From Alphaproteobacteria bacterium (GTDB lineage Bacteria; Pseudomonadota; Alphaproteobacteria; UBA828), in the NCBI GenBank assembly GCA_022826665.1, contig JAJDUK010000041.1:82738-146737 (forward strand): a stretch of 64,000 nucleotides of DNA. The letters run 5' to 3'. A model generated the notes under the pieces. It saw only the letters and a list, made by a program, of their open reading frames with translations. It did not search any database and was not told the origin of the DNA. A program made the position numbers and the translations under genes. Of this stretch, positions 1 through 64,000 are shown piece by piece; the stretch's first letter is position 1, and every line of letters begins with the position of its first letter.

Positions 1-1
1 C

Positions 2-448
2 CTCGATGAAGACCTGTCCAATCCGGAGGCGCTGCGCCCGATCCTCTGGCGCTTGACCGAGACGGTGGCGCGGCGCTTGAAGAAGGCCGGCCTCGCCGGC
101 GGTGGCGTCACGCTCAAGCTCAAGACCGCCGATTTCCGCATCCTCACCCGTGCACGCCGCCTCGGCGCCGTCACCCAATCGGCGGACGAGATGTTTCGCG
201 CGGCCGAGCCGCTGCTCGCGCGCGAGGCCGACGGCCGTGCCTTCCGCCTCATCGGTATCGGCGCCCATGACCTCGCCCCGGCCGCCGAAGCCGCCCAAGG
301 CGACCTCTTCAGCGGTGCCGCACCTGGGGAAGAGAAGATCGACAAGGCACTGGATGCGGTGCGCGAAAAGTTCGGAGAGGACGCCATCGTCAGGGGCCGC
401 GGCTTCGGCACCAAGCTGGTGCGTCAGGGCCCCTCCAAGGTGGAGTGA
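2..448 (+). CDS. dinB: DNA polymerase IV, C-terminal part (5' end outside window)
   Basis: The reading frame is open from the window edge and ends at a TGA at 446-448, so this is the last ~148 residues of a Y-family translesion polymerase. The visible part is the little-finger domain (pattern LTETVARRLKK followed by GVTLKLKTADF), which contacts DNA outside the active site. Near the end is QGDLF, a good match to the beta-clamp-binding motif expected at the C terminus of Pol IV. The palm and thumb with the catalytic acidic residues are not in the window. DinB bypasses lesions with reduced fidelity and is often SOS-induced, but its promoter is not visible here. It converges with the transporter gene ending at 459, leaving only 10 bp. 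Confidence 0.88.
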   Translation, partial: LDEDLSNPEALRPILWRLTETVARRLKKAGLAGGGVTLKLKTADFRILTRARRLGAVTQSADEMFRAAEPLLAREADGRAFRLIGIGAHDLAPAAEAAQGDLFSGAAPGEEKIDKALDAVREKFGEDAIVRGRGFGTKLVRQGPSKVE

Positions 449-458
449 GCGGGCAAAG

Positions 459-1346
459 CTACCTGCGCATCCCGGCGAAGGCCTGGCCGCCGATGCTGCC
501 GAGGATGATCAGCCCGCCGACGAGGGTGAGGATGCTCGGCACCTCGCCGAACGCGAGCGCCACCCAGAGCGACGCGAACACCACCTCGGTCAGCGAGAGG
601 ACGAGCAGCTCGGCGGCGGGGACGTTACGCGCGCCGATGGTCAGCATGAAGATGCCGGCCCCGATCACCAGCACGCCGTACATGGTGGCGAGGCCCACAT
701 CCACGAGCGGCGGCGCGAGGCCGGTGCCGCTGGCCGCCGCCATAATCCCGCTGAACACGATGGTGATGGCGGCGGCGATCAGGATCGACGGGCTCATGTC
801 GGTGTGCCGGCCGCGCCGGATGGCGACCGAGAAGCCGGCAAAGCCGACCGCAGATGCGAGCGATGCCAGGTCGCCGAGGATGTCGGCCTCCGCGAGTCCC
901 TCCCCGATCATGATCACGACACCCGCGATCACGCCGGCCATGGCGAACCACATCGAGCGCGCGACGCGCTCGCGCAGCACCATCCAGCCGATGAACGCCG
1001 CGAACAGCGGCGACGCGCTGATCAGGAGAAGCGCATTCGCCACGGTGGAGTGCATCACGCCCCACACGTAGCCGGTGAAGGCGACCGCGAGGCCCAGGCC
1101 CGCCACCGCACCGGTCGCTCCTGCGCGGCGGATCGTCGGAAGCACAGGACGGCCCGTGACGAGCAAGTAGACGAGAATCGCCAGCGCCGCGCCGAGGGAG
1201 CGGTAGAACAGGAACTGCCACGGCGTGCTCTCGTCGGCGAGCCGGATGATCGGCCCGCCGAGGCTCATGCAGAGCCCGGCCGAGAGCACCCAGAGGCGGC
1301 CCGTGACGCGGCCGCGATCGGGCCCGGAACCCAGGATCGTGGTCAA
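459..1346 (-). CDS. EamA/DMT-family inner-membrane transporter
   Basis: A 295-residue, very hydrophobic protein of the drug/metabolite transporter superfamily. The pattern is two EamA repeats of about five membrane helices each; the first has the typical LWVLSAGLCMSLGGPIIRLA start and an FYRSLGAALAI segment, the second starts around residue 150 with ILGDLASLASAVGFAG. Substrate cannot be read from sequence. The chosen start is a TTG at 1344-1346 because a strong GAGGAGG lies about 5 nt upstream and the first helix follows at the usual distance. It is transcribed in the same direction as the MFS gene at 1424, about 80 bp away, so the two may be co-transcribed. Confidence 0.85.
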   Translation of the reverse strand: MTTILGSGPDRGRVTGRLWVLSAGLCMSLGGPIIRLADESTPWQFLFYRSLGAALAILVYLLVTGRPVLPTIRRAGATGAVAGLGLAVAFTGYVWGVMHSTVANALLLISASPLFAAFIGWMVLRERVARSMWFAMAGVIAGVVIMIGEGLAEADILGDLASLASAVGFAGFSVAIRRGRHTDMSPSILIAAAITIVFSGIMAAASGTGLAPPLVDVGLATMYGVLVIGAGIFMLTIGARNVPAAELLVLSLTEVVFASLWVALAFGEVPSILTLVGGLIILGSIGGQAFAGMRR

Positions 1347-1423
1347 GAGGCCTCCTCACGACCTGCGAGATCGGCCGGGACGCGCTGGGACGTCCGCCTG
1401 AATCGCGCGCAAGAATGCCCGGA

Positions 1424-2674
1424 TTAGGGCGACTTGTCGCCGTCCGATTCGGTCTCGGAACGCGGGTCCAGCTCGTAGAGGGTGGGCGAGGTGCGCGGCA
1501 CCGCCACGAACCCGGCGCGATCGTCCTGCTTCGGCCGTGGGCGCAGCACGAGGCGGACAATGGTGAAGAGCGCGAGCGCCGCGTGGACCGAGGTCGTGAA
1601 CATGAACAGGCCGCCGTTACCATAATAGTCCATCAGGGCCGACGCGATGAGCGGCCCAAGCGACGCACCGAGCCCGTAGACCAGCAGGAGCCCGCCAGCG
1701 GTCGCCACGAAGCGTGTGTCTTCGGCGTGGTCGTTCGCATGCGCCACCGAGACTGCATAGAGCGGCATGGCGAAGCCGCCAAACGCAGCGGAGAGCCCAA
1801 TGAGCAGGGTGGTCGATGGCTCCACCCAGGTGCTGAGCAGAACGCCGCTCGCCGCCGCGCAGAGCGTTGCTCCGACGATCACGAAGCGCCGGTCGATGCG
1901 GTCGGAGACCAGGCCGAGAGGCCATTGCGCGACGGCGCCTGCGAGCGTGGCGCCTGCGATGAAGTAGACCAGATTGTCGATGTCGAGGCCGCTGCGGCTC
2001 GCGAAGATCGGCCCGAGCGTCCAGAAGGAGCCGTTGACGAGGCCCACGCTCAGGCAGCCGATGAATCCGACAGGCGAGAGGCGCCAGAGCCCTGCGATGT
2101 CGAGGCTGATGGTCGCGGGCCGGGGCGGCTCCGGCGCTCTGGTCAGCGACACCGGGACCAGCGCGATTGCGATCAGGATGGCGATGAGTGCGAACAGCTC
2201 GAAGCCCGCGGGGTCGTAAGTCGTCAGCAGGAACTGCCCTGCCATCAGCACACAGAGGCTGATGAAGGTGTACGCCGACATGACCGCGCCGCGGTTGGCT
2301 GTGGTCGCGCGGTCGTTCAGCCAGCTCTCGATCACCACGTAGAGACCGGCGAAGGCGAACCCGACAAACAAGCGCAGCACGCCCCAGGCGATGGGGTCGA
2401 TCAGGAAGACATGGGCCAGTGCCGTGGCGGCGATGATGCTGGAGAGCGTCGCGAAGGTCCTGATGTGGCCGACGCGGCGCACCACAAAGGGCACGTTGAG
2501 GCAGCCCAGGATGAAGCCCGCGAAGTAGACCGTACCGAGCAGGCCGATCTCGAGCGTCGAGAAGGCCTCGATCTCGGCCCGCACGGGCAGCAGCGTGTTG
2601 ATCAGCCCGTTGCCGGTGAAGAGGATCGCCGTGCCGAGCAGCAGCGCGGCGAGCTGTCGAAGCGTCGCGGTCAT
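1424..2674 (-). CDS. Major facilitator superfamily transporter, YcaD-like
   Basis: About 416 residues with 12 predicted membrane helices. The segment GLYVVIESWLNDRA followed by NRGAVMSAY matches the YcaD-like branch of the MFS, whose substrates are mostly unknown. A positively charged loop (LVSDRIDRRFVI) sits between helices in the second half as expected for the MFS fold. I chose the ATG at 2674, placing a short hydrophilic N terminus before helix 1; a GTG at 2704 would add ten residues. The role is probably solute import or efflux. Confidence 0.83.
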   Translation of the reverse strand: MTATLRQLAALLLGTAILFTGNGLINTLLPVRAEIEAFSTLEIGLLGTVYFAGFILGCLNVPFVVRRVGHIRTFATLSSIIAATALAHVFLIDPIAWGVLRLFVGFAFAGLYVVIESWLNDRATTANRGAVMSAYTFISLCVLMAGQFLLTTYDPAGFELFALIAILIAIALVPVSLTRAPEPPRPATISLDIAGLWRLSPVGFIGCLSVGLVNGSFWTLGPIFASRSGLDIDNLVYFIAGATLAGAVAQWPLGLVSDRIDRRFVIVGATLCAAASGVLLSTWVEPSTTLLIGLSAAFGGFAMPLYAVSVAHANDHAEDTRFVATAGGLLLVYGLGASLGPLIASALMDYYGNGGLFMFTTSVHAALALFTIVRLVLRPRPKQDDRAGFVAVPRTSPTLYELDPRSETESDGDKSP

Positions 2675-2761
2675 GGCGATGCGGACATGGGGAGGCGGGC
2701 CCACGTGAACAACACAATTGTGCCTGCCACGGGAAGAATTTAACGGGCGGCGAATACGTCC

Positions 2762-4057
2762 TCAGACGACGGTGACGGCCACCCGGTGCATCGCGTTGTT
2801 GAGATAGCCCTTGGGGTTCCAGGCGACGGCGTGGGGCTGGCTTACGCCCTCGGAATCCGTCGCCCTGGCCCAGACCTCGTAGTAGCCGGGTCCCGGAAAC
2901 TCGACCGCAGCGCGCCAGTTCTGCCAGGCGTGCGCGTTGACCGGCTCATCGAGCGTCGCGCCGCTCCAGGTCGCGCCGAAGTCGATGGAGAGCCTGACCG
3001 CGTCGATGGTCCGCTCGCCGGCCCAAGCGTGCCCGCGCACCTCCAGCGCCCGCGCCGCTGCCCTGTGCCCGGTGGCCGGGTGCGTGATCAGCGACTTGAC
3101 CGGCATCGCCTCGATGATGACGAACTCCGTCTCGTCCAGCCGCTCGCCCGGTGCCAGAGGGCGGCCCGGAACGCGGTAGGACGTGCCGGTCATCTTCGCC
3201 CCGTCGTGGACCCGGTCGCGCAGCCAGACGCGCGTAAGCCATTTTTGGGAGCACGACCCCGGCCATCCGGGGAAGACCAGACGCAGCGGCGCGCCGTTCA
3301 TGGGGTGGATCGGCCGGCCGTTCTGGGCGAAGGCGATGAGAGAGTCGGGGTCCAAAGCTTTGGCGATGGGCACGCCGCGCGAGATTGGGAGCCCGCTCGC
3401 TGCGCCGGAGGGGTGCGTGTCGGCACCCTCGTGCGCGGTGTAGAGGGCGTCGCTCTTCAATCCTGCCGCCTTGAGCACGTCGGCGAGGCGGACGCCGGTC
3501 CATTCCGAGCAGGCGACGGCGCCGTAGGTCCACTGCGCGCCGCCGGCCGGCGGGTCGAAGAAGGCGCGGCCGTTGCCCGCACACTCCAGCGTGAGCGCGC
3601 GGGTGACGACATCGAATCTGCGCTTCAGATCGGCGATGCCGAGCGTCAGCGGAGTCTCAACCAGGCCGTCGATGGTGAGCGTCCAGGAAGAGGCGTCCAC
3701 AGTCTGGGGCGGAATGCCGTTGTTGCGGATGAAGTGCCTCTCGGTCGGGGTGATGGCGTCGTCGAGCAAGTGCGCCGGGGTCTCCGCGCTGAGCGGCCGG
3801 TCGTTGAGCACGACCAGGCCGTCCTTGCCCTGAATGACGGGCTCGTCTGCGAGCGCGACGGGAATGAAGTGCGCCGACATATTGCGGTGGAAGGGGATGG
3901 TGCCGCCGACCAGCGCCGCCATGGCGGCAAGCCCGGCACCCTTAAGAAACCCGCGCCGGTCGGGATGAGCGACGCGGCCGAACAGCCGGCGGTCGGCCTT
4001 GTCGGGATCCTCCCGATAGAGCTCGTGCAGGCTCCGGCTCGCTGCGTTCTTGCGCAT
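2762..4057 (-). CDS. TAT-exported sulfite oxidase-family molybdopterin oxidoreductase
   Basis: 431 residues. Residues 33-40 carry a twin-arginine signal (DRRGFLKG) followed by a hydrophobic stretch, so the folded enzyme is exported to the periplasm with its cofactor. The molybdopterin domain has the family Cys ligand in LECAGNGRAFF (Cys159). The C-terminal third looks like the Mo-co dimerisation domain (GHAWAGERTIDAVRLS). There is no heme domain in this chain, so electrons would have to pass to a separate cytochrome; no such gene is adjacent. Both SorA-type sulfite dehydrogenases and SoxC-like proteins have this architecture; with no sox genes nearby I favour a sulfite dehydrogenase-like role. 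Ends just upstream of the MFS transporter gene, same strand. Confidence 0.85.
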   Translation of the reverse strand: MRKNAASRSLHELYREDPDKADRRLFGRVAHPDRRGFLKGAGLAAMAALVGGTIPFHRNMSAHFIPVALADEPVIQGKDGLVVLNDRPLSAETPAHLLDDAITPTERHFIRNNGIPPQTVDASSWTLTIDGLVETPLTLGIADLKRRFDVVTRALTLECAGNGRAFFDPPAGGAQWTYGAVACSEWTGVRLADVLKAAGLKSDALYTAHEGADTHPSGAASGLPISRGVPIAKALDPDSLIAFAQNGRPIHPMNGAPLRLVFPGWPGSCSQKWLTRVWLRDRVHDGAKMTGTSYRVPGRPLAPGERLDETEFVIIEAMPVKSLITHPATGHRAAARALEVRGHAWAGERTIDAVRLSIDFGATWSGATLDEPVNAHAWQNWRAAVEFPGPGYYEVWARATDSEGVSQPHAVAWNPKGYLNNAMHRVAVTVV

Positions 4058-4195
4058 CGCTCGCCTTATAACGGCTGCCGGCGGATACGATAGCGCTCAC
4101 AACGAGGAACGAACAGGCGGCCCACCGCCACGCGTCACGCTGCCGATCGGATAAACTGCGGGCCGTTTGGCAGGCACAGAGTCCAGGGGCCCACG

Positions 4196-4966
4196 ATGAC
4201 CACAGACTACGAGACCATGACGCTTTCGCGCGAAGGCCGGCTCGTCCGCATGGAGCTGACGCGACCCGAACGACTCAACGCCTTCGCCATGACCGGCACC
4301 CGCGAGCTGCTCGACGCGGCCAATCGCCTCGCCGCTGACGAGGATGTCCGCATGGTGTCGATCACCGGCTCGGGACGGGCGTTCTCCACCGGAATCGACC
4401 TCAAGGATCTCGCAGCCGGACAGATCGAGCCGAGCTACTTCGACATGTGGGACAGGGCGCTCCGGGTGTTCGAGACGATGGACAAGCTCGTCCTCTGCCT
4501 GATTCACGGCTATGCCGTCGGCGGCGGCCTGCAACTGGCGCTGGCCTGCGACATCCGCGCCTGCACACCCTCGGCCCAACTCGGCCTGCCGGCGATCAAG
4601 GAGGGGCTGATTCCCGGCTTAGGCACCTTCCGCCTAGCGCGCTATATCGGGCTCGGCCGTGCCAAGTCGCTGATTATCCGCGGCAACATGATCGACGGTG
4701 CCGAGGCCGAGCGCATCGGCATGGTCGATCACCTCGTCGCCGAGGATACGGCACTGGAGGAATTCGAAGCCCTAATCGGCGAGTACGCCAGCACCAACTC
4801 GGCCGGTTGCCGGGCCTCCAAGCAGATGCTGCTGGATTGCTTCGACCTCGGGTGGGAGGCCTTCTTCCACAAGTACCTGGTGCTGCAAGGTGACGCCGTG
4901 GCCGCGCCGGACTTCGCCGAGGCGATGGAGGCCTACCGCGCGGGCCGCGATCCGCGCTGGGAGTAA
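4196..4966 (+). CDS. Enoyl-CoA hydratase/isomerase (crotonase family)
   Basis: 256 residues, full length for a crotonase. The oxyanion-hole segments are visible: SGRAFSTGIDLKDL and GYAVGGGLQLALACDIR. The acidic residue in PAIKEGLIPG corresponds to one of the catalytic glutamates of hydratases, so the enzyme is probably active on an acyl-CoA. Substrate is unknown. It lies a few kilobases from the boxC/boxB aromatic cluster but is separated by minus-strand genes, so a role in the same pathway is possible but not shown. The start is the ATG at 4196, the first in frame with a family-like N terminus. Confidence 0.85.
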   Translation: MTTDYETMTLSREGRLVRMELTRPERLNAFAMTGTRELLDAANRLAADEDVRMVSITGSGRAFSTGIDLKDLAAGQIEPSYFDMWDRALRVFETMDKLVLCLIHGYAVGGGLQLALACDIRACTPSAQLGLPAIKEGLIPGLGTFRLARYIGLGRAKSLIIRGNMIDGAEAERIGMVDHLVAEDTALEEFEALIGEYASTNSAGCRASKQMLLDCFDLGWEAFFHKYLVLQGDAVAAPDFAEAMEAYRAGRDPRWE

Positions 4967-4979
4967 GCGCGCGCCCGCA

Positions 4980-5246
4980 TCAGCTGGCGCCGCTGCCCTC
5001 TCTCTTCGCCCGCATCTGCTTCGCGAATAGCCGCGCCGCGGCGAAGGCGCCATAGGTGGCGACGCAGAACGGCACGCAATAGGTCAGCCCGAGCTTGAAC
5101 CAGTTGATCGCGCCGTCGCCGGTGATGTGGTCGCCCTGATTGATCATGTTGAGGACCGTGCCGACGATGGCGCCGACAATCAGCGAGTTGCGGATCACGG
5201 GCCAGGAGAAGGTCCAGCGCAGCGGCGTCAGGGCGGGATCGTGCAT
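4980..5246 (-). CDS. NrtS-like small membrane protein
   Basis: 88 residues with two predicted membrane helices. The pattern NSLIVGAIVGTVLNMINQGD, then a polar linker, then LGLTYCVPFCVATYGA matches the small nitrate/nitrite transporter family NrtS. The conserved features are the N-Q/H-G-D at the end of helix 1 and the TY-VP-CV segment in helix 2. It is 13 bp from the convergent crotonase stop and 39 bp downstream of pheA on the same strand. No nitrate or nitrite reductase genes are in the window, so its physiological partner is unknown. The assignment rests on motif similarity of a very short protein. Confidence 0.65.
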   Translation of the reverse strand: MHDPALTPLRWTFSWPVIRNSLIVGAIVGTVLNMINQGDHITGDGAINWFKLGLTYCVPFCVATYGAFAAARLFAKQMRAKREGSGAS

Positions 5247-5285
5247 GTCGGCTTGGCTCCAGTATCCCTCTGCTGGGCGCCCCGA

Positions 5286-6188
5286 TCAGCGCCTGATGGC
5301 GGCGGCCTCGCGGCGGTAGGGATGGGCCGGGTAGACGCCCATGATCCGCACCTCGCGCGAGAAGTAGTCAAGCTCGCTCAGAGCGCGCGCCAATGCGGTT
5401 TCGGACGGATGCCCCTCGACCTCGGCGAAGAAGACCGTCGCCGAAAAGCTGCCGTCAACCATGTAGCTCTCCAGCTTGGTCATATTGACGCTGTTGGTGG
5501 CGAAGCCGCCGAGGCACTTGTAGAGCGCCGCCGGCACGTTGCGGCACTGGAACATGAAGGAGGTGATCACTGGCCCGGCGTCCGCGCCGGGATCGGTCGG
5601 CTGCCGCGACAGCACCACGAAGCGCGTCGTGTTGTGGGCGTCGTCCTCAATGTTCGCCTCGACGATCGCTAGCCCATAGGTTTCGGCGGCGAGCTGGGAA
5701 GCGATCGCGGCCCGGGTCGGGTCGCCCGTCGCCGCCACCTCGGCGGCAGCGCCTGCCGTATCGGCGTGCACGATCGGCACGAGACCGCGCCGCGCGATGA
5801 GCTTGCGACACTGGGAGAGCGCGTGCACGTGGGAACGCACGGTCTCGAGCTTCGACGGGTCGGCGCCGTCGCAGGCTAGGAGGTTGTGGCGCACGCGCTC
5901 GAAGTGTTCCTCGACGATGTGGAGGTCGGATTCCGGCAGGAGCTGGTGAATGTCGGCAACGCGGCCCGCCGCAGAGTTCTCGATCGGGATCATGGCAAGC
6001 CCGGCGCGACCCTGGGCGACGGCAGCGAAGGTATCGCTGAAGGTCTTGCAGGGGAGCGTGGTCATCGCCGGATAGCGGGCCATGCACGCAGCCTCGGAGA
6101 AGGCGCCCGGCGCCCCCTGGAAGGCGATTACGCCCGCCGGGTCCTCGGTCGGCCCGGCGCTGTCGGTTGAGACATTCGATGGAGACAT
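5286..6188 (-). CDS. pheA: Prephenate dehydratase
   Basis: 300 residues. Converts prephenate to phenylpyruvate, the committed step toward phenylalanine. The catalytic PDT domain starts at IAFQGAPGAFSEAA and includes the family signature around HNTTRFVVLSR, with the catalytic Thr-Arg-Phe. The C-terminal ACT domain (SFMFQCRNVPAALYKCLGGF, then NMTKLESYM) is the phenylalanine-binding regulatory part. There is no chorismate mutase domain, as usual in alphaproteobacteria. The frame extends further upstream without a stop, but the ATG at 6188 gives a normal N terminus. It is divergent from the CoA-ligase gene at 6334 with a 145-bp gap. Confidence 0.93.
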   Translation of the reverse strand: MSPSNVSTDSAGPTEDPAGVIAFQGAPGAFSEAACMARYPAMTTLPCKTFSDTFAAVAQGRAGLAMIPIENSAAGRVADIHQLLPESDLHIVEEHFERVRHNLLACDGADPSKLETVRSHVHALSQCRKLIARRGLVPIVHADTAGAAAEVAATGDPTRAAIASQLAAETYGLAIVEANIEDDAHNTTRFVVLSRQPTDPGADAGPVITSFMFQCRNVPAALYKCLGGFATNSVNMTKLESYMVDGSFSATVFFAEVEGHPSETALARALSELDYFSREVRIMGVYPAHPYRREAAAIRR

Positions 6189-6333
6189 GAGCAGGCGCCT
6201 GACGGGTGCGGGCGGCCGGTGCGGGCGCCCTTTCGACAGGCGCCGGACTATCCGCGCAGGGCGCGGGCGTGTCAACGCAGGCGATGCCGCCGGCGCGGGA
6301 TGCGCTATGGTGCGGCACCGCAAGAGGGATGCC

Positions 6334-7650
6334 ATGAACGACCCCGTTCGCCCCCCGCGCCCGGACGAGCTCGACCCCATCGAGACCGCGAGCCGCGACG
6401 AGATCGCGGCATTGCAGCTCACGCGGCTGCAAGCGACCCTGCGGCGCGCCTACGACAACGTGCCTCACTACAAGAGGTGTTTCGACGAAGCGGGCGTGAG
6501 CCCGGCCGATCTCACGTCCATCGACGACCTCGCCAAGTTCCCGTTCACGGTCAAGGACGACCTCCGCCTCAACTACCCCTTCGACATGTTCGCGGTGCCG
6601 CGGGAACAGATCATTCGCATCCATGCCTCGAGCGGCACCACCGGCATTCCGACCGTCGTGGGTTACACGAGGAACGACCTCGATACCTGGGCCGGCCTGG
6701 TGGCCCGCTGCCTGCGCGCCGCCGGCGCCCGCCCCGGCGACATGGTGCACATCGCCTACGGCTACGGGCTCTTCACCGGCGGCCTCGGCCTCCACGCCGG
6801 CGCCGAGAAGCTCGGCTGCACCGTGATCCCGGCGTCGGGCGGGTTCACCGAGCGACAGGTGGGGATGATCTACGACTTCGAGCCAAGGGTCATCGCCGTC
6901 ACGCCGTCCTACATGCTGGCGATCGGCGACGAGTTCGAGCGCCTGGGGCTGGACCCGCGGCGCTGCTCTCTGCAGATCGGCATTCACGGCGCGGAGCCCT
7001 GGACCGAAGCGATGCGCGAGGAGATCGAGACCCGCTTCGCCATGCAGGCGATCGACATCTATGGCTGCTCCGAGGCGATCGGGCCCGGCGTCTCCATCGA
7101 GTGCGTGGAGAGCAAGGACGGTCTCCACATCTGGGAAGACCACTTCCATCCCGAGATCATCGATCCCGAGACCGGCGCCGTGCTGCCCGACGGCGAGCCG
7201 GGAGAAATGGTCATCACGTCTCTCACCAAGGAAGCGTGCCCGATCATCCGCTACCGCACCCGCGACCTCTCCCGGCTGCTGCCGGGCACCGCGCGCTCCA
7301 TGCGGCGCATGCAGCGGGTCACGGGACGCAACGACGACATGCTCATCATCCGCGGCGTCAACCTGTTCCCGCCGTTCATCGAGGAGATCGTGCTCGAAGA
7401 CGAGCGTCTCTCGCCGCACTACTACCTTGAAGTGCGGCGGCCGGGCCGTCTCGATGAGTTGACGGTGGTCGTCGAAGCCAAGCCTAGTGCTGCCGATGAC
7501 GAGACGCGACGAGCGGCGGGGCGCGATCTCGCCGGCCGAATTCGGTCTCTGATCGGCATCAGCAGCAAAGTCACGGTCGGAGAGCCTGGCTCGATCGAAC
7601 GCTCGGCCGGCAAGGCCAAGCGCATCGTCGATCTTCGGCCCAAAGACTGA
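6334..7650 (+). CDS. paaK: Phenylacetate-CoA ligase family protein (aryl-CoA ligase)
   Basis: 438 residues, the usual PaaK length. Adenylate-forming enzyme that would activate an aromatic acid to its CoA thioester with ATP. Motifs visible: the phosphate-binding loop SSGTTGIPTVVGYT, the YGCSEAIGPG core motif, and the C-terminal hinge RVTGRNDDMLIIRG. The ATG at 6334 has AGAGGG a few bases upstream. It is followed by boxC and boxB on the same strand, so its substrate here may be benzoate or a related acid rather than phenylacetate; no other benzoate-CoA ligase is present. Substrate assignment is inference from context. Confidence 0.88.
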   Translation: MNDPVRPPRPDELDPIETASRDEIAALQLTRLQATLRRAYDNVPHYKRCFDEAGVSPADLTSIDDLAKFPFTVKDDLRLNYPFDMFAVPREQIIRIHASSGTTGIPTVVGYTRNDLDTWAGLVARCLRAAGARPGDMVHIAYGYGLFTGGLGLHAGAEKLGCTVIPASGGFTERQVGMIYDFEPRVIAVTPSYMLAIGDEFERLGLDPRRCSLQIGIHGAEPWTEAMREEIETRFAMQAIDIYGCSEAIGPGVSIECVESKDGLHIWEDHFHPEIIDPETGAVLPDGEPGEMVITSLTKEACPIIRYRTRDLSRLLPGTARSMRRMQRVTGRNDDMLIIRGVNLFPPFIEEIVLEDERLSPHYYLEVRRPGRLDELTVVVEAKPSAADDETRRAAGRDLAGRIRSLIGISSKVTVGEPGSIERSAGKAKRIVDLRPKD

Positions 7651-7759
7651 CGACGCCACAAAGATTCCCATGGATGGCGGAGAGCGGCCCGCCATATAGT
7701 CCGCAAGGAACAATCGATGTCGGGGCGCGTTGGCCGCTGCCCGATAGACGGCGGATACG

Positions 7760-9409
7760 ATGATCGACTTCCGGACCCATCCGGACCAATACCGCCACTG
7801 GCGGCTCTCCATCGACGGCGATGTCGCCAGGCTGGCGCTCGACGTGGACGAGGATGGCGGCATCGGCGGCGACTATGCGCTGAAGCTCAACTCCTACGAC
7901 CTCGGCGTCGATATCGAGCTCGCGGATGCCGCCCAGCGGCTCCGTTTCGAGCACCCGCAGGTGCGGGCGGTGGTGCTGACCTCGGCGAAGGAGCGCGTCT
8001 TCTCTGCCGGCGCGAACATTCCGATGCTCTCCCGCTCCTCGCACATCGACAAGGTCAACTTCTGCAAGTTCACCAACGAGACTCGCAACGCCATCGAGGA
8101 CGCCTCGGCCAACGCGGGCCAGCGCTGGATGACCGTGATCGCCGGCACCGCTGCAGGCGGCGGCTACGAGCTCGCGCTCGCGACCGACCACATCCTCCTG
8201 GTCGATGACGGCTCCACCGCCGTGTCGCTGCCCGAGGTGCCGCTGCTGGCGGTGTTGCCGGGCACCGGCGGGCTCACCCGCGTCGTCGACAAGCGATGCG
8301 TCAGGCGCGACCGTGCCGATTATTTCTGCACCACGGGCGAGGGCGTGCGCGGGCGCCGTGCGCTGGAGTGGAAGCTGGTGGACGAATTGGTGCCGCGCTC
8401 GCGGCTCGACGATGCCGTGGCGGCCCGCGCCGCAGCCTTGACGGGTGCATCGGACCGGCCGGCCGACGCGCGCGGGATCAAATTGCCCCCGCTGGAGCGC
8501 ACGGTGAGCGAAGACGCCCTGGTCTACCGCCACGTGCGCGTCGCGCTCGACCGGGCGCAGGGCACGGCGACGCTCACGGTGTCTGCGCCGGACACACCGC
8601 CGCCTGCCGAGCCCGAGGCGATCCACGCCGCCGGCGCCGACTTCTGGCCGCTGGCGCTCGCGCGCGAGCTCGACGACGCGATCCTGCACCTGCGCTTCAA
8701 CGAGCCGGCGCTCGGCACCTGGGTTCTCAAGACGACGGGAGCGGCGGCGCACGTCGCAGCGGCGGATGCCGCGCTCGCGGCCAACGCGGACGATTGGCTG
8801 GTGCGCGAGATCACCCTCTATCTGAAGCGCACCCTGAAGCGCCTCGACGTGAGCGCGCGCAGCCTGGTTGCGCTGATCGAGCCGGGCTCCTGCTTCGCCG
8901 GCACACTGCTGGAACTCGCGCTCGCGGCCGATCGCAGCTTCATGTTGGACGGCACCTTCGAAGGCTCGAACGAGGCGCCAGCGACGGTGCGGCTCACGGC
9001 GATGAACACCGGCCCGCTGCCGATGGCGAACGGGCTCTCGCGGCTGGCCAGCCGTTTCCTCGACGATGATGAAGCGCTCGCGGCAGCGCACGACGCCGTG
9101 GGCGCCGACCTCGACGCCGGGATGGCGGACGCGCTCGGGCTCGTCACCTTCATCCCCGACGACATCGACTGGGAGGACGAGGTGCGTATCGCCATCGAGG
9201 CACGTGCGGCGTTTTCGCCCGATGCGCTCAGCGGCATGGAAGCCTCGCTCCGCTTCGCTGGGCCGGAGACCCTGGAGACCAAGATTTTCGGGCGGCTATC
9301 CGCTTGGCAGAACTGGATATTCCAGCGCCCCAATACCGTCGGACCCGAAGGCGCGCTCAAGCTCTATGGGTCGGGCGTGCAGCCGACCTTCGACCGCAAC
9401 CGCGTCTAG
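7760..9409 (+). CDS. boxC: Benzoyl-CoA-dihydrodiol lyase (2,3-epoxybenzoyl-CoA dihydrolase)
   Basis: 549 residues, twice the length of a simple crotonase, as expected for BoxC. It opens the ring of 2,3-epoxybenzoyl-CoA without oxygen, giving 3,4-dehydroadipyl-CoA semialdehyde and formate. The crotonase core has SAKERVFSAGANIPML and TAAGGGYELALATDHIL, with LPEVPLLAVLPGTGG after it. A second crotonase-like half follows with GSCFAGTLLELALAADRSFM. The gene is followed 18 bp later by boxB with a good Shine-Dalgarno between, so the two are co-transcribed. Confidence 0.95.
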   Translation: MIDFRTHPDQYRHWRLSIDGDVARLALDVDEDGGIGGDYALKLNSYDLGVDIELADAAQRLRFEHPQVRAVVLTSAKERVFSAGANIPMLSRSSHIDKVNFCKFTNETRNAIEDASANAGQRWMTVIAGTAAGGGYELALATDHILLVDDGSTAVSLPEVPLLAVLPGTGGLTRVVDKRCVRRDRADYFCTTGEGVRGRRALEWKLVDELVPRSRLDDAVAARAAALTGASDRPADARGIKLPPLERTVSEDALVYRHVRVALDRAQGTATLTVSAPDTPPPAEPEAIHAAGADFWPLALARELDDAILHLRFNEPALGTWVLKTTGAAAHVAAADAALAANADDWLVREITLYLKRTLKRLDVSARSLVALIEPGSCFAGTLLELALAADRSFMLDGTFEGSNEAPATVRLTAMNTGPLPMANGLSRLASRFLDDDEALAAAHDAVGADLDAGMADALGLVTFIPDDIDWEDEVRIAIEARAAFSPDALSGMEASLRFAGPETLETKIFGRLSAWQNWIFQRPNTVGPEGALKLYGSGVQPTFDRNRV

Positions 9410-9427
9410 CGCGGGGAGAGGAGCCCG

Positions 9428-10843
<1,416 letters not shown>

Positions 10844-10884
10844 GGAAAGCCATCTGGCCGACGGTGGGATCGAGCGAGAGACCC

Positions 10885-11673
10885 ATGCAAGAACCCCCAC
10901 CGCCAACGCTGCTGAGGCGCGAGGGCCACGAGACCATCGCCTACCGGGCGATGGCAGGCAGCACGCCGGGCGTGATGTTCTGCGGCGGCTTCATGTCGGA
11001 CATGACGGGCACCAAGGCCACGGCGCTGGAGGCCCATTGCCGTCGCACGGGCCGCGCCTACGTGCGCTTCGACTACGCCGGCCACGGTGAATCGGGCGGC
11101 GCGTTTCGGGACGGCACCATCGGCGGCTGGCGGGACGACGCGCTGGCGGTGCTCGACCGCGTGGCCAGCGGCCCGCAGGTCCTGGTCGGCTCCAGCATGG
11201 GCGGCTGGATCGTGCTGCTGCTCGCGCTGGTGCGGCCCGAGCGCGTCGCCGGACTCGTCGGAGTCGCGGCGGCACCCGATTTCACCGAAGACCTCATCTG
11301 GTCCGCGCTTGACGACGAAGGGCGGCGGACCCTCGCCGAGGCCGGCGAAATCGTGATGCCCTGCGACTATGGCGAAGACCCCTATCCCATCACGATAGGC
11401 CTGATCGAGGAGGGGCGCGATCACCTGCTGCTGCGCGCGCCAATCGCGATCGGCTGCCCCATTCACCTGCTGCAGGGCATGCGTGACGACGATGTGCCCT
11501 GGCGCACCGCGCTCCAAATCGCCGAGTTGGTCGAAAGCGAGCGCGTCACGGTCGAGCTGGTGAAGGACGGCGACCACCGCCTCTCGCGCGACGAGGATCT
11601 AGCCCGGCTTACCGCCGCTGTGGAGGGAATCGCCGGAGCAAGTGCCGCTTCAAATCATGGTGAGTGCGCGTGA
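10885..11673 (+). CDS. Alpha/beta hydrolase
   Basis: 262 residues. The nucleophile elbow GSSMGG, preceded by beta-strand PQVLV, and the late HRL segment (KDGDHRLSRDED) give the serine-hydrolase triad; the acidic residue is likely in QGMRDDDVPW. RFDYAGHGESGG contributes the usual oxyanion-side region. The sequence resembles the ABHD10-like thioesterase/esterase branch. It is 41 bp downstream of boxB on the same strand and may be part of the box operon, for example removing acyl groups from dead-end CoA or ester intermediates. Substrate unknown. I chose the ATG at 10885; the frame is open further upstream but overlaps boxB. Confidence 0.8.
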   Translation: MQEPPPPTLLRREGHETIAYRAMAGSTPGVMFCGGFMSDMTGTKATALEAHCRRTGRAYVRFDYAGHGESGGAFRDGTIGGWRDDALAVLDRVASGPQVLVGSSMGGWIVLLLALVRPERVAGLVGVAAAPDFTEDLIWSALDDEGRRTLAEAGEIVMPCDYGEDPYPITIGLIEEGRDHLLLRAPIAIGCPIHLLQGMRDDDVPWRTALQIAELVESERVTVELVKDGDHRLSRDEDLARLTAAVEGIAGASAASNHGECA

Positions 11674-11746
11674 CCGCGCTAGGCAGGGCGCTCTGAGGTT
11701 ACTATCTATGCCCGAGCAGACGGCTGGCAGAGATGGAGCGACAGCC

Positions 11747-12328
11747 ATGAAGAAAATTGGAATTTTGGTGCGCCTCACCGCCGCCGTCGCCGTGCTCGGC
11801 GCAGTGCTTTACGGCGGCGCCCTGCTTGCCGCCGACGGGGAGACGCTACGCTCCCTCGACAAGCGCGTTGACGGGAGCCCCATCCTCAATCTGGTCGTGA
11901 CCGACGGGCCGATGGAGCCGCCGCCCATCGCCTTCATCGACGAGGCCGGCGAAGAGAAGAGCCTCGCCGACTATCGCGGCACGCCTGTCGCCGTTCATTT
12001 CTGGGCCACATGGTGCTTCCCCTGCCGCGCCGAGATGCCAACGATGGACGCCCTGCAGCGGGAGCTTGGGGACGACCTGGTGATCCTTCCGCTCTCGCTC
12101 GACCGCGGCGGTGCCGAGCTCGTGCGCAGGTATTACAACGACCACGACCTCACCACGCTGCCGATCTTCATCGACGAGAAGATGAAGGCGGGGCGTGCGC
12201 TCCGGGTGCACGGCATCCCCGCCACTGTCTTCTTCGACGGCGAGGGCGCGGAGGTCGCGCGCGTGCTCGGCGATCGACACTGGGACGACCCGGACGTGAT
12301 CGAGCTGGTGCGCCACATCGTCGAGTAG
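11747..12328 (+). CDS. TlpA-like thiol:disulfide oxidoreductase
   Basis: 193 residues. An N-terminal hydrophobic segment (residues 5-28, after MKK) anchors or exports the protein; the thioredoxin fold lies in the periplasm. The redox motif is WCFPC, Cys90 and Cys93, within HFWATWCFPCRAEMP. The cis-proline region is HGIPATVFF. Members reduce cysteine pairs in apocytochrome c or copper proteins. The next gene, 40 bp downstream, is ccdA, which would pass electrons across the membrane to this protein, so the two form a functional pair. A GGAG lies upstream of the ATG at 11747. Confidence 0.88.
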   Translation: MKKIGILVRLTAAVAVLGAVLYGGALLAADGETLRSLDKRVDGSPILNLVVTDGPMEPPPIAFIDEAGEEKSLADYRGTPVAVHFWATWCFPCRAEMPTMDALQRELGDDLVILPLSLDRGGAELVRRYYNDHDLTTLPIFIDEKMKAGRALRVHGIPATVFFDGEGAEVARVLGDRHWDDPDVIELVRHIVE

Positions 12329-12368
12329 CGGCGCAGGCACGGGGACACCCCTCGCGGGGTCGGCGATC

Positions 12369-13109
12369 ATGGAACTTTCCGCCATCGGCATCGTCTCGGT
12401 CTTCGTCGCCGGGCTGATCTCCTTCCTCTCGCCCTGCGTCCTGCCGCTGGTGCCGGGGTACGTCTCCTACGTCGCTGGCGGCTCGCTCGAGGAGCTGAGG
12501 GACGAGGAGGGACTCTCCCGCAGGCGACTTGCGGCGCTGATGCTGAGTGCGTTCTTCGTCCTCGGCTTCACGACGGTCTTCGTGGCCCTCGGGGCGAGCG
12601 CGAGCGCGGTGGGCGGCTTCCTGCTCCAGCACAAGACAATTTTCGAATATGTTGCAGGCGCCGTAATCATCGTCTTCGGCGTCTACCTCACGGGCCTGAT
12701 CAGAATCCCGTTCTTCGAACGTGAGGCGCGCTTCGTCGGCCGTCTCGCGGGCGGCAAGCCGGCGAGCGCGTTCCTGCTGGGCGCTGCATTCGCCTTCGGC
12801 TGGACTCCCTGCATCGGCCCGGTGCTGGGCGGCATCCTCACCCTCACAGCGACCTCCGCCGATGTCGGCCTCGGCGTCGGCCTGCTGGCGGTCTATTCGC
12901 TGGGGCTCGGGGTGCCGTTCCTGATCGCGGCGGCGTTCACCGGCTTCTTCCTCCGCCACATGAGGCGCATCCGCAGGATCAGCAGGCCACTGCAGATCGG
13001 CGCCGGAGTCATTCTGGTGGCCATGGGGGCAGCCTTGATTACCGGCTACCTCAGCTCCTTCGCCTTCTGGCTGCTCGAAGCCTTCCCCGGTCTCGCCGCG
13101 ATCGGGTAA
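12369..13109 (+). CDS. ccdA: Cytochrome c biogenesis protein CcdA
   Basis: 246 residues with six predicted membrane helices. It carries reducing equivalents from cytoplasmic thioredoxin to periplasmic thiol proteins. The two redox cysteines are in SFLSPCVLPLVPGYVSY (helix 1) and FAFGWTPCIGPVLGGIL (helix 4), each in the family Pro-Cys / Pro-Cys-Ile-Gly-Pro context. It follows the TlpA-like gene, its likely electron acceptor. It converges with the merR gene; a hairpin between them may terminate both. Confidence 0.93.
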   Translation: MELSAIGIVSVFVAGLISFLSPCVLPLVPGYVSYVAGGSLEELRDEEGLSRRRLAALMLSAFFVLGFTTVFVALGASASAVGGFLLQHKTIFEYVAGAVIIVFGVYLTGLIRIPFFEREARFVGRLAGGKPASAFLLGAAFAFGWTPCIGPVLGGILTLTATSADVGLGVGLLAVYSLGLGVPFLIAAAFTGFFLRHMRRIRRISRPLQIGAGVILVAMGAALITGYLSSFAFWLLEAFPGLAAIG

Positions 13110-13121
13110 TCGGGAATACCG

Positions 13122-13144
13122 GACGCCCCGCCTAGCCGGGCGTC
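13122..13144. terminator. Hairpin between convergent ccdA and merR
   Basis: A 7-bp perfect inverted repeat, GACGCCC at 13122-13128 and GGGCGTC at 13138-13144, separated by 9 bases. It lies in the 50-bp gap between the stop codons of two convergent genes, the position expected of a bidirectional terminator. There is no following T-run on either strand, so intrinsic termination is uncertain. Confidence 0.4.
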
Positions 13145-13159
13145 GGCGCGGAGAGTGTG

Positions 13160-13573
13160 TCAGGACCGGGTGCGGCCGCGCAGCAGGTCGCGAAGAACGC
13201 AAAGCTCGTCCAGCACTTGGGCGGCTTTGGCGCGATCTTCGGGAGCGAGAGGGCTTTCCTCCTCGATCCCATCGGGCAATAGAGGTGGGGCGCCCGGTCT
13301 CGAGGCCCGCTCGCGCAGCAGCTTCTGCACGCCGCGCACGGTATATCCCTCGGCGTGAAGCAAGTGCCGGATATGGCGCAGCAGTGCCACATCCTCGGGC
13401 CGGTAGTAGCGGCGTCCGCCGCCCCGCTTCAGTGGCCTGACCTGCGGGAACTTGGTCTCCCAGAAGCGCAGGACATGCTGCGGTACGGCAAGCTCTTCGG
13501 AGACCTCGCCGATGGTGCGGAACGCATCCGGCGATTTCGGAACACCCGCGCTTGCGGGCTCGGCGCCTGGCAT
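13160..13573 (-). CDS. MerR-family transcriptional regulator
   Basis: 137 residues. The MerR winged helix begins at [20 protein letters not shown] and continues with the second arm [19 protein letters not shown]. The remainder is a short coiled region and a polar tail without the cysteines of metal-sensing MerR proteins. Its start is only 3 bp from the ihfA stop, and the ihfA-merR pair is conserved in alphaproteobacteria, so the two are co-transcribed. Targets and inducer are unknown. Confidence 0.88.
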
Positions 13574-13576
13574 CGC

Positions 13577-13945
13577 CTAGGAAGAGGCCGGCCCGTCGGG
13601 CCGTTCGCTATCCAGAACTATCTCCAGGCCCTCGCCCTCCTCGAGGGGCGCGAGCGAGCCATTGATGCGGTCCTTCAACACGTGTGAGGCGCGGAAGACC
13701 AGCACGCGCCGCGGCAGGATGGGCACCTCTTCACCGGTCTTGGGGTTGCGACCGATACGCTGGCCCTTCATGCGCGCGCTGAAGCTGCCGAAGGAAGAAA
13801 TCTTCACCGGCTCGCCGCGCGCGAGCGCGTCGGCGATCAGGCCGAGGACCGATTCGACCAGATCAGCAGATTCCTTCCGTGACAGGCCGATTTCGCGGAA
13901 GACAGCCTCGGCGAGATCGGCGCGGGTGACCGTTCGCCCGGCCAT
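13577..13945 (-). CDS. ihfA: Integration host factor subunit alpha
   Basis: 122 residues. DNA-bending protein that works as a heterodimer with IhfB. The start [20 protein letters not shown], the region [20 protein letters not shown] with the DNA-intercalating beta-arm ([12 protein letters not shown]), and the following [16 protein letters not shown] match the family. A good GGGAG lies upstream of the ATG at 13945. The C-terminal extension of about 20 acidic residues after the core is common in alphaproteobacteria. It sits downstream of fabH with a 115-bp gap and upstream of merR. Confidence 0.94.
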
Positions 13946-14060
13946 TGTCTCCCGCCTCCCTTTATGTCCGCACCACGGTACTGCCTCGGCGCCCAAGCGT
14001 CAACCGTCGTGCGCACGCCAAACCGGGGCCTATGCACAATTGTTGGGCCGGTACAGCGGT

Positions 14061-15032
14061 TTAGAGGCGAATGACGCCGGCGCCCCAGACCAGACCGCCG
14101 CCAATCGCCTCCACAACCAGCAGATCGCCCGGCTCAATTCGCCCGTCGTCGATGCCGGCCTTGAGCGCGAGCGGGATGGAGGCAGACGAGGTATTGGCGT
14201 GGCGGTCCACGGTCACGATCGTCTTTTCCGCCGGAATTCCGAGCTTCTTGCCGGTCGCGTCGATGATCCGACGGTTGGCCTGATGGGGAACCAGCCAGTC
14301 GACGTCGTCTGCGCCGACGCCTGCGGCATCCAGCGCCTCGCCCGCGATTTCCGCAAGGTTCGCCACGGCATGGCGAAAGACCTCGCGTCCCTGCATTCGC
14401 AGGTAACCGGAGGTCTGGGTGGAGGAGACACCGCCGTCCACATAGAGCGCCTGGTAATGGCGCCCGTCGGAGCGCATGCGGACCGCAAGCACGCCCCGGT
14501 CAGCCGTGGTCCCGGTGCCGGTATCCGCGCGCAGCACGGCGGCGCCCGCGCCATCGCCGAAGAGCACGCAGGTCTGGCGGTCGTCCCAGTCGAGGATGCG
14601 TGAATAGGTTTCGGCGCCGATGATGAGCGCCGTGTCGGCCGCGCCGCTTCGGACCATGCTGTCGGCCACTGATAGCGCGCAAACGAAGCCCGCGCACACG
14701 GCCTGGACATCGAAGGCGATGCCGCCGGTCATGCCGAGCCTGGCCTGCACCTTGGTCGCGGTAGCGGGAAAGGTGTTGTCCGGTGTGGACGTCGCCAACA
14801 CCACGAGGTCGAGAGAGTCCGCGCTGACGCCTGCTGCTTCAAGCGCTGCCCGGCTCGCCTCGCAAGCGAGATCGGAGGTCAGCTGGTCATCGGCCGCCAC
14901 GTGCCGCTGCCTGATGCCGGTGCGGGTCTTGATCCACTCGTCGCTGGTGTCGATGCGCGTGCTGAGCTCGTCGTTGCTGAGCACGCGCTCGGGAAGATAG
15001 GCGCCGCAGCCGACCAGCCGGGAGCGGCGCAT
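14061..15032 (-). CDS. fabH: 3-oxoacyl-[acyl-carrier-protein] synthase III
   Basis: 323 residues. Starts fatty acid synthesis by condensing an acyl-CoA with malonyl-ACP. The triad is visible: Cys in [12 protein letters not shown], His in [11 protein letters not shown], Asn in [13 protein letters not shown]. The stop of plsX lies 2 bp upstream of its start, and the plsX-fabH-ihfA order is the standard alphaproteobacterial arrangement. The gene is full length. Confidence 0.95.
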
Positions 15033-15034
15033 GG

Positions 15035-16087
15035 CTAGAGCGCGGCCCTCTTCGGCTCCGGCAGGGCGGCAAGCTGGAGGCGCGACAGCTCGTCGATGAT
15101 CTTGGGATTGATCCCCTGGCTCACCATGTCGAAGGCGACGCCGATGGCATTGGCGAAGCCCTTGTGATCGGTGCCGCCGTGGCTCTTCACCACGACCCCG
15201 TTCACGCCCAGGAACATGGCACCGTTGTAGGCGCGGGGGTCGACCCGCTCCCGGAGCAACCGGAGCGCAGGCCGCGCCAGCAAATAGCCGAGCCGCGAGA
15301 ACAGTGAGCGCCGGAAGGCGCTCTTGAGATACTCGGTGTAGAGGCGCGCCGTGCCCTCCGCCGACTTGAGCGCGATGTTGCCGGCGAAGCCGTCGGTGGC
15401 GATCACGTCGACGGTGCCGGCGGCGATGTCGTCAGCCTCGACGAAGCCGTGGAATTTGATCGGCAGCCCGGAATCCCGCAGCGTCGCGGCCGCCGTGCGT
15501 ATCGTCTCCGAGCCCTTCAGCTCCTCGGTGCCGATGTTGAGCAGGCCCACCGTGGGCTCGCGCACGCCGAGAACGTTGCGCGCGAAGACCTCCCCCATCA
15601 CGGCGAACTGCGCGAGCGTTGCCGAATCGCAATCAATATTGGCGCCGAGGTCGAGCATCACGCTCTCGCCCCGCACCGTAGGGAAGACCGATCCCATCGC
15701 GGGACGCCCGATCCCCGGCAGGGTCTTGAGCGTGACCTTGGCGAGCGCCATGAGTGCGCCGGTGTTGCCCGCCGAAACCACGCCGTCCGCCGTATTCTCC
15801 CCGACGGCGTCGATGGCGAGCCGCATGCTCGATGCCTGGCGCTGGCGCAACACCTGGACGAGCTTGTCGTTGTCGGCGATCACCTTCTCGGCATGGTGGA
15901 CGGTGCTGACGGACTTCAGGCGCTTGAATTTCGCCAAGCCCGCAGTGATGGCCGACTCCTTGCCGAAGAACTTGAAGCGGAGTTGCGGATGGCGCACGCG
16001 GGCGATGTTGGCGCCCCTGATCACCACGTCGGGAGCACCATCGCCACCCATTGCGTCGAGGGCGATTACGATCTCCGAGTTGCTCAT
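15035..16087 (-). CDS. plsX: Phosphate acyltransferase PlsX
   Basis: 350 residues. Makes acyl-phosphate from acyl-ACP for phospholipid synthesis. The N terminus [20 protein letters not shown] and the [20 protein letters not shown] segment are typical. It lies between rpmF (31 bp upstream) and fabH (2 bp downstream), all on the minus strand, giving an rpmF-plsX-fabH unit found across many bacteria. Confidence 0.95.
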
Positions 16088-16118
16088 CTGCGGGCCTTCG
16101 TGTCGGCCTGGTATGGGG

Positions 16119-16298
16119 CTAGACCTCGCCCTCGATCACCTCGCGGCCTCTGTAGTAGCCGCAGGCCCGACACACGTGGTGGGGCAGCTTGTGCTCGCCG
16201 CAATTGGGGCATTCCGTCGGGTTGACCTTGGCCAACGCGTCGTGGGAACGACGGTTGCCGCGGCGTGCGCGGGACACTTTCTTTTTTGGGACGGCCAT
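16119..16298 (-). CDS. rpmF: 50S ribosomal protein L32
   Basis: 59 residues starting [19 protein letters not shown], the invariant L32 N terminus. The zinc-ribbon cysteines are kept: CPNCGEH then CRACG, so this is the zinc-binding form, in contrast to the zinc-free L36 encoded at 21375. The frame is open upstream, but the ATG at 16298 is the family start. Gene order DUF177-rpmF-plsX is conserved. Confidence 0.95.
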
Positions 16299-16392
16299 GG
16301 ACAGGTTCTCATCGCTTGACTGCACGGGCACCGCGCCGCCGCTTCAACGGCAGCGCACCAATTGCGCCGGCACTACACAATAGAGTCGCACA

Positions 16393-16965
16393 TTACAACT
16401 TGCTTTTGAGTTGGCCAAGCGCCGCGAAGGGTCTGGCGTCTCCATCGTCGTCCGGCACACCCTTTTTGGGTCCATCCTCGCCCACCGCGTAGGTGAGCGG
16501 CCCGTCCGGCGCATCGGGGTGGCGCGGATAGGGGTCCAGGATAAGGGCGAGATGCTCCGACACCAGCGCGCCTACATCGATGCCGTCCTCGGGTAGTGGT
16601 TCGGCCTCGTCGCCTTCCGCCAAGACTTCGACCTCGTGCTCGGGCTGCTCGGCGGGCGGTGGCGCGTAGAGGGCGGAGACAGGCTCGTTCACCGAGCGCG
16701 GCACGGGCTCGAGCGTCACGACGCAACGCTGAACCAGCAGCGCGTCGATCGCCCCGCTCACACGGATGGCACCGTCGGTCTCGTCGGCCGGCGCGAAGCG
16801 GAGCTCCGCCGTAAGCACGTCCAACGCTAGCAGGTCCAGGCGGCACGCGAGCGCCTCCCTCTCAGCCTCGCCGGCCTCGAACGCAACAGTGAGGCCGGAG
16901 CGGCCCACCTCGTCTGCCGTGACCAGGCGCCGACCTCCGGTGCCGGTAGACGCATCGGCGCTCAT
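16393..16965 (-). CDS. DUF177 (YceD-like) protein
   Basis: 190 residues. YceD/DUF177 proteins are encoded just upstream of rpmF in most bacteria and are linked to 23S rRNA or ribosome assembly. The family core LRFAPADETDGAIRVSG is followed by a Cys-containing segment (LLVQRCVVTLEPVPR) and an acidic C-terminal half with HLALILDPYPRHP. Its ATG overlaps the stop of the upstream chaperone gene, which supports this start and co-transcription. Confidence 0.86.
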   Translation of the reverse strand: MSADASTGTGGRRLVTADEVGRSGLTVAFEAGEAEREALACRLDLLALDVLTAELRFAPADETDGAIRVSGAIDALLVQRCVVTLEPVPRSVNEPVSALYAPPPAEQPEHEVEVLAEGDEAEPLPEDGIDVGALVSEHLALILDPYPRHPDAPDGPLTYAVGEDGPKKGVPDDDGDARPFAALGQLKSKL

Positions 16966-17570
16966 TGGCCGCCTTCCGCAGCAGCCGCGAGCGGCGGTAC
17001 CGGCGGCAGCCCAACCTCGCCGCCGAGCAGCGTCTCTGCGCTTTGGCCATCGAGTGCGTCCAGAATCGTCTCGACATAGGCGGCCATCGCGAGCACGCGG
17101 GCGGCGGGCGGCGGTTCGTTGTTGAAGACGTTGCGCTCCAGCGCCTCGGCGATGGCTTGGCGGCGTTCCGCCCCCGGCGCCTGCTCGAATGCCTGGTCGT
17201 AGGCCTTGGCGCGCCCGTAGAAGGCGCGCGCCATCTGCTTCACCCGCTTGCCGACGCGCAGGTCGCCGACGCCCATCTCCCGCAGGCTTTGGTCCATGTC
17301 GTCGAACATCACGTCGAAGAGCGCCTGGCTCAGTTGCCGGCCGGCCTCCTCGCACTGGCGCAGCCTGCGCATCACCGGCACCACGTGCAGCACGATCAGA
17401 TCGAAGCGGCCATCGAGCGTGTCGGCAACCCCGCCCTCGGTGTAGAGGATCGGATCGCGCGCCTGACGTACTGCTACCGTGTAGAGGCGGCGGGCCGCCT
17501 CACGCCGGCGCTTGCGCCCCTTCAGATGGCGCCAGACGCGCCCGACCGCCATGACGGCCCGTTCCGCCAT
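16962..17570 (-). CDS. Ubiquinol-cytochrome c chaperone (CBP3/UQCC1 family)
   Basis: 202 residues. The pattern LYTVAVRQARDPILYTEGGV, VLHVVPVMRRLR and LFDVMFDDMDQSLREMGVGD matches the CBP3-like domain involved in cytochrome b / bc1 complex assembly. This gene between bamE and DUF177 is characteristic of alphaproteobacteria, the mitochondrial relatives. I use the first ATG at 17570; a second at 17552 is possible. It is divergent from bamE with about 75 bp between. Confidence 0.88.
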   Translation of the reverse strand: MAERAVMAVGRVWRHLKGRKRRREAARRLYTVAVRQARDPILYTEGGVADTLDGRFDLIVLHVVPVMRRLRQCEEAGRQLSQALFDVMFDDMDQSLREMGVGDLRVGKRVKQMARAFYGRAKAYDQAFEQAPGAERRQAIAEALERNVFNNEPPPAARVLAMAAYVETILDALDGQSAETLLGGEVGLPPVPPLAAAAEGGQ

Positions 17571-17644
17571 ACCCCGCGCGTGCCGTTGACACGCCCAGAC
17601 AACGCGCGCAGGTTGGCGCGGCTCGGCGAGCGGAGGTGGTTCCC

Positions 17645-18136
17645 ATGAGGCTCCGGCGCAGACACGCAGTGAGTGCCGCAGCGCGCGCGCCAGGCTGGCG
17701 CGGCAAACGCGCCTTGCTGGGCTGCGCGTTGGCGGCGGCGCTTGTCGCCGGCTGCACGCCGATCGTCCATCAGCAAGGCCATGTCAGCGATTCCGAAGCC
17801 TTGGCCGCGATCAAGCCCGGCGTGCAGACCCGCGCGGAGGTCGCGCGCCTGCTGGGCACGCCGTCGGCGGTGGGGACCTTCGACGACGCGCGCTGGTACT
17901 ACATCAGCCGCCGCACGGAGACGGAGGCGTTCAACGCGCCCGAATTGGTCGACCAAAGCGTCATCGTGATCGCCTTCGACGAGAGCGGCGTCGTGGCCGA
18001 GGTCACGTCGGTATCGACCGAAGAGGCGCGCGCAGTCGTGCCGGTCGACGAGGAGACCGCGACGCGCGGCCGCGAGCTCGGCCTGCTGGAGCAGCTTTTC
18101 GGCAACATCGGCCGGCCGGCTCCGAGAAGCCAGTAG
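17645..18136 (+). CDS. bamE: Outer membrane assembly lipoprotein BamE (SmpA/OmlA family)
   Basis: 163 residues. After a basic N terminus and hydrophobic stretch, the lipobox LVAGC places the acylated Cys at about residue 37. The BamE core has the Lys-Pro-Gly turn IKPGVQTRAEVARLLGTPS and WYYISRRTE. It assists the Bam complex in beta-barrel insertion. CGGAGG at 17631-17636 is well spaced for the ATG at 17645, preferred over the GTG at 17636. The C-terminal ~30 residues after the core are an extension seen in alphaproteobacteria. Confidence 0.9.
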   Translation: MRLRRRHAVSAAARAPGWRGKRALLGCALAAALVAGCTPIVHQQGHVSDSEALAAIKPGVQTRAEVARLLGTPSAVGTFDDARWYYISRRTETEAFNAPELVDQSVIVIAFDESGVVAEVTSVSTEEARAVVPVDEETATRGRELGLLEQLFGNIGRPAPRSQ

Positions 18137-18177
18137 GGCGGCTTCCCCCGTCGCTTCCCCTCCCGCGCTTCGGTGCA

Positions 18178-20271
<2,094 letters not shown>

Positions 20272-20454
20272 GGTGGCAACCTCGTTGAGCGATGGGGAGG
20301 AAGGCACTTGTGCACGCGAGTGCGCACGCCGGGGCGGCCCGCCGGCGCGGCGGAAATTAGAAGAAGAGCGCGTCGAACGCAACCGTTCCACCGGGCTGGT
20401 ACAGCCTGGGGGCATTGGTATAGTGCGCGCGGTTTCAGACCCGGGAGAAGACCG

Positions 20455-21309
20455 ATGAAGCTGTTGCGTGTTGGCGAGGCGGGCGCCGAGCGGCCGGCCG
20501 TGATGCTGGATGACGGAACCATCATCGACGCATCGAGCGCGGTCGGCGAAATCGACGGCGCCTGGCTCGAAGGCGGCGGCGTCGACCGGCTGGCGAAAGC
20601 TCTGGCAAACGGCACCGATCGCTTCCCGAGCGTCGAGCCCGGCATACGGATCGGCCCGCCGGTGGCGCGGCCCGGCCACATCATCGCCATCGGCCTCAAC
20701 TTCGCCGACCACGCCAAGGAGGCGGGGATGGATATTCCGACCGAGCCGGTGGTCTTCTCCAAGGCACCGAGCTCCTACAGCGGGCCGGACGACGATGTGC
20801 TGATCCCGCGCGGCAGCACGAAGACCGACTGGGAGGTCGAACTCGGCGTGGTAATCGGCCGCACCTGCGAGTATCTGCCCGACGAGGCGGCGGCGCTCGA
20901 CCATGTCGCCGGGTACTGCATCTGCAACGATGTCTCCGAGCGCGACTTCCAGCTCCAACGCGGCCCCACCTGGATCAAGGGCAAGTCGGCCCGGACCTTC
21001 TGCCCGACCGGGCCGTGGCTGGTCACGCCCGACGAGATCGCCGATCCGCAGAGCCTCGCCATGTCGCTCACGGTGAACGGCGAGGTGCGCCAGACCGGCA
21101 GCACGGCCACGATGATCTTCGGCGTGGCCCACCTCGTCCACTATCTCAGCCAGTTCATGGTGCTGGATGCCGGCGATCTGATCTCGACCGGCACCCCGCC
21201 CGGCGTCGGCATGGGCATGAAGCCGCCGGTCTATCTCGAGCCCGGTGACGTGATGGAACTGGAGATCGAGGGCCTCGGCCGCCAGCGTCAGACGGTCCGC
21301 CAGGCGTAG
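20455..21309 (+). CDS. Fumarylacetoacetate hydrolase-family protein
   Basis: 284 residues. The C-terminal catalytic domain has metal ligands in [16 protein letters not shown], where two Glu are expected, followed by [13 protein letters not shown] with the Asp. The N-terminal ~60 residues form the small FAH_N-like domain. Family members hydrolyse C-C bonds or decarboxylate acylpyruvates and related diketo acids in aromatic degradation. Here there is no aromatic catabolic operon directly around it, so the substrate is unknown. GGGAGAAG precedes the ATG at 20455. A TATAGT at 20419-20424 may be its -10 box, but the -35 is weak. Confidence 0.87.
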
Positions 21310-21319
21310 GCCGGACCGA

Positions 21320-21348
21320 TTGACAGGGGCGAAGGCGCTCCCTATGGT
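21320..21348 (+). promoter_or_regulatory. Sigma70-type promoter of rpmJ
   Basis: A perfect -35 TTGACA at 21320-21325, a 17-bp spacer, and TATGGT at 21343-21348. It sits just after the upstream FAH-family stop and 27 bp before the rpmJ start codon. This is one of the clearest housekeeping promoters in the window. Confidence 0.7.
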
Positions 21349-21374
21349 GCGCCGCCCTGCCGGGAGAGGATGAG

Positions 21375-21500
21375 ATGAAGGTCTTCAACTCGTTGCGCGC
21401 CGCCAAGAAGCGCCACAAGGATTGCCAGATCGTGCGGCGCAAGGGGCGCGTGCTGGTCATCAACAAGCGCAACCCGCGCTTCAAGGCGCGCCAGGGCTGA
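21375..21500 (+). CDS. rpmJ: 50S ribosomal protein L36 (zinc-free form)
   Basis: 41 residues, beginning [20 protein letters not shown] and ending [10 protein letters not shown]. This is the L36 type without the Cys-Cys-Cys-His zinc ribbon; only one Cys is present. That form is usual for alphaproteobacteria, so it need not be a zinc-starvation paralogue. GGGAGAGGATGAG just upstream provides the Shine-Dalgarno. It has its own promoter and is not in a ribosomal operon. Confidence 0.93.
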
Positions 21501-21615
21501 CCGCACCGGGCTGCTCCGGCTCACCGCCGCCTCGCATTGACGGGCGGCACGTGCGCACCGACAATCCGTCACGCTCACAAGGGAGGGTCCTCGCCGGGCT
21601 CCGAAAGGTGCTGCC

Positions 21616-23106
21616 GTGATCGCCATGCCTGAGCCCGACGCGGGCGTCATCAGCCAGCGCCAGTCCCTGGTTGCCGCGCTGCGCAAGCTGCTGCCCGAGG
21701 ACTGCGTGATCGACGACGAACGGGGCTTGCGCCCCTTCGAGTGCGACGGCCTAAGCGCCTACCGCTCGCTGCCGATGGTCGTCGTCCTGCCGCGCGATAC
21801 GCAGGAAGTCAGCCGCGTGCTGGCGCTCTGCCACGAGCGCGGCGTCAAGATCGTGCCGCGCGGCGCCGGCACCGGCCTTTCCGGCGGGGCCCTACCGCTC
21901 GCCGACGGGGTCACCGTGGGCTTCGGCAAGCTCAACCGGGTCCTCGAAATCGATACCGCCAACCGCTGCGCCGTGGTCCAACCGGGCGTCGCCAATCTTG
22001 CCATCAGCACGGCAGTCAGCCCTTACGGCTTCTATTATGCGCCGGATCCCTCCAGCCAAATCGCCTGCTCCATCGGCGGCAACGTGGCCGAGAATTCCGG
22101 CGGCGTGCACTGCCTCAAGTACGGGCTCACCACCAACAACTTGCTCGGCGTTGAGTTGGTGCTGATGGACGGCGAGGTCTTGCGCCTCGGCGGCAAGCAG
22201 TTCGATGCCGAGGGCTATGACCTGCTCGGCGTGGTGACCGGCTCGGAGGGACTGCTCGGGGTCGTCACCGAGGTGACGGTGCGGCTGCTGCCCAAGCCCG
22301 CCACGGTGCGCGCGCTCTTGCTCGGCTTCCCCGACAACGCATCGGCCGGCGCCTGCGTGGGCGAGATCATCGCCGCCGGAATCATCCCGGCCGGCCTGGA
22401 AATGATGGACAAGCCGGCGATCGAGGCGGCGGAAAGCTTCTGTCAGCCCGGCTATCCCATGGACGTCGCGGCGATCCTGATCTGCGAGCTGGACGGGCCC
22501 GAGGTCGAGGTCGACGAGCTTGTCGCGCTCGTCGGCGACCTCGCCCGGAAGTCGGGAGCGACGACGATCCGCGCGAGCACGAGCGAGGAGGAGCGCGAGC
22601 GCTTCTGGCTCGGCCGCAAGTCCGCTTTTGGCGCCGCAGGCCGCATGGCGCCTGACTACTACGTCATGGACGGCACCATTCCGCGCGCGCGCCTGCCCGA
22701 GGTCCTGACCCGCATCGGCGAGCTCTCCCGCGAATACGACCTGCCGGTCGCCAACGTCTTCCACGCGGGCGACGGCAATCTGCATCCGTTGATCATGTAC
22801 GATTCCAGCATCCCCGGCGCCCTCCAGCGCACTGAGGAGATGGGGTCGGAAATTCTCAAGCTCTGTGTCGAGGTGGGCGGCGTGCTCACCGGCGAGCACG
22901 GCGTCGGCGTCGAGAAGCGCGACCTGATGGGCACGATGTTCAGCGAGGACGATCTCAAGCAGCAACAGCGGATCAAGTGCGCCTTCGATCCGGACCAGCT
23001 GCTCAACCCCGGAAAGGTTTTCCCGACGCTGCATCGCTGCGCCGAGCTCGGCCAGATGCACGTCCACCGCGGCGAGACGCCGTTCCCCGACCTGCCCCGC
23101 TTCTGA
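21616..23106 (+). CDS. glcD: Glycolate oxidase FAD subunit GlcD
   Basis: 496 residues. FAD-linked (S)-2-hydroxyacid dehydrogenase, the catalytic subunit oxidising glycolate to glyoxylate. The PCMH-type FAD-binding domain has RGAGTGLSGGALPLADGV and SSQIACSIGGNVAENSGG; the C-terminal oxidase domain ends with the typical HAGDGNLHPLI and GEHGVGVEKRDLM. The start is a GTG at 21616 with an ATG nine bases further. The stop overlaps the ATG of glcE by one base. Related subunits of D-lactate dehydrogenases look similar; the three-gene order supports GlcDEF. Confidence 0.93.
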   Translation: MIAMPEPDAGVISQRQSLVAALRKLLPEDCVIDDERGLRPFECDGLSAYRSLPMVVVLPRDTQEVSRVLALCHERGVKIVPRGAGTGLSGGALPLADGVTVGFGKLNRVLEIDTANRCAVVQPGVANLAISTAVSPYGFYYAPDPSSQIACSIGGNVAENSGGVHCLKYGLTTNNLLGVELVLMDGEVLRLGGKQFDAEGYDLLGVVTGSEGLLGVVTEVTVRLLPKPATVRALLLGFPDNASAGACVGEIIAAGIIPAGLEMMDKPAIEAAESFCQPGYPMDVAAILICELDGPEVEVDELVALVGDLARKSGATTIRASTSEEERERFWLGRKSAFGAAGRMAPDYYVMDGTIPRARLPEVLTRIGELSREYDLPVANVFHAGDGNLHPLIMYDSSIPGALQRTEEMGSEILKLCVEVGGVLTGEHGVGVEKRDLMGTMFSEDDLKQQQRIKCAFDPDQLLNPGKVFPTLHRCAELGQMHVHRGETPFPDLPRF

Positions 23107-24323
23107 TGGCCGACACTCTGGCGCCGACGGACGCGGACGGCCTCGCGGATGCCGTGCGCTGGGCCGTTGCAGGCGAACAACCGCTTGAGGTCATCGCCGG
23201 CGGCTCCAAGCGGGACTTTGGCCGGCCGGTGCAGAGCGCGGCCACCCTCTCGCTCGCCGCGTTCAACGGCATCGTGGACTATCAGCCTTCCGAGCTCGTG
23301 CTGACTGCCAAGGCGGCAACGCCGCTCGCCACTATTGAAGCCGCGATCAGGGCCGAGCGGCAGATGCTGGCGTTCGAGCCCGCCGATTATGCGCCCCTGT
23401 TGGGCACGAACGACAGCGCGACGCTCGGCGGTGCGCTCGCCTGCAACCTCTCGGGCCCGCGTCGAATCAAGGCGGGCGCGGCACGCGATCACTTTCTTGG
23501 CGTGCACGCGGTCAGCGGCCGGGGCGAGCGCTTCAAGGCCGGCGGCCGCGTGGTCAAGAACGTGACTGGCTACGATGTCTGCAAGCTGCTCGCTGGTTCC
23601 TACGGCACGCTCGCACTCATGCACGAGGTGACGGTCAAGGTCCTGCCTGCGCCGGAGCGGACACGCACGGTCCTGGTCTATGGGCTGGAGCTGGCCGCGG
23701 CCATGGAGGCCCTTGGTGCGGCGCTTGGGAGCGCGCACGAGGTCTCGGGCGCGGCCCACATGCCGGCCGAAGTGGCGGCGTGCTCGGCCGTCTCCTACGT
23801 CGCGGGCGCCGGTGCTTCGGTCAGTGCGGTCCGGGTCGAGGGCTTTCCCGCCTCGGTGGAGGCGCGCTGCGAGGCGTTGCGTGAGCTGCTCGGGCGCTTC
23901 GGCGCGGTCGAGGAGCTTCACTCGAAGAACTCGGCGACGCTCTGGCGCGAAATTCGGGACGTCCGGGCCTTCGCCGGGGACAGCGGGCCGCTTTGGCGCC
24001 TCTCGGTGCCGCCGGCATCGGGTGCAGCAGCAGCCACCCGCGTCGCGGACGCGGCAGACGTGCGTACCCTCTTCGACTGGGGCGGCGGGCTCGTCTGGCT
24101 CGCGGTCGACGGGGCGGAGGATGCGGGCGAAGCTGCGGTGCGCGAAGCCGTTGCGGCAGTGGGGGGGCATGCGACTCTGGTCCGCGCCGATGCGCCGATA
24201 CGGTCGGCGCGCGCGGTATTCCAGCCCCAGGCGGCGGGCCTCGCGGCTCTGACCGAGCGCATCAAACGCGCCTTCGACCCGGCAGGCGTGCTCAATCCCG
24301 GGCGCATGCACGCGGGCGTCTAG
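23106..24323 (+). CDS. glcE: Glycolate oxidase subunit GlcE
   Basis: 405 residues. FAD-binding subunit related to GlcD but shorter. The FAD domain has PLEVIAGGSKRDFGRPV and LGTNDSATLGGALACNLSGP. FKAGGRVVKNVTGYDVCKLL is a strong GlcE marker, and the C terminus ends KRAFDPAGVLNPGRM. TGATG overlap with glcD and 5 bp to glcF show an operon. Confidence 0.93.
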   Translation: MADTLAPTDADGLADAVRWAVAGEQPLEVIAGGSKRDFGRPVQSAATLSLAAFNGIVDYQPSELVLTAKAATPLATIEAAIRAERQMLAFEPADYAPLLGTNDSATLGGALACNLSGPRRIKAGAARDHFLGVHAVSGRGERFKAGGRVVKNVTGYDVCKLLAGSYGTLALMHEVTVKVLPAPERTRTVLVYGLELAAAMEALGAALGSAHEVSGAAHMPAEVAACSAVSYVAGAGASVSAVRVEGFPASVEARCEALRELLGRFGAVEELHSKNSATLWREIRDVRAFAGDSGPLWRLSVPPASGAAAATRVADAADVRTLFDWGGGLVWLAVDGAEDAGEAAVREAVAAVGGHATLVRADAPIRSARAVFQPQAAGLAALTERIKRAFDPAGVLNPGRMHAGV

Positions 24324-24328
24324 CGGCG

Positions 24329-25633
24329 ATGCAGACCCAGTTCACCGAGAGCCAGCTGGCGCTCCCGGCACTGGCGCAAGCCAACGAGGTGCTTCGCACC
24401 TGCGTCCATTGCGGGCTCTGCCTCGCCACCTGCCCGACTTACGCGATCCTTGGCGACGAGCGGGACAGTCCGCGCGGGCGCATCTACCTGATCAAGGACA
24501 TGCTGGAGCAGGACGCACCCGCCGACGCCACGGTCACCCGCCACATCGACCGCTGTCTCTCCTGCCTCTCCTGCATGACGACCTGCCCTGCGGGGGTCGA
24601 CTACATGCATCTGGTCGACCATGCGCGCGGTCACATCGAGCGCACCTGGAAACGACCGCTCGTCGAGCGCGCGATTCGCACGTTGCTCAGCGTCGTGCTA
24701 CCCCGCCCTGGTTTGGCGCGCCTCGCGCTCCTGGCCGCGCGGGGGCCGGCGCTGCTGGCGCCGCTCGTCGGCGGAAGGCTCGGCGCCCTGCTCAGGCTTG
24801 CGGGCCGTCCTTCGCACGGGCCGAGCTGGGTCGAGAGGCCACAGGTCATCCCGGCCCAGGGCCGGCGGCGCAAGCGGGTGGCGCTGCTCACCGGCTGCGT
24901 CCAATGCGTGCTCGCGCCGGAGATCAACGAAGCGGCGGTGCGCGTGCTCACCCGCCACGGCTGCGAAGTGGTGGTGCCGCGCGGCGCGGGCTGTTGCGGT
25001 GCTCTCTCGCACCACTTGGGGGACGAGCAGCGGGGCCGCGCGCAGGCCGGGCGCACGGCGGCGACATTCGCGCGCGAGGCAGCCCAGGGCGGTCTCGATG
25101 CGATCGTCGCCACGGCGTCCGGCTGCGGGACGATGCTCAAGGACTACGGCCACCTGCTCAAGGACGACGAGACCCACGCCGAAGCCGGGGCGCAGGTGGC
25201 AGGGCTCGCTCGCGACGTCAGCGAGGTGCTCGACGAACTGGGCGTCTCGGGCTCCGCGACGCCGCCGACGAATGCACCCGTCGCCTATCACTCGGCCTGC
25301 TCGCTCCAGCACGGCCAGAAGCTCGACCGACAGCCGATGGCGCTCCTTGCCGCCGCCGGCTTTACTGTGCGAACGGTCCCGGACGGGCATTTCTGCTGCG
25401 GCTCGGCAGGCACATACAATATGCTTCAGCCCGACTTGGCCGGTGAACTCGGCGCTCGCAAGGCAGCGGCAATCGAGGGCACCGGTGCCGCGCTTGTGGC
25501 TGCAGGCAATATCGGCTGCATGGTCCAGATCGCCGGCCACACCACGTTGCCGGTGGTGCATACGGTCGAGTTGCTCGACTGGGCGACCGGAGGGCCGCGC
25601 CCGCCTGCGCTTGAGCGGCTCGCTGTCGTATGA
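24329..25633 (+). CDS. glcF: Glycolate oxidase iron-sulfur subunit GlcF
   Basis: 434 residues. Two 4Fe-4S motifs in the N-terminal third: CVHCGLCLATCP and CLSCLSCMTTCP. Two CCG-type domains follow (RGAGCCGALSHH and GHFCCGSAGTYN). It passes electrons from the flavin subunits to the quinone pool. The ATG at 24329 lies 5 bp after glcE. No glycolate permease or GlcC regulator is adjacent. Confidence 0.94.
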   Translation: MQTQFTESQLALPALAQANEVLRTCVHCGLCLATCPTYAILGDERDSPRGRIYLIKDMLEQDAPADATVTRHIDRCLSCLSCMTTCPAGVDYMHLVDHARGHIERTWKRPLVERAIRTLLSVVLPRPGLARLALLAARGPALLAPLVGGRLGALLRLAGRPSHGPSWVERPQVIPAQGRRRKRVALLTGCVQCVLAPEINEAAVRVLTRHGCEVVVPRGAGCCGALSHHLGDEQRGRAQAGRTAATFAREAAQGGLDAIVATASGCGTMLKDYGHLLKDDETHAEAGAQVAGLARDVSEVLDELGVSGSATPPTNAPVAYHSACSLQHGQKLDRQPMALLAAAGFTVRTVPDGHFCCGSAGTYNMLQPDLAGELGARKAAAIEGTGAALVAAGNIGCMVQIAGHTTLPVVHTVELLDWATGGPRPPALERLAVV

Positions 25634-25715
25634 CGCCAGTCGAGCGAAGCGAGCGCCGCACCAGGCGGAACCGGGTCGAGCCGCAACAGGGGCACTCGTG
25701 GCGGGGTCAGGCGCC

Positions 25716-26054
25716 ATGGACGTAACGATGGATCGGAAGGACGGCGTGCTATCGGTGCGGGTGGAAGGCCGCATTGACGGCTCCACCGTGCTCGAGTTCC
25801 GAGAGGCGATCGAAACTGCGATCGCCGACAGCGACCGCGCCGTGATCGTGGACTGCGAGAGGCTCGAGTACCTGGGCAGCGCGGGTCTCCGCACGATACT
25901 CAACATCGCCAAGAGCCTTTCGAATCGCGACACGCGGTTCGCGCTGCACTCGCTTTCGGATCAGGTCCGGGTCGTCTTCGAGACGAGCGGCTTCGACACC
26001 ATCATCCCGGTCCACGCGTCGCGAGACGAAGCACTCGCTTCTGTAGACGGCTGA
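25716..26054 (+). CDS. STAS-domain protein, anti-anti-sigma factor type
   Basis: 112 residues, a single STAS domain. The signature LEYLGSAGLRTIL places Ser55 at the position phosphorylated in SpoIIAA/RsbV-type anti-anti-sigma factors (usual pattern D-S-S/T-G-L). The protein would bind an anti-sigma kinase when unphosphorylated. No RsbW-like kinase or sigma gene is in the window. A SpoIIE/RsbU-type phosphatase, the kind of enzyme that would reactivate it, is encoded at 27711-29696. The start ATG at 25716 has only a moderate Shine-Dalgarno (GGGGTCAGG); an ATG at 25728 is possible. It follows glcF by 82 bp. Confidence 0.85.
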   Translation: MDVTMDRKDGVLSVRVEGRIDGSTVLEFREAIETAIADSDRAVIVDCERLEYLGSAGLRTILNIAKSLSNRDTRFALHSLSDQVRVVFETSGFDTIIPVHASRDEALASVDG

Positions 26055-26100
26055 CTGCCTGAAGCCCAATCGCCCCTCCGCGCAAGAGGCGCGGCTATGC

Positions 26101-27045
26101 TCACGATCCGATTTCTTTCTGTGCCTCCTCCGTGAGAGCCTGACCGGCTCTCGTCGCAGCCTCGGCCAGCAGATCGATCCAGCGTTGGCCGTGAGCGGCG
26201 ACGCGATGGGTGAGGCCGATCCGCCGCAAGGGCTCAGGCGCAGCGAAGCGAAGAAAACTCAGCTCCGGGGTGGCCGTGCTCTCGGCGAGCGCGGCCGTCT
26301 CGGGCAGAAGCGTCAATCCCGCACCGCTGGCGACGAGCCGCGACAGTGTGGCGAGCGATTGTGCTCCGCGGCGCACCTCTTGCATGCGCCACATCAGGCA
26401 GGCGCCCAAAACTTGGTCGGCCAGGCAATGACCGTCGCCGAGCGTAAGGAGCGGCCCTATGTCGGCGCGGGCCAGGTCCTCCGGACGCAAGTCGTCGCCG
26501 AGGGAGCGGCGAATCGAGGCGAGGCGCTCGGCGCGGCCGGCGAGGACGAGGCGGTCCTCGAACAGCTCGCGCTCGGGCAGCTCCAGCATTCCCAGCGGAA
26601 GCGAGACGATGGCGGCGTCGAGACGTCCGGCGAGGAGCCCGGACACGAGGTCCTGACCCGGTGCTTCCAGGATGTCGATTTCTATACGGGGTGAAGCGTC
26701 GGGCAGATGGCTCAGCATTCCTGGAAGCAGGTAGGGCGCGAGCGTAGAGACGACTCCAACGGCGACTCTGAGCGGCCCCGCTTCGAATCGCTGCCCCATG
26801 GTTTCGAGAAGCAGCGTTTCGTCCAGGATCCGGAGTGTCTGCTCATGCGCCTCCCGCCCGAGGGGGGTAAGGAGGATGCCGCGGCTCTCGCGCTCGACCA
26901 GCGGCCCGCCGAGCGAGGCCTCCAGTTCGCGAATTTGGAGCGAAAGCGCCGGTTGCGAGACGTGAACGCTCTCTGCCGCGCGACTGAAGGAGCCGTGCTC
27001 GATCAGTGCTTGAAAGTATCTTAGCTGGCGCAACGTAACGGGCAT
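26101..27045 (-). CDS. oxyR: OxyR-type LysR-family redox regulator
   Basis: 314 residues. N-terminal LysR helix-turn-helix (LRQLRYFQALIEHGSFSRAA, then VSQPALSLQIRELE). The effector domain contains GDGHCLADQVLGAC: Cys207 and Cys216 are nine residues apart, matching Cys199 and Cys208 of E. coli OxyR, including the surrounding GHCL-DQ. That makes a peroxide-sensing disulfide switch likely. No catalase or peroxiredoxin gene is adjacent. The region upstream (27046-27710) is long and without a recognised gene. It converges with the STAS gene, 46 bp apart. Confidence 0.88.
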   Translation of the reverse strand: MPVTLRQLRYFQALIEHGSFSRAAESVHVSQPALSLQIRELEASLGGPLVERESRGILLTPLGREAHEQTLRILDETLLLETMGQRFEAGPLRVAVGVVSTLAPYLLPGMLSHLPDASPRIEIDILEAPGQDLVSGLLAGRLDAAIVSLPLGMLELPERELFEDRLVLAGRAERLASIRRSLGDDLRPEDLARADIGPLLTLGDGHCLADQVLGACLMWRMQEVRRGAQSLATLSRLVASGAGLTLLPETAALAESTATPELSFLRFAAPEPLRRIGLTHRVAAHGQRWIDLLAEAATRAGQALTEEAQKEIGS

Positions 27046-27710
27046 GGCCTATCCCTAAGGGCGCGACCGCAACGTCGAAATTGTTTGAGTCGCGCTGTGC
27101 CGGCCCACCGATAGGGGCCGGGGTGGATCCACCGATACCTCCCATCCGTCCCAGGTCGAGGCGTCGAACGTTCGACCGTAAGGTTTGGCCCCGTCCAGGC
27201 GACAGGGAACCCATCTCGCCTGGTCGAGCTTGTTGTAGCTGCCCCCGCCCGGGCCTCTGGCAAAATCCAGTGGCCCGCTGGGACGCGTGGGATTGGCTGT
27301 GCAACTTCGGTTCTAGCGGACCAACTCGGCGGTTTCGCGACGGGAAGTCGGGGCTTCGGCAGCCGGCGGAATTTGTGAACTCTCCTTCCGTCGGCTGGCG
27401 TGATTTGGGCTCCCTTGCCTGGTCCCGCCGACGACCCCTTTCGCCTCGGTATCGCCGGCCGCCTTCACCTTAGCTGCTCTTACGGGGGCACTTTCTCGTA
27501 TCCGCTCATGATCATCGCCTCCCTGTTTCGCCGCTTCGGAAACTCATTTTCTGACGCCAAACCTCGAACTGACGTCGTTTGCGCTGGTTCCACACCACAC
27601 GTGTTCTCTTATGACAGCGTGGAAGAGCAATTTCCGCTACCGATTTCTTCACCCTCAGATGGTCTTCGCTCATTTGATACGTTGCTGCGCGATGGCACAA
27701 CCAGTCGCCC
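27046..27710. other. 665-bp region without a recognised gene
   Basis: Lies between the start of the oxyR-type gene and the end of the phosphatase gene. Short open frames occur on both strands, but none has a family-like sequence or good start. It contains a perfect 12-bp palindrome GGTGGATCCACC at 27122-27133, a perfect 14-bp palindrome GTCGAACGTTCGAC at 27163-27176, and a hairpin with 8-bp arms CCAGGCGA (27195-27202) and TCGCCTGG (27216-27223). The right half is less GC-rich than the flanks. It may hold oxyR control sites or remnants of a lost gene. Confidence 0.5.
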
Positions 27711-29696
27711 TCAGCCGGAGGCGCCGTGATCTGCCGTACCGTCATAGCGCAGCACGATGCAGGTGATGTCGTCGGACTGCTCTGCTCCGGCAGCGAAGTT
27801 AACCACCGCGCTGGTGACATTCTCAAGGATGGAATCGACAGGCAGATCGCGACCTTCGGCCAAGACCTCCTCCAGGCGTGCCTCGGTGAACTCCTCGTCG
27901 TCCACGTTCATGGCCTCGGTGATGCCGTCGGTGTAGAGGAACATCGTGTCTCCCGGAGCCAGATTTACCGCGTCCTCGGCGTAGGGCAATCCGGGCATGA
28001 CACCGACGGCCATGCCCCCGGTCATTGGCAACGCCGAAACTGCGCCAGGACGCTGAACCACGTAGGGCGGGTTGTGCCCGGCGTTGGCGTACACGAACTC
28101 TCCAGTCTCGGGATTCAGGATGCCGTAGAAGAGCGTCACGAACAGGTCCTGTGGGTTCTGCTCGCATATTGCGTCGTTGACTTCCTCCAGGCATGGGCCC
28201 GGGGTGGGGTGCCGGGCCGCGGCGGCCCGCATGACGGTCCGCGCGATCGCCATGAAGAACGCGGCCGGCACGCCCTTGCCGGAAACGTCCGCCATGACCA
28301 CGCTGAGGCGACCGTCGTCGAGGGTGAAGAAGTCGTAGAAGTCGCCACCCATTTCGCGCGCAGGCGTCATGACTGCGTGCCCCGAAAAGCTCGAACTCTC
28401 CGGCAACGTCTTGGGTAGGATCGCTCCCTGCAAGGCGTGCGCGATCATGAGTTCGGATTCCATCCGCTGCTTGGCCTTTTCGAGCTGCGCGTTCGATGCC
28501 TCCAGCTCGCGCGTGCGGGCACGGACCATGCTTTCCAGGTATTCCTCGCGCGCCTGGACCTGGCGCACCATGTTTTGAAAGACGCGGACCAGCGTCCCGA
28601 GCTCGTCCCGCCGAACGGCCACCGGGTCCAGCGTTTCCGGGGCGAAACTGAGCGTATCGGTATCCACCTCCGCTGCCGCCGTGGTCAACGCGGTGACCGG
28701 CTGCACGATACGGCGCGCGGAGAATGCCGCGATGAGCGAGCCGATGGCGAAGGCTGCCGCAGCCACGATCAATCCGTACTTGATGTGGTCCGCGAACAGC
28801 TGATCCAGATGGTCTCGCTGCATGTGGATTACGGCGGCGCCCGTGGCGACCCCGCCGCGATCGAGGATCGGCGCCGCCACATGGAGGGCATGCTCGCCGA
28901 GATACGAGACGGCGCCGTCGATGCCGAGGGCGCGGGTGGCAAGGTCCTGGTCCTCCGCCGACAACGCCGCCTCGGCTTCGGAGACGTCTCTGCCCCCGAA
29001 GGTGGCCATGCCGATGAGGTGAAGCAAGTCGTTGACCACCCAGATCGCCTGGACGGCTTCCCGCCCGGCCAGCGAATCCAGAGCAGCATCGATGCCGATG
29101 ACCTCGCCGGGACCGCCGGTGTCCGCCGCCAGCGTCCCGACCAGCACGGATTCGCGAGTGCCTGCGCGAACGCCGACGTACCTGATAGGCTTTTCCAGCC
29201 CCTTCGGCGGCATCGACTGGAAGGCGATGGAAAAACGCCGCCCCGAGACTAAGGCCTCCACGACACGGGGATCGATCCCGGCGGACGCCAGATCCGGCGC
29301 ATCGCTCTGGCTCAGGCCTTCGACCGCGCGGACCAGCGGCGTACCGGCCTCGTCCAGCAGCCAGACATCATCAACAACGCTGTCCGCCGTCAGCTTTGCG
29401 AAATAGATGCCGAGGGCGTCCTCGTCTTCCGGCTCATGCGCGCGGTTATCGAGATGGCGGGCGATGGCCAGCGCCTGCGCTTCCATCTGCCCGACGATCA
29501 TTCGGTCGATCTCGTCGGCGGTGTGCTCCGCACGGTTGGCTTCGCTCGCGATCAGCCCGGCGACGAGCCGCGCCTGATCTTCGGCCTGCTCGATCAAGGC
29601 ATCGCGCGCGAGCAAGCCCATCGCCAGCGCGACGCCGATGATCGCGACGCCGACGGACGCGGCGACCGTGATGATCAGTCGCCTGGAAAGGGTCAC
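27711..29696 (-). CDS. Membrane sensor with SpoIIE/RsbU-type PP2C phosphatase domain
   Basis: 661 residues from the GTG at 29696; an ATG at 29825 would overlap the upstream permease gene and I think it less likely. Order: helix 1 (residues ~7-27), a periplasmic sensor of ~275 residues, helix 2 (~306-326), a HAMP linker beginning RRIVQPVTAL, a coiled coil (~385-415), then the phosphatase. Metal-binding Asp residues of the PP2C core are present in EMGGDFYDFF, MADVSGKGVPA, FLYTDGITEAMN and QSDDITCIVLRY. It would dephosphorylate a STAS protein in response to a periplasmic signal. It lies 55 bp downstream of an ABC-like permease gene on the same strand, so probably in its operon. Confidence 0.9.
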   Translation of the reverse strand: MTLSRRLIITVAASVGVAIIGVALAMGLLARDALIEQAEDQARLVAGLIASEANRAEHTADEIDRMIVGQMEAQALAIARHLDNRAHEPEDEDALGIYFAKLTADSVVDDVWLLDEAGTPLVRAVEGLSQSDAPDLASAGIDPRVVEALVSGRRFSIAFQSMPPKGLEKPIRYVGVRAGTRESVLVGTLAADTGGPGEVIGIDAALDSLAGREAVQAIWVVNDLLHLIGMATFGGRDVSEAEAALSAEDQDLATRALGIDGAVSYLGEHALHVAAPILDRGGVATGAAVIHMQRDHLDQLFADHIKYGLIVAAAAFAIGSLIAAFSARRIVQPVTALTTAAAEVDTDTLSFAPETLDPVAVRRDELGTLVRVFQNMVRQVQAREEYLESMVRARTRELEASNAQLEKAKQRMESELMIAHALQGAILPKTLPESSSFSGHAVMTPAREMGGDFYDFFTLDDGRLSVVMADVSGKGVPAAFFMAIARTVMRAAAARHPTPGPCLEEVNDAICEQNPQDLFVTLFYGILNPETGEFVYANAGHNPPYVVQRPGAVSALPMTGGMAVGVMPGLPYAEDAVNLAPGDTMFLYTDGITEAMNVDDEEFTEARLEEVLAEGRDLPVDSILENVTSAVVNFAAGAEQSDDITCIVLRYDGTADHGASG

Positions 29697-29751
29697 AGGG
29701 AGCGATCGGCAACGGTGCCCAGCGACTGCCGACGCCGGGCGGGGGACGCCG

Positions 29752-30429
29752 TCATGGCAGCGGACTCCCAGTGAGGTCCGTGGTCTCCGTCTCCGGTCGG
29801 TGTGCCCGCCGCCTGAGATAGCCACTCAGCCGATTCATGCCGAACGTCAAAAGGAGGCTAAACCCGAGGAACCAGATCATGGCCCAAAGATAAACCCAGA
29901 GCGCGAGCCCCACCTTGTCGACCGCGCCGATCACCGTATCCGCCCGGCGTACGAGCTCAGGCACACCGATTACCGAGGCGGTGCTGGAGGCCATGACGAT
30001 GATCAGAAAGTAGCTGGTCCAAGCCGGCACGAACAGCAGCGCCTCCGCGATCTCGTGGCGGCGCAGATGCCGTATGGCGGCGAGCGCGTTGTCGGAGACG
30101 TAACCGGCGACGGCGATGCCCAACGCGAGCGACGCCTTGATCCACGCCGGGAATGTCACGGCAGCGCCGAAGAGAGTGAACTCGGTGGGGATGATGTAGG
30201 CGAGATAGAACAACATGACGAAGGTCGGCGCATTGCGCGCGAGCGTCGTCACCGCGCTGCCGCTATGCCTCACACTCCAGTGGGCGCCACCCCGCAGCAG
30301 CGCCAGCCCCAGGCCGACGATGGTACCGACGGCCATGGCAACCAAGGAAACAATGATGTTCCAGCCAAATCCCTCCGCCAGGTAAGGCGACCAGGCCCAC
30401 AGGACGTCGACGGTCTCCTGCGCGGTCAT
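29752..30429 (-). CDS. Polar amino acid ABC-type permease with shortened EAA loop
   Basis: 225 residues. HisM/GlnP-like permease: the region LARNAPTFVMLFYLAYIIP corresponds to the family R-x-T-P-x-x-x-x-L-F-x-x-Y, and SSTASVIGVPELVRRAD to the conserved end of the EAA region. Between them, residues 119-147 are only about 28 long where relatives have about 48: the EAA---G loop that docks the ATPase is missing. The ATG at 30429 overlaps the TGA of the upstream gene (ATGA), so the two are translationally coupled. No ATPase gene accompanies them. A receptor role is possible; it could also use a shared ATPase, though the missing loop argues against it. Confidence 0.85.
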   Translation of the reverse strand: MTAQETVDVLWAWSPYLAEGFGWNIIVSLVAMAVGTIVGLGLALLRGGAHWSVRHSGSAVTTLARNAPTFVMLFYLAYIIPTEFTLFGAAVTFPAWIKASLALGIAVAGYVSDNALAAIRHLRRHEIAEALLFVPAWTSYFLIIVMASSTASVIGVPELVRRADTVIGAVDKVGLALWVYLWAMIWFLGFSLLLTFGMNRLSGYLRRRAHRPETETTDLTGSPLP

Positions 30430-32027
30430 CGCGTGACGGCCTTGCCCCGCTCGAAACGCCGGAAGAGCTGCACCGTGATGATGACCAGAACGAAGTAACA
30501 GATCAGAAGTAGATTCATCATCACGTCGGCGTTGCCCTTTTCGGCCACGATGGAGGTGCTGGCGTGGACGAGCTCGGGCAGCGCGAGGGTACTGGCCATC
30601 CCTGTGGCTTTCACGATGTTGGCGGAGTTGCCCATGACCGCGGCGTAGCAGAGCGCGAATCCCCGCTGAATATCCCTGGGCGTGAGGCGGAGCCGGCGGC
30701 CGCCTGCAGCGGCAACATCGGCCGCCAGCGAGAACGCGATGGCATTGCTCGACGCCGCGTAGAGCGACAGCACCACGGCGGCGACGAGGAAGGCGTCGAG
30801 GGTGAATCCCAGAGCCAGCAGGACGCCGCCCAGGCCGAAGAACACGATATAGAGCTGGAGCAGCGGGGGCGTCATGCGCATGAACTCGCTGAACCCCCGC
30901 AGGAAGTGGCTCACGCCCGGCACTCGCCGGTGCATCAGCCAGCCGAACAGCACGCCGAGGACGATGCTGCCGACCACCGTGATCACTGACAGAAGCGCCG
31001 TGAGACCCAAGCCGTAGAGGAATACGTCTCGGTCGAGCGGGTCGTACAGAATGCTGATGTCGAGACCCGTCACCTCCATGATGGTCAGCGAGAAGCCGGA
31101 GAGGCCGCCGATGCCGCTGCCGGTGACGAGAGCAACCTCGCGGCATTCCAGCGGCCACTGACCCTGCTCGTTGCGCCGGCATTTCAACTCGCCGGCCTCA
31201 TCGACCTCCTGCCAGGTGGTGCGCGCGTCTCGGATGAACGGAGACGGCGGCAGGCCCCACTTCTTTTCCAGTGATTGCAGGAATCCGTCGCGATGCCACT
31301 GCGCCAGCGTGTCGCCCATCAGCTGATCGAGCGATCCACCGCCCTCCTCCTTGGCGATGGCGACGGCCCAGGGCAGCACGAAGCGAGTCGGCAGGGAGAC
31401 GGAATAGCCCTCCCAATCGCCGGTCTCCAGCTCGTGAAGAAGGAGGACCTCGTCGTAGATCCAGCCGACGCAATGCTCGTTGCGCAACGCTTGGGCGGCT
31501 TCGCGGGTGCTGTTGAACGCTGTCACGTCGAGCAGCAGCCGCTGCTTGGCCAGCCGGTTCCAGAGCGAGCCCTGAAGCCCGCAAACGGTCTGGCCGCGCA
31601 GGTCGGCCCAGGTGCCGATCTTGGCGCTGTCCCGCAGCAGCACGTTGGCGCCATCGCCGTAGTATTGCGGCTCGATCATGGTGACCAACTCGCGGCGGCT
31701 GCGGGTATCCCCCATGGTGGCGGCGACGATGTCGATCTCGCCCCGCCCTACCTTTTGCAGGCGATTGGCGCTGGTCACCGGCACCAGCTCGACGTCGACA
31801 CCGATGGCCTCTGCGAAGCCGCGCGCCACGTCCACGTCGTAGCCAACCAGCGTTCCCTCTGCGTCGCGGAAGCCGAAGGGCGCGTAGTCCTCCTTGACGC
31901 CCACGATGACGTGGCCTCGGTCCTGAATTTCCTGCAGCCGGTCGGCGAGCGCGGGAACGGCCAGACCTGCCCAGGCGGTGAGCAAGACCGCGAGAAGAAG
32001 CCACCACTTGGAAAGACGCCGGCTCAT
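30426..32027 (-). CDS. Fused periplasmic binding protein-ABC-type permease
   Basis: 533 residues. Residues 1-28 are a signal peptide ending ALA. Residues ~30-265 are a family 3 (polar amino acid type) binding domain: GHVIVGVKEDYAPFGFRD, LVGYDVDVARGFAEAIGVD, then GRGEIDIVAATMGDTRSR. A linker with several Cys follows, then a permease domain (~335-530) with the family segment EFMRMTPPLLQLYIVFFGLG. The EAA coupling motif expected around 440-475 cannot be recognised; the stretch is about ten residues short and reads GGRRLRLTPRDIQRGF. Binding protein-permease fusions exist in Gram-positive amino acid transporters, but this one has no ATPase partner nearby. The second permease gene overlaps its stop. 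Confidence 0.88.
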   Translation of the reverse strand: MSRRLSKWWLLLAVLLTAWAGLAVPALADRLQEIQDRGHVIVGVKEDYAPFGFRDAEGTLVGYDVDVARGFAEAIGVDVELVPVTSANRLQKVGRGEIDIVAATMGDTRSRRELVTMIEPQYYGDGANVLLRDSAKIGTWADLRGQTVCGLQGSLWNRLAKQRLLLDVTAFNSTREAAQALRNEHCVGWIYDEVLLLHELETGDWEGYSVSLPTRFVLPWAVAIAKEEGGGSLDQLMGDTLAQWHRDGFLQSLEKKWGLPPSPFIRDARTTWQEVDEAGELKCRRNEQGQWPLECREVALVTGSGIGGLSGFSLTIMEVTGLDISILYDPLDRDVFLYGLGLTALLSVITVVGSIVLGVLFGWLMHRRVPGVSHFLRGFSEFMRMTPPLLQLYIVFFGLGGVLLALGFTLDAFLVAAVVLSLYAASSNAIAFSLAADVAAAGGRRLRLTPRDIQRGFALCYAAVMGNSANIVKATGMASTLALPELVHASTSIVAEKGNADVMMNLLLICYFVLVIITVQLFRRFERGKAVTR

Positions 32028-32489
32028 GCGCCAACCCGCAGGTGCAAATTTGCCGATTCGGGAATGGGAATGTCGTTGGAGTGGCCGCCGTCCTCGGCGA
32101 CCTCCCTGTCAGAGCGAGAGACTCGAGCGCGCGATCGCATCACCTTGTCCGCGCCGAGGCCGTATTCACCATGGAGGCCCGGCGAGAAGCCTTGGCTGCA
32201 GCGCGTCGGATGTCGATGATCGTCGCGTGAATCATCGTGCCAACTCGATTTGACGTGGCCCAGGAAAGATCGGCGGATCATGCCGATGGCCTTCCGGGCC
32301 GTTGCCGCGGTGCTCCCTTGCCGCAACGAGTCGAAAGCCTATCCGATATGGCTAAATCACGAAATAGAGTATCGTAGTAGCAGCGAGGAGTCAGTTTCTG
32401 CTGTCGCTCTACCAGTGCTCGCCCTGCACGCGGTACCAGTGTGTGCACCAAGAACCTTCGCGAGCGGCAACAGACCTTCGGGGGTAGTG
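32028..32489. other. 462-bp divergent intergenic region between the two binding-protein genes
   Basis: Separates the minus-strand fused binding protein-permease (start 32027) from the plus-strand binding protein (start 32490). It is distinctly more AT-rich around 32330-32400 than the genes beside it, as expected for a control region. No gene is recognised. A TTGACG at 32250-32255 lacks a convincing -10 box at 17 bp. Promoters for both directions presumably lie here. Confidence 0.45.
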
Positions 32490-33428
32490 ATGACCGGCTT
32501 CGGTGAACGTCGATATCTCGCTCGGCCTCGCCCTTGGTCGCCCGTTCGATACGTTGGCCTTGTGCTTGCTCTCCTGACGTTGGCCGTGCCGCAACTCGCA
32601 CCGCCGGCGCACGCCGCCGCCGATGGCGTACTTGCCAAGATCGAGGCCGAGGGCGTCATTCGCGCCGGTACCAGGGCGAGCGCACCGCCCTTCGCCCGGA
32701 AGCTGGAAACAGGCAGTTTCGAGGGCTTCTCAGTCGACTTGCTGGAGGCCATTCGCGCCGCCGCAGAGAAGAAGGTGGGGCGAAGCGTTGCGCTGGAACT
32801 GCACGAGGTAACGCCCGCTGACCGGCTCGAGCGAGTCGCTGCGGGCGAGCTCGACATCGTGTGCGGCATCACGACGCCCACCTGGGATCGGGAAGCGCTG
32901 GTCGACTTTTCCGTGCCGTTCTTCCGCGACGGCACGCGCATCCTGATTTATCGGGAAAAGACCATGGGCGGCGTGGACCTCGGAATGCTCGATATCGGGG
33001 TGGTCGAGGGCACCACCACAGTAACGATCGTCCAGGACCAGCTACCCACGGCTAACCTGCATCTCTTCCCCACCATGAAGGACGCCATGACCGCGCTTGC
33101 GGCAGGCGAGGTGAGCGGAGTCGCCAATATCGGCATCACTCTGCTGGGGCTAGCAGCCAAGCAGGAACCGCGTCGCAGCGTGGTCCTACTGCCGCGCACC
33201 TTCGCGCTTGCCATGGAAACGCTGGCCTGCGTCCTGCCGCAAGACGACAGCCCGTGGCGCGACACGGTCAACCGGGTCATCATAGACATGTTCTCCGGCG
33301 TCAAGGACGCGAACAGCCGCTACGACGAGATCTATGAGCGCTGGTTCGGGCGCGACAGCACGATCTTTTATCCGCTCGACCGCGACAATCGCACTTATCT
33401 CAGCACCGTTTCGATCTGGGCGCGCTGA
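32490..33428 (+). CDS. Family 3 periplasmic solute-binding protein
   Basis: 312 residues. The N terminus has a hydrophobic export segment (VGLVLALLTLAVPQLAPPA) ending AHA-A, then a binding domain with EGVIRAGTRASAPPFARK, GSFEGFSVDLLEAIRAAAEK, AGELDIVCGITTPTWDRE and VDFSVPFFRDGTRILI. These match the polar amino acid-binding family; binding of an amino or carboxylic acid is likely, but the ligand is unknown. A GGGGGT precedes the ATG at 32490. It is divergent from the fused binding protein-permease and may share its control region. It has no transporter genes downstream; zur follows. Confidence 0.87.
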   Translation: MTGFGERRYLARPRPWSPVRYVGLVLALLTLAVPQLAPPAHAAADGVLAKIEAEGVIRAGTRASAPPFARKLETGSFEGFSVDLLEAIRAAAEKKVGRSVALELHEVTPADRLERVAAGELDIVCGITTPTWDREALVDFSVPFFRDGTRILIYREKTMGGVDLGMLDIGVVEGTTTVTIVQDQLPTANLHLFPTMKDAMTALAAGEVSGVANIGITLLGLAAKQEPRRSVVLLPRTFALAMETLACVLPQDDSPWRDTVNRVIIDMFSGVKDANSRYDEIYERWFGRDSTIFYPLDRDNRTYLSTVSIWAR

Positions 33429-33453
33429 CGGCGTCCGCAACGCCCTTGGTCGC

Positions 33454-33487
33454 TGAACAATCCACGACGGCTCTGCTATAGTGTAAC
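33454..33487 (+). promoter_or_regulatory. Candidate zur promoter with Zur operator
   Basis: GCTATAGTGTAAC at 33475-33487 is close to the palindromic Zur operator of alphaproteobacteria (core GTTATA-N-TATAAC), with two mismatches. The TATAGT inside it (33477-33482) also reads as a -10 box, and TGAACA at 33454-33459 lies 17 bp upstream as a weak -35. A repressor bound here would block RNA polymerase. The zur start codon is at 33539. The element is read by eye only. Confidence 0.45.
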
Positions 33488-33538
33488 GTCCTGCCGGCCC
33501 CGCGCGTCACGGCCGCGGGCGGCGCGATCGAGGTAGGA

Positions 33539-34045
33539 ATGAACACCACGCGGGGCGACAAGCCGGCCTTCCACGATGGCGGGCACGAGCATCAGTCCTG
33601 TATCGAGGACGCGCTCGCCCGCGCCGATGACGTGTGCAGAGAGCGCGGCGTTCGTCTCACCCCGTTGCGGCGCAGGGTGCTGGAGCTGGTCTGGAGCAGC
33701 CATCGGGCGGTCAAGGCCTATGATCTGCTCGCGGCGCTCGGCGATGCGGTGGGCGCAGCAAAGCCGCCGACTGTGTACCGCGCCCTCGAGTTCCTTATGG
33801 CCCAGGGTCTGGTCCATCGAATCGACAGCCTCAACGCCTTCGTCGGCTGCCCGCAGCCCGACCACCGCCACAGCGCGCAATTCCTCATATGCGGAGGCTG
33901 CGGCGACGTATCGGAGCTGAATGCGGCGAGTATCGACCGTGCCGTTGCCGATCAGGCGGCAGACTCCGACTTTGCGCTCTCACGCTCGATTATCGAGCTT
34001 CACGGCAGATGTCCGCGCTGCGCGACGCTTCCACCGACCCCCTGA
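33539..34045 (+). CDS. zur: Zinc uptake regulator, Fur family
   Basis: 168 residues. Winged-helix part RGVRLTPLRRRVLELVWSSH with the recognition region PPTVYRALEFLMAQGLVHRI. The structural zinc site is formed by two CxxC motifs (Cys118/121 in CGGC and Cys158/161 in CPRC), and the regulatory His/Cys cluster is in PQPDHRHS. The His-rich N terminus is typical of Zur rather than Fur. Its location directly before znuC and znuB supports zinc. GAGGTAGG lies upstream of the ATG. The end overlaps the start of znuC by 37 bp. Confidence 0.92.
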   Translation: MNTTRGDKPAFHDGGHEHQSCIEDALARADDVCRERGVRLTPLRRRVLELVWSSHRAVKAYDLLAALGDAVGAAKPPTVYRALEFLMAQGLVHRIDSLNAFVGCPQPDHRHSAQFLICGGCGDVSELNAASIDRAVADQAADSDFALSRSIIELHGRCPRCATLPPTP

Positions 34046-34854
34046 CCCGCCCGCCGCAGGACGTCGTTGAGGGAGCGCCGCTCGCCTCGGCTCGCGACCT
34101 GGTCGTGCGCTACGGCGGCCGCACGGTGCTGGATCGGGTCTCGATCGAGGTTCGCCGCCGCGAGGTAGTGAGCCTGATCGGGCCGAACGGGGCCGGCAAG
34201 ACCACGGCCGTGCGCGCCCTGCTCGGCCTCATCAAGCCGGATGCGGGCGTCGTCCATCACGCGCCCGGCGTCGTGGTGGGCTACGTCCCTCAGCGTATCG
34301 AGCCGCAGGAGCTCCTGCCACTCACCGCCCGCCGCTTCCTCGCGATGGCGGGGCGGCGCGCCCGCGCCGATATCGTCGCGGTGTTGGACGAAGTGGGAGC
34401 GGCGCCCCTGATCGACCGTCAGCTCAGCGACGTTTCCGGCGGCGAGTTCAGGCGTGTCCTGCTCGCCCGCGCCCTGCTACGAAACCCCGACCTGCTGGTG
34501 CTGGACGAGCCGATCCAGCAGGTCGATTTCGCGGGCCAGTTTGCCATGCACCAATTGATCGCCCGCCTGCGGAATCGGCGCGGCTGCGGCGTGCTGGTCA
34601 TCTCCCATGACCTCCACCTGGTGTTGGGCGCGACCGACCGCGTTGTGTGCATCAACGGGCATGTCTGTTGCGCCGGCGAGCCCGAAGCGGTGAGCCGGCA
34701 CCCCGAGTACATCTCGCTGTTCGGCCCCGGTGTAGCCGCCGCGCTCGCGGTCTACACCCACGACCCCGCCCACCGCCACGACCACCCCATCGCGGTGGCA
34801 CCGGTCAAGGACGGCTCACCCGACGCCGGTTTCGAGCCCGACCGGGCCGACTGA
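34009..34854 (+). CDS. znuC: Zinc ABC transporter ATP-binding protein
   Basis: 281 residues. Walker A GPNGAGKTT, signature VSGGEFRRVLLARALL, Walker B LLVLDEP, and the His switch in ISHDLHLVLG. Energises high-affinity zinc import with ZnuB. The C-terminal tail carries a His-rich patch (HDPAHRHDHP), which fits a zinc role. The ATG at 34009 overlaps zur; a later start is possible but no other ATG precedes the Walker A motif. The zinc-binding protein gene znuA is not present beside it. Confidence 0.93.
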   Translation: MSALRDASTDPLTRPPQDVVEGAPLASARDLVVRYGGRTVLDRVSIEVRRREVVSLIGPNGAGKTTAVRALLGLIKPDAGVVHHAPGVVVGYVPQRIEPQELLPLTARRFLAMAGRRARADIVAVLDEVGAAPLIDRQLSDVSGGEFRRVLLARALLRNPDLLVLDEPIQQVDFAGQFAMHQLIARLRNRRGCGVLVISHDLHLVLGATDRVVCINGHVCCAGEPEAVSRHPEYISLFGPGVAAALAVYTHDPAHRHDHPIAVAPVKDGSPDAGFEPDRAD

Positions 34855-34861
34855 CCGCACA

Positions 34862-35695
34862 ATGTTTGACGACTTCTTCGCGCGCGCGCTCGCGGGCGGC
34901 ATCGGCGTGGCACTCGCCACCGGGCCCCTCGGCTGCTTCATGGTGTGGCGGCGCATGGCCTATTTCGGCGATTCGATCGCGCACAGCGCGCTGCTCGGTG
35001 TTTTGCTCGGCGTCGTCCTCGGCATCGACCTCAATGGCGGCATCATCCTCATGTGTGTCGCGCTGGCCCTGCTGCTGCTCCTGCTCCAGCAGCAGCGTCG
35101 ACTGGCCACCGACACGCTCCTCGGCATCCTCGCGCACGGCACGCTGGCTCTCGGTCTCGTCGGAATCAGCTTCCTCCAGAGTGTGCGCGTGGACCTGATG
35201 ACTTACCTGTTTGGCGACATTCTGGCCATCACCGGCCGCGACCTGATCTGGATCTACGGCGGCGGCGGCGCAGTGCTCGTGGCGACGGCGCTGATCTGGC
35301 GGCCCCTGCTGGCCGTCACGGTCCACGAAGAGCTCGCGCGTGCCGAAGGCGTGCGGGCCGGTCTCGTCCGCATCGTCTTCACCCTCCTGATCGCCCTCGC
35401 GGTCGCCATCGCCATGAAAATCATCGGGCTGATCCTGATCGTGTCGCTGCTGATCATCCCGGCGGCGACGGCGCGCAGACTGGCCCGCTCGCCCGAACAG
35501 ATGGCGCTGCTCGCAAGCACAATCGGAGCGGTGGCGGTGGCCGGGGGACTGCACGGCTCGCTCGCCTGGGATACGCCGTCCGGCCCGTCGATCGTGGTCG
35601 CGGCGCTCGCACTCTTCACGCTCTGCCACGGCGGCGCGGCGCTGGCCTCGGTGTTCTTCGGACGGGTCGTTGATTCGGCGCGGGCAGAGCACTAG
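34862..35695 (+). CDS. znuB: Zinc ABC transporter permease
   Basis: 277 residues with about eight membrane helices of the ABC-3 permease family. The start FARALAGGIGVALATGPLGC is typical, as is GDSIAHSALLGVLLG. It lies 7 bp after znuC, same strand. The cognate ZnuA binding protein must be encoded elsewhere. Confidence 0.93.
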   Translation: MFDDFFARALAGGIGVALATGPLGCFMVWRRMAYFGDSIAHSALLGVLLGVVLGIDLNGGIILMCVALALLLLLLQQQRRLATDTLLGILAHGTLALGLVGISFLQSVRVDLMTYLFGDILAITGRDLIWIYGGGGAVLVATALIWRPLLAVTVHEELARAEGVRAGLVRIVFTLLIALAVAIAMKIIGLILIVSLLIIPAATARRLARSPEQMALLASTIGAVAVAGGLHGSLAWDTPSGPSIVVAALALFTLCHGGAALASVFFGRVVDSARAEH

Positions 35696-35724
35696 CCTCG
35701 CACGTTCGCGCAAGGAGAACGTGG

Positions 35725-36114
35725 ATGACGGCGAGCGCCGACCTGGCCAGACAGGTGATCGAGCGGCTGCGTTTCGACGACGCGGGCCTCATCCCGGCGA
35801 TCGCGCAATCGCATGAGACCCGCGACGTCCTGATGCTCGCGTGGATGAACGCCGATGCGGTGCGTGAGACGCTGACAACCGGCCGCGTCTGCTACTGGTC
35901 GCGCTCGCGCCAGAAACTCTGGCGCAAGGGCGAAAGCTCGGGCCACACGCAGCGGCTGGTCGAGCTGCGCTTCGACTGCGACAGCGACGCGCTGCTGCTC
36001 CTGGTGGATCAGACCGGCCCCGCCTGCCACACCAACCGCCCGGCCTGCTTCTACAACGCCGTGCAGGGCGACGAAATCCGCGTGATCGCGGAGCCCGTCT
36101 CCTCGTCAGAGTAG
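35725..36114 (+). CDS. hisI: Phosphoribosyl-AMP cyclohydrolase
   Basis: 129 residues. Third step of histidine synthesis, opening the ring of phosphoribosyl-AMP. The catalytic zinc ligands are intact: Cys85 (in DCDSD), Cys101 (PACHT) and Cys108 (PACFY), as are the Mg-binding Asp84, Asp86 and Asp88. The segment SRSRQKLWRKGESSGHTQ is the family hallmark. It starts 29 bp after znuB on the same strand and so may be zinc-regulated; hisI copies have been reported in Zur regulons. Its stop overlaps the convergent FAD oxidoreductase gene by 9 bp. Confidence 0.93.
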   Translation: MTASADLARQVIERLRFDDAGLIPAIAQSHETRDVLMLAWMNADAVRETLTTGRVCYWSRSRQKLWRKGESSGHTQRLVELRFDCDSDALLLLVDQTGPACHTNRPACFYNAVQGDEIRVIAEPVSSSE

Positions 36115-37230
36115 GCGGCCGGGGCTGAGCTGCGCGGCGGTGATGCCGCGTGCGGCGGCTTCCTCGGGCACAGGGTCTCCAGCAGCAACTGCCGCCGTTA
36201 TGGCACCGAGCGCCGGCGCGGTCATGATGCCGGCGCCACCCTGGCCTGCCAGCCAGAAGAAGCCCTCGGCAGCGACGTCGAAGCCCGCGACCGGCTGGCG
36301 ATCGCGCACGAAGCTCCTGAGGCCCGCCCACTTGTTGCGGATGTGGCGGATTTCCAGGGTCATGGCCTGCATGATGCGGTCGGCGCCGACGGCGATGTCG
36401 AGTTCTTCTGGATACGCGTCGCAGGGATCCGAGGGCGTCTCGTCGGCCGGCGACGCCAGAAGCCGGCCGGCGTCAGGCTTGAGGTAAAAGGCATCGTCGA
36501 TGTCGTGCACCATCGGCCATCGGTCGACACCGCCATCCGCCGGCCCGTCGAAGATGAACGCGGTCCTGCGCTTCGGTTCAAGGCCGATCGGCGCGACACC
36601 GGCAAGCGCGGCAACGGCGTCGCACCAGGCACCGGCGGCATTGATCACGACCGGCGCGGCAAATGCGCCCACCGGCGTCTCCGCGTGCCAGAGATCGCCG
36701 TTGCGGGCGAGCGCGCACACTCCCGCCTCCGTCAACAACCTGCCGCCTCGGGCCCGTAGCCCACGCAGATAGCCCTGATGCAGCGCGGCGACATCGATCT
36801 CCAGCGACTCCGGCTCCAGCACCCCGCCGGCGACATAGTCCTCGCGCAACGGCACGGGCTGCCCAAGAGCCTCGGCGGCGTCGAGGCGGGCGAGGCTCGG
36901 CACGCGCGGGCTGTTCTCGTCGTAGAGCCGGTCGAGGGCCTCGAGTTGATCGGCGCGGCCAATGTAGAGCACCTGCTGCGGGCTGAGCAGCGGCGCCTCG
37001 GCAAACCCCGACGGCGGGTCGGCGAGGAAGGCCCGGCCTGCGGTGGTCAGCCCCCGCGTCAGCGGGCTGCCGTAGGTCTCCATGTACATGGCGGCCGAGC
37101 GCCCGGTGGAGTGATAGCCGGCCGCGTCCTCCTGTTCGAGCACGACGACGCGGCCCCGCTCGGCAAGCCAATAGGCTGCCGAAGCACCGGCCATGCCGGC
37201 GCCGATGACCAGGAAATCATAGCGTTCCAT
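36106..37230 (-). CDS. FAD-dependent oxidoreductase (DAO family)
   Basis: 374 residues. The N-terminal FAD-binding fold DFLVIGAGMAGASAAYWLAE carries the GxGxxG motif, followed by EQEDAAGYHSTGRSAA. The C-terminal part (GLRSFVRDRQPVAGFD and WLAGQGGAGIMTAPALG) is typical of the D-amino acid oxidase / glycine oxidase fold. It may oxidise a D-amino acid or secondary amine; substrate unknown. The ATG at 37230 is chosen; 37239 is an alternative. Confidence 0.88.
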   Translation of the reverse strand: MERYDFLVIGAGMAGASAAYWLAERGRVVVLEQEDAAGYHSTGRSAAMYMETYGSPLTRGLTTAGRAFLADPPSGFAEAPLLSPQQVLYIGRADQLEALDRLYDENSPRVPSLARLDAAEALGQPVPLREDYVAGGVLEPESLEIDVAALHQGYLRGLRARGGRLLTEAGVCALARNGDLWHAETPVGAFAAPVVINAAGAWCDAVAALAGVAPIGLEPKRRTAFIFDGPADGGVDRWPMVHDIDDAFYLKPDAGRLLASPADETPSDPCDAYPEELDIAVGADRIMQAMTLEIRHIRNKWAGLRSFVRDRQPVAGFDVAAEGFFWLAGQGGAGIMTAPALGAITAAVAAGDPVPEEAAARGITAAQLSPGRLL

Positions 37231-37363
37231 GGCGCGCATTCTATGCAGCGCGCCCTGCAGCCGAAATGGCCCAGCACCGCATCTGCGGATGTGTGTTCGC
37301 CACTCTCGGCAAGCCGAGCCCGGCCCGCTACTCTTGCGCCCTCTTCGGCAGCAGGAGCGGATC

Positions 37364-38179
37364 ATGGAGATATCATGTGAGGGGCGCCGCGCGGTTGTGA
37401 CCGCCGGCGGCTCGGGCATTGGCCGCGTCATTGCGGAGACACTGGCGGCCAACGGCGCAGCGGTCTTCACCTGCGACATCCAGCCCGGCCTAGTCGAAGA
37501 CGTGCGGGGCAGAGGGATCGGTGCGATCGAGGCCGATGTCGGCGATCCGGTGCAGGTCGACCGGTTGTTTGAAGTCGCAGCGGAAGCCATGGGCGGCGTC
37601 GATGTCCTGGTCAACAACGCAGGAATCGCCGGCCCAACCGCGCGGGTGGAGCAGATCGAGCCTGCCGACTGGGACCGCACGATTGCGGTCAACATCTCCG
37701 GCCAGTTCTATTGCGCCCGCCGCGCGGTCCCGCTCATGCGCCAGGCCGGCCGCGGTGCCATCGTCAATATCTCGTCCACCGCCGGCAGGCTCGGCTTTCC
37801 GCTCAGGCTGCCCTACGCCACCTCCAAGTTCGCGATCACCGGCCTGACCAAGACGCTGGCGATCGAGCTGGGCCCCGCCAACATCAGCGTCAACGCCATC
37901 CTGCCGGGCTACATCCTCAACGAGCGGGGCAGACGCGTGATCCGCGCCAAAGCCGAAGCGGCAGGCCGCACGGTGGAGGAGATGGAGGCGGCGATCCTCA
38001 GCAACATCGCCATGCGCACCGGCATCGCCGAGCAGGAAATCGCGGACCTCGCGCTCTACCTTTGCTCCGACTCAGGCCGCCACATCTCGGGCCAGCTGCT
38101 GGGCGTCGACGGCGCCTTCGACACTTACATGGGGATGGACAACCTCGACGACCCACCGCCCGGCGCAGGCGGCGCGTGA
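37364..38179 (+). CDS. Short-chain dehydrogenase/reductase
   Basis: 271 residues. NAD(P)-binding motif TAGGSGIGR, the NNAG motif (DVLVNNAGIAG), catalytic Ser in NISSTAGRLG and the YxxxK in YATSK. Asp in TCDIQPG suggests NAD rather than NADP. AGGAG precedes the ATG at 37364. Its stop overlaps the GTG of the next gene (GTGA). Substrate unknown. Confidence 0.92.
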   Translation: MEISCEGRRAVVTAGGSGIGRVIAETLAANGAAVFTCDIQPGLVEDVRGRGIGAIEADVGDPVQVDRLFEVAAEAMGGVDVLVNNAGIAGPTARVEQIEPADWDRTIAVNISGQFYCARRAVPLMRQAGRGAIVNISSTAGRLGFPLRLPYATSKFAITGLTKTLAIELGPANISVNAILPGYILNERGRRVIRAKAEAAGRTVEEMEAAILSNIAMRTGIAEQEIADLALYLCSDSGRHISGQLLGVDGAFDTYMGMDNLDDPPPGAGGA

Positions 38180-38919
38180 TCGTCCTCTTCACCGATTTCG
38201 GGCCGGGTGGGCCTTACACGGGCCAGATGAAGGCCGTGCTCGCGCGCGAGGCGCCGGGAATTCCCGTAATCGACCTCGCGGATGACCTGCCGGCCTGCGA
38301 CCCGGAGCCTGCGGCTTATCTGCTCGCGGCGTTTGCGCCTGCGTTTCCATCGGGTGCGGTCTTCGTCTGCGTGGTCGATCCGGGTGTCGGCAGCGACCGG
38401 GCACCGGTCGCCCTCAACGCCGATGAGCGCTGGTATGTGGGCCCTGACAACGGCTTGCTCGCGATCGCCGCGCGTCATGCCGACGATGCGCGCTGGTTCA
38501 CGATCACCTGGCAACCGCCGGCCCTCTCCGCCTCCTTCCACGGCCGCGACCTCTTCGCGCCGGTGGCGGCGCGGATCGCCCGCGGCGAGGCGGTGCCCGG
38601 CACGCCGCTCGACGGCGCGGCGACGGTCGGCGCCGACTGGCCTGCCGATCGCGCCGCGATCGTCTACATCGACCCTTACGGCAACGCGATGACGGGGCTA
38701 CGCGCGGCCCGCCTTCCGGGGGACGCGACGCTTGCCGCCGGTGCCCGGCGGTTCGCCCGGCTACGCACGTTCTCCGACGCGGAGCCGGGCGCGGCCTTCT
38801 GGTACGAGAACGCGAACGGCCTCGCCGAAATCGCGGTCAACCGGGGCCGCGCGGACTGTCTGCTCGGGCTCCGCGTGGGAACACCGGTCCGTATCGAAAC
38901 GGCGGGTAGGGTGGAATGA
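38176..38919 (+). CDS. SAM hydroxide adenosyltransferase (DUF62 family)
   Basis: 247 residues. IVLFTDFGPGGPYTGQMKAV and CVVDPGVGSDRAPVAL are the signatures of this family, which splits S-adenosylmethionine into adenosine and methionine using water. The GTG at 38176 overlaps the SDR stop by 4 bp, and the gene's own stop overlaps the pentapeptide-repeat start, so the three are translationally coupled. Confidence 0.88.
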   Translation: MIVLFTDFGPGGPYTGQMKAVLAREAPGIPVIDLADDLPACDPEPAAYLLAAFAPAFPSGAVFVCVVDPGVGSDRAPVALNADERWYVGPDNGLLAIAARHADDARWFTITWQPPALSASFHGRDLFAPVAARIARGEAVPGTPLDGAATVGADWPADRAAIVYIDPYGNAMTGLRAARLPGDATLAAGARRFARLRTFSDAEPGAAFWYENANGLAEIAVNRGRADCLLGLRVGTPVRIETAGRVE

Positions 38920-39647
38920 CGGGCTGGCGGCCGAACGGGGATCAGATTCGTGCCGGCAAGCTCGCCGGTGCCGATCTCACGCGCTTCGACCTGCAGGGCT
39001 TCCACTTTCGCCAGGCCGACCTTCGCGGGGCAAGCTTTGCCGGCAGCATCCTGCGCGAGGTCGACTTGTGGAACGCCGACCTCACCGACGCCGATCTCAC
39101 CGGAGCGAACCTGCGCCTTGCGACGTTCAAGGGCGCCATCATGCGCGGCGCGCGGCTCGCCGGTGCCGACCTCTGGAGCGCCGATCTCAAGGTCGCGGAC
39201 CTCAGCGGGGCCGTTCTCTCCGAATGCAATCTTGCGCAAGCCGAGCTCGCGGGCGCCAAGTGCCAGGGGGCCGACTTCAGCCGTGCCGAGCTCTACTGCG
39301 CCGACCTTCGTCTCGCCGACCTGGAGGACGCCAATCTCGGCCGCGCCGACGGGCGCCTCGCCAAGCTGGAGGAGGCGGTGCTGATCGGCGCCAACCTGCG
39401 CGAAGCGAATTTTTCGGGCGCGAGCTTCAAGCGCGCGCGGCTCGCCACGGCGGACCTAGGCGGCGCCAATCTGCGCGAGGCGAACTTTCGCGAGGCCGAC
39501 CTGATCCGCGCGGACTTTCGTGGGGCCGAAGTTGCCGACGCCTTCTTCGGCCAGGCCAATCTCGACGGCACCGTGATGCCCGACGGCACCATCGAATCGG
39601 CCGCCCTGCGCCACTGGGCGCCGCCGGTCGAGGCCGACGCGAATTAA
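38916..39647 (+). CDS. Pentapeptide-repeat protein
   Basis: 243 residues. From about residue 14 to 225 nearly every fifth position is Leu, Phe or Ile in A(D/N)LxxA-type repeats, for example LTDADLTGANLRLATFKGA, giving a right-handed quadrilateral beta-helix. No signal peptide or enzymatic domain is seen. Some members mimic DNA and protect gyrase; most have no known role. It overlaps the preceding gene by 4 bp (ATGA). Confidence 0.88.
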   Translation: MTGWRPNGDQIRAGKLAGADLTRFDLQGFHFRQADLRGASFAGSILREVDLWNADLTDADLTGANLRLATFKGAIMRGARLAGADLWSADLKVADLSGAVLSECNLAQAELAGAKCQGADFSRAELYCADLRLADLEDANLGRADGRLAKLEEAVLIGANLREANFSGASFKRARLATADLGGANLREANFREADLIRADFRGAEVADAFFGQANLDGTVMPDGTIESAALRHWAPPVEADAN

Positions 39648-39653
39648 ACGGGT

Positions 39654-40748
39654 CTAGGCTCCTACGTCCACGATCGCCACCACCGGGCCGCCGCCCTGCG
39701 GCCCCTGGTGCATCGCATCGACCGAGACGAACACGGCGGGATCGCCAATCGCTGCCGCGGCGACACCGCCCACCGCGCCCTTGGAATGGCGGTGATGGTG
39801 AACGTCGGAATCGTCCAGCATGATCTGGCGGCGCCCACGCAGCCGCGCGGTGCGGTCGGCCTCGCACTTGATGAAGCAGTTCACCAGCTTGCCGCCGAGG
39901 TCGGCGGCGCGTGGGCGCTCCGGCAGGTTGAAGCCGGCATTGCGAATGCCGTCGTAGATGCCGTCGATGTCGAGCGCGTCCCGCATCACGCCGTGGCCGA
40001 TGCGGAAGCGCCCGCCGGCCCCCGGCGCATTACCGAAGAGGACGATTTGCCCGCGTTCGAGCTCCACGCCGGACGAGCACGAGGCGACCGAAGAGTAGAG
40101 CTCCAGATTGCGGCAGATTTCGTCGGCCTTGGGCATGCTCACCTCGCCGAGCGCGACGGCGATGCCGAGCCCGGTGGTGCCGTTGGAGACCCCCATCGAT
40201 TCATGGACCTCGCAGGCCACGGTCTCGCTGCGCCCGTGGGCCTCGCGCACGGTGTCGATGGTGAGCAGCGGAGTCTTGGTCTGCACGTAGTGGACGTCCG
40301 CCGGGTCGCTGATCCCGGCGTCGGCCATCGCCGCGCGGACGCCGTCCGCGATCTTCTCCACCATCGCGGGCCGGCCGATGTCCTCGGGCAAGATCGGCGC
40401 GCTCATGGCGGTGCCCATGGCGAGGCGAGCCGCGCCCTCGGGCCCGGTCTCGTCGTTGCTGGCGAAGATGGTCGCGTGGGGGGTGAGCACGCCGTCGCAG
40501 CCGCCCGACCAGACCATGGGGATCTCGCCGACCTCGGCCTCGCTGCGCGTGCCGTGCTTGAGCAGGACGCCGCGGAAGGCGGTGTCCGACAGGATGCGCG
40601 TGAAATCGTTGACCCCGCCGTTGCCTTCCGTCTTGCCGATCACGGCCACGACCTCATCCGCCGCCATGCGGCCCGACGCGATCAGCTCCTCCAGGCCGGA
40701 GGCGTCCGAGACCGACTTGATCTCGACCTTCGCAACGTCGATAGCCAT
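39654..40748 (-). CDS. Barbiturase / cyanuric acid amidohydrolase family protein
   Basis: 364 residues, normal for this small ring-opening amidohydrolase family. Three Ser-Lys active-site segments are seen: [16 protein letters not shown] (Lys39), [15 protein letters not shown] (Ser81) and [17 protein letters not shown] near the end; [13 protein letters not shown] covers the middle repeat. Barbiturase opens barbituric acid to ureidomalonate in oxidative pyrimidine breakdown; the cyanuric acid enzyme works on s-triazines. I cannot separate the two by eye. It follows a cytosine-deaminase-like gene by 20 bp, which favours pyrimidine or creatinine-like ring catabolism. Confidence 0.87.
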
Positions 40749-40768
40749 ATCTCACTCCCTCGCAGCTC

Positions 40769-42022
40769 TCAGGCCCAGGCCGTGCGGCGTTGTGTCACGG
40801 TTTCGGCGACCACTCGGCCGCGCTTGATGACGTGGGTGCGGTCCGCCCGCCTAGTCAGCGCCTCCAGCGGATCGGCCGCGTCGATGATCACCAGATCGGC
40901 GACGCAGCCGGGTTCCGCGCCGTAGTCGTCGAGCCCCATGGTGCGCGCCGCGGCCCCGGTCTGCATGTCGAAGACCGTCTCGATCTCGTGCGGGCGGCTC
41001 ATGTGCGCGGCGTGGCTCGCGAGGAACATCACCTCCAGAGGATCCCCCCGCCCGTAAGGGTAAAAGGTATCGCGGATGCAGTCCTGCCCGCAGGAGACGT
41101 TGACGCCGGCCTCCAGAAGCTCCTTCACGCGGGTGATGCCGCGCCGCTTCGGCTGCGCATCGCCCCGCCCCTGGAGCATGAGGTTGGTCGCCGGGTTCAC
41201 GATCATGTGGATGCCAGCCTCGCGCACCAGCCCGATGACACGGTTGGCGTAGTCCTCCTCGTAGCCCGCCAGCGCGCAGGTGTGACCGGCAGTGACGCGC
41301 CCCTGCCAGCCGTTCTCCACTGTCTGCTCAGCCAGAATTTCCAGAGTCCTGGCGTTTGGGTCGTCAGTTTCGTCCACGTGCATGTCGATGTCGGCGTCAT
41401 GGTGCGCGGCGATCTCGAACGCGAGCGCGATGTGGCGGGCGCTGTTGGCGGGTGATTTCTCGTTGAAGGGCATGCCACCGACCAGATCGGCGCCCGCCTC
41501 CATCGCCTTCCACATGAGATCATCGGTGCCCTTGTCCTTGAAGATGCCCTCCTGCGGGAAGGCGACGATCTGCACGTCCGCGACGTCGCGGGTGCGCTCG
41601 CGCGCTTCGAGCACGCCCTGGAGCGGGCGGAGGCCGCCGATGCTGTCCACATCGACATGGCTGCGGAAGCGCGTGACCCCGCAGGCGACCGCCGTGCGGA
41701 TGGTGCGCACCGCACGCGCGGTGATTTCCTCCACCGTGTAGGCGCGCTTGCGTGCCCAGATGATCTCGATGGCCTCATCCAGGGTGCCGGAGCGGTTGGG
41801 CCGGACATCGTCGTTGATCTGCGCCTTGTCGAGATGGATATGAGGCTCCAGGAAGCCCGCCACGCAGAGGCGACCGCCGGCATCGATGGTGCGCTCGGCC
41901 GCGGCCGCGCCGCCGGAGGGTGCGGGCACGAAGCGGCCGCCCTTGACGAAGAGATCGCGCGGCGCGTCCTCCCGCCAGAGATGGGCGTTCGTGATCGCGA
42001 GGTCGACCCGGTCTTCCGTCAT
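40769..42022 (-). CDS. Cytosine deaminase-like amidohydrolase
   Basis: 417 residues. The metal-binding [10 protein letters not shown] at about residue 63, [14 protein letters not shown], and the later TAGHTCAL match the CodA-type branch of the amidohydrolase superfamily. It probably deaminates cytosine or hydrolyses a related cyclic amide or amidine. The strong GGGAGGAG upstream of the ATG at 42022 fixes the start, which overlaps the gltX stop. It and the barbiturase-like gene form a downstream unit of gltX. Confidence 0.85.
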
Positions 42023-43446
42023 CGATCGCTCCTCCCTTGGCCCCCGGCGTCCGCAAGGCGGGCCAGGGTCTCCTCCCGGCCGAGCGCGGCCATCACGGCG
42101 AAGATGCCGGGTGACGCGTGCGCGCCCGTCAAGGCCGCCCTGAGCGGCTGCGCAATGGCGCCGAGCCCGACACCTTCGTCCTCGGCAAAGCCGCGCACGG
42201 CGGCTTCGAGGTCCGCCTCGCTCCAGGCCGCAATATCCTGCAGGGCGGCCTGCAGGCGGCCGAGGCGTCTCCGCGCCTCGCTGCCCTCGTCGCCGAGGAG
42301 CCGCGCCGCCTTGGACGTCATCTGCAGGGGCCGGTCGCAAACCAGGAACGCCAGGTTGTCGGCGAGCTCGACCAGCGTCTTCGCTCGCGCCTTGGCCTCC
42401 GGCAGCAGGGCCATGATGCACCGGCGCCCTTCGTCCTTGGCGGCCAACGAGTACGTCGCGGCAAGCCTCTGCTCGACATCCGCCAGCAACGCCGCGTCGG
42501 CGCTCTCGCGGATGTAGTGGCCATTGAGGCTCTGCAGCTTCTCCATGTCGAAGCGCGCCGCGCCTCGGTTCACTGCGTCGAGGTCGAACCAGGCGATGGC
42601 CTGGCCGGTGTCGATGATCTCGTCGTCGCCGTGACTCCAGCCGAGCCTGAGCAGCGCATTGCGCATGGCAGCGGGCAGGATGCCGAGCTCGGCATAGGCG
42701 CCGACGGCGACGGCGCCGTGCCGCTTGGAAAGCTTCGCGCCGGACGGCCCGTGGATCAGCGGAATGTGAGCGTAGGCGGGCGGCTCCCAGCCGAGAGCGC
42801 GGAAAAGCTGAGTCTGGCGAAAGGCGTTGGTGAGGTGGTCGTCGCCCCGGATGGCATGGGTGATCCCCATGTCGTGGTCGTCCACGACTACCGAGAGCAT
42901 GTAGGTCGGCGTGCCGTCGGCGCGTAGCAGTACCATGTCGTCGAGAGCCGTGTTATCTATTTTGATATCACGTTGTACTAAGTCAGATATCAGTGTTTCC
43001 CCTTCCTGCGGTGCCCGAAAGCGGATTACGGGATCGATACCGGGCGGCGCCTCCGCCGGGTCGCGGTCCCGCCAGCGCCCGTCGTAGAGCGCCGCGCGAC
43101 CGGCGGCACGGGCCTCGGCGCGCATCGCCTCCAGCTCCTCCGGCGTGCAGTAGCAGCGGTAGGCCCCGCCAGTCGCGAGCAGGTCATGCGCGACGTCGGC
43201 GTGGCGCTGGCGCTGTTCGGACTGGCGCACGATCTCGCCGTCCCAGTCGAGACCGAGCCAGGTGAGCCCGTCGATAATCGCGGCGATGGCTTCGGGCGTC
43301 GAGCGCTTGCGGTCGGTGTCCTCCAGCCGCAGCCGGAAGCTGCCGCCGTGATGGCGCGCGTAAAGCCAGTTGAAAAGGGCGGTGCGCGCGCCGCCAAGGT
43401 GCAACATGCCGGTCGGCGATGGCGCGAAGCGCGTGACGACGCTCAT
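42019..43446 (-). CDS. gltX: Glutamyl-tRNA synthetase
   Basis: 475 residues. Class I synthetase with [19 protein letters not shown] (HIGH equivalent HLGG) and KLSKRHG (KMSKS equivalent). Charges tRNA-Glu, and in many alphaproteobacteria also tRNA-Gln. The protein sequence is normal throughout, but one stretch of 16 codons is unusually AT-rich (listed separately). The start ATG at 43446 is the family start. Together with comEC and lexA it is in the conserved alphaproteobacterial neighbourhood; gltA is not beside it here. Confidence 0.95.
42952..42999 (-). other. AT-rich rare-codon island inside gltX
   Basis: Sixteen consecutive codons for [16 protein letters not shown] use gaa aca ctg ata tct gac tta gta and so on; 15 of 48 bases are G or C, in a gene otherwise built of GC-ending codons. 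Codons TTA, ATA, ACA and GTA are almost absent elsewhere in the gene. The island contains an inverted repeat TGATATC (42963-42969) / GATATCA (42986-42992). The amino acids are those expected for the enzyme. Confidence 0.75.
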
Positions 43447-43574
43447 GTGCGGTCTCACCCCCGGCAGACAACCCGGCCGTTCGCCACGGGTCTGAACGGT
43501 CGAGCGTTTAGCATATCGCCCGGCGACAGGCGACCGGCCGGCCACTGGCCGCATGGCCACAGGATGTCGCCCAC

Positions 43575-45683
43575 GTGTTGAGGCGCGCGGCGGGCCTGCG
43601 CATCCATCTCGATGCGGCGTGGGCCGCCGAGCGTCGCCGCGTGTTCCTCTGGGTGCCGGTCCTCTTCGGCGCGGGCAGCGGCCTCTACCTTACGCTGCCG
43701 GTGGAGCCGATCGGCTGGATCGCGCCGGCGGCGGCCGGGCTCCTCGCCGTCGCCGCGCTGCTCATGCGCCGGCACGCGGCACCGGCCCTCGGTCTCGCGG
43801 CGTTGGCGCTGCTCGCGGCCGGCGTCGCCTGCGCCGACTGGCGTTCCGACCAGGTCAGCGCCCCGGTGCTCGCGGGCCCCATAGGCCCGGTCGACGTCTC
43901 CGGGCGCGTGGTCTGGGTGGGCGCCGGCGACGGTCCGCAGCGCTATCTCCTCGATCGCGTGACGATCGAAGGCTTGGCCCCGGCGGAGACGCCCGCGAAA
44001 GTGCGCCTCAGCGTGCGGCGCACGGGCGCCGACGGGCTGGCCTCGCCCGGGACGTGGCTGAGCGCGCTGGCCTCGTTACGGCCGCCGCCGACGCCGGCGG
44101 AGCCGGGTGCGTGGGACTTTGCGCGGCGGGCGTGGTTCCAGCGCATCGGCGCGGTCGGTTTCGTCTACGGCGCGCCCGAGCCGACGGCCGCCCCTGAAGG
44201 TGAAAGCGGCGGCCTGCTCTCGCTGCTGTCGAGGGTCCGCTATTGGGTCTCCTCGCGAATCCTCGCGCACACGTCGGCCTCGGCGGGGCCGTTCGCGGCA
44301 GCGCTGCTCACCGGCGACCGCAGCGCCATCGAGAAGACCGCGCTCAAGGCAATGCGGGATTCCGGCCTCGCGCACCTGCTGGCGATTTCCGGGCTCCACG
44401 TCGGCCTAATCGCCGGATTCATTTTCTTCGCCACGCGGGGACTCCTGGCGCTGATCGAACCGGTGGCCCTCAGAGCGCCGATCAAGAAATGGGCTGCGGC
44501 CTGCGCCCTGGTGGGCGCTGCGGCCTACCTGCTGCTCTCCGGCATGAGCGTGCCGACCCAGCGGGCCTTCGTCATGGTGGGCGTCGTGCTGGTCGCGATC
44601 ATGCTGGACCGGGCGAGCCTTTCCATGCGGCTGATCGCCTGGGCAGCGCTGTTGGTGCTCGCAATCGCGCCCGAAAGCATGCTCGGGCCGAGCTTCCAGA
44701 TGTCCTTCGCCGCGGCCACCGCCCTGATTGCGACCTACGAAGCGGCGCGGGGCCTCTTCGCCCGAATGGCGGCACGCGGCGGCCTCGTGCTCCGTCCCGT
44801 GGTCTACGCGGCCGGCGTCACGCTCACTTCCCTGGTGGCTGGCATCGCCACCGGCCCGTTCGCGGTCTACCACTTCAACCGCATCGCGGATTACGGGCTC
44901 CTCGCCAATCTCGGCGCGGTGCCGATCACCGGCTTCTGGATCATGCCTTGGGGGCTGGTTGCGCTCATCTTGATGCCGTTCGGGCTCGAAGGGATTGCCC
45001 TCGCGCCGATGGGCTGGGGGATCGACGCGGTGGTCTGGATCGCGCGCCAAGTCGCGGCGCAGCCGGGCGCGGTCAGCCTCGTTCCGGCAATGCCGGCAGC
45101 GGCCTTGCTCGCGATCTCGATCGGCGGATTGTGGCTCTGCCTCTGGCGCAGCCGCTGGCGCTTTCTCGGGGTCGTCGTAATCGGCGGCGGGATACTGCTC
45201 GCCGGCCTGGAGCGGAGGCCGGACATCCTGATTGATGGCGACGCCCGCGTGATGGCAACGCGCGGCGAGGATGGACGACTCTGGATTTCGACCCGTCAGC
45301 GCGGGCGCTTCGTGAGCGACGTGTGGCTGAGGCGGGACGGGCAGGCGGAGTCGCCCACCTGGCCGCGAGGCGGCAAGGGCGTACCAGCCGCTGGGATTCG
45401 CTGCGATACGCTGGGCTGCATTCAGCGGCCCGGCGAAAAGATAATCGCGTTCGTGCGCGACCCGCGTGCGTTCGAGGAGGACTGCGGCCGCGCCGACCTC
45501 GTGGTCAGCACGGTTCCTGCCTGGGATCTGTGCGAAGGTCCCGAGACGGTAGTGGACAGGTTCGACCTCTGGCGCAGCGGCAGTCACGCCATATGGCTCG
45601 ATGAAGACGGCGCCCGCGTCGAAAGCGTGGCGAGGGCGCGTGGCGAGCGGCCGTGGACCGCTCGGCGTGCGCCTGCGCGCTAA
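43575..45683 (+). CDS. comEC: ComEC/Rec2-family membrane protein
   Basis: 702 residues. The N-terminal part has membrane segments and the DUF4131 region; the competence domain begins near [20 protein letters not shown] and [20 protein letters not shown], a strong family motif, and continues with [15 protein letters not shown]. The last ~150 residues do not show metallo-beta-lactamase motifs (no HxHxDH), as often in alphaproteobacterial members. ComEC forms the inner-membrane channel for DNA uptake, but competence is unproven here. Start GTG at 43575. It is divergent from gltX and ends 4 bp before the convergent lexA stop. Confidence 0.9.
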
Positions 45684-45687
45684 AGGC

Positions 45688-46395
45688 TCAGTAGTTGCGG
45701 AGGATGCCCTTGAGCCGCCCCTGCACCTTGACCCGGCCGGGGCCGAAAATACGCGTCTCGTAGCGCGTGTTCGCGGGCTCCAGCGCGATCGATTCTCCCT
45801 TGCGCCGCAGCCGTTTGAGCGTCACCTCGCTGTCGTCCACCAGAGCCACGACGATGTTGCCGCTCTCGGCGGTCTCGCAGCGCTCGATCACGGCGGTGTC
45901 GCCATCCAGAATTCCGGCGTCGATCATCGAATCGCCGTCGACTTCGAGGGCGTAATGCTCGCCTGCCCCCAGCATCCCGCCCGGAACATCGATCTGGTTG
46001 GTCTCGTCGCGCAATGCCTCGATCGGCGTGCCGGCGGCAATGCGGCCATAGAGCGGCAGCGCAACGATCGCCCGATCGTCTGATGGCCGCTCGGTGCCCC
46101 GTCCGGAACGGAAATCGCCCTTGATGACACTCGGCCGGAAGCGCCGGCTCGGCTGCCGCTCAGGCACCTCGGCAACGCGAGAGGGTGGCGGCCTCAATAC
46201 TTCCAGCGCCCGCGCCCGATGCGGCAATCGTCGCAGGAATCCGCGCTCCTCAAGCGCCTTGACGAGCCTGTGGATACCGGACTTGGACTTGAGATTGACC
46301 GCTTCCTTCATTTCCTCGAACGAAGGAGCGATGCCGCGTTGATCAAGATAGGAATCGATGAAAAGCAGGAGTTCCTTTTGTTTCCTGGTCAGCAT
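45688..46395 (-). CDS. lexA: SOS repressor LexA
   Basis: 235 residues. N-terminal winged helix [17 protein letters not shown]. The self-cleavage bond is Ala121-Gly122 in GRIAAGTP; the catalytic dyad is Ser156 (GDSMID) and Lys194 (EVTLKRL). On RecA activation LexA cleaves itself and lifts repression of repair genes. GCGGAG precedes the ATG at 46395; a TTG two codons upstream is less likely. The promoter region holds a perfect alphaproteobacterial SOS box, so the gene represses itself. Confidence 0.95.
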
Positions 46396-46440
46396 CGGCA
46401 AACTCCGCGAAATCGAACAAAAGGGAAACCGTCTGCATAT

Positions 46441-46469
46441 GTTCTAGTTTGGTTCGCGCCGCCTGTCAA
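46441..46469 (-). promoter_or_regulatory. lexA promoter with LexA operator (SOS box)
   Basis: Read on the minus strand: -35 TTGACA (46464-46469), a 17-bp spacer, and TAGAAC as -10 (46441-46446). Over the spacer and -10 lies GAACCAAACTAGAAC; on the plus strand this is GTTCTAGTTTGGTTC (46441-46455), a perfect match to GTTC-N7-GTTC. A bound LexA dimer would cover the -10 box. The divergent nth starts 148 bp on the other side and might also be affected. Confidence 0.85.
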
Positions 46470-46602
46470 GGGGGCCCCTATCGCGCTCTAGAGTACGGGA
46501 TTATGCCTGTCGCTGGAAAGAGGTATGCCGGGCGTTCGGCGAATTTCCGCGATCGGCCCTCCCCCTTGCCCCGGCTGCGCGGCGGGTTACTCTCCGTGCG
46601 CC

Positions 46603-47235
46603 ATGAAAAAGGCAGCGGTCGCCGAGTTCTTCGAACGCCTCGCCGCGTGTATCGAGGCGCCGACCACCGAGCTCGACTACCGAAACCCCTACACGCTGCT
46701 GGTCGCCGTGGTGCTGTCTGCGCAGGCGACCGACAAGGGCGTCAACAAGGCCACCAGGGCGCTCTTCGAGGAGGTCGAGACGCCGGCGGAGATGGTCGCC
46801 CTCGGCGAAGCGCGGCTCAAGGAGCACATCAAGACCATCGGCCTCTACAACATGAAGGCCAAGAACGTGATCGCGCTAAGCCAGGCGCTGGTCGAGGAAC
46901 ACGGGGGCGCAGTGCCGAGCGACCGGGCGGCGCTCGAGGCGCTCCCCGGGGTCGGCCGCAAGACCGCGAACGTGGTGCTCAACACGGTCTTCGGCGAGCC
47001 CACCATCGCGGTCGATACCCACATCTTTCGGCTCGCAAACCGCAGCGGCCTCGCGCCGGGAAAGACGCCGCGCGCGGTGGAGGACGGCCTGAACAAAGTC
47101 GTGCCTGACCGCTTCAAGCAGCACGCGCACCATTGGCTGATCCTGCACGGCCGCTATGTCTGCAAGGCAAGGACGCCGGATTGCCCGGCCTGCGTCGTTC
47201 GGGACCTCTGCCGCTACAAGGGAAAGACGGCTTAG
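46603..47235 (+). CDS. nth: Endonuclease III
   Basis: 210 residues. Bifunctional DNA glycosylase/AP lyase for oxidised pyrimidines. The helix-hairpin-helix LPGVGRKTANVVL holds the catalytic Lys, with the catalytic Asp in VDTHIFRLANR. The 4Fe-4S cluster Cys set is visible as C-x6-C-x2-C-x5-C near the end (CKARTPDCPACVVRDLC). The ATG at 46603 is a family start. Divergent from lexA. Confidence 0.94.
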   Translation: MKKAAVAEFFERLAACIEAPTTELDYRNPYTLLVAVVLSAQATDKGVNKATRALFEEVETPAEMVALGEARLKEHIKTIGLYNMKAKNVIALSQALVEEHGGAVPSDRAALEALPGVGRKTANVVLNTVFGEPTIAVDTHIFRLANRSGLAPGKTPRAVEDGLNKVVPDRFKQHAHHWLILHGRYVCKARTPDCPACVVRDLCRYKGKTA

Positions 47236-47236
47236 A

Positions 47237-47381
47237 GCGCGTCCGTCTTGGACGGACGCGCGACAGGCCGCGACTGCGGCCCGCCGCTAATGCGGCGCCC
47301 TCGCGGAGGCACCGGCCGAAGGCCGGCTGCCGTGAGCGACAAATTGCTAAAGCGTTTCCGTGTGAAATGGAAACGCTTTAG
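47237..47381. repeat. Chain of six hairpins between nth and bactofilin
   Basis: Six inverted repeats follow one another in 145 bp: GCGCGTCCGT / ACGGACGCGC (47237-47261, 10 bp, loop 5); GGCCGC-GACT-GCGGCC (47266-47281); CGCCGC-TAAT-GCGGCG (47282-47297); CCTC-GCG-GAGG (47299-47309); CCGGCC-GAA-GGCCGG (47312-47326); and a perfect 13-bp stem CTAAAGCGTTTCC / GGAAACGCTTTAG with a 9-base loop (47347-47381). The last overlaps the bactofilin stop codon. It may be a mosaic of dispersed palindromic elements and can act as a two-way terminator. Confidence 0.75.
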
Positions 47382-48046
47382 TCAGCGCGCAGCTTGGACG
47401 CGGCCACGGACGGAAGCTCGACCGGGCTCGAACTCAACTCCAACTGGTCGGGTTCGGAAGCCTCCTCCGACGGCTCTTGGGCGTCGGCGGCCGGCGGCAT
47501 CGCCACCGGCTGCAGGTCCGCTTCGCGATCCGCCGGGTCGTATTCGAGGCGGCCGTCGAGGCGGCCGCCGCGCTCGACCTCGAACTGGCCATAGCGAATC
47601 TTGCCCGAAACGCGGCCCGACGCCCTGATGAAGAGCCGCTTCTTCACCTTGAGCTCACCATCGAACGCCCCGGCGATATCGGCATTGTCCACCGTCACGG
47701 TGCCCTTGAAGGTGCCGCCCTTCACGATTTCGAGCAGGCGCCCGTCGGGCATCGAGGCTTCGACTGTGCCCTCGACCGTCAGGCGCTCGCAATCGAGCAC
47801 CGTACCGCCGCTGATGGTCGTCTCCCGCCCGACGGTGAGCCGCTTGGGGTCGCTCTCCACACGTCCCGGCGCATCCGCCGGCACGGGATCGGGCGCACCG
47901 CGCGGCACGTCCGGGTGAAAGACGACGGTCTTGTTCGGCACATTGCGTCGCGACGATTCCACGACGACGCTGGGTGCGAGGCGCTCCTCGGCGCCCTCTT
48001 GAGCCCGACTGTCCTCTTCCTGATCCCCGCCCTTGCGTCGGAACAT
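47378..48046 (-). CDS. Bactofilin (polymer-forming cytoskeletal protein)
   Basis: 222 residues. Central DUF583 beta-helix from about residue 80 to 170: TTISGGTVLDCERLTVEGTV, GRLLEIVKGGTFKGTV, AGAFDGELKVKKRLFIRASG. Flanks are polar and disordered, as in the family, and the C-terminal tail is rich in Ser, Glu and Pro. Bactofilins polymerise without nucleotide at the inner membrane and scaffold wall enzymes. GGAGGGGAAT precedes the ATG at 48046. No cell-wall peptidase gene is adjacent. Confidence 0.88.
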   Translation of the reverse strand: MFRRKGGDQEEDSRAQEGAEERLAPSVVVESSRRNVPNKTVVFHPDVPRGAPDPVPADAPGRVESDPKRLTVGRETTISGGTVLDCERLTVEGTVEASMPDGRLLEIVKGGTFKGTVTVDNADIAGAFDGELKVKKRLFIRASGRVSGKIRYGQFEVERGGRLDGRLEYDPADREADLQPVAMPPAADAQEPSEEASEPDQLELSSSPVELPSVAASKLRAD

Positions 48047-48270
48047 ATTCCCCTCCGCGCCTTGTTCGCGGTTCCGGCCCGCTCCTTTGCGACGGCACGC
48101 CGGCTCCCCTCGCCGTCGAGGCCGCAGAGGCTGGCGATGCCGTCTGGTTCGGGGCCGGACGGTGACAGTAGAGCGAGACCCCGGCCTGCGCAATCAATTT
48201 GCGCCGGTCGATTTGTGGGCTGGCGTCGTGCGCAGGGGCCCCGCGCGGCACCACGGGGAGCTTGATGAGA

Positions 48271-49677
48271 CTACGCTTTTCGCTGTTGCCAAGCCTCATG
48301 CCAAGCGGCGAACTCGCCGGGCGTGACGCGATAGCGAGCGAAGTTGCCGCTGTGAAGGCTCAACAGCTCTCGCTCAGCGACTTCGCAAAATCGCTCCCGT
48401 TCCGGCTCATCGACGTGCTGTTCCACCCACGCGGCGATATGGTCGCTCGCCCCCCCTTTATCCATACCTCCGCGAACGACGTCGGAGACTAGCGTGCGTA
48501 TTTCCGTCCGATGCCGCATCCGAAAAGGATCCGGTTCGCCGAGCGACTGCCGAATCGCGCCATAACGGCGTGCGGACCGCTCGTATGCCCAGACGAATGC
48601 GTCCCGAAGGAGCTCGACCCGGTTCAGCTCGTAGACGCCAAGCACCGCTTCCGTGTAGAGCTCGCGCGGCACGTCCTCGAAGGAAAGCGGCGCCAAGTTC
48701 GCTTTGACGAGTGGGATGTTGGCGGCGAGCCGGGACACCCGCTTGTTGACGTCCTCGAACGGCTGCAGATAGGGAAACTGCACCATCGCAAACAAAGCCT
48801 GCTCAAAGGGGTCGTCGATCAAGGAAGCCTTGGCAAGAATTTGGTCGAAGCACTCCTCGATGAGCTGCGGCACCTCCAGCGGATGAAAGACCGAGAAGGC
48901 GATACCGACGCCGCTGCGCCGGAGACGTCCCGCTGCATCTGGGTCTGGAAGCAGGTTATCCGCCAGCGCCGCGTGAAGATTGAGGATGGTGTAGCGGTCG
49001 AACCCGATGTCCCCCGCCGTGTCGACGAGAAATGCGATAGCCTCCTTATGGTTGATGATCATCTGCGCGTCGCGTCGATCCCTTCCTTCCGCTTCCTCCC
49101 CCGCTTCGATCAGGCGCGCGGTGTCGAGCAGGGAATACGTGTTGCCCTCCAAGCGGCTCGAATTCCACGAGAGATCGATTAGCAGCCTGTTCAAGATTTG
49201 TTTGGCGTAGGTGCCGGCGGGCTCATCCGCAATCGGCGCGTTGCCGATTTCCCGAAGTCGCGACCGCTCCGCCTCCGAAAGGTAGAAGGTCGCGTTGGGC
49301 CGGTAGGAATCCAGAAAAGACCGGTCGTAACCGACCGGTATGCGCGCTGTGGCTGGCTGCTGGACGCGGGCCCGAATTTCGACGCCAGCCGAAGAGAGAG
49401 GCAACCCAACGAGATTTCCGGTGCCCTTGTCCTCTGCGATTAGCGCATATGCCCTGATTGTGCGGAACTGGGGCATTCTGTACCGCGCCCAGCGGCCCGA
49501 GCCCTCCATATTGAGGCGCTTGCTGTCGACGAGTGACTTGATGCGGTATTGCAGGGTCCTGCGCGGTGGCGCGTCGTCTAGTGCTTCGGCAATCTGTTGC
49601 GCGGTCATACCCTCCGGATGGATTCGCACCGCTCCTTCGATCGCTTGAAGGTCTTCCTCCCGAATGCGCCTGACCAC
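48271..49677 (-). CDS. HTH-Fic family protein with divergent Fic motif
   Basis: 468 residues. Residues ~1-70 form a winged helix (EGMTAQQIAEALDDAP, then RRTLQYRIKSLVDSKRL). The Fic core follows. The active-site loop reads QPFEDVNKR (305-313) instead of HPFxxGNGR: the catalytic His is Gln and the Gly-Asn-Gly part is Val-Asn-Lys. The inhibitory helix motif S-x3-E-G is kept at 173-178 (SSRLEG). So AMP transfer is doubtful; the protein may act mainly as a regulator. The start is a GTG at 49677, with AGGGA a few bases upstream and a strong operator-like promoter region. Confidence 0.88.
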   Translation of the reverse strand: MVRRIREEDLQAIEGAVRIHPEGMTAQQIAEALDDAPPRRTLQYRIKSLVDSKRLNMEGSGRWARYRMPQFRTIRAYALIAEDKGTGNLVGLPLSSAGVEIRARVQQPATARIPVGYDRSFLDSYRPNATFYLSEAERSRLREIGNAPIADEPAGTYAKQILNRLLIDLSWNSSRLEGNTYSLLDTARLIEAGEEAEGRDRRDAQMIINHKEAIAFLVDTAGDIGFDRYTILNLHAALADNLLPDPDAAGRLRRSGVGIAFSVFHPLEVPQLIEECFDQILAKASLIDDPFEQALFAMVQFPYLQPFEDVNKRVSRLAANIPLVKANLAPLSFEDVPRELYTEAVLGVYELNRVELLRDAFVWAYERSARRYGAIRQSLGEPDPFRMRHRTEIRTLVSDVVRGGMDKGGASDHIAAWVEQHVDEPERERFCEVAERELLSLHSGNFARYRVTPGEFAAWHEAWQQRKA

Positions 49678-49686
49678 GATGATCCC

Positions 49687-49757
49687 CTATAGTTGCGCAC
49701 ACTACAGTAAGCGCAACTATAGCCAAGTTTGCGCATTTTTCAAGTTCACGCGCAACT
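49687..49757 (-). promoter_or_regulatory. Promoter and operator of the HTH-Fic gene
   Basis: On the minus strand, TTGAAA (49738-49743) and TATAGT (49716-49721) are separated by 16 bp, a good promoter. A perfect 12-bp inverted repeat, CTATAGTTGCGC (49687-49698) and GCGCAACTATAG (49711-49722) with a 12-bp spacer, covers the -10 box and initial transcribed bases. A second, shorter pair TTGCGC (49729-49734) and GCGCAA (49750-49755) brackets the -35. Four copies of the GCGCAA core in 70 bp imply cooperative repressor binding, most simply by the Fic protein's own N-terminal winged helix. Confidence 0.75.
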
Positions 49758-49922
49758 AACGTGGCGAACGGGGCACATATATTGCGCGTACAGGATTACG
49801 CGCAGGTCTGGTTCGCCGAGGCACCTCGTGCCACGGTGACCCGCCCTTGGGCGCAGATTTCCGCCGCGCGCGGGGTCAAGGCGCGGCATAATCGCGACCC
49901 CTCTACGACGTAGGATGGCGGC

Positions 49923-50702
49923 ATGGCAGCTGAGCGCCAGCAACCGGGCGCGGCCCAACCCGGCGAGCGCATCGCCAAGCGCATCGCCAGGGCCGGAGTT
50001 TGCTCGCGCCGCGACGCGGAGCGGCTGATCGCCGCCGGTCGTGTGGCCCTCAGCGGCACGGTCGTGCGCAATCCGGCGACTAACGTCGATGACGCCAGCG
50101 TCATCACCGTCGACGGCGCGCCCCTGCCGGTGCCCGCACCCGCCCGGCTCTGGCGCTACCACAAGCCGCCGGGCCTCATCACCAGCCATCGCGACCCGCA
50201 GGGCCGCCCGACCGTGTTCGAGAAGGTGACCGCGCAGCTCGGCTACGTCGTCTCCGTCGGAAGGCTGGACTTCAACTCCGAGGGGCTGCTGCTGCTGACC
50301 AACGACGGTGCGCTCGCCCGCGAGCTGGAGCATCCGTCGCGGGGCTGGCGGCGGCGCTATCGCGTGCGGGTGCGGGGTGCGCCCGATGAGGGCGCGCTCG
50401 CCGCCCTCGGGAAGGGTGTCACCGTGGATGGCGTCCGCTACGGGCCCATCGAGGCGCGCTTCGATCGCCAGAACCGGCAGAATGCCTGGCTCACCGTCGC
50501 GCTCACCGAAGGCCGCAACCGGGAAATCCGCATCGTGCTCGCGCACCTCGGCCTGCCCGTGAGCCGCCTCATCCGCACGGCCTACGGGCCCTTCCAGTTG
50601 GGCGGGCTTGCGCGTGGAGAGATCGCCGAAGTGCCACCGCGCGTGCTCCGCGACCAGCTCGGCGGCAAGCGAGGGCCGGCGCGTGCGGATCGTCGGCGGT
50701 AG
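49923..50702 (+). CDS. Ribosomal large-subunit pseudouridine synthase, RluB/RsuA family
   Basis: 259 residues. N-terminal S4 RNA-binding domain (ERIAKRIARAGVCSRRDAER), then the synthase domain with the catalytic Asp in VGRLDFNSEGLLLLTND and the closing EGRNREIRIVLAHLGLPV. Modifies a uridine in rRNA; RluB, RluE, RluF and RsuA cannot be firmly separated by eye, but RluB-like is most likely. Its end overlaps rsmD by 20 bp. Confidence 0.9.
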   Translation: MAAERQQPGAAQPGERIAKRIARAGVCSRRDAERLIAAGRVALSGTVVRNPATNVDDASVITVDGAPLPVPAPARLWRYHKPPGLITSHRDPQGRPTVFEKVTAQLGYVVSVGRLDFNSEGLLLLTNDGALARELEHPSRGWRRRYRVRVRGAPDEGALAALGKGVTVDGVRYGPIEARFDRQNRQNAWLTVALTEGRNREIRIVLAHLGLPVSRLIRTAYGPFQLGGLARGEIAEVPPRVLRDQLGGKRGPARADRRR

Positions 50703-51240
50703 CCTGCGCGGCCGCAGGCTGCGGGCGCCGGCCGGCGTGCGCGTGCGCCCGACCGGGGAGAGAGTGCGCGAGTCCCTCTTCGACATCCTGCTGCACGGCG
50801 GAATGGCGAGGCCGCTCGAGGGTGCCCATGTCGTCGATCTCTTCGCGGGCACCGGTGCGCTCGGCCTGGAGGCGCTCTCCCGCGGCGCCGCGTCCCTCAC
50901 CGCCGTGGAGAGCGAAGCCGACGTGCGCGGGGTGCTCCGCGCCAACATCGAGGCCCTGGGCTGCGCTGACCGAGCCACCGTCGTCGCCGGCGATGCGACC
51001 CGCCTGCCGCCGGCAACCTCGGCCTGCAACTTGGCATTGGTCGACCCGCCCTATCGCTCCGGCCTCGCGACGCCGGCGCTCGGCGCGCTGGTGGAAGGCC
51101 GCTGGCTGGACGATGAGGCGACCGTCGTGGTCGAGCACGGGGTGGACGATCCCTTCGAGCCGCCGGATTCGCTCGCGGTGCACGACCAGCGCCGCTACGG
51201 CAGAACCACGCTCACATTTCTCTCGCCGGCGGCTGACTGA
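50683..51240 (+). CDS. rsmD: 16S rRNA (guanine966-N2)-methyltransferase
   Basis: 185 residues. Starts RIVGGSLRGRRLRAP, the typical RsmD N terminus, from the GTG at 50683. The SAM-binding motif is VVDLFAGTGALGLEALSRGA, and the catalytic DPPY occurs in LALVDPPYRSG. The overlap with the upstream pseudouridine synthase gene suggests one RNA-modification operon. It converges with prpE, 1 bp between stop codons. Confidence 0.93.
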   Translation: MRIVGGSLRGRRLRAPAGVRVRPTGERVRESLFDILLHGGMARPLEGAHVVDLFAGTGALGLEALSRGAASLTAVESEADVRGVLRANIEALGCADRATVVAGDATRLPPATSACNLALVDPPYRSGLATPALGALVEGRWLDDEATVVVEHGVDDPFEPPDSLAVHDQRRYGRTTLTFLSPAAD

Positions 51241-51241
51241 G

Positions 51242-53155
51242 TTAGCCGTTCGCCGGCGCGCCACCGCCGTAGCCGATCGGGCGCACCGCGTCGGCGATCT
51301 CGCCCAGGATCGCCGGATCGTCGATGGTCGCCGGGGTCTTGTACTCTTCGCCGTCGGCGATCTTCGCCATGGTGCCGCGCAGAATCTTGCCTGAGCGGGT
51401 CTTGGGCAGCCGCTCCACCACCACCGCCTGCTTGAAAGCGGCCACCGGGCCGATGGTTTCGCGCACCATGCGCACGAGCTCCACCACGATCTCGTCCGAC
51501 GGCCGGTTGACGCCCGCCTTGAGCACGACGAAACCCAATGGCAGCTGCCCCTTGAGCGCGTCGGCGACACCGACCACGGCGCATTCCGCCACGTCCTGGT
51601 GTGCTGCCAGCACCTCTTCCATCGCCCCGGTCGAAAGCCGATGGCCCGCGACGTTGATGATGTCGTCGGTGCGGCTCATGATCCAGAGATAGCCGTCCTC
51701 GTCGAGAACGCCGGCGTCGCCGGTCAGGTAATAGCCGGGGAAGCGCGTGAAGTAGGCCTCCGCGAAGCGCTTGTCGTTGTTCCAGAGCGTCGGCGTGAAG
51801 CCGGGGGGCAGCGGCAGCTTGACCACGATCGAGCCGATGCCGCCCGCCGGCACCTGCTCGCCGCTCTCGTCCACCACCTCGATGCGATAGCCCGGCACCG
51901 GCTTGGTGGGTGAGCCGGGCTTTACCGGCAGTGCGCCGAGGCCCGTGCAGTTGGCGCCCATGGGCCAGCCGGACTCGGTCTGCCACCAGTGGTCGTAGAC
52001 CGGGCGTTCCAGATGGTTCTCGGCCCAGGCGAGGGTGTCGGGATCGGTCCGCTCGCCGGCAAGGTAGAGCGTGTCGAAGCAGGAGATGTCATAGTCCGCG
52101 AGCCGGGCCGCATCGGGATCGTCCCGCTTGATCGCGCGGAAGGCCGTCGGTGCCGTGAACATGGCGCTCACACCGTGCTGCGAGATCACCCGCCAATAGG
52201 CCCCGGCGTCGGGCGTGCCCACCGGCTTGCCCTCGTAGAGGATCGACGGGCAGCCATAGATCAGCGGCGCGTAGACGATGTAGGAGTGGCCGACCACCCA
52301 GCCAATATCCGACGCCGCCCACCACACCTGGCCGGGCTTCCGGTTGTAGACGCCGCTCATGGTCCAATGCAGCGCCACCAGATGCCCGCCATTGTCGCGG
52401 ACGATGCCCTTGGGATCGCCGGTGGTGCCGGAGGTGTAGAGGATATAGAGCGGGTCGGTGGCGGCGACGGGCACGCAGTCCGCCGGCTCCGCACCGGCCA
52501 TCGCGTCGGCCCAGGTCTCGTCGCGGCCAGCCGTGAGTGGCGCCTCCAGCTCGGGCCGTTGCAGGACGATGCAGCACTCGGGCTTGTGGCGCGCGAGGTC
52601 GATCGCGGCGTCGAGCAGGGGCTTGTAAGCGATGACGCGGTCCACCTCGATGCCACATGAGCCGCAGACGATGACCTTGGGCTTGGCGTCGTCGATCCTG
52701 GTCGCGAGCTCGTTTGCTGCGAAGCCGCCGAACACCACGGAATGGACCGCACCGATGCGGGCGCAGCCCAGCATGGCGACGGCGGCCTCCGGGACCATCG
52801 GCATGTAAAGCACCACGCGGTCGCCCCGGCCCACGCCCCGCGCCGCAAGCGCGCCAGCAAAGCGCGCGGCGAGAGCCTGCAGCTCGGCGTAGGTGAAGCT
52901 CCGCACGGTGTTGGTAACGGGGCTGTCGTAGATCAGTGCCGTCTGGGCGCCGCGGCCGGCGGCCACGTGGCGATCCAGGGCGTTGTGGCAGGTATTGACC
53001 TCGGCGCCCACGAACCAGCGGAGGAAGGGCGGCCGGGAATCGTCCAGCACGCGGTCCCACCGCTTCTCCCAGTCGATGCCCTCGGCGGCCTCGGCCCAGA
53101 AGGCCTCAGGCTCTGCTAGCGAGCGTGCATAGATCTCGTCGTAGCGGCTGGTCAT
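51242..53155 (-). CDS. prpE: Propionyl-CoA synthetase (acetyl-CoA synthetase family)
   Basis: 637 residues. The N terminus [20 protein letters not shown] and [18 protein letters not shown] mark the PrpE branch. Adenylation motifs: [45 protein letters not shown]. The Lys that is acetylated for regulation is in [10 protein letters not shown]. It activates propionate or another short-chain acid to the CoA thioester. No methylcitrate or methylmalonyl genes are nearby. The start ATG at 53155 is shared with the divergent gap before hldE. Confidence 0.93.
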
Positions 53156-53342
53156 GGGCGGATTCCGGTCGGTGGCGGTGCTGCCGATATTGGCGCGCGC
53201 TCGCGGGCCGGGCAAGCGCATGTGGCTGAGGCCGCAGCGACAAGACGTGGCAGGAAGATTCAGCAACACGAAATTCTATTATTCATATCTTGAATCGTAT
53301 ACCGTGCGACCGGTTTTGTTGGAACGCCTTGATGTTGGGGTC

Positions 53343-54806
53343 ATGGTCGCCCCGTCCTCCGCTGTCGCCTCCATCAATTTGCTTGGTCAAAGCCGGGTCG
53401 CCTGTGTCGGCGATCTGATGCTGGATCGCTTCGTCTACGGGCGGGTCGAGCGCACCTCACCGGAGGCGCCGGTGCCGATCCTGCGAACCGACCACGAAGT
53501 CGACATGCCGGGCGGCGTCGGCAACGTGGTGCGCAATCTCGTCTCTCTCGGCGCGCGGGCCACTCTGCTCTCGGTGATCGGGGACGACGCAGCGGGGCGC
53601 AGGATTACCGGCTTGGTAGGGCGCGAGGAGCGGGTCGAGCCTTGCCTGCTGGTAGAGCGGGGACGGCTTTCCACCGAAAAGACCCGCTTCGTTGCCGAAG
53701 GCCAGCAGCTTTTGCGCGCCGATTGGGAGATCACCGAGCCGATCGCGCCCGGCTCGGCAGAGCGCCTGCTCGGCTTCGCGCGGGAGGCTATTTCGGGCTG
53801 CGACGTGGTCGTGCTCTCCGACTACGCCAAGGGCGTGCTCACCGCCGATCTGGTACCTCGCCTGATCGAGGCCGCCCGACGCGCCAGCCGGCCGGTCGTG
53901 GTCGATCCCAGAGGACCCGATTTCGGGCGCTATGCCGGTGCAACGGTGCTGACGCCCAACCGCACCGAACTCGGGATCGCCGCCGGCGCGCGCATGGAGA
54001 CCGGCGACGCCATCGTCGACGCCTGCCGGCGGCTCATCGCCCGCCACGACTTGGGCGCAATCCTGGTCACACGCAGCCGCGACGGCGTGACGCTGGTCTC
54101 GGCGGGTGGCTGCGTCGCCCATCTGAAGGCGGAGGCGCGCGAGGTGTTCGACGTCTCCGGCGCCGGCGACACGGTGGTGGCGACGCTCGCCGCCGCGCTT
54201 GGCCAAGGCGTAGACCTCGCCGCCGCCGCGCATCTTGCCAACGTTGCCGCGGGAGTCGCGGTCGGCAAGGCGGGGACTGCCGCGGTCAGCACGGCCGATT
54301 TGTTGCACGCGGTGCACACCGGCGACCTCTCGCCCTCCCAAGCCAAGATCGTGCCTCTGGCGGCGGCGTTGGACGCCGTCGCCGGCTGGCGGGCGCAGAG
54401 GCAGCGCATCGGCTTCACCAACGGCTGCTTCGACCTGCTCCACCCCGGCCATGTCTCGCTGCTGCGCCAGGCGCGGCAGGCTGCGGACCGGCTCATCGTC
54501 GGCCTCAACAGCGATGCCTCGGTGCGCCGACTCAAGGGGGCGGAGCGCCCGGTGCAAAGTGAGGCGGCGCGGGCGCAGGTGCTGGCGTCGCTGGAGACGG
54601 TCGATCTGGTCGTGGTCTTCGCCGAGAACACACCGGAACGGCTGATCAAGGCGCTGCGACCGGATTGCCTGGTCAAGGGCTCCGACTACACGGTGGCGGA
54701 GGTGGTGGGCGCCGACATCGTGCAAGGCTACGGCGGCAACGTGCTCATCGCCGAGATCGAGCCCGGCTACAGCACCACCGATACCATCAAACGCCTGCGT
54801 GGCTGA
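53343..54806 (+). CDS. hldE: Bifunctional heptose-7-phosphate kinase / heptose-1-phosphate adenylyltransferase
   Basis: 487 residues. The N-terminal PfkB-type kinase domain ([20 protein letters not shown], with catalytic Asp in [17 protein letters not shown]) is followed by a nucleotidyltransferase domain from about residue 350 ([20 protein letters not shown] with its HxGH). Makes ADP-heptose precursor for lipopolysaccharide inner core. The 187-bp divergent region upstream is AT-rich near 53270-53310, as expected of a promoter, but I cannot fix the boxes. Other lps genes are absent here. Confidence 0.94.
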
Positions 54807-54813
54807 CAGACGC

Positions 54814-57111
54814 TCAGACGCTGTCGGCGGGCTGAACGAAGCGGTCGATGATCTTCTTGGTGCCGGCCTTGTCGAAGGCGATCTCCAGCTTGTCGCCGTC
54901 CACCGTCAGAATCCGCCCATAGCCGAATTTTTGGTGAAAGATGCGGTCGCCGGCTGCGTAACCTGCGGGCCCCGCGCCGTCGCCGGCTGGCATGGGTGTT
55001 GCGTCGATAACCTGTGGCATCCGCCGGCTGCGGTAGGCCGCGTGCTCGGCCACGAGGCGCCGCGCGGCGCCGGTCCCGCCGTGGCCGCGGTAGAGCCCGC
55101 CGGGCGCGGGCTGCACGGGACTGTCGTCGGAGAGGGCCACATGGTCCGGCGCCAGCTCGTCGACGAAGCGCGAGGGGATGGCGCTCACCCACTGCCCGTG
55201 CCGGTGCCGGTTCGCCGCGAAAAGGATGTGGGCACGCAGGCGCGCACGGGTCAGCCCCACGTAAGCCAGGCGCCGCTCCTCCTCCAGGCCGGCGTGGCCG
55301 GATTCGTCGAGGGCGAGCTGGTGGGGGAACAGACCTTCCTCCCACCCCGGCAGGAACACCGTGTCGAACTCCAGCCCCTTGGCGCCGTGGAGGGTCATGA
55401 TGTTGACCATCTCCTCGCTCGCCTCGCCCTCCCGGTCCATGACGAGGCTCACGTGATCGAGGAAGCCGGCCAGGTCCTCGAACTCGGAGAGCGCATCGAC
55501 CAGTTCCTTCAGGTTTTCGAGCCGACCGGGCGCGGCGGGCGAGCGGTCCTTCTGCCACATCTCGGTGTAGCCGGATTCGTCGAGCATCATGCCCACGACC
55601 TCGGCATGGGGCGTCTCGGCCAGCGCGCCGCGCCAGCCGCGAAGCCGGCCGATCAGCCCCGCGAGGCTCGAGCGGGCGCCGGGCCTTAGCTCATCGGTCT
55701 CAATCAACCGTTCCGCCGCCCGAAGGAGGGAGACGCCGGCCGCGCGCGCGAGCTCGTGGACCGGTCGCAGCGAGACCTCGCCCAGGCCGCGCTTTGGCAG
55801 GTTCACGATCCGCTCGAAGGCGAGATCGTCGTCGGGGCGCACCACCACACGGATGTAGGCCACGGCGTCCCGGATCTCCTGCCGCTCGTAGAAGCGGAGC
55901 CCCCCGATCACGCGGTAGGGCAGGCCGATGGCGAGGAAGCGCTCCTCGAAGGCGCGGGTCTGGAAGCCGGCGCGGACCAGGATGGCGATACTGTCCAGGC
56001 TCTCGCCCTCGCGCTGCATCGCCTCGATGGCCTCGCCGACCGCGCGGGCCTCCTCGTCGCCGTCCCAGGTCTCGGTGATGCGGACCTTCTCGCCGTCCGC
56101 GCCTTCGGTCCAGAGGGTCTTGCCGAGCCGGCCGGCGTTGTGGGCGATCAGGCCCGAGGCGGCGGCGAGGATGTGCCCGGTGGAGCGGTAGTTGCGCTCC
56201 AGCCGGACCACCTGCGCGCCGGGGAAATCCTGCTCGAAACGGAGGATGTTGCCGACCTCGGCGCCGCGCCAGCCGTAGATCGACTGATCGTCGTCGCCGA
56301 CGCAGCAGATGCTGTGATGCGCCTGCACTAGCAGCCGCAGCCACAGATACTGGGCGACGTTGGTGTCCTGATACTCGTCCACCAGCAGGTAGCGAAAGCG
56401 CTGCTGGTAGTCGGCCAGCACGTCCTTGTGGCCCGTGAAGAGGGTCAGGTTGTGCAACAGGAGGTCGCCGAAATCGACCGCGTTAACGGTCTTGAGCCGC
56501 TCCTGATAGGCCGCGTAGAGGTCCGGCGCACGCCCGTTGGCGTAGTCGGCGCCGTCCGCGCCCGCTACCTTGTCGACCGTGAGCCCCCGGTCCTTCCAGC
56601 GCTGGATGATGATCGAGAGGGTCCGCGCCGGCCACCGCTTCTCGTCGATGTCCGCCGCCTGGATGAGCTGCCGAAGCAGGCGGATCTGGTCGTCGGTGTC
56701 GAGGATCGTGAAGTCCGGCTTGAGGCCGGCGAGCTCGGCATGGCGGCGCAGGATGCGCGCCGCGATGGCGTGAAAGGTGCCGAGCCAGAGGCCGGCGGCG
56801 GAACGGCCCATCAGCCGCTCCACCCGGCCGATCATCTCGCGCGCCGCCTTGTTGGTGAAGGTGACGGCGAGCACCTGCCCGGGCCGGGCGCGGCCGGTGG
56901 CGAGAATGTGGGCGAGCCGCGTGGTGAGCACGCGGGTCTTGCCGGTGCCGGCGCCCGCGAGCACGAGCAGCGGGCCGTCGAGCGCCTCCGCCGCTTGCCG
57001 TTGCTCCGGGTTCAGGTCGTCGAGAAAGGTCGACGCAGGCGCTGGCGGACGAGCCGGCGGCGTGTCGGGCGCGGCGGGCAGGCCGGGCTCAGGATCGAAC
57101 GGTTCACTCAT
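54814..57111 (-). CDS. uvrD: UvrD/PcrA-type ATP-dependent DNA helicase
   Basis: 765 residues. Superfamily 1A helicase motifs in order: Walker A AGAGTGKTRVLTTR (~55), VDEYQDTN, GDDDQSIYGWRGAE, LERNYRSTGHI, TLHGAKGLEFDTVFLPG, and AYVGLTRAR. The C-terminal ~50 residues form a Tudor-like domain (FHQKFGYGRILTVDGDKLEI), the part of PcrA/UvrD that contacts RNA polymerase. Works in nucleotide excision and mismatch repair. pcrA would be an equal name. Converges with hldE, 7 bp apart. Confidence 0.93.
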   Translation of the reverse strand: MSEPFDPEPGLPAAPDTPPARPPAPASTFLDDLNPEQRQAAEALDGPLLVLAGAGTGKTRVLTTRLAHILATGRARPGQVLAVTFTNKAAREMIGRVERLMGRSAAGLWLGTFHAIAARILRRHAELAGLKPDFTILDTDDQIRLLRQLIQAADIDEKRWPARTLSIIIQRWKDRGLTVDKVAGADGADYANGRAPDLYAAYQERLKTVNAVDFGDLLLHNLTLFTGHKDVLADYQQRFRYLLVDEYQDTNVAQYLWLRLLVQAHHSICCVGDDDQSIYGWRGAEVGNILRFEQDFPGAQVVRLERNYRSTGHILAAASGLIAHNAGRLGKTLWTEGADGEKVRITETWDGDEEARAVGEAIEAMQREGESLDSIAILVRAGFQTRAFEERFLAIGLPYRVIGGLRFYERQEIRDAVAYIRVVVRPDDDLAFERIVNLPKRGLGEVSLRPVHELARAAGVSLLRAAERLIETDELRPGARSSLAGLIGRLRGWRGALAETPHAEVVGMMLDESGYTEMWQKDRSPAAPGRLENLKELVDALSEFEDLAGFLDHVSLVMDREGEASEEMVNIMTLHGAKGLEFDTVFLPGWEEGLFPHQLALDESGHAGLEEERRLAYVGLTRARLRAHILFAANRHRHGQWVSAIPSRFVDELAPDHVALSDDSPVQPAPGGLYRGHGGTGAARRLVAEHAAYRSRRMPQVIDATPMPAGDGAGPAGYAAGDRIFHQKFGYGRILTVDGDKLEIAFDKAGTKKIIDRFVQPADSV

Positions 57112-57181
57112 GGACCACGGTGCGGGACGAGTCGTTCACTATAGCACGGGCCTGCCTGCCGCCCCGCCGGGCGGTTGGTAC

Positions 57182-57856
57182 TCAAGCGGCCGCAGGCTCC
57201 GCCGTCTTGTCGCTGCGCATGCCGAGGCTGTAGCGCTCGACCGTGATCCCGTCCAGGAAGTGGAACGGCCGGTCCTTGCGGCCGGCGAAACCGGGCGCCC
57301 GCATCAGAATCCCGTCTCCCGGACCGGCGTTCAGCGCGCGGGCGCCGGCGCCGCTGCGGTCATCGCAGAGGCCGAAGCGACCGTCCCCGCTCAACTGAAC
57401 GATCACCACCAGGCCAACGTAGCGCACGTGGTCGCGGTGCGGCGTAATGCCGCGCGCACCGGGCGGGTAGCGCTGCAGCACCAGGTCGTTCAGCGGCAGC
57501 GTCTCCAGCGGCGGTTCGGCCATGGTGCCGAGCGCGGCGGCGATGAGGCGCTCGACCGCCTGGGTCAGCTGCCAGAGCCGATGCACCTGTGGGATCGAGA
57601 GGCAGATGTCGAAGTCCTGATAGACCGCGCGCTCGCCTTCGCCGATGACCGGCTTTGCGGAGCGGAAGGCGAGGTCCGCGCCCGCGTCGATGAACTCCTG
57701 GCACTCCGCCGGCGTGAGCAGCGGCACCACGGCGGCGTCTTCGCTCGCGACGCGCTCGAGAGCGGCAGCCATCGCATCGGGGCCGGCGCGCAACTTGGGT
57801 AGACCGGCACAGTCTGCACCGGCTGCGATTCTTTCTGCCTCGCCGCTCGCCGTCAT
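57182..57856 (-). CDS. 2-oxoglutarate/Fe(II)-type oxygenase
   Basis: About 224 residues. Metal ligands look like the HxD in GITPHRDHVRYVG and the His in RPFHFLDG, with the Arg of VERYSLGMRSD at the 2-oxoglutarate position. The closing R-Y-S-x-x-x-R is reminiscent of AlkB-like enzymes. Probably a small hydroxylase; substrate unknown. I take the ATG at 57856; the frame is open to an ATG at 57895. It is divergent from the PfkB kinase gene at 57993. Confidence 0.75.
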   Translation of the reverse strand: MTASGEAERIAAGADCAGLPKLRAGPDAMAAALERVASEDAAVVPLLTPAECQEFIDAGADLAFRSAKPVIGEGERAVYQDFDICLSIPQVHRLWQLTQAVERLIAAALGTMAEPPLETLPLNDLVLQRYPPGARGITPHRDHVRYVGLVVIVQLSGDGRFGLCDDRSGAGARALNAGPGDGILMRAPGFAGRKDRPFHFLDGITVERYSLGMRSDKTAEPAAA

Positions 57857-57992
57857 GGTCAGCCGACTATCGCGGATGCTGCCGCGCCATGCCACCCCGA
57901 CGAGTTCCGCACCTGGCTTTGCCGCCGGTGACCGCAGCCCTATAGTCCCGCCGCCGTTGCGCCGGCGGCATGGTCGCGTGAAGGAGAGTCGA

Positions 57993-58988
57993 ATGGGGTC
58001 TCAGCTGGATGTCGTCGGGATCGGCAACGCCATCGTCGATGCCGTCGCCGAGGCCGATGACGCGCTGCTCGCTGACGAAGGCCTCCACAAGGGCTCGATG
58101 ACCCTGATCGACGCCGAGCGTGCCAGGTCGCTCCGCCCGCGCATGGGCCGGGCGGTCGAGGTCTGCGGCGGCTCCGCCGCCAACACCATGGTGGGCGTGG
58201 CGAGGCTCGGTGGGGCCGCCGGCTACGTGGGCAAGGTGCGGGACGATAACGCCGGCGCCGTGTTCCGCCGTGATATCGAGGCCGCGGGCGTCGACTTCCC
58301 TACCCCGGCGGCGGCGGACGGTGCCGCCACCGCGCAGTGCCTGATCTTCGTCACCCCCGACGCCCAGCGCACGATGAACACGTATCTGGGCGCCTGCGTC
58401 GAGTTGGGTCCTGCCGACATCGACCCGGACCTCATCGCGCGCGCGCGGCTGCTCTACATGGAGGGCTACCTCTGGGACCCGCCGGCGGCCAAGGACGCCT
58501 TTCGCAAGGCGCTCGGGATTGCCCATGCCGCAGGCGGGCGGGTCTGCCTCTCGCTCTCGGACTCCTTCTGCGTCGAGCGCCACCGGGCGGAGCTGCGCGA
58601 TCTGGTGGCGAACCACGTCGATGTCCTGTTCGCGAACGAGGACGAGGCGATGTCGCTCTACGAGGTGGGCGATTTCGACACGGCTCTCACCGCCGCCCGC
58701 GCGGATTGCGCCATCGCCGTGCTGACCCGCAGCACCAAGGGCTCGGTGGTTGCGGGGGAGGGCGCGGTTCACACCATCGAGGCCGCGCCGGTCGCCCATG
58801 TCGTGGATACCACCGGCGCCGGCGACCTCTATGCCGCGGGCTTCCTCTTGGGGCTCGCGCGGGGCTTCGATCTCGCTCGTTGCGGCCGGCTCGCGGCGCT
58901 CACGGCCGGCGAGATCGTGGGTCACTACGGCGCCCGCCCGGAGGCGGACATCGCCCCCTTCGTCGAGGCGAGCCGGCATCCCCTCTAA
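57993..58988 (+). CDS. Adenosine kinase-type PfkB carbohydrate kinase
   Basis: 331 residues. GGSAANTMVGVARLGG is the sugar-binding signature and DTTGAGDLYAAGFLLG the ATP/anion-hole motif with the catalytic Asp. The alphaproteobacterial members close to this are annotated as adenosine kinase. AAGGAGAG lies well upstream of the ATG at 57993, and a TATAGT at 57941-57946 is a candidate -10 box. The neighbouring genes do not reveal the substrate. Confidence 0.87.
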   Translation: MGSQLDVVGIGNAIVDAVAEADDALLADEGLHKGSMTLIDAERARSLRPRMGRAVEVCGGSAANTMVGVARLGGAAGYVGKVRDDNAGAVFRRDIEAAGVDFPTPAAADGAATAQCLIFVTPDAQRTMNTYLGACVELGPADIDPDLIARARLLYMEGYLWDPPAAKDAFRKALGIAHAAGGRVCLSLSDSFCVERHRAELRDLVANHVDVLFANEDEAMSLYEVGDFDTALTAARADCAIAVLTRSTKGSVVAGEGAVHTIEAAPVAHVVDTTGAGDLYAAGFLLGLARGFDLARCGRLAALTAGEIVGHYGARPEADIAPFVEASRHPL

Positions 58989-59158
58989 TCCGCGTTTCTC
59001 GCGACGGTCGGTGACGAGCGACACGCGTCAACTCACCGGACCATGGTGCGGTGCACGGCGCGCGGCGGTTGCGCCAACATCGCGCCATGCAGCGCAAGAA
59101 CCAACAGGTTGGGACAAGCAGCACGAGCGAGCGCGACCCCATGTGCTGCGTGCGGGAC

Positions 59159-59231
59159 TTGAGCCACCTTGAACCGCCTGGGCGGACCACCTTGAGCCAC
59201 CTTGGGCCACTTTGGGCCGGAATGGGCCGCC
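59159..59231 (+). repeat. Degenerate 10-bp tandem repeat
   Basis: Seven near-copies of a decamer in the gap between the PfkB kinase and hyuB: TTGAGCCACC, TTGAACCGCC, TGGGCGGACC, then after 3 bases TTGAGCCACC, TTGGGCCACT, TTGGGCCGGA and ATGGGCCGCC. The period equals one helical turn. The remainder of the 294-bp gap (58989-59282) shows no gene. An AT-rich piece (59233-59252) follows. Confidence 0.65.
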
Positions 59232-59282
59232 TCAATTTAAGTTATGGGATATCCGCGAAACTCCGCCTCAGAGATTTCTTTG

Positions 59283-60914
59283 CTAAGACGCCGCGAGCGC
59301 GCCGCCCTCGCGATCCTGCGCGGTCCGCTCGGCCGAGCGCCGGCCCGGCTCGCCGTAGCCCGCGCCGCCGCCGGTGCTCATCACCACGCGGTCGCCCTTC
59401 ATCAGCCGGAAGCTCGTCTTCGAGCCGAGCACGAACTTCTCGTTGCCGCGCAGCACGCTGACGGACGCCGCGCCGCCGTCGTCGCCGTCGAAAAGCCCCT
59501 CGGGCGGGATCGTGAAGCGATCGGAGTAGGACTGGTACTCGACGTCGTCGGCCAGCACCTCATAGACGCGCCGCACCCCGAGCCCGCCCCGGTGCTCGCC
59601 GCCGCCACCCGAGCCCGCTACCAGCGCGTACTCCGATACTCGAAAGAACGGGTGCTCCATGTCGATGGCCTCGATGGGGATGTTCGAGCAGTTGGAGAGC
59701 GGGCTGTCCACCGCGTCGCAGCCGTCGCCCACGGCGCTCGCGCCGTAGCCGCCGCCGAAGATTTCGAGATAGATGCCGTACCCCTCCTCACCCAGGTGCG
59801 ACATGCAGGTCGCGTGCGTGGTGTCGAAGCCGGCCGCCATCACCTGATCGGGCACCGCGTCCGCGAGCGCCTTCATCACCGCGTTGTAGGCGCGATAGGC
59901 CGAGAGCATGCGCGCGCGCACCGGGGCCGGGGGCCGCGGGTTGAGCAGCGAGCCATAGGGCGCGGTAATATCGATGGGCCGCTTCGCGCCCTCGTTGAAG
60001 GGGATGTCGGGGCTCGTGAGCACCGACTTCACGCACGAGAGCCCCGCCGCAATGGTCGATGCAAAGGGGCAGTTCACGTTGGTCCGCACCTGGTCACAGG
60101 TGCCTGCGTAGTCGACCGAGACGGTATCGCCTGCGATCTCCACCCGCGCGCGCACCACCAGCGGCTCATCGTTCACTCCGTCGCTGTCGAGTTGGTCCTC
60201 GCCCACGTAGACACCGTCGGGCGCGGCGGCGATGGCCGCCCGCATGCGCTGCTCGGCGTAGTCGAGCAGCCCTTGCATCGCCTCGGTGACCATGTCCGCG
60301 CCGAATTTCTCGCAGAGCTCGATCACGCGCCGCGCGCCGACCCCGTTGGCGGCGAACTGCGCGTTACAGTCCCCGATGGTCTTCTCGGGCACGCGCACAT
60401 TGGCACGCACCAGGCGCTCGAAGGGGCCACCGTTCCAGTCGCGGTTCACGTTGTAGCGGCTCGGCGGGAAGATCAGGCCCTCCTGGTGGACGTCGCCGGC
60501 CGCCATGTTAAGGCCCGGCGCGCCGCCGCCGAGGTCAAGGTGATGGGCGACGGTCGCGCTGAAACCCACCAGCCGGTCGCCGAAGAAAATGGGCGTGAAG
60601 ATGAAGATATCGGGGACATGCTGCCCGCCGTTATAGGGGTCGTTGTTGATGTAGAAGTCGCCGGGCTCCAGCGTCTCGGGCGGATAGAGCTCGGCGCAGG
60701 GACGGAACGTGGTGCCGATGGGGCCGAGCTGCATCGGGATGAGTTCCGCCTGGCTCACCACGTTGCCCTCGGCATCGAGCAGCGCGGCGGAGCAGTCATT
60801 GGCCTCGCGCACGATCGGCGAATAGGCCGAGCGTACGAGCTTGATCCCCATTTCCTTCGCGGCGGCAATCAGCGCCTGGGAGATGATCGCCTGGTCGACC
60901 TGATCGAGCGCCAT
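59283..60914 (-). CDS. hyuB: Hydantoinase B / oxoprolinase subunit
   Basis: 543 residues, family length. Segments IPMQLGPIGTTFRPCAELYP, DFYINNDPYNGGQHVPDIFI and HHLDLGGGAPGLNMAAGDVH are the hydantoinase B signature. It forms a complex with the ATP-dependent A subunit to open hydantoins, 5-oxoproline or acetophenone-like substrates. The A subunit is encoded 39 bp upstream in the same operon. The exact substrate is not shown. Confidence 0.92.
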   Translation of the reverse strand: MALDQVDQAIISQALIAAAKEMGIKLVRSAYSPIVREANDCSAALLDAEGNVVSQAELIPMQLGPIGTTFRPCAELYPPETLEPGDFYINNDPYNGGQHVPDIFIFTPIFFGDRLVGFSATVAHHLDLGGGAPGLNMAAGDVHQEGLIFPPSRYNVNRDWNGGPFERLVRANVRVPEKTIGDCNAQFAANGVGARRVIELCEKFGADMVTEAMQGLLDYAEQRMRAAIAAAPDGVYVGEDQLDSDGVNDEPLVVRARVEIAGDTVSVDYAGTCDQVRTNVNCPFASTIAAGLSCVKSVLTSPDIPFNEGAKRPIDITAPYGSLLNPRPPAPVRARMLSAYRAYNAVMKALADAVPDQVMAAGFDTTHATCMSHLGEEGYGIYLEIFGGGYGASAVGDGCDAVDSPLSNCSNIPIEAIDMEHPFFRVSEYALVAGSGGGGEHRGGLGVRRVYEVLADDVEYQSYSDRFTIPPEGLFDGDDGGAASVSVLRGNEKFVLGSKTSFRLMKGDRVVMSTGGGAGYGEPGRRSAERTAQDREGGALAAS

Positions 60915-60953
60915 GGGCCCGTCCCTCGTGGCTCTTCGCGCGCCGTCCCGAAC

Positions 60954-62975
60954 TCAGCGCGTCAGGATGACATTATGGTGCGTGTCCACCCCCGCGCGCC
61001 ATCCCGGCGGCACGTAGGCGGTCGACGTGTCGTCCGCGATGAGCAGCGGCCCTTCGCACTCTCCGGCATCGTTGAGGGCGCTGCGGTTGAGCCGGCGGGC
61101 CTCTCTACGCTCGCCGCCGTCAAAGAGCGCGACGGTGGCTGCGTGGGGGGCGTCGTCGGTCCCGGCAAGCGCCGGGACCGCAGGCGGCGGCGACGCGATG
61201 CCGAGGCGGAAGGAAACAATTTCAGGCCGGTTGGTGCGCGAATCGTCGAACTCGAAGATGCGGTGGTGGGCCTCGTTGAACCGCTCGCGCAGCAGCGCGG
61301 CGTCGAGGCGCGCGATCTCCTCTTCGCCGAGCGGGATCGGTACCTCGAAGGCCTGCCCGACGTAGCGCATTTCCAGCGTATGGGTGTAGCGGAGCCCGCT
61401 GGTGAGCCCGAGCGTCGCGAATGCCGCCTCCGCGTCCGCCCGCATGGCGGCGAACTGCTCGCGCACGCGCGCCGCAACGCCCACCTCGTCGAGGGCGAAG
61501 CGCACCGTGCGGCTCTCGTAGCGCACAAAGTCCGAGGCGACGAGGCCGAAGGCGGAGAGCACGCCGGCCGCAGGCGGAATGACGATGGTGGAAATGCCGA
61601 GCACCTCGGCGACCCGCGCTGCATGCAGCGGCCCCGCGCCGCCGAAGGGAACCAGAACGTAGTCGCGCGGATCGCGGCCCCGTTCGGTCGAGACCAGCTG
61701 GATGGCGCGGACGATGTTGTGCTCGGCCACCCGAACCGCGTCGTCGGCGATCTGCTCCACGCTGCGGCCGAACTGCCCGGCCAACGCCGCGAAGGCACCC
61801 TGCGCGAGCTCGGGATCGACATCCATGCGCCCGCCGAGGAAGGTGTCGGCGAGCACGGTGCCGCGGACAAGGTGCGCGTCGGTGATCGTGGGGTCCGCGC
61901 CGCCGCGCCGGTAGCAGGCGGGGCCGGGCTCGGCGCCGGCCGAGCGGGGGCCCACCCGCAGCATGCCGCCGTCATCGCGCCAGACGATCGAGCCACCGCC
62001 CGCGCCGACAGTCACGATGTCGAGCACCGGAATGCGGATGGGGAGACCGTCGATCTCGGCGTCGCTGGTCAGCACCGGAATCCCGCCCCGCACCAGGCAC
62101 ACGTCGGTGCTGGTGCCGCCCATGTCGAAGGTGATGAGGTCGCGGTAGCCCGAGCGCCCGGCCTGGCGGATCGCGCCCATCACGCCCGCCGCCGGCCCCG
62201 AATAGAGCGAGGTGATCGCGTTGCCGGCCATGCCGCGCGCCGGCAGCCTGCCCCCGTTCGACTGCATGAGGCTGAAGCGGCCCGCGAAACCCCGCTCGTC
62301 CAGCGCGTGCTCGAACGCGCTCAAGTAGTGGTCGATGACCGGCTGCACGTAGGCCGCGAGCGTGGTGGTCGAAGCACGCTCGTACTCGCGGAACTCGCGG
62401 GTCACGTCGCTGGAACAGGTGATCCCGACGTCGGGAAAGCGCTCGGCCACCATCGCCGCCACGCGCCGCTCGTGGGCGGGGTTGGCGTAGCTGTTGAGGA
62501 AGCAGATCGCGACGGACTCGTAGCCGTCGCCCTGCAACGCCTGGGCGATGCGATGCCGTGCCGTCTCTTCATCGAGTGCGGTGACAACCTCGCCGCCCGG
62601 CCCGATGCGCTCGGGAATCTCGAAGGTATCGCGGCGCGGCACCACCGGCTCGGGCTTGCGGTAGTGGATGTCGTAGATGGAGCGCCGGCTCTGCCGTTGC
62701 AGCGTGAGCAGGTCGCGGAAGCCTTCGGTGGCGAAAAACGCGACCCTGGCGCCCTTGCGCTCCAGCACCGCGTTGGTGGCGACGGTCGAGCCGTGCACGA
62801 GATCGCCGGCGGCGGCCAGTGCCAGACCCGACTCATCGAGCGCGGCGATGGCGCCGCGGTGCGGCGCGGCCGGCGTGCTCGGCACCTTGGTGATGCACAC
62901 GCCGTCTTTCTCGAAGGCGACGAGATCGGTGAAGGTGCCGCCGACCTCGACCCCCACCCGGACCTCTGCGCTCAT
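60954..62975 (-). CDS. hyuA: Hydantoinase A / oxoprolinase subunit
   Basis: 673 residues. The N-terminal ATPase-like domain VRVGVEVGGTFTDLVAF and the central ITFDMGGTSTDVCLVRGG are actin/hsp70-type nucleotide motifs; FGGAGPLHAARVAEVLGI closes the domain. Hydrolyses ATP to drive amide or ketone activation with HyuB. The ATG at 62975 (MSAEVRVG) is the family start. The gene precedes hyuB, and a MetX-like hydrolase gene lies 155 bp upstream on the same strand. Confidence 0.92.
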   Translation of the reverse strand: MSAEVRVGVEVGGTFTDLVAFEKDGVCITKVPSTPAAPHRGAIAALDESGLALAAAGDLVHGSTVATNAVLERKGARVAFFATEGFRDLLTLQRQSRRSIYDIHYRKPEPVVPRRDTFEIPERIGPGGEVVTALDEETARHRIAQALQGDGYESVAICFLNSYANPAHERRVAAMVAERFPDVGITCSSDVTREFREYERASTTTLAAYVQPVIDHYLSAFEHALDERGFAGRFSLMQSNGGRLPARGMAGNAITSLYSGPAAGVMGAIRQAGRSGYRDLITFDMGGTSTDVCLVRGGIPVLTSDAEIDGLPIRIPVLDIVTVGAGGGSIVWRDDGGMLRVGPRSAGAEPGPACYRRGGADPTITDAHLVRGTVLADTFLGGRMDVDPELAQGAFAALAGQFGRSVEQIADDAVRVAEHNIVRAIQLVSTERGRDPRDYVLVPFGGAGPLHAARVAEVLGISTIVIPPAAGVLSAFGLVASDFVRYESRTVRFALDEVGVAARVREQFAAMRADAEAAFATLGLTSGLRYTHTLEMRYVGQAFEVPIPLGEEEIARLDAALLRERFNEAHHRIFEFDDSRTNRPEIVSFRLGIASPPPAVPALAGTDDAPHAATVALFDGGERREARRLNRSALNDAGECEGPLLIADDTSTAYVPPGWRAGVDTHHNVILTR

Positions 62976-63130
62976 GCGTACCGGCGCTTGCTCTTGCCCA
63001 TACGGACGGGGGGCGATGTCATTGCGGCTCTCCCGGTTGGCGGATGCGGTAGTTACAAGAGCGCGCGACGTGCCGCAAGGAAACCCGGCCACGAAAGCCT
63101 CGCGCGATCCGGTCGCCGACGCGGACGGGC

Positions 63131-64000
63131 TCAGCCGGCGAGCAACTCCCTGACGCACTGGTTGAGGAATCGCATGAAGTCGCTGCCCTCGCGGCTCGGC
63201 GATGCCACGCAATGGCCCCAGGCCGATTCGAAGGGACGAAGATCGGCGTTGGGCATGTGCCGAGCCTCGATGGCGTTGTCCTCGGGCGGGAAGTAGAGAT
63301 CGGTCGTGCAGGGAACCAGGATCGCCCGTGCCTGGATGGCACCGAGGGCCTGTTCGAAGTCGCCCTCATAGCGTGCGTTGGCGCTGATGTCGCCCAGCTG
63401 CCAGGTGCGGAGCTTGGCCAGCAGGTCGTTGGCGTCCCACGCCAGATGATCGTTCTCCCAGTCGAGAAGCAGGTCTTCCCAGGTCTCGAAACCGAGTTCG
63501 CGGTGCAGCCGCTCGCGATAGAAGGTCTGCGAGTACGCCCAACCCGCGTAGACCCGTGCGAACGCCTTGAGGCCCGTCTCGGGCGGCACGGTGTAGTCAC
63601 CGCCCGCGAACGTGCTATCGGCCAGGAGCGCCGCCTTCACCCCTTCGAGAAACACCTTGTTGTGCGGAGAGGTCCGCGCCGAAGCGCAGAACGGCAGGAT
63701 GGCGTCCACCATGTCGGGATACTGCGCGCCCCACTGATAGGACTGGCAGCCCGCCATGGACCACCCCATCACGAGGGCGATGCGCGTCACACCCAGCGCC
63801 TCGGTGAGCAGCCGGTGCTGGCAGGCCACGTTGTCGTGCAGAGTGACGGCGGGGAAGCGCAGGCCGTCGAAGGGTGACGGTGTGTTGCTCGGCGAGGACG
63901 AGAGACCGTTGCCGAACATGTTGATCGAGACGATGAAGTAGCGCTCCGGATCGAGCGCGGGCACCGCCCTGACGTAACCCTCGTTGCGGACGTGCGTGCC
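63131..64000 (-). CDS. MetX-like alpha/beta hydrolase, C-terminal part (5' end outside window)
   Basis: The frame is open to the window edge, so the first residues are missing; about 289 are present. The nucleophile is Ser in VMGWSMAGCQSYQWG, in the Gly-x-Ser-Met-x-Gly form used by homoserine O-acetyltransferases; YFIVSINMFGNGLSSSPSNT corresponds to the family's substrate loop, and the catalytic His is in ESAWGHCVAS. Catalytic Asp likely lies in VPCTTDLYFPPEDN. True MetX usually has GFGNGLSSSP-like variants and a lid region; this divergent member may be an esterase or amidase working with the hydantoinase genes. Confidence 0.78.
   Translation of the reverse strand, partial: GTHVRNEGYVRAVPALDPERYFIVSINMFGNGLSSSPSNTPSPFDGLRFPAVTLHDNVACQHRLLTEALGVTRIALVMGWSMAGCQSYQWGAQYPDMVDAILPFCASARTSPHNKVFLEGVKAALLADSTFAGGDYTVPPETGLKAFARVYAGWAYSQTFYRERLHRELGFETWEDLLLDWENDHLAWDANDLLAKLRTWQLGDISANARYEGDFEQALGAIQARAILVPCTTDLYFPPEDNAIEARHMPNADLRPFESAWGHCVASPSREGSDFMRFLNQCVRELLAG

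Follow-up and report, generated by a model that had tools for sequence, protein, structure and literature searches.

An ATPase-free ABC-permease cassette linked to a partner-switch phosphatase, a probable transporter-derived receptor in an alphaproteobacterial genome

Introduction

ABC importers are among the commonest membrane proteins of bacteria. In type I importers, energy coupling from the ATPase to the permeases runs through a cytoplasmic EAA loop, one in each permease, where the ATPase docks. The binding proteins of the SBP_bac_3 type hold the backbone of the amino acid by an Arg and an Asp residue. The membrane part of an ABC transporter can also signal to a membrane enzyme, as in PstSCAB-PhoR.

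The closest described transporters to the cassette reported here are the polar amino-acid ABC importers (ArtQN/HisQM/GlnPQ type; PDB 4YMS). The SBP_bac_3 domain and two homologous permeases are common to both, and the cassette descends from these importers in the tree. The fusion of binding protein and permease is also found in GlnPQ (PDB 6h30). However, polar amino-acid importers have an ATPase and EAA loops, whereas the cassette has neither and is linked to signalling enzymes instead.

The SiaABC pathway of Pseudomonas aeruginosa is composed of a phosphatase, a kinase, and a target protein (PMC7647112). The likeness is that a kinase and a membrane PP2C phosphatase act against each other on a STAS-like protein, and the two phosphatases are related in their C-terminal part. 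SiaA is the nearest named family, and no phosphatase of known role is nearer, but the score of 108.5 bits against an equivalog cut-off of 700 places the cassette phosphatase outside the family. The cassette differs further in the upstream binding protein-permease pair and in a kinase of the HATPase_c_2 (RsbW) type.

The nearest concept is that of the S-component fold/5TMR kinases, which reuse a transport membrane fold as a receptor and were called the first prokaryotic case of a transceptor (PMC11109136). These kinases have the ECF S-component fold and a histidine kinase output, whereas the cassette has the type I importer permease fold. Of the transceptor concept, the cassette shows the transporter homology and the loss of the motor, and the receptor role is proposed here. 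BceAB-BceS, cited in PMC11109136, is an ABC transporter that interfaces with a histidine kinase. The transporters of BceAB-BceS and PstSCAB-PhoR keep their ATPase, unlike the cassette. No described system of this architecture was found in the open-access literature, although a report that we have not seen may exist.

Results and Discussion

Gene organization

The window, i.e., the whole stretch of DNA that was analysed, is 64,000 nucleotides long. The following genes of the window are considered.

25716-26054, plus strand: STAS anti-anti-sigma factor (STAS 73.7 bits; TIGR00377 80.5 bits, above cut-off)
27711-29696, minus strand: HAMP-SpoIIE (PP2C) membrane phosphatase, 661 aa
29752-30429, minus strand: permease 2, 225 aa
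30426-32027, minus strand: binding protein-permease fusion, 533 aa
32250-33428 (ORF; likely start 32475), plus strand: divergent second periplasmic binding protein, SBP_bac_3, GrrP-like
33889-34854: znuC, ORF with Walker A and ABC signature

The fusion, permease 2, and phosphatase genes lie head to tail, with a 4-bp overlap between the first two and 55 bp before the phosphatase. The order, strand, and gaps given by an earlier sequence-only reading of this DNA were right. The same reading placed a second binding protein divergently, which was confirmed by an SBP_bac_3 match of 76 bits, and named znuC as the only ABC ATPase. The scan of the window ORFs for Walker A and ABC signature agreed, since znuC was the sole match and no cognate ATPase was found in the cassette. 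The STAS gene, located 1.7 kb past the phosphatase with a LysR gene in between, and the missing EAA loops were absent from that reading.

The fusion comprises a signal peptide, an SBP_bac_3 domain (PF00497, 93 bits in Pfam), a Cys-containing linker, and the C-terminal permease 1. Permease 2 and the permease part of the fusion were both unmatched in Pfam, including PF00528. The doubt whether both are permeases was dropped because of their NCBIfam and 4YMS profile matches. The HEQRo_perm_3TM model gave 41.3 bits for permease 1 and 41.6 bits for permease 2, just under the cut-off of 42.2, and the profile matches to the ArtQ permease chain 4yms_D had E values of 1.2e-8 and 5e-4. The AlphaFold models were poor (pLDDT 57.6 for permease 2 and 45.9 for the fusion).

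In 11 relatives, residues Arg111 and Asp192 of the fusion did not vary, and in the alignment they match the Arg and Asp of solved amino-acid binding proteins. Because the binding domain keeps both residues, its ligand is likely amino-acid-like. Two features of type I importers are present, i.e., a homologous permease pair and an SBP family 3 domain with amino-acid binding residues. The other two, i.e., an EAA loop in each permease and a dedicated ATP-binding subunit, are absent.

The divergent binding protein scored 131.7 bits against the GrrP model TIGR04262, below the cut-off of 190. It is conserved and divergent in the PP2C-type relatives and also occurs in the sister clade described below. 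It was absent from L019, which has a different upstream flank, and the L028 contig starts too late to include it. In L019, a close relative, both this gene and the znu/fur flank were missing within 8 kb, which may be a rearrangement or a misassembly. By eye, the protein (32475-33428) seems to be without the usual Asp that holds the amino group of the ligand, so its ligand may be a different one, or it may serve as a partner.

Conservation of the cassette

In one scan of GTDB contigs, 15 cassette loci were found at 67-96% identity, in MAGs titled Rhodospirillales, Alphaproteobacteria, Gammaproteobacteria, and Defluviicoccus. A class-wide search added three genomes with the cassette (G280, G168, and G189), and the overall identity of relatives with the same gene order was 53-96%. 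Within the genus, all eight genomes searched carried the fusion, and none of 13 from other genera of the family did.

The order of fusion, permease 2, and phosphatase was kept at every locus with a long enough contig, so the arrangement is not due to chance. In L024-L026 and L029-L032, the flanking genes were wholly different from those of the window, and the cassette was kept despite this, which marks it as a unit. The sequence-only reading depended on the phosphatase co-occurring with the permeases. This was borne out, as the phosphatase was present in every PP2C-type locus with a long enough contig. RsbW and STAS genes lie nearby in relatives.

Loss of the EAA loops and the ATPase

Both permeases were compared with their nearest conventional importers. 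The EAA segment of permease 2 has 37 residues against 57 in every conventional homologue, i.e., 20 residues were lost, near 30020-30070. In the HMM alignment of permease 2 with the ArtQ chain 4yms_D, the gap falls exactly at the EAA loop. In permease 1, the segment is 9-10 residues shorter and remodelled, and the motif is gone (about 30690-30716). Over all homologues examined, the segment lengths were bimodal, 37 or about 50 residues against 57 or 60.

No ATPase gene was found within 1.5 kb of the loop-less permeases (0 of 14 genomes), whereas 33 of the 34 loop-bearing loci had one nearby (31 within 1.5 kb and 2 more in the same gene cluster); behind these counts stands a small number of evolutionary events, for the most part a single loss, so they are not independent trials. 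The single loop-bearing locus without an ATPase was L077/L102. In the loop-bearing L113, the ATPase was missing at first and was found via L150. An ATPase gene conserved in close relatives would have spoken against the earlier reading. None was found in the relatives at 53-96% identity, and it was present only in the loop-bearing sister clade at about 40% identity.

From these alignments and gene counts, the motor loss is established. Against ATP-driven transport, the loss of both loops weighs more heavily than the missing ATPase gene alone. With the two loops and the ATPase lost, the permeases would be unable to run an ATP-driven transport cycle.

Origin of the cassette

A tree was built from both permeases with the loop columns excluded. 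All loop-less permeases formed one clade inside the conventional importers (FastTree 1.0; ultrafast bootstrap 96). Its sister clade (support 1.0/100; about 40% identical) consists of three genomes, represented by L087 with L147, L088, and L089. This clade holds the EAA loops, the ATPase, the binding protein-permease fusion, and the second binding protein, and also a SAM methyltransferase, STAS, a PP2C phosphatase, and RsbW. In the case of L087, the phosphatase and ATPase are located on the adjoining stretch L147.

The state of the sister clade, with loops and ATPase, looks ancestral. Its gene set and the tree indicate that the importer joined the partner switch first, and that it lost its motor and the two loops later. 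At the level of sequence, these data establish that the ancestor of the cassette was an importer with an ATPase and with a partner switch linked to it by then.

Phosphatase and partner switch

The phosphatase matched SpoIIE (PF07228) with 183 bits and HAMP with 26.4 bits. Its PP2C Asp motifs, i.e., GGDFYD, DVSGKG, YTDG, and SDD, are the usual ones. The window STAS is 55% identical to the STAS of L030, which adjoins the ammonium transporter (Amt) and glutamine synthetase III (GSIII) genes beside the cassette. STAS orthologues, at 48-57% identity to the L030 copy, were found within about 6 kb of the cassette in L018, L020, L022, L023, L025, L026, L029-L032, and L084. The window STAS is the likely substrate of the phosphatase.

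An RsbW-like kinase gene (HATPase_c_2) is convergent with and adjoins the phosphatase gene in L024-L026, L029, L030, and L032. It is nearby in L031 and inside the operon in L086. In the own genome, the orthologue (55% identical) is on another contig, C21:20895-21269, unlinked to the cassette, and with the same query no other RsbW protein of the genome exceeded 36% identity. The parts of an Rsb/SpoIIA-type switch, i.e., SpoIIE/PP2C phosphatase, STAS, and HATPase_c_2 kinase, are present, the kinase being unlinked in the own genome. Partner switches like the one downstream are a known kind of system, and the novelty lies in the architecture.

The ammonium transporter gene was found in L025/L026 and in L029-L032/L084. 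Where the contig is long enough, glutamine synthetase III accompanies it, and the genes occur in two different orders. These neighbours suggest a nitrogen-related role of the cassette. The nutrient input guessed in the earlier reading is helped by their presence in two arrangements.

Other partner-switch genes were seen in the own genome. In L047 (C32:24000-42000), a second RsbW-like gene (8295-8717) lies among putative solute-binding protein genes (3883-4710 and 8893-10056). A response regulator and a GPP34 gene are also present there, and the group may be a further partner switch linked to binding proteins. GPP34 (Golgi phosphoprotein 3-like) genes adjoin STAS or lie near RsbW in the own genome as well as in several relatives (L030 846-1927; L047 10527-11183).

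Loop-less cassettes with other neighbours

Three families include loop-less genomes, five in total, in which the place of the phosphatase is taken by a dCache class III nucleotide cyclase. The gene order is cyclase, SAM methyltransferase (not clear in L123), fusion, and permease 2. For L103 and L122, Pfam matches confirmed the cyclase domains. These cyclase-type cassettes are located as follows.

L096, 2785-7896: cyclase-type cassette
L103, 1934-7076: cyclase-type cassette
L122, 1606-6738: cyclase-type cassette
L123, 4672-9790: cyclase-type cassette
L149, about 3560-8653: cyclase-type cassette

Four loop-less genomes of another class (G548, G1045, G667, and G1075; loci L121, L132, L124, and L133) had no evident adjoining output enzyme. 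In L121 and L132, a methyltransferase gene accompanies the fusion and permease 2. In L124 (8243-10518) and L133 (6827-9140), the loop-less fusion and permease 2 lie beside apparent type VI secretion genes, TssB/TssC-like by eye, and a very long Ala-rich protein.

A SAM methyltransferase gene adjoins the cassette in the sister clade, in most PP2C-type loci, and in two loci without an output enzyme. Three examples are listed. No homologue was detected in the window.

L030, 7087-7926: SAM methyltransferase
L089, 12172-13017: SAM methyltransferase
L121, 6628-7428: SAM methyltransferase

Proposed function

One permease class is paired with two unrelated membrane signalling enzymes, and this is the main argument for the permeases being a receptor module. 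The cassette is probably an ATPase-free ABC-permease receptor that would sense an amino-acid-like ligand and control the partner-switch phosphatase. The transporter-derived origin proposed in the sequence-only reading is seen in the importer homology and in the loss of motor and loops; the receptor role is what we infer from it. Other readings of the cassette were weighed.

The loop-less pair might be an ATP-independent channel or facilitator that passes the solute down its gradient, with the phosphatase sensing something else. A translocation path could persist, as the transmembrane regions and the Arg/Asp of the binding site are conserved. However, the recurrent pairing with PP2C and cyclase enzymes and the partner-switch genes would be left unexplained, and high-affinity binding proteins make little sense in passive uptake. 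This reading is considered unlikely.

The genes might also be co-regulated but separate in function. The phosphatase would read its own sensor domain, and the cassette would store or scavenge the ligand. The phosphatase indeed has an N-terminal sensor region of about 300 residues with weak similarity to dCache, which might be independent of the permeases. To our knowledge, SiaA has no permease partner. It acts in a partner switch (PMC7647112). However, the linkage holds strictly across relatives of 53-96% identity, and permeases of the same class lie beside a second dCache-type output enzyme, so a separate function is judged improbable.

It is very unlikely that the cassette is still an importer with an ATPase borrowed from elsewhere in the genome. 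The MsiK ATPase serves several importers, and the own genome has many ABC ATPases. However, the best-matching amino-acid-type ones adjoin their own permeases and none is orphan, which makes borrowing unlikely; the docking loops are gone from both permeases, and a local ATPase is missing from all 14 loop-less genomes. An ABC ATPase near the cassette in L085 (2536-3618) was considered as cognate and rejected, being 35% identical and part of a separate transporter cluster, which also includes a binding protein gene and two membrane genes.

A decaying importer remnant, as the lost ATPase and loops could be read, is hardly credible and is refuted by selection and conservation: dN/dS was 0.08-0.12 for the fusion, 0.07-0.16 for permease 2, and 0.13-0.16 for the phosphatase, which indicates maintained genes, the frames were open in all relatives, and the same deletion was retained over deep divergence.

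For the receptor, the following mechanism is proposed. In the periplasm, the fused binding protein would catch its ligand, which would be amino-acid-like and probably related to nitrogen. The ligand-loaded binding domain, held by the fusion, would dock on and switch the permease pair. Permeases 1 and 2 would pair as a heterodimer, as the permeases of the ancestral importers did. Their ligand-dependent conformational change would pass sideways to the membrane phosphatase, via the membrane or the sensor region, so that ligand binding would change the phosphatase activity. The phosphatase (sensor-HAMP-PP2C) and the RsbW-like kinase, acting against each other, would set the phosphorylation of STAS, and its phosphorylation state would control the partner of the kinase. 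The formation of the complex, the direction of the signal, the ligand, and the final target are predicted in this scheme from the genes and their neighbours.

Conclusions

Two defining features of ABC importers are missing and no named receptor class was matched, so the architecture is considered categorically new. On balance, we favour a new class of receptors that would span two or more bacterial classes within a single phylum. In these receptors, permease pairs with a fused SBP would have lost the ATPase and both loops once, and would then have been wired to a PP2C partner switch, a dCache cyclase, and perhaps others.

If true, this would be a clear bacterial case of an importer turned receptor, in which the motor and its gripping loops were lost and the signalling enzyme was retained. 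The intermediate, i.e., an importer with a partner switch and with ATPase and loops intact, is still living. The missing loop would be a 20-residue signature for finding more such receptors in any genome, and permease signalling without transport would become a directly testable idea.
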